A stretch of DNA of 37,728 nucleotides from Candidatus Woesearchaeota archaeon. GTDB lineage: Archaea > Nanobdellota > Nanobdellia > Woesearchaeales > SM23-78. The notes beneath the pieces are model-generated. The model was given only the letters and a program-made list of their open reading frames with translations. It was not told the origin of the DNA and did not search any database. The stretch spans positions 1 through 37,728 of the forward strand of contig JAFGDD010000027.1 of NCBI GenBank assembly GCA_016932315.1, read 5' to 3'. Positions 1-37,728 of this stretch are shown piece by piece (the stretch's first letter is position 1; every line of letters starts with the position of its first letter). Made by a program: the position numbers and the translations under genes.

Positions 1-216
1 AAGTTTTGAGCACAACTACCATCGCTCGATGTTAAAGCAACTTCATAAAGACATACCTCTCACTTTAGGGCGAGGTAGTTGATTTTATTAAATTTTAGCA
101 ACAGCCAGGCTTTTCTGCGCATCATTGGCCATCTACATAAAAAACCAGCATTCCTGCCCACAGGCTCGTGCGCAAAATTTTAGGACATTTTTTTTTAGGA
201 TACGTTTAAAATCTCC
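1..216. other. Gene-free left end
   Basis: I find no supported coding region here. Bases 13-20 (CAACTACC) are exactly complementary to 74-81 (GGTAGTTG), so a transcript could fold, and a T-rich stretch follows. A 6-base palindrome TGCGCA occurs at 115-120 and again at 169-174. This could be the end of a structured RNA or a 3' UTR cut by the window edge. No tRNA-like or C/D-box signature is convincing. Confidence 0.3.
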
Positions 217-327
217 AAAAAGCCGCCTTGGACACCCCGAGGGGCCAACCCCCGTCCAAGCAACCGCCGTGCAAGCCATTCATTAACATTCATGGCGTTG
301 CACTTGCTTGTGGTTGCGGCGGCTTTT
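217..327 (+). repeat. B element 1 (structured dispersed repeat)
   Basis: The outer stem AAAAGCCGCC (218-227) pairs perfectly with GGCGGCTTTT (318-327). Inside, TTGGAC (228-233) pairs with GTCCAA (254-259) around the core CCCC-GA-GGGG-CCAA-CCCCC (235-253). GCAACC (260-265) then pairs with GGTTGC (312-317). Further in, GTGCAA (269-274) pairs with TTGCAC (298-303) and GCCAT with ATGGC. The whole element is one multi-branch fold ending in a T-run, so it could also act as a terminator. It lies just upstream of the promoter at 356. Confidence 0.75.
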
Positions 328-355
328 GAACACAGCCACATTTTTTTTAGCAATA

Positions 356-363
356 TTTATAAA
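356..363 (+). promoter_or_regulatory. TATA box for the 431 gene
   Basis: TTTATAAA at 356-363 predicts transcription start near 388. That leaves a leader of about 40 nt carrying AAGGAG before the ATG at 431. Confidence 0.55.
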
Positions 364-430
364 GTTCAGGCATTATGATTGGCTTGGGATGGTGAGCAAG
401 AAAAAAAAAGCAGTTAAGGAGAGCCATAAC

Positions 431-643
431 ATGGCTGAGACTCATAATTCTAAGATATTCGAGAAGCAGATAAAAGACTTGTCTGAACAGGAATTAAAGG
501 AATTATTGCTCATCAGCATGTACAAGCTGGCATTGACAAGAGCCCAGCTGGAAGCAGTCACCAATATTCTCATCAAGAACAAGATGGCAACGCTGGACGA
601 GGTATGGAAGGAAACCAACGAGAACTTCAAGAACAGCGTATGA
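431..643 (+). CDS. Small helical protein of unknown function (70 aa)
   Basis: I do not recognise this protein. It is short, charged and probably all-helical: residues 8-62 contain runs such as KQIKDLSEQELKELL and LTRAQLEAVTNILIKNK, compatible with a helical hairpin or small coiled coil. It has no cysteines and no membrane segment. An in-frame start exists at 308, but it would begin inside B element 1 and before the TATA box. ATG 431 is preferred because AAGGAG lies about 8 nt upstream. The next gene has its own promoter, so this is probably a single-gene unit. Confidence 0.6.
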   Translation: MAETHNSKIFEKQIKDLSEQELKELLLISMYKLALTRAQLEAVTNILIKNKMATLDEVWKETNENFKNSV

Positions 644-665
644 ATAGATTTGTATACCAAATAAA

Positions 666-673
666 TTTATAAA
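666..673 (+). promoter_or_regulatory. TATA box for the methyltransferase
   Basis: TTTATAAA ends 24 nt before ATG 697, the spacing expected for a leaderless transcript. Confidence 0.6.
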
Positions 674-696
674 TAAACCATGTTTACTATTTTGCT

Positions 697-1437
697 ATGA
701 GTACAGAACAATATAATGAAATTGCAGATGCGTATTCGCAGATGTTCAATCCTACAAAAAAGCATGTTCTTATTCCAACTTTCAAAAAACTATTTGGCGA
801 TGTCAAAGATAAATCTGTGCTTGATCTTGCCTGCGGTGAAGGTTTCTTCACAAGGATACTTGCGGAAGCAGGAGCATCTGAAGTTGTTGGTGTAGATATC
901 TCAAAGGAACTTATATGGAAAGCTGTTAACATTGAAAAGAAAAACCCGCTCGGCATAGAATACCATGTTGAGGATGTTCTAAAGATGGATCTTGGGAAAA
1001 GATTTGACCTGGTGACAGCAGTCTACCTCTTAAACTATGCCCACACAAAAGAGGAGCTCATTGGAATGGCAAAAAAAGCACATTCCCATCTTGCAGAAAA
1101 CAGTTTCTTTTGCACAATCACTCAGAATCCTGACCTTAAGCCTATGAATTATTTTGAGTATGATAGAAGATTCACAAATGTTAATGGCAATAAGTTCCTA
1201 AAAGGAGGGGATAAAGTTAGATGTGAGATACATGAGCCGGGCAAAGCACCTTTTGAATTCTTCTGCTATATGTGGTCAAGAAAGACTTATGAGGAGTGCT
1301 TGAAGGCTGCCGGCTTCAAGGCAGTTAGCTGGGTTGATGCAATAATTTCTGATGAAGGAATCAAAGAATACGGGAGCCAATACTGGGACAAATTCAGGAA
1401 AAATCCTTCTCCAATAGGAATAATCTGTACAAAATGA
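697..1437 (+). CDS. Class I SAM-dependent methyltransferase
   Basis: The fold is a Rossmann-type methyltransferase of the UbiE/Methyltransf_25 kind. Motif I VLDLACGEGFFTRILAEAG lies at about residues 39-57, followed by the acidic strand-2 end VVGVDIS, which binds the SAM ribose. Strand 4 reads FDLVTAVYLLNYA. These features predict cytosolic methyl transfer from SAM, but the substrate cannot be told: the C-terminal half (about 130-246), which would set specificity, matches nothing I know. At 246 residues the length is normal for a single-domain enzyme. A TATA box 24 nt upstream makes it a leaderless, independent unit. Assignment to a small-molecule rather than a macromolecule methylase would be a guess. 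Confidence 0.8.
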   Translation: MSTEQYNEIADAYSQMFNPTKKHVLIPTFKKLFGDVKDKSVLDLACGEGFFTRILAEAGASEVVGVDISKELIWKAVNIEKKNPLGIEYHVEDVLKMDLGKRFDLVTAVYLLNYAHTKEELIGMAKKAHSHLAENSFFCTITQNPDLKPMNYFEYDRRFTNVNGNKFLKGGDKVRCEIHEPGKAPFEFFCYMWSRKTYEECLKAAGFKAVSWVDAIISDEGIKEYGSQYWDKFRKNPSPIGIICTK

Positions 1438-1460
1438 TTATTCGTCCAAATCCCATAATA

Positions 1461-1468
1461 TTTATAAA
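1461..1468 (+). promoter_or_regulatory. TATA box and leader of gap
   Basis: TTTATAAA at 1461-1468 is followed by a short leader carrying GAGGTGATT immediately before the ATG at 1515, a strong ribosome binding site. Unlike its leaderless neighbours, this highly used gene has a Shine-Dalgarno. Confidence 0.55.
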
Positions 1469-1514
1469 CATCACATGTTTTTGTTCTTTTAATTATTTAG
1501 TGAGGTGATTATCC

Positions 1515-2510
1515 ATGGTGAGAGTAGCGATCAATGGTTTTGGGAGGATAGGCAGAATGGTTTTCTATGCAGGCTTTGACGATCCTGGTGTTGAATGGGT
1601 GGCTTTCAATGACTTGACAGACACCAAGACATTAGCTCACCTGCTCAAGTATGATTCTGTCCACAGGCATTTCCCAGGGGAAGTCAGTTATACCAATGAC
1701 GGATTGATAGTTAATGGCAAGTTCATCAAGTGCATAGCAGAAAAAGACCCTGAGAAGCTGCCATGGGCTGCAATGAACGTTGATATTGTCGTGGAGAGCA
1801 CTGGATTGTTCACAGACAGGGCTGGTGCTGAAAAGCACTTAAAGGCAGGCGCCAAGAAGGTTTTGATAAGCGCTCCTGGCAAAGGAGGCATTGACATCAC
1901 ATTGGTTAAAGGCGTTAATGAGAAATCATATGACAAGACAAAGCACAATATCATAAGCAATGCTAGCTGCACAACCAACTGCCTAGCCCCAATAGTCAAG
2001 ATATTGCATGATAACATGGGAATTGTTCACGGGTTCATGAACACAACGCACGCTTACACCGCAGACCAAAGATTAGTGGATGCTCCTCACAAGGACTTGA
2101 GAAGGGCGAGGTCTGCTGCAGTTTCAATCATACCGACAACCACAGGAGCAGCCAAGACAGTTGGTGAAGTAATTCCTGAGCTGAAAGGCAAGCTTGATGG
2201 AGTATCCTTCAGGGTTCCTGTTCCTGACGGTAGCATTGTGGACTTTACTTGCGAATTAAAAAGGGATACGACCATTGAGGAGATTAATAACTTGTTCAAG
2301 AGCGTAGCTAATAACGAGCTCAGAGGAGTGCTTCATTACACAGAAGACCCTATTGTGTCTGTTGACATCATTCACAACCCTCACTCGTGCATATTCGACT
2401 CTGCTCTCACCAACGTCATAGATAAGAGATTCGTGAAAGTAGTAGGCTGGTATGACAATGAGTGGGGATATAGTTGCAGAATGATAGATATCCTGAAGAT
2501 ATTGTTATAA
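1515..2510 (+). CDS. gap: Glyceraldehyde-3-phosphate dehydrogenase, class I (phosphorylating)
   Basis: This enzyme converts glyceraldehyde-3-phosphate, NAD(P)+ and phosphate to 1,3-bisphosphoglycerate. The N-terminal Rossmann motif INGFGRIGRM, the active-site segment SNASCTTNCLAP (catalytic Cys in SCTTNC), THAYTADQ, the phosphate-site RRARSAA and the C-terminal NEWGYSCR are all intact, and 331 residues is full length. It is the bacterial/eukaryotic class I form rather than the archaeal class II enzyme, so horizontal acquisition in the lineage is likely. PGK follows downstream after mgtC, and TIM lies at 30 kb, completing the triose steps. A diverged copy of its last 18 codons sits at 2558-2614. 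Confidence 0.96.
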   Translation: MVRVAINGFGRIGRMVFYAGFDDPGVEWVAFNDLTDTKTLAHLLKYDSVHRHFPGEVSYTNDGLIVNGKFIKCIAEKDPEKLPWAAMNVDIVVESTGLFTDRAGAEKHLKAGAKKVLISAPGKGGIDITLVKGVNEKSYDKTKHNIISNASCTTNCLAPIVKILHDNMGIVHGFMNTTHAYTADQRLVDAPHKDLRRARSAAVSIIPTTTGAAKTVGEVIPELKGKLDGVSFRVPVPDGSIVDFTCELKRDTTIEEINNLFKSVANNELRGVLHYTEDPIVSVDIIHNPHSCIFDSALTNVIDKRFVKVVGWYDNEWGYSCRMIDILKILL

Positions 2511-2557
2511 TCAACCACATCCACTCATTGGCACTCAAAAGCCAGAGCTTTTGTTGT

Positions 2558-2614
2558 GACAACGAATGGGGTTATTCATGCAGAATGATAGATATCTTGA
2601 AAATTCTTATTTAA
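2558..2614 (+). pseudogene. Remnant of a second GAPDH 3' end
   Basis: This stretch encodes DNEWGYSCRMIDILKILI and a stop. It matches the last 18 codons of the intact gene (2454-2510) except for the final residue. By my count 13 of 57 bases differ, and nearly all changes are synonymous, including a serine codon switched from AGT to TCA. Two functional genes must therefore have diverged before one was lost. The 47 bp between them contain a perfect hairpin, CAAAAGC/GCTTTTG, at 2536-2553. Confidence 0.85.
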
Positions 2615-2671
2615 TTTTTTGCGATAATTTTTTAAACTCAAGCATATGTTTAGTTTACGGGAAGAGGCAAG

Positions 2672-3148
2672 GTGAGTCAAGCAATATTATCTTTGGAACT
2701 TAAGTTTATTATAGGATTTGTTTTCTGCTTCTTAGCAGGCTTCATGATAGGCTACGAGAGAGGCTCGCATGCAAAACCCGCGGGTGTGAGGACTCACACA
2801 ATAGTATGCCTTGGCGCCATGTTGTTCACAATGATATCTGGCATTATTGATCCGAGTTCTACTAGCAGGATAGCAGCTAACATAATAACAGGCATAGGAT
2901 TCTTGGGCGCGGGCATGATTCTCCACCACAAAGGCTCAATCTACGGCGTTACTACGGCAGCAACTATATGGATGGCTGCAGCCATAGGCATGGCAGTAGG
3001 ATTTGGCTGGTACCTTGTTAGCTTTATAGCAACCCTGCTTACATTCGTAATTCTTAAGATGCCCCACATAGGAGAGCATGGGCCTCCGAGGATGAGGTAT
3101 ACTGGTGGCGAGGAAGCAGAAAAAAAAGCCAGGAAGAAAAAGAAGTAA
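2672..3148 (+). CDS. MgtC/SapB-family membrane protein
   Basis: This is an integral membrane protein of 158 residues. Four to five hydrophobic segments are visible (about residues 9-25, 44-60, 68-85, 95-112 and 113-128). The family signature is present: the acidic/arginine motif GYERGSHAKPAGVRTH near residues 27-42 and the small-residue helices GIGFLGAGMI and TTAATIW. Family members are linked to Mg2+ limitation and, in intracellular bacteria, to inhibition of the ATP synthase; its role here is unknown. The C-terminus is a lysine-rich tail (KKARKKKK), and the larger C-terminal domain of longer MgtC proteins is absent. The start is GTG with AGAGG upstream. Confidence 0.88.
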   Translation: MSQAILSLELKFIIGFVFCFLAGFMIGYERGSHAKPAGVRTHTIVCLGAMLFTMISGIIDPSSTSRIAANIITGIGFLGAGMILHHKGSIYGVTTAATIWMAAAIGMAVGFGWYLVSFIATLLTFVILKMPHIGEHGPPRMRYTGGEEAEKKARKKKK

Positions 3149-3195
3149 TAAGGATAATGTTTTTTTCATTCTATTTATTCCAAGCATAATTTTAT

Positions 3196-3290
3196 CCAAG
3201 GAGAACTTGGCAGTTCGCTTTTGGGCTGCATTTCGACCTTAAGGCGGTCTTGGGCTTAATGCCTGCATTGGCGTTGTTGTTTTTTCCAAA
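3196..3290 (+). other. Structured intergenic region with T-run (possible terminator)
   Basis: Between mgtC and pgk there is a GC-richer island with several hairpins: CCAAG/CTTGG at 3196-3210, GACC/GGTC around 3235-3250, and GCATT/AATGC flanking it. It ends in TTGTTGTTTTTT. The segment CATTTCGACCTTAAGG near 3228-3243 recurs almost exactly, on the minus strand, in the ileS leader (24641-24657). It may be a diverged relative of the B elements without the CCCC/GGGG core. Confidence 0.4.
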
Positions 3291-3324
3291 AATTTTTTAA
3301 ACAATACTTTATTCTGGTTTGCAC

Positions 3325-4479
3325 ATGAAGACCTTAAAGGATTTCAATTTCAATGATAAGCGCGTTCTAATGAGAGCAGACCTGGATGTTCCTATTGATG
3401 AGAAGACTGGCGAGATTACTGATGATTTTAGGCTTAGGCTGGCTGTGCCGACTATTAAGCACATCCTAAAGAAGGGTGTTAAGCAGCTCATCATTATGGG
3501 TCACATGGATAGTCCTGAGGGCAAGGTGGTTGATAATTTGAAGATGGACAAGGTGGCTGCCAAGCTTATGCTACTTCTGGGTAAGAATGTTTATAAGACT
3601 AGTGATTGCGTTGACATCAATCTTTCTTCCTTGGCTACTGAGAAGATTATATTGCTGGAGAACTTAAGGTTTCATGCAGAGGAGGAGAAGAATGATGATG
3701 AGTTTGCAAAAAAGCTTGCAAGCTATGCTGATGTCTATGTTAATAATGCATTTGCTACTTGCCATCGCGCTCATGCGAGTATGCACGCTATCACAAAGTA
3801 TTTGCCTGGCTGCATTGGGTTGCAGGTTGAGAAGGAGGTTGAGAACCTGGATATTAGCAAGATGCAAAAGCCTATTGTTGCAATCCTGGGTGGTGCTAAG
3901 CTTAAGACTAAGATTCCTATGATCCAGAAGATGCTGGTGCAGGCTGATTCTGTGCTGCTTGCTGGTGCCATGATTTTTACTTTCTACTCTGCTAATGGCT
4001 TGGAGATTGGCAATAGCTTGTGCGACAATGATTACATAACTAATGCCAAGATGATGCTTAATAATGAAAAATTAATACTGCCTAAAGACATAGTCATTGC
4101 TAATGCCAGCCTTGAAACCGGCATCATGACTGTTCCTTATGACAAGATTCCAAAGGGCGTTTTGGGCTTGGATATAGGCGAGCAAAGCATTGAGCAGTTC
4201 AAGTCAGAACTCAGGGGCGCTGTAACAGTAATATGGAATGGCCCTCTTGGTTATTGTGAGAAAAAGCCTTTTGACAAGGCGACTGCAGAGATAGCGAGGT
4301 TCATGGGCGAGCTTAAGTGCCACAAGATTGCTGGTGGCGGGGACACTGCTGACATCATCCACAAGCTTGGCTATGATAAGAACTTTACTTTTATCAGTTC
4401 TGGCGGGGGGGCTTCTCTCGAGTTGTTGTCAGGCAAGGGTTTGGTTGCTTTGCAGGCTCTTGAGGAGAATGGCAAGTGA
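3325..4479 (+). CDS. pgk: Phosphoglycerate kinase
   Basis: This enzyme interconverts 1,3-bisphosphoglycerate plus ADP with 3-phosphoglycerate plus ATP. Visible landmarks are RVLMRADLDVP at the N-terminus, LENLRFHAEEE, the substrate-site segment VNNAFATCHRAHASM, GGAKLKTKIPM, WNGPLGYCE, and the nucleotide-binding IAGGGDTADII and SSGGGASLELLSG near the end. At about 385 residues it has normal PGK length. The usual HLGRP motif reads HMDSP, so a substrate-binding arginine is missing at that point. An upstream TTG (3319) is possible, but ATG 3325 lies 24 nt after the TATA-like TTTTTTAAAC and fits a leaderless start. It belongs with gap and tpiA. Confidence 0.95.
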   Translation: MKTLKDFNFNDKRVLMRADLDVPIDEKTGEITDDFRLRLAVPTIKHILKKGVKQLIIMGHMDSPEGKVVDNLKMDKVAAKLMLLLGKNVYKTSDCVDINLSSLATEKIILLENLRFHAEEEKNDDEFAKKLASYADVYVNNAFATCHRAHASMHAITKYLPGCIGLQVEKEVENLDISKMQKPIVAILGGAKLKTKIPMIQKMLVQADSVLLAGAMIFTFYSANGLEIGNSLCDNDYITNAKMMLNNEKLILPKDIVIANASLETGIMTVPYDKIPKGVLGLDIGEQSIEQFKSELRGAVTVIWNGPLGYCEKKPFDKATAEIARFMGELKCHKIAGGGDTADIIHKLGYDKNFTFISSGGGASLELLSGKGLVALQALEENGK

Positions 4480-4564
4480 TTAAAGGTTAATCTACCGAAA
4501 TTTTTTTAAATACCACCCGCTTACCTGTGTATTCATCTAGAAGTAGTCAAAAATAGTGGTTTTT

Positions 4565-5842
4565 ATGAATAGTAATTTTCTAGAGAAGCAAATTAAGGAC
4601 ATAGAAGAAGAAGGGCTCTATGATTTAGCTAGTGAACCCTCTAATAATAAATATAAGACCGGATTAAAACCCATACATGAGAAAGGCAACATCAAAGAAA
4701 ACTCATTCTATTTCCTGAAAAAAACAGCAGGTATCAAACTACTGTCAAAAGAAGAAGAGCTTGAGATAGGAAAGAAGCTGGTTGAAAACAAGCAAAAAAT
4801 ATTCAAGGCGTTAATAACCAATAATAAAACAACGCTCTACTATGTTTGTGAAGAGCTAAGAGACACAATCCAAAGAGAAAAATTTGATGAAGAGAAAGGA
4901 AGGATTTCATACATGCCGCCAGATGAGAGCAAAGCATTCCAGAAAGCATTCACCCAGCTGGAAAAGAACAAAGACTACATTAACCTGACCAGGCTTTTAA
5001 GAGAAGCAGATTTCTCATCGCAATTCTACGACAAGATGATAAAGTATAGTATAGAAAAGCTTCCAAGATTAAAGCAAAGAAAAGATTTAGCATCAATAAT
5101 ATCATTAGTTGAAGCTGACAAGGAGAAACTGATTAATCACAACCTTAGGAGCATCAGGCAGGTCTATTTCATGAAAGGATATTGGAGAATTCCTAATGTT
5201 GAAGCAGATGACCTCATGCAAGAAGGTTATCTCGGCTTGCGCAATGCAGCAGACAAATATGATTACAGGGTAGGAGGAAAGTTCATGACCATGGCAGTGT
5301 GGTGGGTAGACCAGGCTATGAGGCGAGAAATTAGCAACAACAGCAGAACCATACGCCTACCTGTCCACATTGGACAGCAAATAAGCAGCTATTTCAGAAC
5401 CAAGGTAGAACTCGCCAAGAAATTAAGCAGAGTGCCTACAGAGAAGGAGCTGGCTGAGCAGATGAACCTGAGCATTGAACAGGTAAAAAACATAACTGAA
5501 GCTGCAAAAGAGCCTATATCCACCTCTGTCCAACTGGGAGAGGATTATACAATAGAAGACATCCTATCAAAAGATGATAAGAAGAATGTCAGCATGGAGG
5601 AAAACAAAGCCACGATAGAAATGGCATTTGAAAAAGTGATAAGAGCCCTTAAGGATTCAGAATCAGTCCCAGAAAGAGAATACAAGGTTCTTGAACAAAG
5701 ATATCTGAAAGGAAAAACATTGCAGGAAGTCGGAGATTATTTAAAATTATCAAGGGAAAGAGTGAGGCAGATAGAAGCAAAATCCCTGAGAAAGGCAAGA
5801 CTGGTACTATTAAAAAAAGGATTCACGATTTCTAAATATTAA
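4565..5842 (+). CDS. Bacterial-type sigma-70 family sigma factor
   Basis: All core sigma regions are present in order, numbered from the upstream in-frame GTG (4556). Region 1.2 (about 51-85) contains KLLSKEEELEIGKKL. Sigma2 (about 190-262) contains DDLMQEGYLGL, YDYRVGGKFMTMAVWW and region 2.4 WWVDQAMRREI. Region 3.0 is RTIRLPVH (264-271), followed by sigma3 with PTEKELAEQMNLS. Sigma4 ends in the HTH LQEVGDYLKLSRERVRQIEA (389-408). The melting aromatics and the -10-recognition helix look intact, so this is not a TFB or a relic. Region 1.1 is absent. Residues 100-185 form a non-conserved region before sigma2.1. Archaeal polymerase uses TBP/TFB, so the role of this protein is unclear. It converges on rpoK. 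The start may be GTG 4556; no strong SD is seen. Confidence 0.93.
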   Translation: MNSNFLEKQIKDIEEEGLYDLASEPSNNKYKTGLKPIHEKGNIKENSFYFLKKTAGIKLLSKEEELEIGKKLVENKQKIFKALITNNKTTLYYVCEELRDTIQREKFDEEKGRISYMPPDESKAFQKAFTQLEKNKDYINLTRLLREADFSSQFYDKMIKYSIEKLPRLKQRKDLASIISLVEADKEKLINHNLRSIRQVYFMKGYWRIPNVEADDLMQEGYLGLRNAADKYDYRVGGKFMTMAVWWVDQAMRREISNNSRTIRLPVHIGQQISSYFRTKVELAKKLSRVPTEKELAEQMNLSIEQVKNITEAAKEPISTSVQLGEDYTIEDILSKDDKKNVSMEENKATIEMAFEKVIRALKDSESVPEREYKVLEQRYLKGKTLQEVGDYLKLSRERVRQIEAKSLRKARLVLLKKGFTISKY

Positions 5843-5905
5843 CAAAATAATTGAGCAATAAAAAATAATTTTATAATAAGAATTTTTATCTCTATTTATT
5901 TCTCG

Positions 5906-6136
5906 TTATCTCTCGTGAGGCTGCAGCCTCTTCACAGTTATAGGCAGAACACCTGCTTCCAGCTCAAGCTTAGCTATCTCAACAGGGTTGTAGCTTATCT
6001 CCTCGAGTTGCTTAGGCGTGAGCTTGATGAGAAAAGGAGCTCCCATGCTTATCTGCAATGCTCTTGAGCCTATTAGTCTTGCCTTTTCGTACTTGGTGAA
6101 CTCTTCATCTTTCAAGGGTTCAATGTCAACAGTCAT
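5906..6136 (-). CDS. rpoK: DNA-directed RNA polymerase subunit K (Rpb6/omega homolog)
   Basis: RpoK is the small RNA polymerase subunit that helps assemble and stabilise the large subunits. The family core is clear: TKYEKARLIGSRALQISMGAP, then PVEIAKLELEAGVLPITVKR. At 76 residues it is normal for archaea. ATG 6136 lies 2 nt after the rrp42 stop with AAGGAGG inside the end of rrp42, so the two are translated as a coupled pair; a TTG two codons earlier is less likely. It is the last gene of the exosome operon, and the sigma factor gene converges on it with a 63-bp gap. Confidence 0.94.
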   Translation of the reverse strand: MTVDIEPLKDEEFTKYEKARLIGSRALQISMGAPFLIKLTPKQLEEISYNPVEIAKLELEAGVLPITVKRLQPHER

Positions 6137-6138
6137 TT

Positions 6139-6921
6139 TCAAAGCGCCTCCTTAAGTTTCTTCCTTATCTCATGGCTCTTCCTTATGGCGAGGTCTACCA
6201 TCTCATTTATATCTTTTGTGGTCAGGCTTGCGCCTCCGCCCTTCTGCATTGCGCAGAGAGTGTCATCATCAAGAATGCTTACTGTCAATCTTGCATCGAG
6301 CACATCCTCCTCATAATCAGTAGGGTCAACTATGAGGTTGTCGCCTATCTTTAGCACAGTTACTGGTATGGGCATAGCCTCAACTGGCAGTGGCGCATCT
6401 GTCCTCTTGCCTATCACTATCTTGTCATTCTCGACTTCGAGCATCTTAGCATTCTTCAAAGCTGCAAGAGCTGCTATTCCTCCAATATCTATGAGGTTAC
6501 CGTCATGGTTAATTGGCATTACGTCAATCATCACAGTCCAAACAAGCTCTCCCTTCCTGATGCAAAGCTTCTTGGTGTCAATGGCTTTACCCTCTCTTAT
6601 ACCCCTGTCAATCACTCTTGCTACTTCGATTGAGTCAATGCCTGGAGGCCCGCTCTCAAAATTAGGATTAGACAATGGAAGCAATTCGCTGCCTACCATC
6701 ATGGTTCCTTCATCCTGAGAGTCAGGATAAGGCTCGCCTACCTGCAGCTTGACGCCTGCGATTACTTCTGTGTCGCCGCACCTAACCCATGCGCTTCCTT
6801 CTGCAGTAGCCACTACTCCTGTCTTTATCTCAATAGGCCTGTACTCTTCCTTTTTCCTTCCATCCAAGCGAACGCCTTTCTTCAGGGATTCGTTGATATG
6901 GTTTTTTAAATCCTGATTCAT
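6139..6921 (-). CDS. rrp42: Exosome complex subunit Rrp42
   Basis: Rrp42 is the non-catalytic RNase PH-like subunit that alternates with Rrp41 in the hexameric archaeal exosome ring for 3'-5' RNA phosphorolysis. Visible features are the N-terminal KKGVRLDGRKKEEYRPIEI, the strand GSAWVRCGDTEVIAGVKLQV, the Rrp42-type SNPNFESGPPG and the late PTDYEEDVLDARLTV. At about 260 residues the length is typical. An in-frame GTG lies upstream, but ATG 6921 is preferred because AAGGTGATT, the ribosome binding site shared with rrp41, immediately precedes it. It follows rrp41 after a gap of 77 bp. Confidence 0.95.
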   Translation of the reverse strand: MNQDLKNHINESLKKGVRLDGRKKEEYRPIEIKTGVVATAEGSAWVRCGDTEVIAGVKLQVGEPYPDSQDEGTMMVGSELLPLSNPNFESGPPGIDSIEVARVIDRGIREGKAIDTKKLCIRKGELVWTVMIDVMPINHDGNLIDIGGIAALAALKNAKMLEVENDKIVIGKRTDAPLPVEAMPIPVTVLKIGDNLIVDPTDYEEDVLDARLTVSILDDDTLCAMQKGGGASLTTKDINEMVDLAIRKSHEIRKKLKEAL

Positions 6922-6998
6922 AATAATCACCTTATATAATTTATTTTTTTATCATTTATTATTTTTTTTTTAATAACTTATTTAATTTTTTTATTTAA

Positions 6999-7697
6999 TT
7001 ATTTGTACCTGTCCTTCAATGCCTTTCTCTGAATATCTGCGATGTGCTTAAGCACAGGCTTAACGCTCTCAATAGCCTTGAAAAGCTCGTCCTTTGAGAC
7101 TTTGCCGTCCATTTGCAGGAGAGTAATCTCTTCTGTGCTTGGAACCATTGCAATAGGTATGTCAGCAACGTCCAAGTCGTGCAAATGCTCTTCTGGGCCA
7201 TCAAGGTCTACTGCTATTTTGTGGTCTATAACCCCGCAACTCACAGCAGCCACCATGTCTCGCATGGTAATTCCTGCGTCTGCAAGCGCAATTGAGGCTG
7301 CGCATATGCCTGCGCACCTTGAGCCTGCATCAGTCTCAGTAAGCTCGATGAAAACATCGACCACAGCATTAGGATAGTCAACCAGGTTGACAACAGGCAG
7401 GATTGCCTTAGTGGTTACCATGCTTATCTCCTTGCTCCTCCTGCTAGGGCCTGGCTTTACTCTTTCCTCTGTGCTGAAAGGCATCATGTTATAATTGCAC
7501 CTCAGCACTCCTGTCTTTGGGTCCTGGTCATGCTTTGGGTGCATCTCTCTCGGACCATAAACAGCTGCGTAAGCTGCTGTCTTTCCAATCTTGAAATAAG
7601 CGCTTCCATCAGCCTTCTTAATAACTCCTGCCTTGGCTATTATAGGCCTTGGCTCGTTAAATCCTCTTCCATTCTCTCTTTCTGTGTATTTACTCAT
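6999..7697 (-). CDS. rrp41: Exosome complex catalytic subunit Rrp41
   Basis: Rrp41 is the phosphorolytic subunit of the exosome. Support includes RPIIAKAGVIKKADGSAYFKIGKT at the start of the RNase PH fold (residues about 18-41), YGPREMHPKH, the phosphate/RNA-binding arginines in GPSRRSKEIS, LTETDAGSRCAGICAASIALADAGI, and the late segment DLDVADIPIAM with the catalytic-region aspartate. At 232 residues it is full length. The leader AAGGTGATT plus ATT ATG is nearly identical to that of rrp42, which argues for ATG 7697 over the upstream GTG. Co-transcription with rrp4 and rrp42 is expected from spacing. Confidence 0.96.
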   Translation of the reverse strand: MSKYTERENGRGFNEPRPIIAKAGVIKKADGSAYFKIGKTAAYAAVYGPREMHPKHDQDPKTGVLRCNYNMMPFSTEERVKPGPSRRSKEISMVTTKAILPVVNLVDYPNAVVDVFIELTETDAGSRCAGICAASIALADAGITMRDMVAAVSCGVIDHKIAVDLDGPEEHLHDLDVADIPIAMVPSTEEITLLQMDGKVSKDELFKAIESVKPVLKHIADIQRKALKDRYK

Positions 7698-7721
7698 AAT
7701 AATCACCTTAACTTAATTAAC

Positions 7722-8513
7722 TTAATATTCATGACCTGAACCATTGCTGTCGGCTTCAACAGTTTCTTCTGCTCTTACTTCCTCGCCTATTTCTGCTGGT
7801 TCTGCATTGAACTCTATCTTTCTGCCAGTGGCTTTCTCAAGATATTCCTTAATCTTGTCTGTCAATCCGCTGATGTGAGAGTGCTCCTCAATCATTTTTA
7901 TTGCATTAACAGTTATGACTTCCATCTCAGGCTCGCCGCTAATCCAGGCGATACCGTTCTGCCCCACAATAACCTTGCAGTCAGTAGCCCTCTTAATCAT
8001 GGAAACCATTGAGCCTTTCTTGCCAATAATCCTAGGAACCTTGTTGGTGTTCACATAGATTATCCTGCCGCCCTTAATCTTGTGCAGTCCAGGTCCCTTG
8101 CAGGTAACATCCACCAGGTTTTGGCTCGTCACATTAGTTATCTTAACCACTGCGTAATCTTCGAGCTCAAAATACCTTGTGAGGTCTGCGCCTTTTGGAA
8201 TGTAAGCAAAGCTTGCATCCTTTAAAGGCAATACTGCAGAGTAAGGGCTGTTAATCTCCAATCTCCAGCCGCTCATAAGTATGTCAATAACCTTTCCGAT
8301 TATCACGTCATACTTCCTAGGCAGATACCTTCCTGCCAATGGCAAGCTCTTCAATACCTTGCCGTCTATCACTAACAATCCAAGGCGGTTGGCCATGATA
8401 TTATCATTAAGCCTGTAAGTGCCGTTTCCCGGCAGATAACTCATGCCAGATGCCAGCACCTCGCCTGGAACAACTACGTCTTTCTCTTTCACTAATAACT
8501 TTCCTTCTGTCAT
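7722..8513 (-). CDS. rrp4: Exosome RNA-binding cap subunit Rrp4
   Basis: Rrp4 forms the cap that threads RNA into the Rrp41/42 ring. Three expected parts are visible: an N-terminal domain with VVVPGEVLASGMSYLPGNGTY (about 12-32), an S1 domain (about 65-140) with YDVIIGKVIDILMSGWRLEI, and a KH domain with NTNKVPRIIGKKGSMVSMI (about 155-173, containing the GxxG loop IIGKKGSM). An acidic tail rich in glutamate follows (about 235-263). The start is placed at ATG 8513, after AAGGTGAAAAATA; GTG 8525 is an alternative. It lies 24 bp from rrp41, but a 286-bp repeat-filled gap separates it from SBDS. Confidence 0.95.
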   Translation of the reverse strand: MTEGKLLVKEKDVVVPGEVLASGMSYLPGNGTYRLNDNIMANRLGLLVIDGKVLKSLPLAGRYLPRKYDVIIGKVIDILMSGWRLEINSPYSAVLPLKDASFAYIPKGADLTRYFELEDYAVVKITNVTSQNLVDVTCKGPGLHKIKGGRIIYVNTNKVPRIIGKKGSMVSMIKRATDCKVIVGQNGIAWISGEPEMEVITVNAIKMIEEHSHISGLTDKIKEYLEKATGRKIEFNAEPAEIGEEVRAEETVEADSNGSGHEY

Positions 8514-8548
8514 ATTATTTTTCACCTTATTTGTTGAATATTATTTTT

Positions 8549-8590
8549 TAGTTTTTAGGCCCGCCGCCGCTTGAGGCGCCTTAAGTTTTT
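8549..8590 (-). repeat. A module (variant)
   Basis: On the minus strand, an A-module-like GC hairpin (CGCC 8565-8568 with GGCG 8575-8578) is embedded between TTAAGGCGCC and GGCCTAAAAAC. It is the nearer of two modules in the gap between SBDS and rrp4. Confidence 0.5.
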
Positions 8591-8616
8591 TAGTTCCGTT
8601 ATTATATTTTTAAACT

Positions 8617-8660
8617 AAAGTTTAAGTCCCCTCATTTGCCGGGGAGGGCTAACTATTTTT
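8617..8660 (-). repeat. A module (CCCC/GGGG version)
   Basis: On the minus strand this reads TAGTTAGCCC, then stem TCCCC (8641-8645 on the other strand), loop GGCAAATGA, and stem GGGGA. The loop differs by one base from the module at 11207-11223 (GGCAAGTGA). The stem is CCCC/GGGG instead of CGCC/GGCG, which is a compensatory change supporting a real helix. Confidence 0.6.
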
Positions 8661-8682
8661 TTTTTTTCTTACCTCTTTTTTA

Positions 8683-8832
8683 TTATCTTCTTTTAGTTTG
8701 TTCAATATTAATCTCAACAAACCTTTTGCGAAAAGGTTTACGAAAAAACTTAAGTGGGATATTCATTTCATGAAATCCCACGAACTATATTACCTCCATT
8801 TATCTTCTTTTAGTTTGTTCAATATTAATCTC
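8683..8832. repeat. 33-bp direct repeat flanking an 84-bp hairpin insert at the SBDS 3' end
   Basis: Bases 8683-8715 and 8800-8832 are identical over 33 bp. On the minus strand each encodes EINIEQTKRR plus the stop codon, the true C-terminus of SBDS. The 84 bp between them hold two near-perfect hairpins: AAACCTTTT/AAAAGGTTT (8719-8739, 3-nt loop), and a 12-bp stem GTGGGAT-TTCAT/ATGAA-ATCCCAC (8754-8781, one bulge). The arrangement is that of an insertion that duplicated or restored the gene's 3' end. Confidence 0.8.
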
Positions 8833-9522
8833 GACGTCGCCGTGAGTCTTGCTCTTGAGCTCGTCCATAAGGCCAGCAACTGCGCCAGGAACCATCTCGA
8901 CCTTTGCGCTCCATGAGCCGTCGCTAAGCCAGGCTTCATCAACAATCTTCGCCATTCTTGACACTGTGCCGTAAAGCTTGGCAGCGTTGACTGCAGGAAT
9001 CCTTATGCTAAGCACTTTCTTCTCAAAGCTGATAGGCAATACAGGCTTGAGCTTTGCAACTATCTCATCAACCTGAGGCTCTACTTTCTTGAAAATATCG
9101 AGGTGAACCTTGGCTTGAGTCATTGCATTGCTTATCTTGGTAGCTGTCAAAGGAGTTCCTGTGTTTGCATCCACGCCGTTCTTCAACAGTATCTCAATGA
9201 ATTTCTTCTTTGCCTCTTGCCTGAGGTTGTCCCTGTACTCATCATTCACCTGGATGATTCCTTCCTTGATTATCTTCTCTGCAATCTGCAAAGCATCAGC
9301 TGTCTTGAAGACGTCAATTAATTCTTTCTCAGGAGCAGGCTCTCCCTTGAGTGCTTCCCTGAAAATTCTTTCTGCCTTCAAAGCTTCTCTTACCTCGCCT
9401 TCTCCATGCCTAAACTTGATAGCCTTTTCAGGCTCTATAACGACTTCAAAGTTTTGTCCGTGAGCCTTGAGCCTTGCGACGTTAAGGCTTACTCGTTCCT
9501 GGTCATAAGTTGGTCCTTTCAT
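8800..9522 (-). CDS. sdo1: Ribosome maturation protein SBDS/Sdo1
   Basis: This is the archaeal SBDS ortholog, which works with a GTPase to release the anti-association factor eIF6 from the large subunit in eukaryotes and archaea. The N-terminal SBDS domain shows VARLKAHGQNFEVVIEPEKA, the domain around 60-95 has DVFKTADALQIAEKI, and the middle and C-terminal domains include LLKNGVDANTGTPLT and LPISFEKKVLSIRIPA. At 240 residues it is typical. It sits in the conserved exosome/proteasome cluster. No strong SD precedes ATG 9522. The last ten codons and stop lie inside the 33-bp direct repeat. Confidence 0.95.
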   Translation of the reverse strand: MKGPTYDQERVSLNVARLKAHGQNFEVVIEPEKAIKFRHGEGEVREALKAERIFREALKGEPAPEKELIDVFKTADALQIAEKIIKEGIIQVNDEYRDNLRQEAKKKFIEILLKNGVDANTGTPLTATKISNAMTQAKVHLDIFKKVEPQVDEIVAKLKPVLPISFEKKVLSIRIPAVNAAKLYGTVSRMAKIVDEAWLSDGSWSAKVEMVPGAVAGLMDELKSKTHGDVEINIEQTKRR

Positions 9523-9550
9523 GAAAACGTTAGCTCATGCGCCAATGAAA

Positions 9551-9901
9551 TTATTCGTGGCTAGAGGAGCGTAACATCACCTCGTCAAGTCCTTTTACAT
9601 TATCTGCATATTTAAATCCTTGAAACGGCTTAATAGGAATTTTCTTTTCTAGTTCTGTCCAGCTGTCAGGATAAAATTTAACTGCTGTAGTAGGTATTGG
9701 CTTTTCGTATGTGAAAAAGTCTTCGGCGCTTGTGAAGTATCCCTGAATGAGCCCTTTATAGGCAAAGAACACTTTTTCTTCAATGTCATCTGTATCAAAT
9801 CTTTTTGGAAAAGCAGGAAACTTCCAATAAGCGACTCTAACACGCTTGTTTTGCTTGTGTTGAAATTTTTCTTTAGTAGTATATATTATGATTCCAACCA
9901 T
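9551..9901 (-). CDS. Conserved-looking protein of unknown function (116 aa)
   Basis: I do not recognise the family with certainty. The protein is basic and aromatic-rich, with VGIIIYTTKEK at the N-terminus, RVAYWKFPAFPKRFDTDD, EEKVFFAYKGLIQGYF and SWTELEKKIPIKPFQGFKYAD. A beta-rich strand pattern of this kind resembles small RNA- or ligand-binding barrels such as PUA/ASCH-like domains, but that is a guess. ATG 9901 is chosen because GGTGAT precedes it; a GTG four codons earlier overlaps that ribosome binding site. It sits between proteasome alpha and SBDS in the exosome superoperon, so a role in RNA or protein quality control is plausible by context. Confidence 0.7.
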   Translation of the reverse strand: MVGIIIYTTKEKFQHKQNKRVRVAYWKFPAFPKRFDTDDIEEKVFFAYKGLIQGYFTSAEDFFTYEKPIPTTAVKFYPDSWTELEKKIPIKPFQGFKYADNVKGLDEVMLRSSSHE

Positions 9902-9951
9902 TTGTATCACCAAAAATCATTCTATATTATTAGTTAATTAGTTGTTATCTC

Positions 9952-10665
9952 TTATAGCAGCTTCTTCAACCTCTCCTTGTCAACTTTCTTCATGGTTTTT
10001 TCTTTTTCCTCAATATAAGCAGCGTCAATCCTCTCAGCATTGAAGTTCTCGTTCAGAACTTTTTTCAGGCATTTGATGCAGAGCTTCAAGCCTTCCTCTA
10101 TACTCATGGTTTCCTTGTACTCCTTGTAAAGCACTTCCTCGATGTCAGGCTCACCCTCGCCAATCACAGTTGCTTTGTACTGGTAAAAGATTCCAGTAGG
10201 GTCTGTCTCGAAAAGCTTTTTTCCTCCTTCATCAATTCCTGCTACGAGCATTGAAACCCCGAAAGGCCTAAGCCCTCCTGATTGAGTGCACATTTGCTTT
10301 ATGTCGCAGATATGCTTAACAATGGTTACTGCGTCGCAAGGAGTATCATAAGTTACTCTGTGCTGCTGAGCCCTAACCTGGCCTTGCTCAACTAATACGC
10401 GAGCATCGCTAAGTATGCCTGCAGCAGTAGCCATTAAGTGATCGTCTATCTTGAAAATCTTTTCAATAGCCTCAGGCACTACTAATTTGTCAACAATCCT
10501 CTTATCAGTCACTAAGAGGACTCCATCCTTACACACCATGCCAATGGCTGTGTTTCCCAGGCGAACGGTTTTCTTGGCGTACTCTACCTGGAGCAGCCTT
10601 CCGTCTGGACTGAACATAGTAATTGCCCTGTCATAACCCATCATCTGGTGCTGTATTGGTTGCAT
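9952..10665 (-). CDS. psmA: Proteasome subunit alpha
   Basis: PsmA forms the outer rings of the 20S proteasome that gate substrate entry. The alpha-type N-terminal helix and signature are clear: YDRAITMFSPDGRLLQVEYA (about 11-30), then GNTAIGMVCKDGVLLVTDKR. Later GGLRPFGVSMLVAGID and DPTGIFYQYKATVIGEG match the alpha family. At about 238 residues the length is normal. ATG 10665 is preferred over the upstream GTG, which overlaps an AGGTGG ribosome binding site. Its position in the exosome cluster is the classic archaeal one. No beta subunit or PAN ATPase is in this window. Confidence 0.95.
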   Translation of the reverse strand: MQPIQHQMMGYDRAITMFSPDGRLLQVEYAKKTVRLGNTAIGMVCKDGVLLVTDKRIVDKLVVPEAIEKIFKIDDHLMATAAGILSDARVLVEQGQVRAQQHRVTYDTPCDAVTIVKHICDIKQMCTQSGGLRPFGVSMLVAGIDEGGKKLFETDPTGIFYQYKATVIGEGEPDIEEVLYKEYKETMSIEEGLKLCIKCLKKVLNENFNAERIDAAYIEEKEKTMKKVDKERLKKLL

Positions 10666-10744
10666 TAAAACCACCTCAACTTTTGTTTTTTTGATTTTTT
10701 TTGTTCTTTATAATATTTAATGTTTGTAATCATTATTTTATTTT

Positions 10745-11101
10745 TTAATATTTTTTTCCAGCTTTTCTTTTCGCTGTCGCTGCTTTCTCAGCCAGTATCC
10801 CCTCTTCAGCTTTCCTGTCAAGAGTCTCGTATCGCGTGGCATATTTTATGATATCCTCTTTTGTGAGCAGCCCTTTGTAAAGCTCAAAAGGATATAATTT
10901 TTCGCCGACATGAAAGCCATCAGGCCCCATAACCTTCTTTTTGGTCCTTGTGAATATTTGAAAGCAGGAATCGCATCCATAGAACTGGATTATATAAGAG
11001 CTATGATGCTCAAAAGGCACTACTCTTTTTTTTGTCTCTGCTATCTGCTCAAGCTTTCCTTTTCTGCAATCGCATTTGATGTAACTGATTTCTTCTGGCA
11101 T
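10745..11101 (-). CDS. Putative zinc-binding protein of unknown function (118 aa)
   Basis: I do not recognise the family. A possible zinc site is made of CDC (residues 9-11) and CDSC (about 43-46), separated by about 31 residues of predicted strand (RVVPFEHHSSYIIQFYG). The second half is helical and contains LTKEDIIKYATRYETL, with a lysine/alanine-rich C-terminus. GAGGTGAG lies about 14 nt before the ATG. It lies between rnp2 and psmA on the same strand with an 86-bp gap to psmA, so it belongs to the same operon and may act in RNA processing, translation or proteolysis. Confidence 0.65.
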   Translation of the reverse strand: MPEEISYIKCDCRKGKLEQIAETKKRVVPFEHHSSYIIQFYGCDSCFQIFTRTKKKVMGPDGFHVGEKLYPFELYKGLLTKEDIIKYATRYETLDRKAEEGILAEKAATAKRKAGKKY

Positions 11102-11199
11102 TTTATATGCTCTCTCACCTCTGATGATGATTACTTTTTATTATGATTCTTATCTTGATTTTTTAGTTTTTTGATAATTTTTTATTAAACTTAAACTTT

Positions 11200-11235
11200 T
11201 TTTAGGCGCCTCACTTGCCGGCGGGGCTTAACTAT
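11200..11235 (-). repeat. A module at the rnp2 stop codon
   Basis: On the minus strand, the rnp2 stop TAG runs into TTAAGCCC, a CGCC/GGCG hairpin (11220-11223 with 11207-11210, loop GGCAAGTGA) and CCTAAAAAAA. No B element follows this copy. Confidence 0.65.
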
Positions 11236-11594
11236 TCTAAATATTTTTTTAACTTTCCTACCATCCCGCTAACCCTTAATGTCCTGATGGTTACCTCGTT
11301 GTTGTTTATATTTTTAATCATGCTGAAGCACGTCCTAAGGCAGTCAACAAACTTCCTGTCAAGCCTTAATATGCCGATTTGCTTGCCAGCATTGTACTTG
11401 ATGCTTGCAACTGCTGCTTTTGGAGCCATGAACACTCCAAGCAATGAATTAATATTGCTTATCAGCAGCTTGTCAGCATTCCAAGGCAATGAGCTGTTGC
11501 TCTTCACCTCATAAGCCACGTAGCGCTCTTTCATGCGCATGCTAGGCTTGATGCGGGGCATATTGCTCTTAGCCTTATTATTAGGGTCTTTCAT
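11232..11594 (-). CDS. rnp2: Ribonuclease P protein component 2 (Pop5)
   Basis: This is a protein subunit of archaeal RNase P, which matures tRNA 5' ends. The Pop5 fold begins with MKERYVAYEVKSNSSLPWNA (residues about 21-40) and shows the expected helical segment plus strand FMAPKAAVASIKYNAGKQIGILRLDRKFVDCLRTCFSMI, ending in VTIRTLRVSGMVGKLKKYL. At 120 residues it is normal, with a short basic N-terminal extension; ATG 11559 or 11535 could be the true start. It occupies the first position of the exosome superoperon, as in many archaea. Its 3' end overlaps an A module. Confidence 0.85.
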   Translation of the reverse strand: MKDPNNKAKSNMPRIKPSMRMKERYVAYEVKSNSSLPWNADKLLISNINSLLGVFMAPKAAVASIKYNAGKQIGILRLDRKFVDCLRTCFSMIKNINNNEVTIRTLRVSGMVGKLKKYLE

Positions 11595-11614
11595 GTTCTG
11601 CTTAACCCTCAGTG

Positions 11615-11709
11615 TTGACCGTCGGAGAAAAAAAGCACTTGACTTGTACTTTGTTCGTACTTGACTTAATCTTCAAAAACGGTCGATTCGCGCGCTCTTT
11701 TCTCTCTCC
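11615..11709 (-). other. Possible structured leader of rnp2
   Basis: Downstream of the TATA box at 11733-11740 the minus-strand leader is about 115 nt. GACCGT/ACGGTC (11617-11622 with 11679-11684) and GGAGA/TCTCC (11624-11628 with 11705-11709) cross each other, so both together would form a pseudoknot. The stretch between repeats TTGACTT twice around GTAC palindromes. Function is unknown. Confidence 0.3.
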
Positions 11710-11732
11710 AAAGACGAAAGAATAAAATAGCC

Positions 11733-11740
11733 TTTATAAA
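11733..11740 (-). promoter_or_regulatory. TATA box upstream of rnp2
   Basis: The palindromic TTTATAAA lies between the phosphomannomutase stop and rnp2, giving the superoperon its own promoter and a leader of about 115 nt. Confidence 0.45.
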
Positions 11741-11750
11741 GGTTGCTGTT

Positions 11751-13088
11751 TTACTTCATCAGATCAAGTATCTTGTCGCGCATGGCTTCCATTTTTTCCT
11801 TGCTCTCAGCTTCTACCCTGAGCCTTACTACTGGTTCTGTGTTGCTCTTCCTTATGCTTAGCCACCAGTCAGGATAGCTGATGTACACCCCGTCGAGCTC
11901 TATGCTTTTGCCGTCATTGAAAGCCTGCCTTACCTTGTCCAGCACTGCGTCAGGGTCTGCTACTCTGGTGTTAATCTCTGCGCTCTGGTAATACTTCTGC
12001 AAGGGCTTAACAAGCTTAGAAAGCTTTTTCTTGCTCTCCTGCAGTACTTTGAGCAATTTAAGCGCAGCATACAATCCGTCATCGATGCAGTAATGGTCCT
12101 GGAACATGATGTGGCCTGATAATTCTCCGCCAAACACTCCTCCTTCCTTGACAAGCTTTTCCTTGGTGAAAGGGTTGCCTACGCGCATCATTATGGCTTC
12201 GCCGTGGTTCTTCCTTACAGTCTCAGGCAGTATCCTGCTCGACCTTAAATCATAATAAACCCTTTTGTCGCTCCTGCCTTTAAGCTCAGAAGGAACAAGC
12301 AATGTCATTATCATGTCAGGAGTTATCACCCTGCCAGTATCATCTATTATTACGCTCCTGTCTGCGTCGCCATCAAAGGCAATGCCTGCGTCAGCCTTGA
12401 GCATCAATACTTTCTTTTTCAATTCCTCAAGATTCTTCTCCTCTGCAGGATTAGCATAATGGTTCGGGAACCTACCGTCAGGCTCCTCGTACAAATGAAC
12501 TGCTTTTACTCCAAGCTTTTCAAGCACAGGCTTTGCAGTAACGCTTCCCATGCCATTGCCATAATCAACGATAACAGTTAATCCTTTAAGGCTTACGAAC
12601 TCATCAATAATATCATCAACGTACTCATCAATAATGTTTAAAGGTTCAGGCCTGCCTTTCTGCTTTTGCACAGCGCCAATAATGTCAGGGTTCTGGACAT
12701 ACTTCCTAATATCATCCATTCCTCCAGGGCTTGACAATTGGAAGCAAGGATTTTGTATGAGCTTGAAAGCATTGTAATCTGGCGGATTGTGCGACGCGCT
12801 AATCATGATGCCGCCTGGCATATTCTTCTTTGCAACAGTGTAGCTTACCAGAGGAGTAGGGCACATGCCAATATCAAATACAGTTACTCCTATATCAATA
12901 AGAGCCTTGGTAATCGCCTTGTGCAGTGAAGGAGAAGAAGCCCTGCAATCCCTGCCAACAACTAATTTGTCAGCCTTAAGATAAAAAGATAAAGCCTTAG
13001 CAGTGGCAGCAGCAGTCTCCTCATTAATTTCAGAAGGATAAACACCTCTAACATCATAAGCCTTGAAAGCTGAAAGATTAATAGCCAT
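11751..13088 (-). CDS. manB: Phosphomannomutase/phosphoglucomutase
   Basis: This is an alpha-D-phosphohexomutase that moves phosphate between C1 and C6 of mannose or glucose. Four domains are evident: AYDVRGVYP near the N-terminus, the phosphoserine loop ISASHNPPDYNAFK, the metal-binding loop FDGDADRS, the sugar-recognition GGELSGHIMF, and the phosphate-binding RKSNTEPVVRLRVEA at the C-terminus. At about 445 residues it is full length. ATG 13088 is preceded by AAGGTGATT; a GTG three codons upstream is part of that site. Sugar preference (mannose, glucose or glucosamine) cannot be decided from sequence alone. B element 2 lies just upstream of the gene. Confidence 0.93.
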   Translation of the reverse strand: MAINLSAFKAYDVRGVYPSEINEETAAATAKALSFYLKADKLVVGRDCRASSPSLHKAITKALIDIGVTVFDIGMCPTPLVSYTVAKKNMPGGIMISASHNPPDYNAFKLIQNPCFQLSSPGGMDDIRKYVQNPDIIGAVQKQKGRPEPLNIIDEYVDDIIDEFVSLKGLTVIVDYGNGMGSVTAKPVLEKLGVKAVHLYEEPDGRFPNHYANPAEEKNLEELKKKVLMLKADAGIAFDGDADRSVIIDDTGRVITPDMIMTLLVPSELKGRSDKRVYYDLRSSRILPETVRKNHGEAIMMRVGNPFTKEKLVKEGGVFGGELSGHIMFQDHYCIDDGLYAALKLLKVLQESKKKLSKLVKPLQKYYQSAEINTRVADPDAVLDKVRQAFNDGKSIELDGVYISYPDWWLSIRKSNTEPVVRLRVEAESKEKMEAMRDKILDLMK

Positions 13089-13108
13089 TGAAATCACCTT
13101 TTTTAGTT

Positions 13109-13213
13109 AAAAAAAAATCGCCGCAGCCTGCAACTGCGCCGCCGACTGAAAGTCAAGGTGCACGGCTGCATTGACGGGGGATGCCCCCTCGGGGTGTCAA
13201 TGACGATTTTTTT
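13109..13213 (-). repeat. B element 2
   Basis: Minus-strand copy. The outer stem AAAAAAATCG pairs with CGATTTTTTT. TTGAC (13171-13175) pairs with GTCAA (13196-13200) around the core that reads CCCC-GA-GGGGG-CAT-CCCCC in sense. The second stem is GCAGCC (13123-13128) with GGCTGC (13164-13169), and GACT-GAA-AGTC sits inside. It lies between the kinase gene and phosphomannomutase on their strand, about 42 bp after an A module. Confidence 0.75.
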
Positions 13214-13254
13214 GTTTTGTTAGTTTTTAGTTTTTGAAATTATGAACTTACTAA

Positions 13255-13290
13255 TTTTTTTAGGCGCCTCAAACGGCGGCGCGCCTTTAC
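13255..13290 (-). repeat. A module at the kinase stop codon
   Basis: In the gene's direction, the stop TAA runs into AGGCGCG, a CGCC/GGCG hairpin (13275-13278 with 13265-13268) and CCTAAAAAAA. An alternative 6-bp stem AGGCGC/GCGCCT is also perfect. It forms an A-B composite with B element 2. Confidence 0.6.
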
Positions 13291-13856
13291 TTTATTACGA
13301 ATTTGATTATGTTCTTAAAGTTTTCCTTGTTAGGCTTGGTTTTATATCTTTTCCCTAGCCTTATAATCTCTTCCTTGTTGATAAGTATTCCTTTTTTCTC
13401 TAATATTGGCTTGCTCCTTGCCAGGTACTGCAGGAACTGCGTCACGTTCTTCGGCTTCTTGCTTTCTTTGCACCGCTCAAAATCTATCATTACTGCCTTG
13501 TTGTCAGAAGTCACAAGAATATCCTTGTAAGGATTAGTCAGCTCTTTCTTATCAATTCCTAACAAATCCATCTCCCTGCACTGCTCAAGCACTTGCTTGA
13601 TTACAGAAATTATTTTTTCCTTGTTCTCTTCCTGCTCAAAAAAATCACTGATTCTTATGCCGTCAACAAATTCCCTGTAAAGCTTGCCATTCTCGTACTT
13701 GATGAATTTTGGTCCGATATTTTTCTTGTTAAGCATTTTCAGGTATTCTGCTTCATTTTCCAAAGTATCAACTATGCTGCGGGGATTCTTCTCTTTAATG
13801 CAATCATTTCCTTCACTGTATATTACTCCTCTCTTGCCCTTAGCAAATAATTCCAT
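13287..13856 (-). CDS. Small predicted Ser/Thr protein kinase (COG2112-like)
   Basis: This is a minimal kinase-like protein of 189 residues. KGKRGVIYSEGNDCIKEKNP carries a glycine-loop-like start and the likely catalytic lysine. ENEAEYLKMLNKKNIGPKFI is the alphaC-like glutamate helix, and LYREFVDGIRISDFF matches the hinge of archaeal RIO/Bud32-type kinases. The catalytic loop region reads MDLLGIDKKE, and the metal-binding DFG is replaced by DFERC. The pattern fits archaeal COG2112 predicted kinases; substrate unknown. ATG 13856 follows AAGGA. B elements flank it on both sides (13109-13213 and 13877-14012). Confidence 0.75.
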   Translation of the reverse strand: MELFAKGKRGVIYSEGNDCIKEKNPRSIVDTLENEAEYLKMLNKKNIGPKFIKYENGKLYREFVDGIRISDFFEQEENKEKIISVIKQVLEQCREMDLLGIDKKELTNPYKDILVTSDNKAVMIDFERCKESKKPKNVTQFLQYLARSKPILEKKGILINKEEIIRLGKRYKTKPNKENFKNIIKFVIK

Positions 13857-13876
13857 TATTCATCATTCCTTTTTCT

Positions 13877-14012
13877 TTTGTTCAAACAGCGCCGGTTCGG
13901 GCACGCTTCTTTAACAGAGGACTCCGCTCCCCCGTATGGGGCGTCCCCCGGCTTCGTTTTTATGTTTTACCTGATGTTGCCCTCACATTTTGGCGCAGTT
14001 GTTTGAACAAAA
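13877..14012 (+). repeat. B element 3 (variant ends)
   Basis: A perfect 12-bp terminal inverted repeat, TTTTGTTCAAAC/GTTTGAACAAAA, encloses GCGCC/GGCGC (13889-13893 with 13992-13996) and the core CCCCC-GTAT-GGGG-CGT-CCCCC (about 13929-13949, plus sense). Its right end abuts the TAG stop of the methyltransferase gene at 14013, and its left end is about 20 bp from the kinase start. It has the core of the family but different outer sequence. Confidence 0.65.
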
Positions 14013-14546
14013 CTAATTTATTTTTATCTTGTAAACATATAACTCTTCAAAAAAAGCCAGACTTTTTTTCTCCAATAGTTCGAATTCATAGCCTTCTCTC
14101 TTGATTGACTTGTCAACTTCTTCTTTTCCTGTCCTGTTGCTGAACACCATGAGAATGAATCCGCTGGCATTAAGGTGCTTCTTTGCCTCTTTCAAAAACC
14201 TTTCTATCAGCTCATAACCTTTTTTTCCGCCGTCAAGAGCAATGTCTTCATCTTTCTCATCATCTGGAAGGTATGGAGGGTTGAATATTATCACGTCAAA
14301 CTTTTCCTCAACATTAGAGAAGAGGTCTGAGTGCTTGCATTTTATCATTCCAAAACATTTTTTCTTAAGCCCTTCAACTGCTTCCTTGTCAATATCAACA
14401 GCATATATTGATTCAACATTAGGGTTGTGCATGACTCCTTCTGCAAGTATGCCGGAGCCTGTCCCAATATCTATGACTTTGCCGTAAGACAATTCTTTCA
14501 CGTATTTCAATAAAAGGTATGAATCCTCTTGTGCTTCATAAACCAT
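14013..14546 (-). CDS. HemK2/Mtq2-like N5-glutamine methyltransferase
   Basis: This is a single-domain SAM methyltransferase of 177 residues. It starts with VYEAQEDSYLLLKYV, the hallmark of the HemK2/Mtq2 group that methylates the GGQ glutamine of release factor aRF1/eRF1. Motif I is VIDIGTGSGILAEG, the acidic motif II is YAVDIDKEAV, and the catalytic NPPY tetrapeptide lies in IIFNPPYLPDDEKD. The family partner Trm112 is not in this window. Its ATG is 12 bp from the stop of the upstream Lon-like gene, so the two may be co-transcribed. It could also modify another protein or rRNA, but the NPPY motif and short length favour a release-factor-type target. Confidence 0.83.
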   Translation of the reverse strand: MVYEAQEDSYLLLKYVKELSYGKVIDIGTGSGILAEGVMHNPNVESIYAVDIDKEAVEGLKKKCFGMIKCKHSDLFSNVEEKFDVIIFNPPYLPDDEKDEDIALDGGKKGYELIERFLKEAKKHLNASGFILMVFSNRTGKEEVDKSIKREGYEFELLEKKSLAFFEELYVYKIKIN

Positions 14547-14558
14547 GTTACCTAAGAA

Positions 14559-17500
14559 TTAGTTCTGGTTTAAAACTTTTGCTGGTTTAATCATTTCTTT
14601 CTGGCTTTTTTTTCTTGCTTCCTGAGGAACGAATTTGTGGTATATGTTCTCAATGGCTTTTTCCAGCTTCTGCTCTCCTAGTTTCTGGGCATTCTTCCAG
14701 TCATGCTCTGTTATTGTTGGTCCGCAGGTGAACAAGTGGTATGCTTGGGCGAGCGTTGTTATTGGAATGCATGTAACCTTGCTTTCCAGGCCAAATGGGT
14801 CGAATATTGCATCCCTGCTAAGGTCTTTTAGGTTGACTGCTGGGAACATGAAGTATACTTGCTCTTTTTCTCCTTTCTTTTCCAGCAATTCCTTAATCCT
14901 GAATGGGATTAATCCCTTGTAATAAGTTCCTCCAATGGCTCCGACTTCTCCCATTAGTGGGTCGAGAGTGCCTGTCACGAACCTGTTCTTGTAAATAGGG
15001 TCGTCTGCTACTGCGGAAAGCATGCTGAGTGCTATGGCGACTGATGCTGATGGTCCTCCGCCGCCATACCAGTTTTCTCCGAAATGAGTTTTTATCTGCC
15101 AATCAGTTCCTGAAGAGAATTTTTTGCCTTTGATAAATGATTTATGAATTAGTGATGATACAAAGTCTTTTGCCAGCTCATAACCCTTAATCGTTGTTTC
15201 ATCAGTCATCTCGCTCTTTATATCTACAAGTTCAAAATGAGTTGTATCCTCTTCTTCATCAATTCCTGGCTTGAAATATGACCTTACTTTTACAATCTCT
15301 GCGGGCGCTGCATTGCCATTATCATCTGAGAAAACAGATAGCCCGTTGACATGGCCTTGTTGTTTTTCTGGCAGGTCAAAGTAGCCGCCAAACTTCTGCT
15401 CCCTATCAACGTAATAGAAAAAATCAGGCGGGAGATCGTCTTTTATTTGCTCTTTTAGCAGCTGAGCAGTTATTTTTTTCTCGTTTTTTGAAACTGCGTA
15501 TGCGCAGAGTTCCTCTATCTTGCTGGTGAGGTTCCTGTATTTGAGGCTTGCAAGTATTTCTGATTCCAAGCCTGCCTGAAGTATCATGTTGGCTGCTTCT
15601 TCTGTTATTCCTAATTCTTTCTCAGGATTGCCTTTGGCTTGCATGTCTTCATTATATTTTTTTATTGTGTCATAAATAACCTTGATGCTTCCTTTTCTTA
15701 CTTCTTTTGTGTTATCAGCCAGATGGGGGACATTAACAATTTTAATTCGGCTCCTCATCCCTTCCTCTTCCCTGATGGAGAATATGTTGTCTGTCAGCTC
15801 AAACGGATCTTCGTTGTCGCAGCCGATTATTATTTTTGGGGCTTCAAACCTGTAGCTGATTCCTCCGTTGAATATGGTTAGCACTCCTGTTTGCAGGTAT
15901 TCTAGGAACTGGCCTTTCAAGCCTTTTGATGCATTATATTTTGAGGTGATAAATTCTATAAAGCTCTTGAAGGCGTCAGGGAATACTAGCAACCCACTCT
16001 TAAAGAATGGCCCTAGCCTTTCGATTGTGCAATGCGGCGGCTCATTCTCTATTTCATCTCCATCAGAATCACTGAATAGACCAAATAGGCATTCATCTTC
16101 CAAATCACCAAGCTTGGTCCAGGTTATGCCGCGATTAGTAGGGAAGTCATAGCCTAGCTCACGCACTGTCATAATCCTTTCAATGTCACGCTTGCCTATT
16201 CCGTGCGGCACATTAAATTCAGACCAGTATTTTTTCTGTAGCTTCTTGATTTTTTCGTCATCTTCCTTTTTCTCTTTCTCTTTCTTCTCCTTGCTTTCTT
16301 CTGAAAACCCTGTTTTTCGCGCTATTTCCTTCTTCAAGTCTTTTTCTCTTCTTCTTTCCCTTATCTCATCTCTTATCCTGTCATTTTCTCTCTCATCAAA
16401 CTTTACCATCTGGAGAAGGTTGTCTTTTATTATTTCTTTTTCCTCTTTGAAATACTGCACCACTGAGCTCATCCATGATTTTAGTTTTTCTTCCTCTGCA
16501 TATTTAATATATGTATCCTTAAAGTCTTCAAGCTCTTCTATTATCTTGTCAATGGTTTTTTGTGAAATATGCCTTTCGGGCATTTGACTCTTTACTTTTG
16601 ACAGCAGGTTGCCTATCAGAAGCTTGTGGTTTCTTATCTTTCCTTCCTTGCATTTCTCATATGCTGGCTTAAGTATGGTGTTGATGTATGAGTTATATTC
16701 ATTCATGAACACATTTTCCCTTTCTTTTTTTTCTTCTGTTTCAGAATAAACTATATCAATCATGCTTGCCTGGTAAAGAAGGTCTTTGAACATGTCCTCT
16801 GCTTCTTGGATTGTATGGCTTATATGCCTAATCAGGGGTTGCTCTTTCTGCTCTGCTTTTTGCTGTTCTTTTTGCTGTTCTTTTTGCTCTGGCTTTGTTT
16901 TTTCTTCTTCCTCATTTGTTCTCTCATTTATTATATTTATTATATCTACCATCGCCTTTATCTGTTTTTTCTTGTCATAAATATCATCAGGGAGATGGAA
17001 TTTTAGAAAGCCGATAGGCTCAAGGCTTTTTGAGTCTTTTTTCTGCTCCAAACGCATGTTTTTTTCAATCTCTTCCAGCACATCCAAATATATTGTGTGA
17101 AGTCTGAGCTTTACAAATCTCCTGAACTCTTCCTCGCTCATGTTAAACCTTATATCATCCTTGTTATACCTTATATAATTCTTAAGGTACTCACTTATAT
17201 CATTGCAAAAGCTCAACGCTGTGTTGAAATCATTCTCAAGTGTTTTAGGAGAAGTATAAGCGATGCTGTCAACGTTAAGAGGGTCTGCGAGGTTGGCTAT
17301 GGACAAAAATTTTCTGTGCCCGAATTTATTACTCCAACCCTCTATTATTTTCTCAAGCATAGGCACTGCCTCGGGCTTCGCCTGCTTAAGCTCCTCTAGC
17401 TTGGTTTTGCCTGTTAGCAGATTGATTATATAGTCAACCATCATGGATTTGCCAATTCCGCTCTGGCCAATAGGAGCGACATAAGGGTAGCTTGTTGATA

Positions 17501-17759
17501 ATGTTCGTAATATTTGCATGAACGCCTTGTCCTGGTTGACGAATGGAAGCGACGGCTTTCTATCATCCTGCTCTTTTAAGAATTCTTTTATTTCATCAGT
17601 GTAGTCTGGAAAGGTCGGTATTCTTCGCCCATTAATTTCTTTTATTATGCCTGGTTTAAGAACCGTTCTGCTGCTCTCCCTGTCTTTTTCTTCTGCACCC
17701 ATGCCCTTTCTCTGTGATTGTTCTGCTTGAACTATAAAAGCTTTTCTATCCTTAACCAC
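14559..17759 (-). CDS. Very large LonB-like AAA+ protease (S16) with long coiled-coil insert
   Basis: This 1066-residue protein has a Walker A motif GQSGIGKS at 98-105, an insert of about 480 residues that is helical and extremely rich in E, K and Q (low complexity near 284-308 and 486-508), and the second half of the AAA module (about 548-720) with an arginine-finger-like GMRSRIK. Its C-terminal Lon domain has VNGLSVF, catalytic GPSAS (Ser904) and GGTYYKG (Lys948), spaced 44 residues as in Lon. Where Walker B is expected the sequence reads LLVFPDAF (about 590-597), so the DE pair is DA. No transmembrane anchor is seen, unlike typical archaeal LonB. It is divergent from the HTH-phosphoesterase gene. 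Confidence 0.8.
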   Translation of the reverse strand: MVKDRKAFIVQAEQSQRKGMGAEEKDRESSRTVLKPGIIKEINGRRIPTFPDYTDEIKEFLKEQDDRKPSLPFVNQDKAFMQILRTLSTSYPYVAPIGQSGIGKSMMVDYIINLLTGKTKLEELKQAKPEAVPMLEKIIEGWSNKFGHRKFLSIANLADPLNVDSIAYTSPKTLENDFNTALSFCNDISEYLKNYIRYNKDDIRFNMSEEEFRRFVKLRLHTIYLDVLEEIEKNMRLEQKKDSKSLEPIGFLKFHLPDDIYDKKKQIKAMVDIINIINERTNEEEEKTKPEQKEQQKEQQKAEQKEQPLIRHISHTIQEAEDMFKDLLYQASMIDIVYSETEEKKERENVFMNEYNSYINTILKPAYEKCKEGKIRNHKLLIGNLLSKVKSQMPERHISQKTIDKIIEELEDFKDTYIKYAEEEKLKSWMSSVVQYFKEEKEIIKDNLLQMVKFDERENDRIRDEIRERRREKDLKKEIARKTGFSEESKEKKEKEKKEDDEKIKKLQKKYWSEFNVPHGIGKRDIERIMTVRELGYDFPTNRGITWTKLGDLEDECLFGLFSDSDGDEIENEPPHCTIERLGPFFKSGLLVFPDAFKSFIEFITSKYNASKGLKGQFLEYLQTGVLTIFNGGISYRFEAPKIIIGCDNEDPFELTDNIFSIREEEGMRSRIKIVNVPHLADNTKEVRKGSIKVIYDTIKKYNEDMQAKGNPEKELGITEEAANMILQAGLESEILASLKYRNLTSKIEELCAYAVSKNEKKITAQLLKEQIKDDLPPDFFYYVDREQKFGGYFDLPEKQQGHVNGLSVFSDDNGNAAPAEIVKVRSYFKPGIDEEEDTTHFELVDIKSEMTDETTIKGYELAKDFVSSLIHKSFIKGKKFSSGTDWQIKTHFGENWYGGGGPSASVAIALSMLSAVADDPIYKNRFVTGTLDPLMGEVGAIGGTYYKGLIPFRIKELLEKKGEKEQVYFMFPAVNLKDLSRDAIFDPFGLESKVTCIPITTLAQAYHLFTCGPTITEHDWKNAQKLGEQKLEKAIENIYHKFVPQEARKKSQKEMIKPAKVLNQN

Positions 17760-17947
17760 TATAAAGAGAGAACTGTTATTTTTATTATTTTTAAATCAAG
17801 GCTATTTACTTTATATAAATCTTTTGATATTAGTCATAACCCGGTAATGAAAAAAATATTGTGATGCAAAATATATGATGGCTGAAATAAAAGCTTATAA
17901 ACAAGTAACCTAAAGATAATATTAATAATTTTAGAGAGGGTGCTAGG
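17760..17947. promoter_or_regulatory. Divergent promoter region between the Lon-like and HTH-phosphoesterase genes
   Basis: A minus-strand TATA-like element lies at 17811-17820, about 52 nt before the Lon-like start. A plus-strand CTTATAAA lies at 17894-17901, 46 nt before ATG 17948. Both predict short leaders; the plus leader ends in GAGAGGGTG. The shared region could coordinate the two genes, and the HTH protein is a candidate regulator, though nothing in the sequence proves it. Confidence 0.45.
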
Positions 17948-20398
17948 ATGGGTGACAAAGAAAAGATTTTCGACCTTCTAATCTCTTCAGATGGACCAAT
18001 GGATGTTGCTTCTATATGCAAAAAAACAGGCCTTAGCCAGCGCACTGTAAGGGCTGCCCTTAAGCAGATGGAAGAAGAAGGGGCTCCTTTGGAAAAGACT
18101 AAAAAAAAGAACAAGAAATTATTTAATGTTTCAGAAAACCTTGAGGACAGGATACTTGCGTCAGACTATGAGTACCTTAGGACGACTGCGCAGAAGCCGC
18201 TCAAAATCGTATCCGGAAACGGGGATTTCAGCCTTGCCTTTGCTAACACATTATACGCAGGAGCAAAAACAGACAAGACCTTATTCCAGAACTTCCTCAA
18301 ATATTGCAACAGCCGGGAGGTTGATGCGCTAATAATCACAGGCAACACATTCTATATTGATTCAATGAGATTCTCAAAATACGCTGTAGACAGGGCAAGG
18401 ATTACAGAACAGCCAGAAAGAAGCAAATCTGATTTAAGAAGCAAGTACGATGATGGTCTGTTCCTCGACTTAGAAGAAAGGTTAGAGCTGAGCAGGTCAT
18501 TACTCACAGACTTATTCAACGATAAGGAAGGCAACCCATTATATAATGGCCAGATTTATGTTACTTTTGGAGAAGCAGAGGAAAACCTTGTGAGGCAGCA
18601 CACAGTCCAGCTGGTGAAGTACAAGACTTTCCAGAAAAGAGCAGAGCTTAAGAACATGATATCTGAATTTAAAGCTGAGAAAAGAAAGATTCGGGCAGCT
18701 GAGAATAAGCGCAATACAAAAGCTGATGATGAATCTGATGATTTTGATTCTGATGATGACCTTGTTGATACTTTAGAGCAATTAAGAGATATAGAAGAGG
18801 TTAATGATGATATAATGGATGTTGAACAGGAATTAGCTAAGACAACCATGAGCAACCTTGACAAGAATGAGGTTAAGAAGATAGAGGACAGAGTGCTTGG
18901 CTTCCTTGTTAATTATCTAGAATCAGCAATACCCAACTCAACAGTCATACCTGCAGGTGAAGGCTACTTCAAGGCCAATGGCAAGAAAATAAAAGTCAAA
19001 TATTCAAGCAAGAAGCACTCCAATGCTGCATCAGACAACCTTATGAGCTCATTAATAGGCTCAGAGAGAAGACATCTAGCAAGCGGCAAAACAATAGAAG
19101 ACGTAATAGTACAGGGAGGGATGAGCACCACTTATACTAAAAACCTTTTGCCCTATATGAGCGCAGAAGGAGAAAAGGAATCTCTCCTTATACAACTGCC
19201 AACCTGCCTTGACAGGCTTGATTTAGAGCAGAAGCTAAAGCATGCAGTGCTTGCAAAGGACCCGTTGACTAATCTTGCCAGCAAATCCGATTTCATGACA
19301 GGAGCTGTGATTCTACAGAACATAGATGGCATTAACAAGACTCAGCTTTGCCAGGGAGGATTCCTGACAAATTCAGAAATAAAGTTTGATAATTACACTC
19401 CCAAAATGTTCTATGAGATAGATACTTCTGACGACCACGCAGGCTCAAGCTATATGGCGCTCATAATAACAAAAGATGGAGTCACGCCTGCTTATGTAGT
19501 ATCATACCAGTTCATGGAGAAAAACAAAATACCAGCTGTGAGACTCAATCACCTCGGCGATGTACTCCAAGAGAAAAACTACGATACAGAACTAGAAGAG
19601 CACCAAGACCACAAGACTCCCAAAGAGCTTGAAAAAGAGCTTGCAAAATTAAAAAATCCAAAAGACATAATCAAGCTCCAAAAGATCAACGCTTACAGGG
19701 CAGGAATAATAGTGCCTGAAAAGCAAATGGAGGAATACATGCAAGAAATGCCTTTGGAATTCATAAAGCAGGTAATAAAGAATGCAGATGAGATAGGGCT
19801 GGTCGGTCCGAGAGTCATGATAATACCAGGAAATCACACCATGCATACCTTTGAAGGATTAATGAACCCTGAAAGGCAGATAGCTAGGCAGTTACGCCTA
19901 ATGCTGGGAATAAAAGATGAGGATAATATCATAATCTCGCCTATGCTTGGAAAGATAGGCCATTATGAGAACGAGTTTGGAGTGAAGGATGGCTATATGT
20001 ATGCAGAGACAAATATTCACAAGCACGGAGGATCAAAATACAATGATCCTCTTCGTGTCGTAAGAAAAACTTATGGCCAGATGGGAAGGCCTTCAAGGCA
20101 TGCTGAAAAGAAGTTTGTTATTAACAGGTCAGGCCACACGCACTTCGGAGGAGAAACCTCGAGTACAGATGCCCATCACATTCAGTGCTTTTGCTTCCAG
20201 GACTCCAACCAGTACGGAGCAGAAAGGCAGTACCCAAGCCCAACAGTTGAAGGCTTCAAGATCATAGGCTTTCCAAGAGATGGGCCGCTCTACGGTCCGA
20301 TTGTCGGAATTGACGTGCCAATCAGCTACCTAAGGAAATGGGCTCAGAGCAAGCGCCAGATAAACACAGAAAAGTTATTCAACGATTCTATAGTATAA
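17948..20398 (+). CDS. HTH domain fused to a divergent metallophosphoesterase (816 aa)
   Basis: Residues 4-60 form a helix-turn-helix: EKIFDLLISSDGPMDVASIC, then KKTGLSQRTVRAALKQMEEEGAPLE. After residue 86 comes a calcineurin-like phosphoesterase split by a long insert. An early strand, VDALIITGNTFYID (125-138), sits where GDxxD is expected, with N for D. Late motifs are IIPGNHTMH (GNH at 628), TNIHKHGG (about 688-695) and RSGHTHFGG (GHTH at 729-732). The insert includes an acidic stretch near 254-300 and a coiled-coil-like segment. The two early metal motifs look altered while the two late ones are kept. Nuclease, phosphatase or 2',3'-cyclic phosphodiesterase activity cannot be distinguished. 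I know no described family with this architecture. Confidence 0.7.
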   Translation: MGDKEKIFDLLISSDGPMDVASICKKTGLSQRTVRAALKQMEEEGAPLEKTKKKNKKLFNVSENLEDRILASDYEYLRTTAQKPLKIVSGNGDFSLAFANTLYAGAKTDKTLFQNFLKYCNSREVDALIITGNTFYIDSMRFSKYAVDRARITEQPERSKSDLRSKYDDGLFLDLEERLELSRSLLTDLFNDKEGNPLYNGQIYVTFGEAEENLVRQHTVQLVKYKTFQKRAELKNMISEFKAEKRKIRAAENKRNTKADDESDDFDSDDDLVDTLEQLRDIEEVNDDIMDVEQELAKTTMSNLDKNEVKKIEDRVLGFLVNYLESAIPNSTVIPAGEGYFKANGKKIKVKYSSKKHSNAASDNLMSSLIGSERRHLASGKTIEDVIVQGGMSTTYTKNLLPYMSAEGEKESLLIQLPTCLDRLDLEQKLKHAVLAKDPLTNLASKSDFMTGAVILQNIDGINKTQLCQGGFLTNSEIKFDNYTPKMFYEIDTSDDHAGSSYMALIITKDGVTPAYVVSYQFMEKNKIPAVRLNHLGDVLQEKNYDTELEEHQDHKTPKELEKELAKLKNPKDIIKLQKINAYRAGIIVPEKQMEEYMQEMPLEFIKQVIKNADEIGLVGPRVMIIPGNHTMHTFEGLMNPERQIARQLRLMLGIKDEDNIIISPMLGKIGHYENEFGVKDGYMYAETNIHKHGGSKYNDPLRVVRKTYGQMGRPSRHAEKKFVINRSGHTHFGGETSSTDAHHIQCFCFQDSNQYGAERQYPSPTVEGFKIIGFPRDGPLYGPIVGIDVPISYLRKWAQSKRQINTEKLFNDSIV

Positions 20399-20444
20399 GA
20401 TATTTTTCTTTTTCAAGTTGGTATTAGATATTTTTAGATACAGG

Positions 20445-20563
20445 AAAAAAGCGGGCGTCAGCGCCACCTTGGCCATGAGCTTTGACTGAAACGAAAAGGT
20501 CATGGTCGGCGCTGGCACGGCAGGGGTTGCTCCCCGCGGGATGCCGTGTAGGACGCTTTTTTT
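20445..20563 (-). repeat. B element 4
   Basis: Minus-sense copy. The outer stem is AAAAAAGCG/CGCTTTTTT. CACGGCA (20516-20522) pairs with TGCCGTG (20542-20548) around sense core TCCC-GC-GGGGA-GCAA-CCCC. CAGCGCC (20459-20465) pairs with GGCGCTG (20508-20514). Both stems are identical to B element 7, so these two copies are closest relatives. It lies between two convergent genes and after an A module. Confidence 0.75.
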
Positions 20564-20605
20564 CGTTTTAGTTCTTTTTTTAGAGTTAGATAATGAAACG
20601 AAACT

Positions 20606-20640
20606 TTTTTTAGGCGCCTCGCTGGCGGGGCTTACTAATT
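20606..20640 (-). repeat. A module after the winged-helix gene
   Basis: In sense this reads TTAGTAAGCCC, then CGCC (20624-20627 region) and GGCG (20615-20618 region) with a 5-nt loop, then CCTAAAAAAA. It is followed after about 42 bp by B element 4 in the same orientation. Confidence 0.6.
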
Positions 20641-20644
20641 AAAA

Positions 20645-21100
20645 CTAGAAACTCTTATTAGCTTCTTTCAAGTATTCTTTGACTCTCGACATTATGCTGT
20701 TAAGATAATACTTCTCGATATTCTCCTCAAACAATGAGAGAAGGTTGCTTTTTTCCTTTATCCTGTAATTATTCCTCACTTTCTCTACAATGAACAAGTC
20801 CCTGAGCCTCAATAACTGGCGCCTCACATTAGATGGGGCAATGCCCAGCATTTTTAGCTTGTGCTTCTCCCTGTTCTTAATGGTTAATTTTTCTACTTGC
20901 GCAGAACTCAATTCTTCATCTGACTCCAGCACGACCATGAGAACATCGACGACAACGTCGCGTGAATCACCAGGCTGTAAAAGCCCCATGCTTAAGCAGA
21001 TTTTCCTGACAAGCTCTCTCTTAGAAAGATCTTTTGGCTTCTCATACTTCCTGAGGGTAAGCTCAGCAAGCGGAGTATCAATACTAATAGTTTTCTTCAC
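20645..21100 (-). CDS. Predicted winged-helix DNA-binding regulator (151 aa)
   Basis: I do not recognise the specific family. Residues 24-60 are helical (SKRELVRKICLSMGLLQPGD, then VVVDVLMVVLESDEEL). The central part reads SAQVEKLTIKN, and the segment GIAPSNVRRQLLRLRDLFIVEKVRNNYRIKE (about 85-115) looks like a recognition helix followed by a beta wing. It has no membrane segment and no effector-binding domain that I can name. The start is GTG at 21100 after ATAAGG. It is divergent from the M23 peptidase, with an inverted repeat between them, so control of that peptidase or of itself is plausible. An A module and a B element follow it. Confidence 0.65.
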   Translation of the reverse strand: MKKTISIDTPLAELTLRKYEKPKDLSKRELVRKICLSMGLLQPGDSRDVVVDVLMVVLESDEELSSAQVEKLTIKNREKHKLKMLGIAPSNVRRQLLRLRDLFIVEKVRNNYRIKEKSNLLSLFEENIEKYYLNSIMSRVKEYLKEANKSF

Positions 21101-21179
21101 CCTTATAATCCCCCCGAATTATAATAATAGCAAAAATAATGTTAAATGGTTAATGATTAAAAGATTTAAGCAGGTATTT

Positions 21180-21213
21180 AAAGGTTGCGGTTTGGATCAC
21201 AACCTTTTTAAAA
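21180..21213. promoter_or_regulatory. Inverted repeat and TATA in the divergent regulator/M23 region
   Basis: AAAGGTTG (21180-21187) and CAACCTTT (21200-21207) form an 8-bp inverted repeat with a 12-bp gap. The right arm runs into TTTTTAAAA (21205-21213), a TATA-like element about 31 nt before the M23 ATG. The left arm follows TATTTAAA. This is a good operator candidate for the adjacent winged-helix protein. Confidence 0.45.
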
Positions 21214-21243
21214 TAATATTGCTTTCCGATAATAACGAATAGC

Positions 21244-21711
21244 ATGAAATCTTCAAAAAACATTTACAGATTGCCTTTTGACGAGAAGCTTGACATTAGA
21301 CCAAGCCCTGCGCCGTTTCATTACAAGGATAATGGCCTGGAGAACGCAGTTGATTTTGCAATGCCAGAAGGAACTCCAATACTGGCTGCTTTTGATGGAA
21401 TAGTGGAAGAGGTTGTAGATAAATATTATACTGGAAAGTATGAGAAATCTTTTCTCAACAAATGCAACTTCATAATAATAAAGCATGCGAACGGAGAATG
21501 TTCTAATTATGTGCATCTGAAGAAAGGATGCATTGTGAAAGAAAGAGAGCGTGTGAATAAAGGTCAGTTAATAGGCTATTCTGGGCTATCAGGTTTTACA
21601 AGCTACCCGCACCTCCATTTTGAAGTTTCTGCTGATTACAGTGCTCTGCGCTCTATCCCTATAAGATTCAAGATTAAAGATAAAATAGTTATTCTCAGTT
21701 CGCCTAGATAA
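21244..21711 (+). CDS. M23-family (LytM-type) metallopeptidase
   Basis: This is a single M23 domain of 155 residues. The zinc-site pattern is H26 plus D37 in FHYKDNGLENAVDFAMPEGTP, then VHLKKG, and the HLH motif in YPHLHFEVS. These metallopeptidases typically cut short glycine or peptide cross-links in bacterial walls. No signal peptide or membrane anchor is visible, and archaea of this kind have no peptidoglycan, so a cytosolic role, export by another route or action on a partner bacterium are all open. It is preceded by a TATA-like element and tail-to-tail overlaps ileS by 8 bp. Bacterial origin is likely. Confidence 0.85.
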   Translation: MKSSKNIYRLPFDEKLDIRPSPAPFHYKDNGLENAVDFAMPEGTPILAAFDGIVEEVVDKYYTGKYEKSFLNKCNFIIIKHANGECSNYVHLKKGCIVKERERVNKGQLIGYSGLSGFTSYPHLHFEVSADYSALRSIPIRFKIKDKIVILSSPR

Positions 21712-24610
21712 TCAAGAACCTGAACTTCTTTTCTTTTATCTCGGCAGTTGACTCGTGCTGGCTTTTCTTGTCTGTCTTCTTGACTATTTCCAGCTCGCTT
21801 GCTCCTATCTTTTCTTTGAGCTCGTCTGAGAATTTCTTTTCAAGAATAAACTCCGTCTCAACAATTACTTTGACCAAGTCAGTTCTCTTCAGCCCAGCAT
21901 TCTTTCTTAGCGCTTGTATTCTTCGCGTCATCTCCCTTGCGAATCCTTCCTGCTCTAAGCTGTGAGTCAGTGTTGTGTCCAGCTCTACCTTGATTAATTC
22001 TCCTTTTTGGTTGTCTGTTTTTTTTATGAGCAATTTCTTTATATTAGTCTGCTGCATAACAAGCTCTTCAACTTTTTTGAGGATATTAGGGTTCTCCACA
22101 AACACTTCTGCCCTTGCAAGAGGCCATCTCACTCCTATTCCTGCCTCTTCTCTCTTGGCTAGTATGATGGTGATGACTTCTTTCGCAATCTTTACCTCTT
22201 CCTCAATTGCTGGCTGAATTAACTTCTCATTATAAGCTGGCCAGCTGCAAAGATGAATTGATTCTGATGCGAATTCTTCTTCAGGATACTCTTCCCTTAA
22301 TGCCTGATAAATTGATTCTGATATAAAGGGCATGCTGGGCGCCATTATCTTTAATATATTAATTAGTGCTTCGAATATTGTGTCAATCACTACTTGCTTG
22401 TTTTCCTTCTCCCTGACGAACTGGATATAAGCCCTTGATAAGTCAAGGTATAAGCTTTCAATTATAGGGTTGAGCTCACTGAGCATGTACTCCTCGTGCA
22501 GCTTGGTGATTTCCTTGATTGTTGAGTGCACCCTGGATAATATGTACTTTTCTTCTATTCCTAGTTTATGGCTATGATTGTCATGAGTATCATTTTCTGT
22601 TCTTATTTTGCGGGGTTCAATCTTATGAGTCCTTGTCAAGTCCAGCAAGTAATTATGGATGTTCCAGAAAACCTGCAAGTTCTTGAACTTCACCTTGGCG
22701 TCTTCCCAGGAAAAATTTATGTCAAGCCCTGGCTTGGTCTCGCACATATAATACCTTAATGTGTCTGCTCCGTGCTTGTCAACCAGCTCATAAGGCGAGA
22801 TTATGTTGCCGAGGCTTTTACTCATCTTCTTGCCTTCAACATCAGTAAGCATTCCGTGCATGTAGCAGGCTTTGAAGCAGGGCTTTCTGAAAGCTATCAT
22901 GCTGGCTACCATGAGAAGGTTAAACCATCCCCTTATCTGCTCTTTTGCCTCAAGAATGAAGTCTGCCGGGAAGTATCTTTCAAACAACTCAGTTCTTTGA
23001 GGATAGTACAAGCAGTTCCAGCTAGATGTTCCAGCATCTATCCATACATCCATGATATCAGGAATCCTCTTCACTGTTCCGCCGCACTTGCACTTCCATA
23101 CAACATTATCAATCCACGGCTTATGGAGATTTTCAGGAATCTTGTTCTTACCTGCCTTCTCCTCAAGCTCCTCAATGCTTCCAATCACGTCGTAAGCTGC
23201 GCATTTCTCGCAGTGCCATATTGGGACTGGAGTACCCCAGTACCTTTGCTTTGTAATGCTATTATCCCTTAGATTGTTAAGCCAGGAATGGAATGCGTTC
23301 TTGCCTGCGTTTGGCACCCAGTATGTTTCCTGGTTTGCTTTTATCATTTCATCTTTCAAGTCCTCAACCTTGAAGAACCACTGCCTTGTCTTCCTGAAGA
23401 TGGCTGGTGATGAGCACCTCTCGCAGTGAGGATAATCGTGCTTTACCTTAGTGGTTGCTATTAGCACCCCATCTTTTTTCAGTGCTTCTGTGAACTTGTA
23501 ATCATCTGTCCTTGCAACGAACCCTGCGAATTTCCCTGCATCTTTTGGGAATACTCCTTGCTCGTCCAATGTGTTAAATGGAGGAATATTGTTCCTGTAG
23601 CCTACTTCGTAGTCTTCTGGCCCGCAGCCAGGAGCGCAATGCACCAATCCTGTGCCTGCACTGGTGTCAACGTATTCTGATGATAAGACAACTGTATGCA
23701 CCTTAGGATGCTTCTTCTTTAATTCCTTGTAAACATCAAGCTCATCATTCCAGGGATGCTCATACTCTAATCCTTCGAGCTTTGCTCCATTAAACTCCTC
23801 TATTACTTGGAATGATTTGTCAGCCACTCCTCCTATAAAGACTCCTACTAAATCTTTTGCAACAATCCATTTCTCATTGCCCACACTGGCTTTTACATAA
23901 TCAAGGTCAGGGTTGACCATTATTGCAAGGTTGAACATTATAGTCCAGGGAGTGGTGGTCCATATGATTAAGTGCTCATCATCTTTTCCTTTGACTTTGA
24001 ACTTGATGAATATGCTGTCATCCTCTACTTCCTTGTAATCGCACTCATGCTTGGCCATGGCTGTAGCGCAGTTAGGGCACCACGTCAATGTCTTCTCGCC
24101 TTCATACAATCTTCCCTGTTCATGGGCTTTCTTAACAAGTAACCATTCGCCTTCTATGAACTCGTTCTTCACAGGCATGTAAGCATTCTCATAATCCATC
24201 CACACGCCAAGACGCCACAAGTCTTTGTTCATCAATTCTGCCATTTCAGTAGAGAATTTGAGGCATTCGTTTGAGAATTTCTCCACTCCGAATTTCTCAA
24301 TATCAGGCTTGAACTTTATCTTGTGCAAAGCCATGACTTTTCTCTCAGTAGGCAATCCGTGCATGTCATAACCAGCCCTGTCCCAGACATCAAAGCCTTT
24401 CATGCGCCTGTAACGCATAGCCATGTCTTTCAATGAGTTATTCCAGGCAGTTCCCATGTGAATCTTGCCGCTGGTGTAAGGCGGTCCCTGGAGAAAATAG
24501 AAAGGCTTGCCTTCCTTGTTCTTCTCCTTAACCTTCTGGTAAATATTATTTTCCTCCCAGAACTTCAAAACCTGGGCTTCAACTTCCTTGAAATCATACG
24601 GCTTAGCCAT
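21704..24610 (-). CDS. ileS: Isoleucyl-tRNA synthetase
   Basis: This class I synthetase charges tRNA-Ile. The HIGH-type motif is GPPYTSGKIHMGTAWNN (about 42-58), the CP1 editing domain shows WTTTPWT, and zinc-binding pairs WCPNCA and CERCSSPAIF, and later WHCEKC, are present. The KMSKS loop reads GKKMSKSLGN. The catalytic-domain segment WNCLYYPQ follows DVWIDAGTSSW. At 968 residues it is full length for the eukaryote/archaeal-like type, with an anticodon-binding domain and a C-terminal tail. Its 5' leader contains a structured element with alternative pairings (24630-24762), and its 3' end overlaps the M23 gene. Confidence 0.97.
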   Translation of the reverse strand: MAKPYDFKEVEAQVLKFWEENNIYQKVKEKNKEGKPFYFLQGPPYTSGKIHMGTAWNNSLKDMAMRYRRMKGFDVWDRAGYDMHGLPTERKVMALHKIKFKPDIEKFGVEKFSNECLKFSTEMAELMNKDLWRLGVWMDYENAYMPVKNEFIEGEWLLVKKAHEQGRLYEGEKTLTWCPNCATAMAKHECDYKEVEDDSIFIKFKVKGKDDEHLIIWTTTPWTIMFNLAIMVNPDLDYVKASVGNEKWIVAKDLVGVFIGGVADKSFQVIEEFNGAKLEGLEYEHPWNDELDVYKELKKKHPKVHTVVLSSEYVDTSAGTGLVHCAPGCGPEDYEVGYRNNIPPFNTLDEQGVFPKDAGKFAGFVARTDDYKFTEALKKDGVLIATTKVKHDYPHCERCSSPAIFRKTRQWFFKVEDLKDEMIKANQETYWVPNAGKNAFHSWLNNLRDNSITKQRYWGTPVPIWHCEKCAAYDVIGSIEELEEKAGKNKIPENLHKPWIDNVVWKCKCGGTVKRIPDIMDVWIDAGTSSWNCLYYPQRTELFERYFPADFILEAKEQIRGWFNLLMVASMIAFRKPCFKACYMHGMLTDVEGKKMSKSLGNIISPYELVDKHGADTLRYYMCETKPGLDINFSWEDAKVKFKNLQVFWNIHNYLLDLTRTHKIEPRKIRTENDTHDNHSHKLGIEEKYILSRVHSTIKEITKLHEEYMLSELNPIIESLYLDLSRAYIQFVREKENKQVVIDTIFEALINILKIMAPSMPFISESIYQALREEYPEEEFASESIHLCSWPAYNEKLIQPAIEEEVKIAKEVITIILAKREEAGIGVRWPLARAEVFVENPNILKKVEELVMQQTNIKKLLIKKTDNQKGELIKVELDTTLTHSLEQEGFAREMTRRIQALRKNAGLKRTDLVKVIVETEFILEKKFSDELKEKIGASELEIVKKTDKKSQHESTAEIKEKKFRFLII

Positions 24611-24629
24611 TTTAGTTTGTGAGCATTAA

Positions 24630-24762
24630 GTCATTATTGCCCTAAGGTCGAAATGTCTTCAATAAACATATCTAATGCGTCGCCGGGGGTTGCCCCATAC
24701 GGGGAGGCAGCATCCGCGATAATAACTGCTAACATTTCGAAGGCAATGACGAAATGCGAACA
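24630..24762 (-). promoter_or_regulatory. Structured ileS 5' leader carrying a B-type core (B element 5)
   Basis: On the ileS strand the core reads CCCC-GTAT-GGGG-CAA-CCCCC (24685-24704). Outside it GTCATT...GCC pairs with GGCAATGAC, and ACATTTCG (24657-24650 on minus) pairs with CGAAATGT (24739-24732). The same CGAAATG can instead pair with CATTTCG at 24756-24750. The two pairings exclude each other, as in a switch. The 3' partner lies about 40 nt before the ileS start. An RNA leader controlling isoleucyl-tRNA synthetase is an attractive inference. Confidence 0.5.
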
Positions 24763-24864
24763 CTCCTTTTATCAAACTCTTTTGTTTTCTTTTATGCTTT
24801 ATATTGTTTTCTATCATTAAAACCCAAAAGCCAGCTTTAAAATAAAAACTGGCCAGATCAGATT

Positions 24865-24948
24865 ATGATAATAATGATAGAAATTGAACTAGCAATGATG
24901 ATGCTCGCTTTGATTATGGTGTTGCTAGTCATGTATTGCAGAGATTAA
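24865..24948 (+). CDS. Possible 27-aa hydrophobic microprotein
   Basis: The 27-codon ORF reads MIIMIEIELAMMMLALIMVL and ends LVMYCRD, giving a single strongly hydrophobic span. There is no clear ribosome binding site or promoter. It could be a membrane microprotein, or chance in AT-rich DNA; five methionines between residues 1 and 13 make the start uncertain. Confidence 0.25.
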   Translation: MIIMIEIELAMMMLALIMVLLVMYCRD

Positions 24949-24992
24949 GTTGAGGTTTATAAAGATTACTGCTATTGTATACAAATAATTAT

Positions 24993-25146
24993 AAAATAGC
25001 CGCCTTGCGCACCCCGAGGGGCCAACCCCCGCGCAAGCAACCGCCAGCCAAGTCCTTAACAAAACTTTGTTTTGAACATGCAAAACATGTAACAAATAAA
25101 TTTGTTTGCGTCCTTGGCTTTGTTGCAGGTTGCGGCGGCTTTTTTT
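24993..25146 (+). repeat. B element 6 (expanded interior)
   Basis: AGCCGCC (24998-25004) pairs with GGCGGCT (25134-25140), then a T-run. TTGCGC (25005-25010) pairs with GCGCAA (25031-25036) around the core CCCC-GA-GGGG-CCAA-CCCCC. GCAACC (25037-25042) pairs with GGTTGC (25128-25133). GCCAAG pairs with CTTGGC (25047-25052 with 25113-25118). The interior holds three extra hairpins, including CAAAAC-TTT-GTTTTG (25060-25074). The core matches B element 1 exactly while the closing stem differs (TTGCGC versus TTGGAC). Confidence 0.75.
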
Positions 25147-25204
25147 GTGCCGAAGGAAAAGTTTTATATACTTATTTTGACAGGTTTATTGTTAAAGAGG
25201 GCTG

Positions 25205-25819
25205 ATGAATAAGCAGAACGAGTTGACTCCTGAAGAGGAAAAGATATTACGTAGCATTGAGCTCGAGAAGCTATGCGATTTGATGATTAAAAAGCAGGAC
25301 CAGTTAGTTCTTCACCAGGCAATGATTAAGCTTGAGGGCGATAAGTTCTTTGACAGGTTTCAGTACACTTACCCTGAGAAGATAACAAAGATTTATGATA
25401 TTATTGCAGAGCAGGGAGTAGGCCACGTAATTTATCATGAGCCTCATTTCATATTATTGAGCGCCATGGTGGTTAAAACTGAAGATGCGTTTCCAATGCC
25501 TAAGAACAGGCTTGATTTTCACACGCTTCCTTACCATTATAGGAGTTCTGAAGCAATAAGGGAGTTGCTGGATTTCTGGTATTACAATTTGGATTTAAGA
25601 AAAACCCTTGTGCTTTCAGAAGACCATCTTTTCAATGTGGATAAGCTTCGCGATGGGCCTGATCACAAGCCGCACACTCCTTTTGAAGAGGCAGCTCTTT
25701 TTCTCGGAGGCTATACCAACATTTCATTAACGCCTTTTTGCACTCAGGAATTATCAGGCTCTATTATGAGCATTGATGACAAGATGAAGTTTTACAAGAA
25801 GATAGGCAATATTAATTAA
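25205..25819 (+). CDS. Protein of unknown function (204 aa)
   Basis: I do not recognise the family. It is soluble, with a charged helical N-terminus (EEEKILRSIELEKLCDLMIKK, about 10-30), an aromatic and histidine-rich middle (VIYHEPHFILL, DFHTLPYHYR, about 75-115) and an acidic C-terminal part containing LSEDHLFNVDKLRDGPDHKPH. The many histidines may bind metal, but no known motif is present. TTTTATATA at 25162-25170 and AAAGAGG about 5 nt before the ATG support it as a real gene with a short leader. B element 6 lies directly upstream. The next gene, trxB, has its own TATA box. Confidence 0.65.
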   Translation: MNKQNELTPEEEKILRSIELEKLCDLMIKKQDQLVLHQAMIKLEGDKFFDRFQYTYPEKITKIYDIIAEQGVGHVIYHEPHFILLSAMVVKTEDAFPMPKNRLDFHTLPYHYRSSEAIRELLDFWYYNLDLRKTLVLSEDHLFNVDKLRDGPDHKPHTPFEEAALFLGGYTNISLTPFCTQELSGSIMSIDDKMKFYKKIGNIN

Positions 25820-25889
25820 TTGTTGCAAAAGATAAGCCTATTCTATGAACAAAAAAATATATAAAGCGTGCCCTGATTTTATTTTTTAA

Positions 25890-26828
25890 GTGAGCAACAT
25901 GTACGACGTAATTATCATTGGCGCAGGATTTGCAGGCTATAGTGCTGCTATTTATTGCGTTAGGTATAATCTTAAGACTTTAGTAGTTGCCAAGCAGCTT
26001 GGAGGCACAATCATTAATTCTGAGAAGGTGGAGAACTATCCTGGCTTCAAGGCAATACCAGGGTTTGAGCTGATGCAGAAGTTCGAGGAGCAAGCCAAGG
26101 AGTTTGGCGCAGAGATGGCTGTTGACGAGGTTATCGGCGTTGTCAGGGAGAAGAATGATTTCAAAGTTGAGACCAAGAATGGCAAGGAGTATATTGCAAA
26201 GACAGTAATTCTGGCTACTGGCACTGAGAGGAGAAAACTTGAGGTAAAGGGAGCCAAGGAGTTTGAAGGAAAAGGGATTCATTACTGCGCAACGTGTGAC
26301 GGAGCATTTTACAGGAACAAGATTGTAGTGGTTATTGGCGGCAGCAACAGCGCAGCGCACGCAGCACTATTATTGAGCAGGTTTGCAAAGAAAGTTTACG
26401 TTATATATAGGGGTGCTGAGCTCAGGTGCGAGCCAGTGCTAAGTGACCAGATAAAAAAGATTCCTCATGCTGAATTATTGTGCGGGTTTAATATAACAGA
26501 GGTTAAGGGCAAGGATTTCCTGGAAAAAGTAGTGCTTGACATCCCTTACAAAGAGCATAATGAGCTTGTAGTTGATGGATTGTTCGTGGAGATTGGCAGC
26601 GTGCCTAGCAGCGTAATTGCAAAAGAGCTTGGAGTTGAGCTGAACCATTCTAACGAGATTGTTGTAGACGCTCACTGCGCAACCAATGTGAAAGGAATAT
26701 TTGCAGCAGGCGACGTGACGAATACTGTGCTCAAGCAGGGAATAACAGCAGCAGCCCAGGGAGTGATAGCAGCTACCAGTGCTTACCACCAGATAACTGG
26801 CAAGACAACGCACGGGGCGTGGGGCTGA
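25890..26828 (+). CDS. trxB: Thioredoxin reductase-like flavoprotein
   Basis: This is a two-domain FAD/NAD(P) disulfide reductase of 312 residues. FAD-binding GAGFAGYSAA lies at about 11-20, the redox-active CATC in HYCATCDGAFY, the dinucleotide-binding domain begins VVVIGGSNSAAHAALLLSRF, and the C-terminal FAD motif is GIFAAGDVTN. It presumably reduces the thioredoxin encoded 1 kb downstream. The usual NADPH-binding HRRxxxR is replaced by YRGAELR, so cofactor preference may be NADH or something else. A TATA box (25857-25865) ends 25 nt before the GTG start, supporting a leaderless GTG; ATG 25899 is the alternative. Confidence 0.93.
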   Translation: MSNMYDVIIIGAGFAGYSAAIYCVRYNLKTLVVAKQLGGTIINSEKVENYPGFKAIPGFELMQKFEEQAKEFGAEMAVDEVIGVVREKNDFKVETKNGKEYIAKTVILATGTERRKLEVKGAKEFEGKGIHYCATCDGAFYRNKIVVVIGGSNSAAHAALLLSRFAKKVYVIYRGAELRCEPVLSDQIKKIPHAELLCGFNITEVKGKDFLEKVVLDIPYKEHNELVVDGLFVEIGSVPSSVIAKELGVELNHSNEIVVDAHCATNVKGIFAAGDVTNTVLKQGITAAAQGVIAATSAYHQITGKTTHGAWG

Positions 26829-26906
26829 TAATATTCTGTTTAATCCTGGTAATAAACAAATAAACAAAAAGATTTATATTCTCCCAATCCAGCTTAAGAC
26901 TTAAAC

Positions 26907-27752
26907 ATGCCTAAGTTATTGACTGAAGATGACGTTCATATTTACTACAGGTTTCTGAATAAGAGTCAGCACCCTAAAAAGCCCGTTCTTATATTCATTC
27001 ATGGCTGGGTGATGAATTGGACTTGTTTTAAGAACGAGATAATCTTTTTCAAGAGAAAAAAATACCCTGTGCTCTATCTTGATCTAAGAGGACACGGTAA
27101 GTCTGACAAGCCAGACAGAATTGATAAATATGACTTCAACCTGATGGCAGGTGACCTTAAGCAGGTGCTCGATAAGGAGCAAGTCCATAAGTGCATTTTA
27201 ATAGGGCATAGCATGGGTGGGATGATTTCGTTATTGTTTGCTTTAAACAATCCTGATTATGTTAGCAGGCTAATCCTTATTGATTCATCCTGTGAAAACC
27301 CGTTATTCTCACCTAAGATAAAATATTTTCATAAGCACAAGAAATTTGCCAAGTTGCTCGCTGATTTCATAATAGAGCATACTGCTGTAAAGAAGCATTT
27401 CCGCCGGATTAAAGAACTGGATGTGTCAAAGCTAAAATCAAAATCAGACATCATGATTTTCCTTGAAGGGTTCATCCACACACCCCTCCATTCATGCTTT
27501 GCCGTTCTGGAGGAGATGTTTCACTATGATTTGAGAGAAAAATTGCCTAAACTAAAGGTTCCGACATTAATAATTGCAAGCCAAGATGATCAGTTCTTCA
27601 CTATGAGAATGGCTAAATACCTGAAAAATAGGATTGCTGATTCAAAAATCCTGGTAGATCAGGGGACTCACTCTGTTATTATCAAGAAGCCAGAGGAGAT
27701 CGCTATTCAGATATATGGTTTCATTAATGAAGTTTGCTATGTGGACAACTAA
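26907..27752 (+). CDS. Alpha/beta-hydrolase
   Basis: This is a single-domain alpha/beta-hydrolase of 281 residues. The oxyanion region is LIFIHGWVMNW, the strand-4/helix region is YLDLRGHGKSDKPD, the nucleophile elbow is GHSMGGM (Ser about 95), the acid is probably in IIASQDDQFF and the histidine in QGTHSVII. A helical cap lies between about 128 and 200. It has no signal peptide. The substrate is unknown: esterase, lipase or peptidase activities are all possible in this fold. A TATA box (TTTATAT, 26873-26879) ends 28 nt before the ATG, so it is transcribed on its own and leaderless. It lies between trxB and trxA without a known functional link. Confidence 0.88.
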   Translation: MPKLLTEDDVHIYYRFLNKSQHPKKPVLIFIHGWVMNWTCFKNEIIFFKRKKYPVLYLDLRGHGKSDKPDRIDKYDFNLMAGDLKQVLDKEQVHKCILIGHSMGGMISLLFALNNPDYVSRLILIDSSCENPLFSPKIKYFHKHKKFAKLLADFIIEHTAVKKHFRRIKELDVSKLKSKSDIMIFLEGFIHTPLHSCFAVLEEMFHYDLREKLPKLKVPTLIIASQDDQFFTMRMAKYLKNRIADSKILVDQGTHSVIIKKPEEIAIQIYGFINEVCYVDN

Positions 27753-27886
27753 AAGATGCAACGCATAGCATATATCTGACTACAACAATATTTTTAAAGG
27801 GCTGCCTTATTAGTGTGATATGAAACTAATCTTATTGGATTAATCGAGGCTTATTGGGTTAGTCAAGGAATCAAGGGGTGTGTGAG

Positions 27887-28198
27887 ATGGCTGTTGAGCT
27901 TAATGAGGATAATTTCAAGCAGAGCACAAAGACAGGTAAGGCAGTAGTGGACTTCTACGCAGACTGGTGCGGTCCGTGCCAGATGATGAAGCCCATATTT
28001 GAAAAAGTAGGCAAGGAACTAAAAGGAGTCAATTTCTTCAAATTCAATGTTGACAACAGTGCAGAAGTAGCCAGTGAGTACTCTGTCAGAAGCATACCTA
28101 CGATTATCTTCATGAAAGACGGCAAGGAAGTAGACAGGGTTCTCGGATTAATGTACGAGGAAGACTTCAAGGCGAAGATAAGCAGTGTTTTCAAATAA
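27887..28198 (+). CDS. trxA: Thioredoxin
   Basis: This is a classic thioredoxin: VDFYADWCGPCQMMKPIFE with the WCGPC active site near residues 25-30, then the cis-proline region VRSIPTIIFMKDGKEV. At about 103 residues it has normal length and no signal peptide, so it is cytosolic. It likely takes electrons from the TrxB-like protein upstream. The ATG at 27887 has GGGGTG about 6 nt before it; the upstream in-frame GTG lies in that ribosome binding site. TTTTTAAA at 27791-27798 would give a leader of roughly 65 nt. Confidence 0.96.
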   Translation: MAVELNEDNFKQSTKTGKAVVDFYADWCGPCQMMKPIFEKVGKELKGVNFFKFNVDNSAEVASEYSVRSIPTIIFMKDGKEVDRVLGLMYEEDFKAKISSVFK

Positions 28199-28315
28199 CA
28201 TTCTGGATGTCTTGCCCTGAATTTGTTTCTGTTGGCTAATTGTAATTTTCAGAGAATGTTTATAAACAAAACCGCATTCCTTTTTTCTACAAGCAGTGCT
28301 ATGAAAGGATGAAAA

Positions 28316-28954
28316 ATGGGGATTGAGCAAATACTAAAGCCAATGGAAGGAGATGAACCAAAGGAAGAGCATCTTCCTGGTGATGCAGTTCAAACAGAGA
28401 CTTGGAATGGAACAATTGAACTGAAATATATCTCGTTGCACGGGGAAGACGCAAAATTAATCCTTGAAGGTACGCTGGACTTTCCAGCAGGCTATTGCGA
28501 AGATTTGAATAAGCTGCAGTTGCTCCTGAAAAAGAAATCATATCAGGATTATCAACCATTGGATAATCTGTTTCCATTCCGCTTTTTCTCAATACAAACT
28601 GCCAAGCAAGAAGAATGCTCTGTTCCTTTTGAGCTAACTGCCAACGACCTTGGCATAGATGAAGTTGAAGGAAAATTTAAGGTTTATAACCTGCCCTTAA
28701 GGAAAACCATGATAGGAAAAAGAATGGAGCTAAAAAAAATTCATGGTGAAAGAGAATTGGCCTTTGGAAAGTATGATATCATAACCCTTAGGCCAACTCT
28801 GGATTCGATAACAAAAGTTAAAGATACTCTAATCCAAAACTGCCGTAGTTATGTTCATATCTCTTGGACAGCCGCAAGCTTTACTGCGCCCGATGGAAAA
28901 AGGCATCCTGTTTATTCTTCTCTTAATCTTTATACTGGTTTCAGAAGGCACTGA
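28316..28954 (+). CDS. Protein of unknown function (212 aa)
   Basis: I do not recognise it. It appears soluble and strand-rich in the first 90 residues (TWNGTIELKYISLHGEDAKL, ILEGTLDFPAGYCEDLNKLQ), with a middle part IDEVEGKFKVYNLPLRKTMI and a C-terminus with YVHISWTAASFTAPDGKRHP. There is no membrane segment or known catalytic motif. A TATA box (TTTATAAA at 28259-28266) and AAAGGATG just upstream support the ATG. A three-codon ORF (ATG AAA GGA TGA, 28301-28312) overlaps the ribosome binding site. Downstream lgt has its own promoter. Confidence 0.6.
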   Translation: MGIEQILKPMEGDEPKEEHLPGDAVQTETWNGTIELKYISLHGEDAKLILEGTLDFPAGYCEDLNKLQLLLKKKSYQDYQPLDNLFPFRFFSIQTAKQEECSVPFELTANDLGIDEVEGKFKVYNLPLRKTMIGKRMELKKIHGERELAFGKYDIITLRPTLDSITKVKDTLIQNCRSYVHISWTAASFTAPDGKRHPVYSSLNLYTGFRRH

Positions 28955-29018
28955 TATGCTTTTATGAAGCATTCTTTCAACTAAATTTATAAACACAACT
29001 ATTCTTAATACTAATGAA

Positions 29019-29816
29019 GTGTTCATCCACAACATCAACCCGGTTCTTGCAACTATTGGATCTTTTGAGATAAGGTATTATGGATTGGTCTATGCTATCA
29101 GCTTCCTGGTTGCTTACTTTATGCTGAGATGGATTGCTAAGAAGGGCGAGATTAAGAATTTTACAGTTGAAAAAGCAGATATTTTTATTCTTTACCTTAT
29201 CATCGGCGCAATTGTAGGCGCAAGATTTTTGTTGTTCATCTTTTCTTACCCTGGCACTTTATTATCAGATCCTTTAGAGGTTTTCAGGGTTTGGCATGGT
29301 GGAATGAGCTTTCACGGCGGGCTTGTTGGAGCAGTAATTGCTGGCTTGTTGTTCTGCAGGAAGCATAAAGTAAATTTTTACAAGCTCGGAGACTTCCTTG
29401 TGCTGCCATTATCATTCTTTCTCATATTCGGAAGGATTGCTAATTTCATCAACGGAGAACTGGTCGGCACAAGAACAAATGCTCCATGGTGCTTTGTGTT
29501 CAAGGATTATGACGGTTGCAGGCATCCAAGCCAGTTGTACGAGGCTGCAAAAAACCTTTTCATGTTTATAGTGCTCAGCATTCTCTACTTCAGCAAGGAC
29601 GTCAAGAAGAAGCTAAATGACGGCATCATATTCTGGCTTTTCGCATTAATGTACGGCGTATTAAGGTTTATCATCACCTTCTGGCGCGACGATCCTCGAC
29701 CTTATCTTGAGCTTAGCGGAGGGCAAGTCCTTTGCGTGCTGATGGTTATTATAAGCATTTTCTTCCTGTTCAGAATACAAAGAAATAAAAAGAGAGAAAA
29801 CAAACTCAAAAAATAG
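29019..29816 (+). CDS. lgt: Prolipoprotein diacylglyceryl transferase (Lgt)
   Basis: In bacteria Lgt attaches diacylglycerol from phosphatidylglycerol to the lipobox cysteine of prelipoproteins. Family motifs are present: WHGGMSFHGGLVG, the signature FGRIANFINGELVG with its conserved Arg, Asn and Glu, HPSQLYEA, and the late arginine region YGVLRFIITFWRDDPRP. Seven hydrophobic segments fit an integral membrane enzyme, and 265 residues is typical. It is a bacterial-type enzyme in an archaeon, so the lipid donor is uncertain. TATA TTTATAAA (28986-28993) ends 26 nt before the GTG, indicating a leaderless start. A lipobox protein lies at 31720-32505. Its stop codon abuts an A module. Confidence 0.92.
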   Translation: MFIHNINPVLATIGSFEIRYYGLVYAISFLVAYFMLRWIAKKGEIKNFTVEKADIFILYLIIGAIVGARFLLFIFSYPGTLLSDPLEVFRVWHGGMSFHGGLVGAVIAGLLFCRKHKVNFYKLGDFLVLPLSFFLIFGRIANFINGELVGTRTNAPWCFVFKDYDGCRHPSQLYEAAKNLFMFIVLSILYFSKDVKKKLNDGIIFWLFALMYGVLRFIITFWRDDPRPYLELSGGQVLCVLMVIISIFFLFRIQRNKKRENKLKK

Positions 29817-29855
29817 TAAGCCTCCGCCCGGCGTGTAAGGGCGCCTAAAAATTTC
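29811..29855 (+). repeat. A module at the lgt stop codon
   Basis: The TAG stop continues as TAAGCCTC, then CGCC (29825-29828) pairs with GGCG (29840-29843) over an 11-nt loop, then CCTAAAAA. B element 7 follows after about 20 bp in the same orientation. Confidence 0.6.
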
Positions 29856-29875
29856 GTTCGTTAAATTAAAATAAG

Positions 29876-29999
29876 AAAAAAAGCGTTCTACACGGCATCC
29901 CGTTGGGAGCATCCCCTGCCGTGCCAGCGCCGGCCAAGGACTCAAACCAAAACTGGTTTTTCGTCCTAGGTCAAGGTGGCGCTGACACCCGCTTTTTTT
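29876..29999 (+). repeat. B element 7
   Basis: The outer stem is AAAAAAAGCG/CGCTTTTTTT. CACGGCA (29891-29897) pairs with TGCCGTG (29917-29923) around the core TCCC-GTT-GGGA-GCAT-CCCC. CAGCGCC (29925-29931) pairs with GGCGCTG (29978-29984). The core hairpin TCCC/GGGA is a compensatory change relative to CCCC/GGGG elsewhere. It ends only 15 bp before the tpiA start, so tpiA is probably expressed from a transcript passing through it. Confidence 0.75.
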
Positions 30000-30014
30000 C
30001 CGAGGAAACTAAAA

Positions 30015-30680
30015 ATGCATCAACACCCTATTATCATCGTGAACTTTAAGACTTATCCTGGCAGTACTGGCCCTGAGGCTGTGAAGCTGGCTAAGGTTTG
30101 CGAGAAAGTAGCATTTGAGACAGGCACTGACATCAGAGTGGCTGTTGCTGCTACTGATATTGAGGAAGTATGCAAGTCTGTGAGCATTCCTGTTTATGCA
30201 GAGCACATTGACCCTTATTACCCTCCTGGAAGATTCACTGGCAGCATATTGCCTGAGATGATTAAGACTGCTGGCGCTACTGGCACTTTGCTTAATCATT
30301 CTGAGCACCAGCTTTCTATGCCTACATTAGAGGAGAGTGTTAAGAGGGCTAAGCATGTCAGCTTGGTGACTGTGGTGTGCGCTAATTCTCCGATGAAAGC
30401 TAACAAGGTGGCTCATATGAAGCCTGATTTTATTGCACTAGAGCCTCCTTCGCTCATAGCAGGAGATATTAGTGTGAGCAAGGCTAAGCCTGAGATAATA
30501 ACCAAGGCAGTGCATGATGTTAAGGAGCAGCACGGAATAAAGCTCTTGGTGGGTGCCGGCATTAAGAACAAGGAGGATGTTGCAAAAGCATTAGAGCTGG
30601 GCGCTGATGGAGTATTATTAGCTTCAGGCGTTGACTTGGCTCCTAATCATGAGAAAGCATTAAGGGAATTGATACCATAG
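30015..30680 (+). CDS. tpiA: Triosephosphate isomerase (archaeal type)
   Basis: This enzyme interconverts dihydroxyacetone phosphate and glyceraldehyde-3-phosphate. Catalytic residues are visible: Lys in VNFKTYPG (about 11), His in LLNHSEH (about 95) and Glu in ALEPPSLIAG (about 145), followed by the C-terminal phosphate-binding VGAGIKNKED and GADGVLLASG. At about 221 residues it is the short archaeal form. An upstream in-frame ATG (29976) lies inside B element 7; ATG 30015 with GAGGAA before it is preferred. It works with gap and pgk. With no TATA box between, it depends on the lgt/B-element transcript or on an unrecognised promoter. Confidence 0.95.
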   Translation: MHQHPIIIVNFKTYPGSTGPEAVKLAKVCEKVAFETGTDIRVAVAATDIEEVCKSVSIPVYAEHIDPYYPPGRFTGSILPEMIKTAGATGTLLNHSEHQLSMPTLEESVKRAKHVSLVTVVCANSPMKANKVAHMKPDFIALEPPSLIAGDISVSKAKPEIITKAVHDVKEQHGIKLLVGAGIKNKEDVAKALELGADGVLLASGVDLAPNHEKALRELIP

Positions 30681-30718
30681 AAAACCTTTAAATATGATAC
30701 GCTTTTTCTTTTTTTGTA

Positions 30719-31090
30719 ATGCCGAAGAATAAAAGTTTACAAAGAATATTATTGAATGAAAAAGAGCATCTTATTGGCTATAAAGTAGTCACTGTAGACA
30801 TGAAGTCATTAGGGTTGAGAAGGAATCCTAATATTATCACTTATCCTTTTTATGAATGGTTTTTTCTTCCTAAAGAGCATTTAAAGAATGGCAATGATGA
30901 TTGGGGCGGGATTTGGGTTTGCAGGAGCCAAGGCAATGCCAAAAAAGTTGCTGATTATATGAGAGACAAATACGCCCGGAAGACAAGGATATTCAAGGCT
31001 TGCCTTGGAGAAATACTTTATTCAAACAGCTACAGGGTGAAGACTGACAGAATACTCTTATTCGAGGATATAACAGATAAGCTGATGTAG
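30719..31090 (+). CDS. Protein of unknown function (123 aa)
   Basis: I do not recognise the family. The protein mixes strands and helices: EHLIGYKVVTVDMKSLGLRR near the N-terminus, FYEWFFLPKEHLKNG, GGIWVCRSQGNAKKVADYMR and KTRIFKACLGEILYSNSYRV. The pattern of strands with WVCRSQGNAKKVADYM could be a small binding fold, but no catalytic residues stand out. TTTAAATAT at 30687-30695 ends 24 nt before the ATG, so it is a leaderless single gene. It is convergent with the pilin-like gene at 31120, with 29 bp between the stops. Confidence 0.6.
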   Translation: MPKNKSLQRILLNEKEHLIGYKVVTVDMKSLGLRRNPNIITYPFYEWFFLPKEHLKNGNDDWGGIWVCRSQGNAKKVADYMRDKYARKTRIFKACLGEILYSNSYRVKTDRILLFEDITDKLM

Positions 31091-31119
31091 CCCAGGTAAC
31101 TATGGCTTTAGATTTTTTT

Positions 31120-31659
31120 CTACTTAACATTAACCTGCAACGTCTGGACGTCTCCGTAGCGAACCTCCGGAGTTGGATTTTCATCGCAGGTTTCTGTCTT
31201 GCAGACATAAACCATGAACATGCAAGTGCCCTTGGTTGCCTTCTTCGGAACATTAATCCTTATGGGAATGTAGTCATAAGCATTGTTCTTTATGTCATGA
31301 GGCCCGGGCAGGTAAAGCTTGCCAAATTCTATTGGCATGGCAGGGTTGCAGTTTTGGTCGCTTAAATAAATGCTGAAGGTGTTCCTTTGGTCGAGCTCAT
31401 TATTAATGCCTATTCCAAAATCAGCAGAGCTTCCTCGGCTGACTGTGAGTATTGAAGGATAAGCAGCTACTAATGCGCCCTCGCTTAAGGCTTGTCTTAG
31501 CATGGTTTTTTGCTGCTCGCTAACAGCCGAAGGCAATTTAGTGCTAAGGATAAGGAACTTGTTCACAAGGAATATTCCTATGCCTAAGAGTATGAGCGAT
31601 ATTATGATGACGACGAGAAAATTAACGCTTAACTCCATGCTGGCTTTTTTCATGCTCAT
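31120..31659 (-). CDS. Pilin-like surface protein with N-terminal helix (179 aa)
   Basis: It starts MSMKKASMELSVNFLVV, a basic N-terminus followed by a SMEL motif and a long hydrophobic helix (about 9-33), like class III (prepilin) signal sequences and very like the protein at 32882. The rest is a predicted beta-sandwich with four cysteines (in DQNCNPAMP, KGTCMFMVYVC and ETCDENP) that could form disulfides outside the cell. A role in a pilus or cell-surface complex is inferred. No prepilin peptidase or assembly ATPase is in the window. It is the last gene of a four-gene minus-strand cluster. Confidence 0.6.
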   Translation of the reverse strand: MSMKKASMELSVNFLVVIIISLILLGIGIFLVNKFLILSTKLPSAVSEQQKTMLRQALSEGALVAAYPSILTVSRGSSADFGIGINNELDQRNTFSIYLSDQNCNPAMPIEFGKLYLPGPHDIKNNAYDYIPIRINVPKKATKGTCMFMVYVCKTETCDENPTPEVRYGDVQTLQVNVK

Positions 31660-31719
31660 GATGCTTTGCTCACTGCCCTTTTCTATTATTATCCTGTTAT
31701 CTTCTGTTATATTATTCTT

Positions 31720-32505
31720 TTACTGAACTACAAAAATCACTTTCTCTGTCAGCCTGTTCTTGGCATAATTCCTCTTGATAACATCTCCTCTGCCGTCATT
31801 GTAGATGTACTCATAATCAACTTTTACGTCAAGGGTTTTGCTCTCCTCAACCAGGCTTTGGGAGCTTGTCAGGCTGAGCTCTTCTGTGAATGATTCTCCG
31901 ACGCTTCCCAATGACTGGCTTATTATGTTCTCGCCAAGCAATTCGCTGCCTTCAAGTATTTGTATCCTGGTGAAGGTTATAGCTCCCATAACATTAAGGT
32001 TGATATCTGTCAACAAGACTCTTACGCTGGCAGTTGCTGTGCGCGTGTCAAAAGGATTGTTAAGGGTTGTGAGGACTTCTGCCTTGAAGCCGCTCCTCTC
32101 ATCAACATTATTTGTTAGCTTGAGCTCATTAATCTGATCATCATCTACTCCTACAAGGCAGGTTGTGTCTTCGCACTTGTAAACAGCATAAGTAGCATTA
32201 ACTGACTTGCTGCCCCTGGTCGTAGTGACTGTATACTTCACGTGGCCAGAGCATTTGCCGCAGTCCTGGCTGCAAGTGCACTTGGTCTCGCCAGAATCCT
32301 CCTCGCACTTGGCATTTCCGCAGCAATCAGATTTTGGAGTCTGAGAGCATTTGCCATCATCACCGCACCTGGCTGTGAAGCACTTATTAACTGCTGTGCA
32401 GTCGCTGTTCTTCTTGCACTCAGCCTTGCTGCAGCCAGCGATCAATAATACGCTTGCAATTACAATGATTATTACTAGCCAAACAAAAATCTCTTTCTTA
32501 ACCAT
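31720..32505 (-). CDS. Predicted lipoprotein with cysteine-rich domain (261 aa)
   Basis: The N-terminus has VKK, a hydrophobic segment (about 6-22) and the lipobox-like LIAGC with Cys25, matching a bacterial type II signal peptide. Residues 26-90 are cysteine-rich (CKKNSDCTAVNKCFTARCGD, then CCGNAKCEED, CTCSQDCGKCSG), likely disulfide-bonded outside the membrane. The remaining 170 residues look beta-rich, with SVRVLLTDINLNVMGAITFT and LTSSQSLVEESKTLDVKVDY. A lipobox in the same window as an Lgt gene suggests lipid anchoring. GAGAGGGT precedes the ATG. It sits between a two-TM protein and a pilin-like gene, all co-directional. Confidence 0.7.
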   Translation of the reverse strand: MVKKEIFVWLVIIIVIASVLLIAGCSKAECKKNSDCTAVNKCFTARCGDDGKCSQTPKSDCCGNAKCEEDSGETKCTCSQDCGKCSGHVKYTVTTTRGSKSVNATYAVYKCEDTTCLVGVDDDQINELKLTNNVDERSGFKAEVLTTLNNPFDTRTATASVRVLLTDINLNVMGAITFTRIQILEGSELLGENIISQSLGSVGESFTEELSLTSSQSLVEESKTLDVKVDYEYIYNDGRGDVIKRNYAKNRLTEKVIFVVQ

Positions 32506-32547
32506 CTCAGACCCTCTCTGATTTAATAATAAAAAATACCTTACTGC

Positions 32548-32781
32548 TTATGCTCTGCCGAGAAAATTGTACTCCCTGATTATTATTATCATGAAGATTA
32601 TCAGGATGATAGCTCCGCCTGCTAGCAATGACAAGCCGTAGCCTATATTATCGCTGAGCGTTACCATCTTATAAAATCCAAAAGCCATTATGCCCACGCC
32701 AAGCCACAAAAACTTGTCCAGCACCAGCTTCATTATCTGGAATTCCTCATCATGCGTCATGTGCCTCTTCATCTTAGCCAT
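32548..32781 (-). CDS. Small two-TM membrane protein (77 aa)
   Basis: The protein has a charged N-terminal helix (MKRHMTHDEEFQIMKLVLDK) and two hydrophobic spans at about 26-42 (WLGVGIMAFGFYKMV) and 47-70 (GYGLSLLAGGAIILIIFMII), ending REYNFLGRA. I know no function for it. GGGGTGG lies before the ATG. Its place in the pilin-like/lipoprotein cluster suggests a membrane partner or scaffold for that surface system. Confidence 0.65.
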   Translation of the reverse strand: MAKMKRHMTHDEEFQIMKLVLDKFLWLGVGIMAFGFYKMVTLSDNIGYGLSLLAGGAIILIIFMIIIIREYNFLGRA

Positions 32782-32881
32782 ATAATACCACCCCTTTCTT
32801 TAGCATATTGACTTATTTAATTCAGATTTTCTATTCTGTTCATTGAGTATAATTTACAATAAATGATTATAAATAATTTTT

Positions 32882-33397
32882 TTATCTGTACACTTTAACA
32901 TAAATCTGCTGGGAGAACTCGTCAGTCTCGCTGGTGCCTGACATTGATGCTACAATGTCGCATATATAAGTGCCTGCTACGATATCACCAGCCCTTATAA
33001 GAGCCTTAAAGCCTCCTTCCATGCCAGATTTCATTGTTTTAGGAGCTGAGACTATGGAAATCTCTTCTGTCTGTCCTCCTGTGTCATCTGTGCAGATACC
33101 GTCCCTAACGCTCAAGCTCACCTCAGCCTCTGTAGTCAGGCTGTTATAAACCACTACAATAACTTCGGCAGTCTTCTTGGCTTTTACATCAACAGAAGCA
33201 GGGTCAAACATTAAAGGATTGTCTGCATCAGCATTTACAGGCAGCTTGCTCTGCTCGATAAAGCCCTCAAACTTAGCTTGGCTTCCTCCTATAAGCTTGG
33301 TGATGAATGCAATGCCTATGCCCAGCAAAGCCAAGGCTATTATTAGAATAACTATTGCGTTAATACCCAACTCCATAGAACCCTTCTTGTTCTTCAT
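32882..33397 (-). CDS. Pilin-like surface protein (about 171 aa)
   Basis: The N-terminus reads MKNKKGSMELGINAIVILII, followed by ALALLGIGIAFITKL. The KKG-SMEL junction plus a long hydrophobic helix resembles a class III signal cut after the glycine by a prepilin-type peptidase. The external part (about 40-172) is beta-rich, with FDPASVDVKAKKTAEVIVVV and one cysteine pair (GICTDDTG and GTYICDIVAS). It is paralogous in layout to the protein at 31120. ATG 33397 follows GAGGTG; a GTG one codon upstream is the alternative. It is the first gene of the cluster and probably encodes the major surface component. Confidence 0.6.
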   Translation of the reverse strand: MKNKKGSMELGINAIVILIIALALLGIGIAFITKLIGGSQAKFEGFIEQSKLPVNADADNPLMFDPASVDVKAKKTAEVIVVVYNSLTTEAEVSLSVRDGICTDDTGGQTEEISIVSAPKTMKSGMEGGFKALIRAGDIVAGTYICDIVASMSGTSETDEFSQQIYVKVYR

Positions 33398-33517
33398 CAC
33401 GACACCTCTTTAATGATGCTATAAATTTATTTATTAAATTATCTTAAATCTTGTTATTCAACTATTTAAATCTTTTTCTAGAATACAGGTATTTAAACGT
33501 TTCGATAAGTGCAATGG

Positions 33518-33666
33518 AAAAAAGTCGCCGCAGCCTGCACCTGCGCCGCAAACATTTATGTTAAGGCGCTGGCTGCAGTGACAAAAAGTCCCTTTTTGGC
33601 ACGCAAAAACAAAGTTTTTGCTGTGACGGGGGTCGCCCCCATCGGGGTGACACTGGCGACTTTTTT
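33518..33666 (-). repeat. B element 8
   Basis: Minus-sense copy. The outer stem AAAAAAGTCGCC (33518-33529) pairs perfectly with GGCGACTTTTTT (33655-33666). The sense core is CCCC-GAT-GGGGG-CGA-CCCCC (33627-33646) with an imperfect closing stem. The second stem is GCAGCC (33530-33535) with GGCTGC (33571-33576). Extra hairpins GCAAAAAC/GTTTTTGC (33603-33621) and AAAAAGTCCCTTTTT sit between core and second stem. It lies in the divergent region upstream of the pilin-like and S19e genes. Confidence 0.75.
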
Positions 33667-33801
33667 CGAGATTTTCAATTCACACATAAAACAAAAATCG
33701 TAATCTTTATAAACCACTTGTTTGTTCAGCAGTTCGGGTTTAGAGATTTTAGAGGTTTCTGTACTAGAATCATATTTATATGAATATTAAAGGTAATTAT
33801 C

Positions 33802-34428
33802 ATGAATGTTTCAAAATCAGATTTGATAAAGGCACTGGCGCCTCATCTTAAGTCATTAATTAAGAAGCCTGAATGGGCTGATTTTGTGAGGACCGGAGTG
33901 TTCAAGGAAAGGCCTCCTGTTGATCCGGATTGGTGGTATATTAGGGCTGCCAGTATTCTATTAAAGATTAACAAGTTAGGGCCTGTTGGCGTTTCCAAGC
34001 TTAGGACTAAGTATGGCGGCAGGAAGAATAATGGCGTTGCTCCTGAGCATTTCCGTAAGGGCTCTGGAAAGATTATCAGATTGATTCTTCAGCAATTAGA
34101 ATCTGCTGGCTTGCTAAAGCAGGAGAAGAAAGGCTTGCACAAAGGCAGGGTTCTGACTGGAAGGGCAGATGCTTTAATAGCCAAGGCTGCTAAGGCTGTT
34201 GAGAAGCCCAGGCAGAAGTTTGTTGCTGAGATAAAAGAACATGCTGAGCACCGCGCAGAGCATCATGCTGAACACAGGCAAGAAGTGAAAAAAGAAGAAG
34301 CTAAGAAAGAAGAAAAAGAAGATGCCAAACCAGCAGTCAAGGCTGAGGAGAAAAAAGAAATTGTCAAAGAAGATAAAAAAGAGAACTTGCCAGCAGAGAC
34401 AGAGACTGCTGAAAAAAAGGTTGATTAA
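33802..34428 (+). CDS. rps19e: Small-subunit ribosomal protein eS19 (S19e) with long charged tail
   Basis: Residues 1-140 are a normal S19e: the N-terminal helix SKSDLIKALAPHLKSLIKKP, then DPDWWYIRAASILLKINKLG, YGGRKNNGVAPEHFRKGSGK and IIRLILQQLESAGLLKQEKK. From about 145 on there is an unusual tail of some 63 residues. It begins with a histidine-rich repeat (EHAEHRAEHHAEHRQE) and continues with runs of E and K. Typical archaeal S19e stops near 150 residues. A TATA-like element ATATTTATA around 33773-33781 precedes the gene. It heads an S19e-L39e-L31e operon conserved in archaea. Confidence 0.94.
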   Translation: MNVSKSDLIKALAPHLKSLIKKPEWADFVRTGVFKERPPVDPDWWYIRAASILLKINKLGPVGVSKLRTKYGGRKNNGVAPEHFRKGSGKIIRLILQQLESAGLLKQEKKGLHKGRVLTGRADALIAKAAKAVEKPRQKFVAEIKEHAEHRAEHHAEHRQEVKKEEAKKEEKEDAKPAVKAEEKKEIVKEDKKENLPAETETAEKKVD

Positions 34429-34430
34429 AT

Positions 34431-34604
34431 ATGTCACGCTACAAGCCACGAGCAAAAAAGAAGAGATTAATCAAGAAGGGAGAGCAGACCAAATGGGCTC
34501 CTTATTGGACTGTGCCTAAGATTTATGGCAAGACGAGAAGGATTCATCCGGGAAGGCATACTGTGGTTAAGAGGAATTGGAGAAGGAACAAGATAAAAGC
34601 ATAA
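34431..34604 (+). CDS. rpl39e: Large-subunit ribosomal protein eL39 (L39e)
   Basis: This 57-residue protein starts 2 nt after the S19e stop. It reads MSRYKPRAKKKRLIKKGEQT, then KWAPYWTVPKIYGKTRRIHP and ends in RNWRRNKIKA, a clear L39e with its hallmark W-P-W and RNWRR parts. L39e lines the exit tunnel of the large subunit. Being under 60 residues it is easily missed in automated calls. It is translationally coupled to S19e and is followed by L31e after 47 bp. Confidence 0.95.
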   Translation: MSRYKPRAKKKRLIKKGEQTKWAPYWTVPKIYGKTRRIHPGRHTVVKRNWRRNKIKA

Positions 34605-34651
34605 GTAAATGCATAAGTAAATGCATAATATTATGATTATGGGTTGATAAC

Positions 34652-35200
34652 ATGGCGAAGAAGGAAGCAAAGGAGAAGCTTGAACGCAGCTATAATGTTC
34701 CATTAAGAAAGAGTTTCAGGGAGATTGTGAAGCACAAGAAGACCCCTAGGGCTGTTAGGGCTTTAAAGGATTTCCTGCAGAAGCACATGAAGTGCGAGGA
34801 CGTCAAACTAGGGATGCACTTAAATGAGTACATGTGGAAGCACGGGATAAAGAATCCTCCTCATCACGTCAAGGTTCATGCTGTTAAAGAAGATAATGTT
34901 GTGAAGGCAGAGCTCGAAGGATTTGATTTCAAGGAAGCAGTGAAGGCTATTGCCAAGAAGAAAGAGCCTGAGACCATGAAGGATAAGCTTGCAGCAAAGC
35001 TGGGAGTGAAAGAAGAACTGGTGAAGGGTGAGGAGAAGGAAGAAAAGAAAGAAGAGGCTAAAGCAGAAGAGAAAACAGAAGCTAAGCCTGAAGATAAAAA
35101 ACCTGAAACCAAGAAAGAAGCTCCTAAGAAAGAAATAAAAGAAAAGACTCCTACAACCCATGATTTGGCTGCAAAGAAAACTGCTGAGAATAAGCCATAG
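34652..35200 (+). CDS. rpl31e: Large-subunit ribosomal protein eL31 (L31e) with long charged tail
   Basis: The L31e domain covers residues 8-95: LERSYNVPLRKSF, then KTPRAVRALKDFLQKHMK, LGMHLNEYMWKHGIKNPP and HHVKVHAVKEDNVVKAELEG. Normal L31e is about 80-100 residues. Here a tail of roughly 80 residues follows, dominated by E, K, A and P (for example KGEEKEEKKEEAKAEEK). Together with S19e, two neighbouring ribosomal proteins carry similar low-complexity tails. L31e lies at the mouth of the exit tunnel. No eIF6 gene follows, unlike many archaea. Confidence 0.92.
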   Translation: MAKKEAKEKLERSYNVPLRKSFREIVKHKKTPRAVRALKDFLQKHMKCEDVKLGMHLNEYMWKHGIKNPPHHVKVHAVKEDNVVKAELEGFDFKEAVKAIAKKKEPETMKDKLAAKLGVKEELVKGEEKEEKKEEAKAEEKTEAKPEDKKPETKKEAPKKEIKEKTPTTHDLAAKKTAENKP

Positions 35201-35320
35201 GTTCTAATTTTTGTTTAAGTTTTCATTTCTACTAATTAGAGCGCCTTCATTAACAGAGTTTTTTAATGCTCACCAAATTAACTTTAACAAGAAAATACTC
35301 TTCTTTTGTTTAGGCGGAGT

Positions 35321-35653
35321 TTATTGCTTTGACGCCAGCGTTACGATGTTCTTCAGCAAATCATCCAAGCCAATGAATAAGTTCCTCTCAACCACTTCTG
35401 AGGCTAAAGGCTTGCCTTTGATAATGGCTTTTGCATGCAGCTCATACTTAGGGTGGCCTTCCTCTGTCTTGTGGATTGGCTTAAGGTTTACAGATATGCT
35501 CTCAAAACCTGGCACTGTGTCACTCAGCTTCCTGGTATAGCTGCCAACGATTTTCTTCACGACCACAAGCTCTGCTTTGTCCACTGCCTTGAAGCCGACC
35601 AGGGTTATGTTCCCGCCCAGCTGCGTAGAATTGCTTTCTTCTTGTTCTTCCAC
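35321..35653 (-). CDS. Protein of unknown function (110 aa), small alpha/beta domain
   Basis: I do not recognise this family. The pattern is strand (NITLVGFKAVDKAELVVVKK), a helix to about residue 45, then strands ISVNLKPIHKT and HPKYELHAKAIIKGKPLAS, and a final helix (GLDDLLKNIVTLAS). A beta-alpha-beta-beta-beta-alpha layout like this is seen in dsRBD- or HPF-like ribosome-binding folds, which would suit the ribosomal-protein surroundings, but this is conjecture. The start is GTG with GAGAGGT upstream. It is convergent with rpl31e; the 120-bp gap holds no clear hairpin terminator. Confidence 0.6.
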   Translation of the reverse strand: MEEQEESNSTQLGGNITLVGFKAVDKAELVVVKKIVGSYTRKLSDTVPGFESISVNLKPIHKTEEGHPKYELHAKAIIKGKPLASEVVERNLFIGLDDLLKNIVTLASKQ

Positions 35654-35773
35654 TGCAAATACCTCTCTGAAAGAAAGGAAATGAAGATGTTTTTAAATAA
35701 TTTATGAAAAACTTGAAGGAATTTCGGAATTTTTGTAGAAGAGTATATTAATGAGCAAACAATCAATGGCAAT

Positions 35774-36718
35774 ATGAAAACTAATCCGGCAGAAGGATTC
35801 ACAATAGACTTTCACTTCAAGTTCAATGCTTACACTGAGAGACAATATTATGAGAAAAATTTTCCAGTTTATATAAAAGAATTGAAGAAAACAGGGGCAG
35901 AAAGAATTGTAATCCACAGACCCAGGCCTTTTTTAGAGCAGCACAAGGAAAGATTAGAAAACATGTCTGCAAGAATACAATATGAAGAAATAAAGCCAGT
36001 ATTATACACAGGAATTTTTGGCACAGAAAATATTATTGAGAACAAATTTTTATTGCCCTGGGTTCAGAGGAACAAGAATGGAGAGCTTCTTAGCTACATG
36101 AATGGAGGAGCAAGGTCAGCCATGATGTGCCCAGCATCTCCTTATGTAACAGATTATTTGGCTCCAAGAGTAGTTGAATCAGCCAGAGCAGCAAATGCCA
36201 AAAGTATATTCCTAGATATTCCTTGGATAATGAAAGGAGGATGTTACTGCAGCAATTGCAAAGATATAAGGGAGAGCGGTGGTGACAATAAAAAAATCGT
36301 AAGGCAAGGGCTTGAAAGATTTGTGAACACAATAAAAAAAGAAATCCCAGGCATTTCCTTAGGAGTAAATTCATCTGCCCCAGGGATTTATCTTCACGCC
36401 TGGCATGGCGCAGAAATTAATAATTTCAAAGGGCTTTTTGAAGAATATATCACAGAATGGACGCCATATCAGTGGGGACAAAAGCCAGAAGTAGTTACCA
36501 AATGCATACTTAATGCAAGAGGAAAAGCAGAAGGAAAATTCTATCATGCAACTATTTGCAAGGACAATAATAAAAACCTTTATCCTGCTGACAAATTAAG
36601 TGCACTCTTTAAGGCAATTCTCGATGGAGGAGCGCTTCCATGGCTCTGCGTTAATGCTTCTAACTCACAGCTAATCAAGATAAGTGAAGCGTGGAGAATA
36701 TCAAATAAGATTTTATGA
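35774..36718 (+). CDS. Predicted TIM-barrel protein, glycoside-hydrolase-like (314 aa)
   Basis: The sequence suggests a TIM barrel. FTIDFHFKFNAY and VYIKELKKTGAERIVIHRP form the first units, SIFLDIPWIMKGGCYCSNC the fourth or fifth, SLGVNSSAPG and ITEWTPYQWGQK later strands, and GALPWLCVNASN the last. The FLDIPW/GCYCSNC pattern resembles uncharacterised glycosyl-hydrolase-like (GHL) families in which a CxCxxC motif follows an acidic strand end; metal or disulfide roles are unknown. It has no signal peptide, so it is presumably cytosolic. GTATATTA at 35743-35750 ends 24 nt before the ATG, giving a leaderless transcript. Function is not established. Confidence 0.5.
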   Translation: MKTNPAEGFTIDFHFKFNAYTERQYYEKNFPVYIKELKKTGAERIVIHRPRPFLEQHKERLENMSARIQYEEIKPVLYTGIFGTENIIENKFLLPWVQRNKNGELLSYMNGGARSAMMCPASPYVTDYLAPRVVESARAANAKSIFLDIPWIMKGGCYCSNCKDIRESGGDNKKIVRQGLERFVNTIKKEIPGISLGVNSSAPGIYLHAWHGAEINNFKGLFEEYITEWTPYQWGQKPEVVTKCILNARGKAEGKFYHATICKDNNKNLYPADKLSALFKAILDGGALPWLCVNASNSQLIKISEAWRISNKIL

Positions 36719-36726
36719 ACAAAACC

Positions 36727-36869
36727 TTTATAAACAATCTATTTTTCTTGAACATTAATCAGGGAATGTAGGCTTAGCTCGCCCGAACCCTGAATGATTA
36801 AAATACAACAGAAGTTCAATGAATTTCTGAGCATTCAGCAAGCTGAATGTAATAATGGAGGCTATTGAA
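36727..36869 (+). promoter_or_regulatory. Promoter and structured leader of rpl15e
   Basis: TTTATAAA (36727-36734) predicts transcription start near 36755. The leader of about 110 nt can fold TTAAT-CAGGG (36755-36764) with CCCTG...ATTAA (36788-36801), with GGC/GCC inside. A perfect 8-bp hairpin CATTCAGC-AA-GCTGAATG (36832-36849) ends 8 nt before GGAGG (36857-36861). The position next to the ribosome binding site suggests translational control, possibly by a ribosomal protein. Confidence 0.5.
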
Positions 36870-37409
36870 ATGGGAATGTATAAATATGTTAGAGAGCTTT
36901 GGAAGAGCCCAAAGAAAAACCTGGGCGAAATCCAGAGGCAAAGACTAGTTCTGTGGAGAAAGCAGCCAGTAACTGTTCGCGTTGAGCATCCGACCAGGAT
37001 TGACAGGGCTCGAAGCTTGGGCTATAAGGCTAAGCAGGGATTTATAATTGTTCGCCAGCGAGTGGTTAGAGGTGGAAAGATGAGGCCTCACGAGCTGGGC
37101 GGCAGAAGGCCAAAAGCTAACAGGCTCAAACTAGTGCTTGATAAGAATTACCAGCAGATTGCAGAGGAAAAAGCTGCAAGGAAATTCACTAATTGTGAAG
37201 TGCTCAATTCCTACTATGCTGGCGAGGACGGAAGGAATTATTGGTTTGAGATTATAATGATTGACAGGCATCACCCTAATATTATGAATGATGTCAACCT
37301 GCGAAGAGTTGCAGAGCAGAGAGGAAGAACTTTCAGGGGCTTGACCAGTGCAGGTAGGAAGAGCAGGGGATTAAGGAATAAGGGTTTAGGCGCGGAAAAA
37401 GCCAGATGA
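36870..37409 (+). CDS. rpl15e: Large-subunit ribosomal protein eL15 (L15e)
   Basis: This is a clear L15e: [20 protein letters not shown] at the start, then [40 protein letters not shown] and late [20 protein letters not shown], ending with a basic [13 protein letters not shown]. At about 179 residues the length is normal. An upstream in-frame ATG at 36855 overlaps the GGAGG, so ATG 36870 is the start. In many archaea this gene heads the exosome superoperon; here it is separate, about 25 kb from rnp2. A strong stem-loop lies downstream. Confidence 0.95.
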
Positions 37410-37448
37410 AACTCTTTCAAATTTTTTTCTTGTTATTTTTCTTATAAT

Positions 37449-37500
37449 GAAAAAGTTCGTCTGTGCCAATATTGCGAGCGAGCAGGCACAGAACTTTTTT
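37449..37500. terminator. Bidirectional terminator-type stem-loop
   Basis: AAAAGTTC (37451-37458) pairs with GAACTTTT (37491-37498), and TGTGCC (37462-37467) pairs with GGCACA (37485-37490), with a T-run on each strand at the far side. It lies between convergent genes, as a shared terminator would. It resembles the outer frame of B elements but lacks the CCCC/GGGG core. Confidence 0.6.
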
Positions 37501-37553
37501 TATTCAGAACTAATCTTAAATATGAATGAAAATGAAAATAAAAAAATATTTTT

Positions 37554-37728
37554 TTATTTATTCCAGTACAGTATGTGCAGCGTTCTTCTTTGTCCGCCAA
37601 GGAGCACTGTGAATTTGTAGTCATAAACATTTTCTATGTCTCCTGTTACTGTGGCTTTGACTGTGGAGTATGTTCTTTCTGGTCCTTCGCAGCAGGTGTA
37701 TTCATGAGTTATTTTTTGGTCTGCGTCC
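37554..37728 (-). CDS. C-terminal part of an unknown protein, cut by the window edge
   Basis: An open frame runs on the minus strand from the right edge to a TAA at 37554-37556, giving at least 58 residues: DADQKITHEYTCCEGPERTY, STVKATVTGDIENVYDYKFT and VLLGGQRRTLHILYWNK. The part seen is strand-rich with an adjacent cysteine pair, like a beta-sandwich extracellular domain. No start is in the window and I do not recognise the family. It is convergent with rpl15e. Confidence 0.6.
   Translation of the reverse strand, partial: DADQKITHEYTCCEGPERTYSTVKATVTGDIENVYDYKFTVLLGGQRRTLHILYWNK

Follow-up and report, generated by a model that had tools for sequence, protein, structure and literature searches.

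An RpoD-type sigma-70 gene in a variable pgk-rpoK interval of a Woesearchaeota genome

The sigma gene and its archaeal surroundings

The window analyzed here is the whole stretch of 37,728 nucleotides from Candidatus Woesearchaeota archaeon (assembly GCA_016932315.1, contig JAFGDD010000027.1, positions 1 to 37,728 of the forward strand). Between the genes for phosphoglycerate kinase and RNA polymerase subunit K it carries a gene for a 425 aa protein of the sigma-70 family. The features of this part of the window are:

3319..4479, + strand: pgk, phosphoglycerate kinase, the left edge of the variable interval (PF00162, E-value: 6.9e-121)
4495..4512, + strand: archaeal BRE/TATA-like promoter element CCGAAATTTTTTTAAATA upstream of the sigma gene (from the sequence, consensus match judged by eye)
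4565..5842, + strand: sigma-70 gene, RpoD-type, 425 aa, ATG start (Pfam regions 2, 3 and 4, PDB sequence match and fold match)
4706..4790, + strand: putative region 1.2-like segment, residues ~48-75 (weak SigA alignment, confident model helices, no Pfam region 1.2 match)
5165..5350, + strand: sigma region 2, for clamp contact, -10 recognition and melting (PF04542 above cut-off, residue mapping against E. coli RpoD)
5387..5575, + strand: sigma region 3, residues 275-337 (PF04539)
5663..5794, + strand: sigma region 4, residues 367-410, with an intact -35 recognition helix, RERVRQIE (PF04545, 6/6 of the -35 residues)
5906..6136, - strand: rpoK (Rpo6, omega homolog), the right edge of the interval and the end of the exosome cluster (PF01192, NCBIfam RNA polymerase subunit K)

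The sigma reading frame is open to bp 5842 from the ATG at bp 4565 or from an in-frame GTG upstream at bp 4556. Its product matches the Pfam families Sigma70_r2 (E-value: 3.5e-9, 36.8 bits, cut-off 24), Sigma70_r3 (E-value: 1.4e-12, 48 bits, cut-off 25.3) and Sigma70_r4 (E-value: 2.3e-16, 59.5 bits, cut-off 24.1), and the closest solved structures by sequence are SigA/RpoD chains (E-value: 1e-38). Region 1.1 is absent. Region 1.2 aligns weakly with SigA at residues 39-74, and because the window protein has no Pfam region 1.2 match at an E-value of 0.001, this segment is assigned provisionally. An AlphaFold model built from 20 homologs has a mean pLDDT of 73, and most of the core of regions 2 and 4 exceeds 85; the model matches the sigma chains of bacterial RNA polymerase holoenzymes and open complexes (best E-value: 2.0e-13). 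Together, the open reading frame, the matches to regions 2-4 and this fold match bear out the preliminary description: the archaeon carries a true sigma-70 gene of bacterial type. Core RNA polymerase binding and promoter-specific initiation remain putative activities, predicted from the sequence.

Comparison with RpoD/SigA (groups 1 and 2) shows likeness in regions 2-4 (up to 39% identity), fold and recognition helix; the window sigma differs in having no region 1.1, a weak region 1.2 and an archaeal host without a bacterial core RNA polymerase. The RpoD equivalog cut-offs are not reached (TIGR02393, 162.6 against 354 bits; PRK05658, 166.6 against 555 bits). The top NCBIfam match by score is MzaA, the sigma factor of the MZA anti-phage system (171.8 bits); this identity was rejected, as the score lies far below the 800-bit cut-off and the gene is flanked by pgk, rpoK and the exosome cluster rather than by mza genes. 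The sigma gene is the only sigma-70 copy in the genome (1.34 Mb, 91% complete), and its GC content (0.38) is near the average of the contigs (~0.41).

The surroundings are archaeal, as had been claimed: neighboring genes encode the exosome proteins Rrp4, Rrp41 and Rrp42 and SBDS (Pfam, NCBIfam), and the genome encodes TFB, TBP and one archaeal Rpo1N. The 8-mers TTTATAAA and TTTATATA rank highest among 606 upstream regions of the genome, and TATA-type motifs, its dominant upstream signal, peak ~30 nt before the start codon. This spacing is as expected of leaderless archaeal transcripts. At bp 1515-2510 of the window lies a GAPDH gene of bacterial/eukaryotic type I (TIGR01534 above cut-off), not of archaeal type II. 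GC-rich palindromic elements (e.g. C8:4048 and C9:62507) are dispersed between genes of this genome (G000); their cores, GGCGACTT and GCAACCCC, have ~67 matches each, a few of them inside genes.

Variable cargo between pgk and rpoK, and the distribution of archaeal sigma genes

The sigma gene and rpoK, the archaeal omega homolog, are indeed convergent, and the preliminary description had treated this neighborhood as meaningful. Comparison with congeneric genomes speaks against that view. While rpoK adjoins rrp42 in 7/7 of these genomes and pgk faces rpoK across the interval in G001-G005, the sequence between them (bp 4480-5905 of the window and loci L033, L197, L198, L199, L200 and L201) holds different cargo in each species. 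G005 carries an NgoPII restriction-modification set with Vsr, a sigma gene and a bPH_2 protein gene; the others encode an Ala-racemase-N protein (G001), a tautomerase (G002), Fic and an Ala-racemase-like protein (G003) or DUF2284 and an unknown protein (G004), and G006 has no pgk near rpoK. The sigma genes of G002 and G004 lie on other contigs, outside the interval, and no sigma gene was detected in G001, G003 or G006. With cargo varying over six congeneric genomes, a functional link between rpoK and sigma was rejected and the adjacency is incidental. A conserved operon partner or defense linkage was likewise rejected: no recurrent neighbor family, such as an anti-sigma factor, was found, since every Pfam family occurs three times at most among 136 sigma-gene neighbors, and PADLOC gave the same outcome.

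Sigma-70 homologs were found in 25/59 related genomes and sigma-70 genes in 124 of the 371 genomes sampled across the phylum, the closed or near-closed genomes G016, G090 and G025 among them. The gene thus has many counterparts among relatives. A chimeric join is improbable, since a sigma gene occupies this interval also in G005, a separate genome of the same genus. Contamination is made unlikely by the same observation, by the matches in closed or near-closed genomes and by the lack of a second, bacterial-type beta-prime in the 58 genomes, of the 59, that gave a match (two genomes have Rpo1N in two pieces). Most sigma copies are intact ORFs of 250-1000 aa; broken or truncated copies occur in G020 and G039.

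The occurrence of sigma-70 in these archaea is known, since Castelle et al. 2021 (PMC8204110) report a sigma-70 family (fam00359) in DPANN that is prevalent in Woesearchaeota. They exclude mis-binning and found no anti-sigma factor. A review (PMC6126073) credits Rinke et al. (2013) with the first archaeal sigma factors. The preliminary description was right about such earlier reports without an assigned role, and our literature search found no function reported for archaeal sigma factors. The window sigma belongs to the same phenomenon as fam00359; the present analysis adds tests of synteny, polymerase side and promoter side to what is described there. New here are the variable interval, the two-sided residue comparison and the promoter test.

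Almost all archaeal sigmas resemble bacterial RpoD about as closely as they resemble each other, and often more closely. A single origin was not upheld, as the trees give no one archaeal clade, though most of their branches are unsupported; they imply 8-12 label changes, at least three of them forced by supported branches. The window, G005 and G004 sigmas group together with weak support. Repeated transfer of sigma genes into these archaea is likely from these sequence comparisons, and its number is not fixed, since support is weak at most forks and long branches (including that of the window sigma) come together. Between the window and G005, flanking proteins are mostly 67-89% identical and the sigmas 28-34%. 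No sigma pair was close enough for dN/dS estimation, synonymous sites being saturated.

Many archaeal sigmas bear N-terminal extensions of 250-600 aa without a Pfam family (L034, L035, L037, L041, L044, L057, L059 and L215). Large unknown ORFs lie beside some of these (L035:11380-13731 and L037:11582-13702), and the ORF beside another (L041:11405-13066) has a sub-threshold HTH_17 match. Two viral contigs carry two tandem sigma genes of ~290 aa each (L308:4848-6710 and L326:4929-6765), whose products the tree places with compact archaeal sigmas.

From the evidence on gene, interval and relatives, we regard it as almost certain that the locus holds a functional-looking sigma-70 of RpoD type and ultimately bacterial origin, an accessory and fast-evolving gene in a variable pgk-rpoK interval of a DPANN-type archaeon.

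Contact residues, the host polymerase and promoter sequences

Residues of the window sigma were mapped onto E. coli RpoD, using positions that we take to be those contacting the clamp, the -10 element and the -35 element. Among the clamp contacts 4/7 are as in E. coli (R385, D403, Q406 and E407 are kept; L402D, N409Y and M413R are changes). The -10 recognition and melting set of regions 2.3/2.4 retains 6/10 (F427, T429, W433, W434, Q437 and R441), with R423V, Y425G, Y430M and T440R as the changes. The -35 set of region 4.2 is identical at all six positions. N409Y and Y430M are the notable losses. The initial claim that regions 1.2 to 4.2 were present, with intact promoter-recognition and melting motifs, therefore holds for regions 2, 3 and 4 and for the -35 set, and is slightly overstated with respect to the -10 and clamp substitutions and the weak region 1.2.

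Across the archaeal sigmas, residues are widely kept at clamp positions (D403 in 29/33, Q406 in 22/33, E407 in 27/33), at -10 positions (Y430 in 28/33, W434 in 26/33, Q437 in 25/33) and at -35 positions (R584 in 26/30, E585 in 25/30, R586 in 29/31, Q589 in 27/31). The comparison set consisted of divergent phage and bacterial sigmas whose overall identity is similar (0.39, against 0.35 for the archaeal set). Per-column conservation in the two sets is closely correlated (r = 0.92), and no special loss was seen at the clamp (0.58 archaeal, 0.65 phage/bacterial) or -35 contacts (0.86 and 0.88). In four congeneric sigmas the contact residues are more conserved than the remainder (Fisher p 0.0001-0.007). 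Judged by these alignments, clamp, -10 and -35 residues are kept in archaeal sigmas about as in divergent phage sigmas, and part of this constraint may stem from bacterial or phage donors. Phage sigma-70 proteins (from IMG/VR, gut phages and cyanophages) share the domains of the archaeal copies, and some group with them; they differ in that they presumably meet a bacterial RNA polymerase, whereas the window gene lies in an ordinary archaeal chromosome region.

The clamp coiled coil was compared among 43 genomes, 25 with and 18 without sigma. It is nearly invariant, of ordinary archaeal type, and alike in the two groups. The residues corresponding to R275, E295 and A302 of E. coli beta-prime, sites at which mutation presumably reduces sigma binding, are I, L and H almost throughout the archaeal genomes compared; N276, R278, L279 and Q300 of the bacterial clamp surface are shared. 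Because I, L and H are common to both groups, there is no sign of clamp co-adaptation, and a co-adapted clamp was rejected. The beta flap-tip helix, which holds sigma region 4, is absent from Rpo2 in an alignment of one genome, with an unrelated segment in its place. At the level of sequence, the host's own polymerase shows no adaptation to sigma. The clamp coiled coil is a shared docking site, for TFE and Spt4/5 in archaea and for sigma and NusG in bacteria (PMC3382729), and weak or competitive docking may therefore occur.

The scan for TTGACA/TATAAT-type promoters suggested in the preliminary description gave neither an enrichment of TTGACA in genome upstream regions (17 seen, 20.5 expected) nor an excess of -35/-10 pairs at spacers of 16-18 nt, at any threshold. 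The genome was scanned as stretches, with 72 kb masked. In a positive control of 103 Lactobacillus upstream regions the excess was modest, with 17 pairs against 9 at spacers of 16-17 nt (8-bit threshold) and 3 against 0.6 at 17 nt and 10 bits. Since the power of this control is modest, the scan argues more strongly against a broad regulon than against a small one; genome-wide sigma-70 promoters were not seen, and the scan would miss a regulon limited to a few genes.

Possible roles of the sigma factor

The window sigma is probably not a general initiation factor, because the clamp lacks the tested residues, the flap tip is absent and sigma-70 promoters are not outstanding. General recruitment of the archaeal polymerase, one of the roles proposed at the outset, is disfavored on the same grounds. 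On parsimony we lean, tentatively and with somewhat less than even confidence, toward a narrow alternative promoter factor or a competitor acting on the cell's own polymerase. Regions 2 and 4 would still bind -35/-10 type sequence, region 2.2 would touch the polymerase clamp, docking on the coiled coil at the TFE and Spt4/5 site would be weak or non-canonical, and the protein would act at few genes, with a small regulon. The domains and fold, the conserved contacts with their phage-like column conservation, the partly shared clamp surface at a common docking site, the archaeal machinery with its dominant TATA signal, the lack of a recurrent neighbor family and the occupation of the same interval in G005 support such a role; the I/L/H clamp, the absent flap tip and the lack of any TTGACA or spacing excess weaken it. 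The asymmetry between sigma and host polymerase is best explained if the protein instead acts inside an attached bacterium, entering its cytoplasm and redirecting or sequestering the core enzyme there. The own polymerase does not match at the tested sites, the residues of region 2.2 and of the -10 and -35 sets are preserved much like those of phage sigmas that presumably use bacterial RNA polymerase, and the copies are of RpoD type, often nearer to bacterial RpoD than to one another. Cultivated DPANN hosts are, to our knowledge, archaea, which counts against a bacterial partner; neither a secretion signal nor a delivery system was found, and residue conservation may in part be inherited from bacterial or phage donors. 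Some Woesearchaeota have been suggested to be bacterial episymbionts, and SLT lytic transglycosylases have been linked to possible bacterial hosts, both by Castelle et al. (PMC8204110). The genome does encode an SLT domain protein (G000:C28:41627-42079), a bacterial cell-wall hydrolase type matched in 35/59 genomes searched, this one included, but SLT occurs in 16/25 genomes with sigma and 19/34 without (Fisher p 0.60), and it was discarded as a marker of a bacterial host. Hijacking of a bacterial polymerase, as first proposed, is compatible with the residue pattern, but the SLT correlate is negative, and we consider action on a bacterial partner unlikely. More doubtful still is the stronger claim that the sigma is an inter-domain effector, one that captures or reprograms the RNA polymerase of a bacterial partner after entering it. 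We know of no earlier archaeal inter-domain sigma effector, and this would be the first case, if true.

A free sigma might also dispense with polymerase altogether, binding -35/-10-like sequences as a stand-alone regulator to repress or mark TATA-rich promoters. Conservation is highest in region 4.2 (0.86 identity to RpoD at the -35 residues), region 1.1 is absent and several relatives have the long N-terminal extensions, one beside the HTH_17-like protein. Against this, the clamp residues are kept in parallel (their archaeal to phage/bacterial ratio is that of all columns), as are the -10 melting residues, although a protein that only binds DNA could do without these; such a regulator seems improbable to us. 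Finally, bacterial or phage sigma genes might arrive repeatedly and then decay without acquiring a stable role. Patchy occurrence within genus and phylum, the label changes on the trees, the broken copies in G020 and G039 and the low identity of the window and G005 sigmas next to well-conserved flanking genes fit such transience. Most copies are nevertheless intact, with contact residues kept despite deep divergence, copies also occur in the closed or near-closed genomes, and the sigma in the same interval of G005 suggests persistence within the genus, so that we hold transience alone to be quite improbable. A narrow role on the host's own polymerase is the reading that we tentatively prefer.

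Reports of archaeal sigma factors go back to about 2013 and assign them no function. As the sigma side keeps many bacterial contacts and the own polymerase shows no matching adaptation, the question of their role becomes directly testable: the archaeal polymerase accommodates sigma in a manner not yet described, a foreign polymerase is targeted, or the protein works free of polymerase. Action on either the own or a foreign polymerase, if true, would change views of the domain boundary in transcription.
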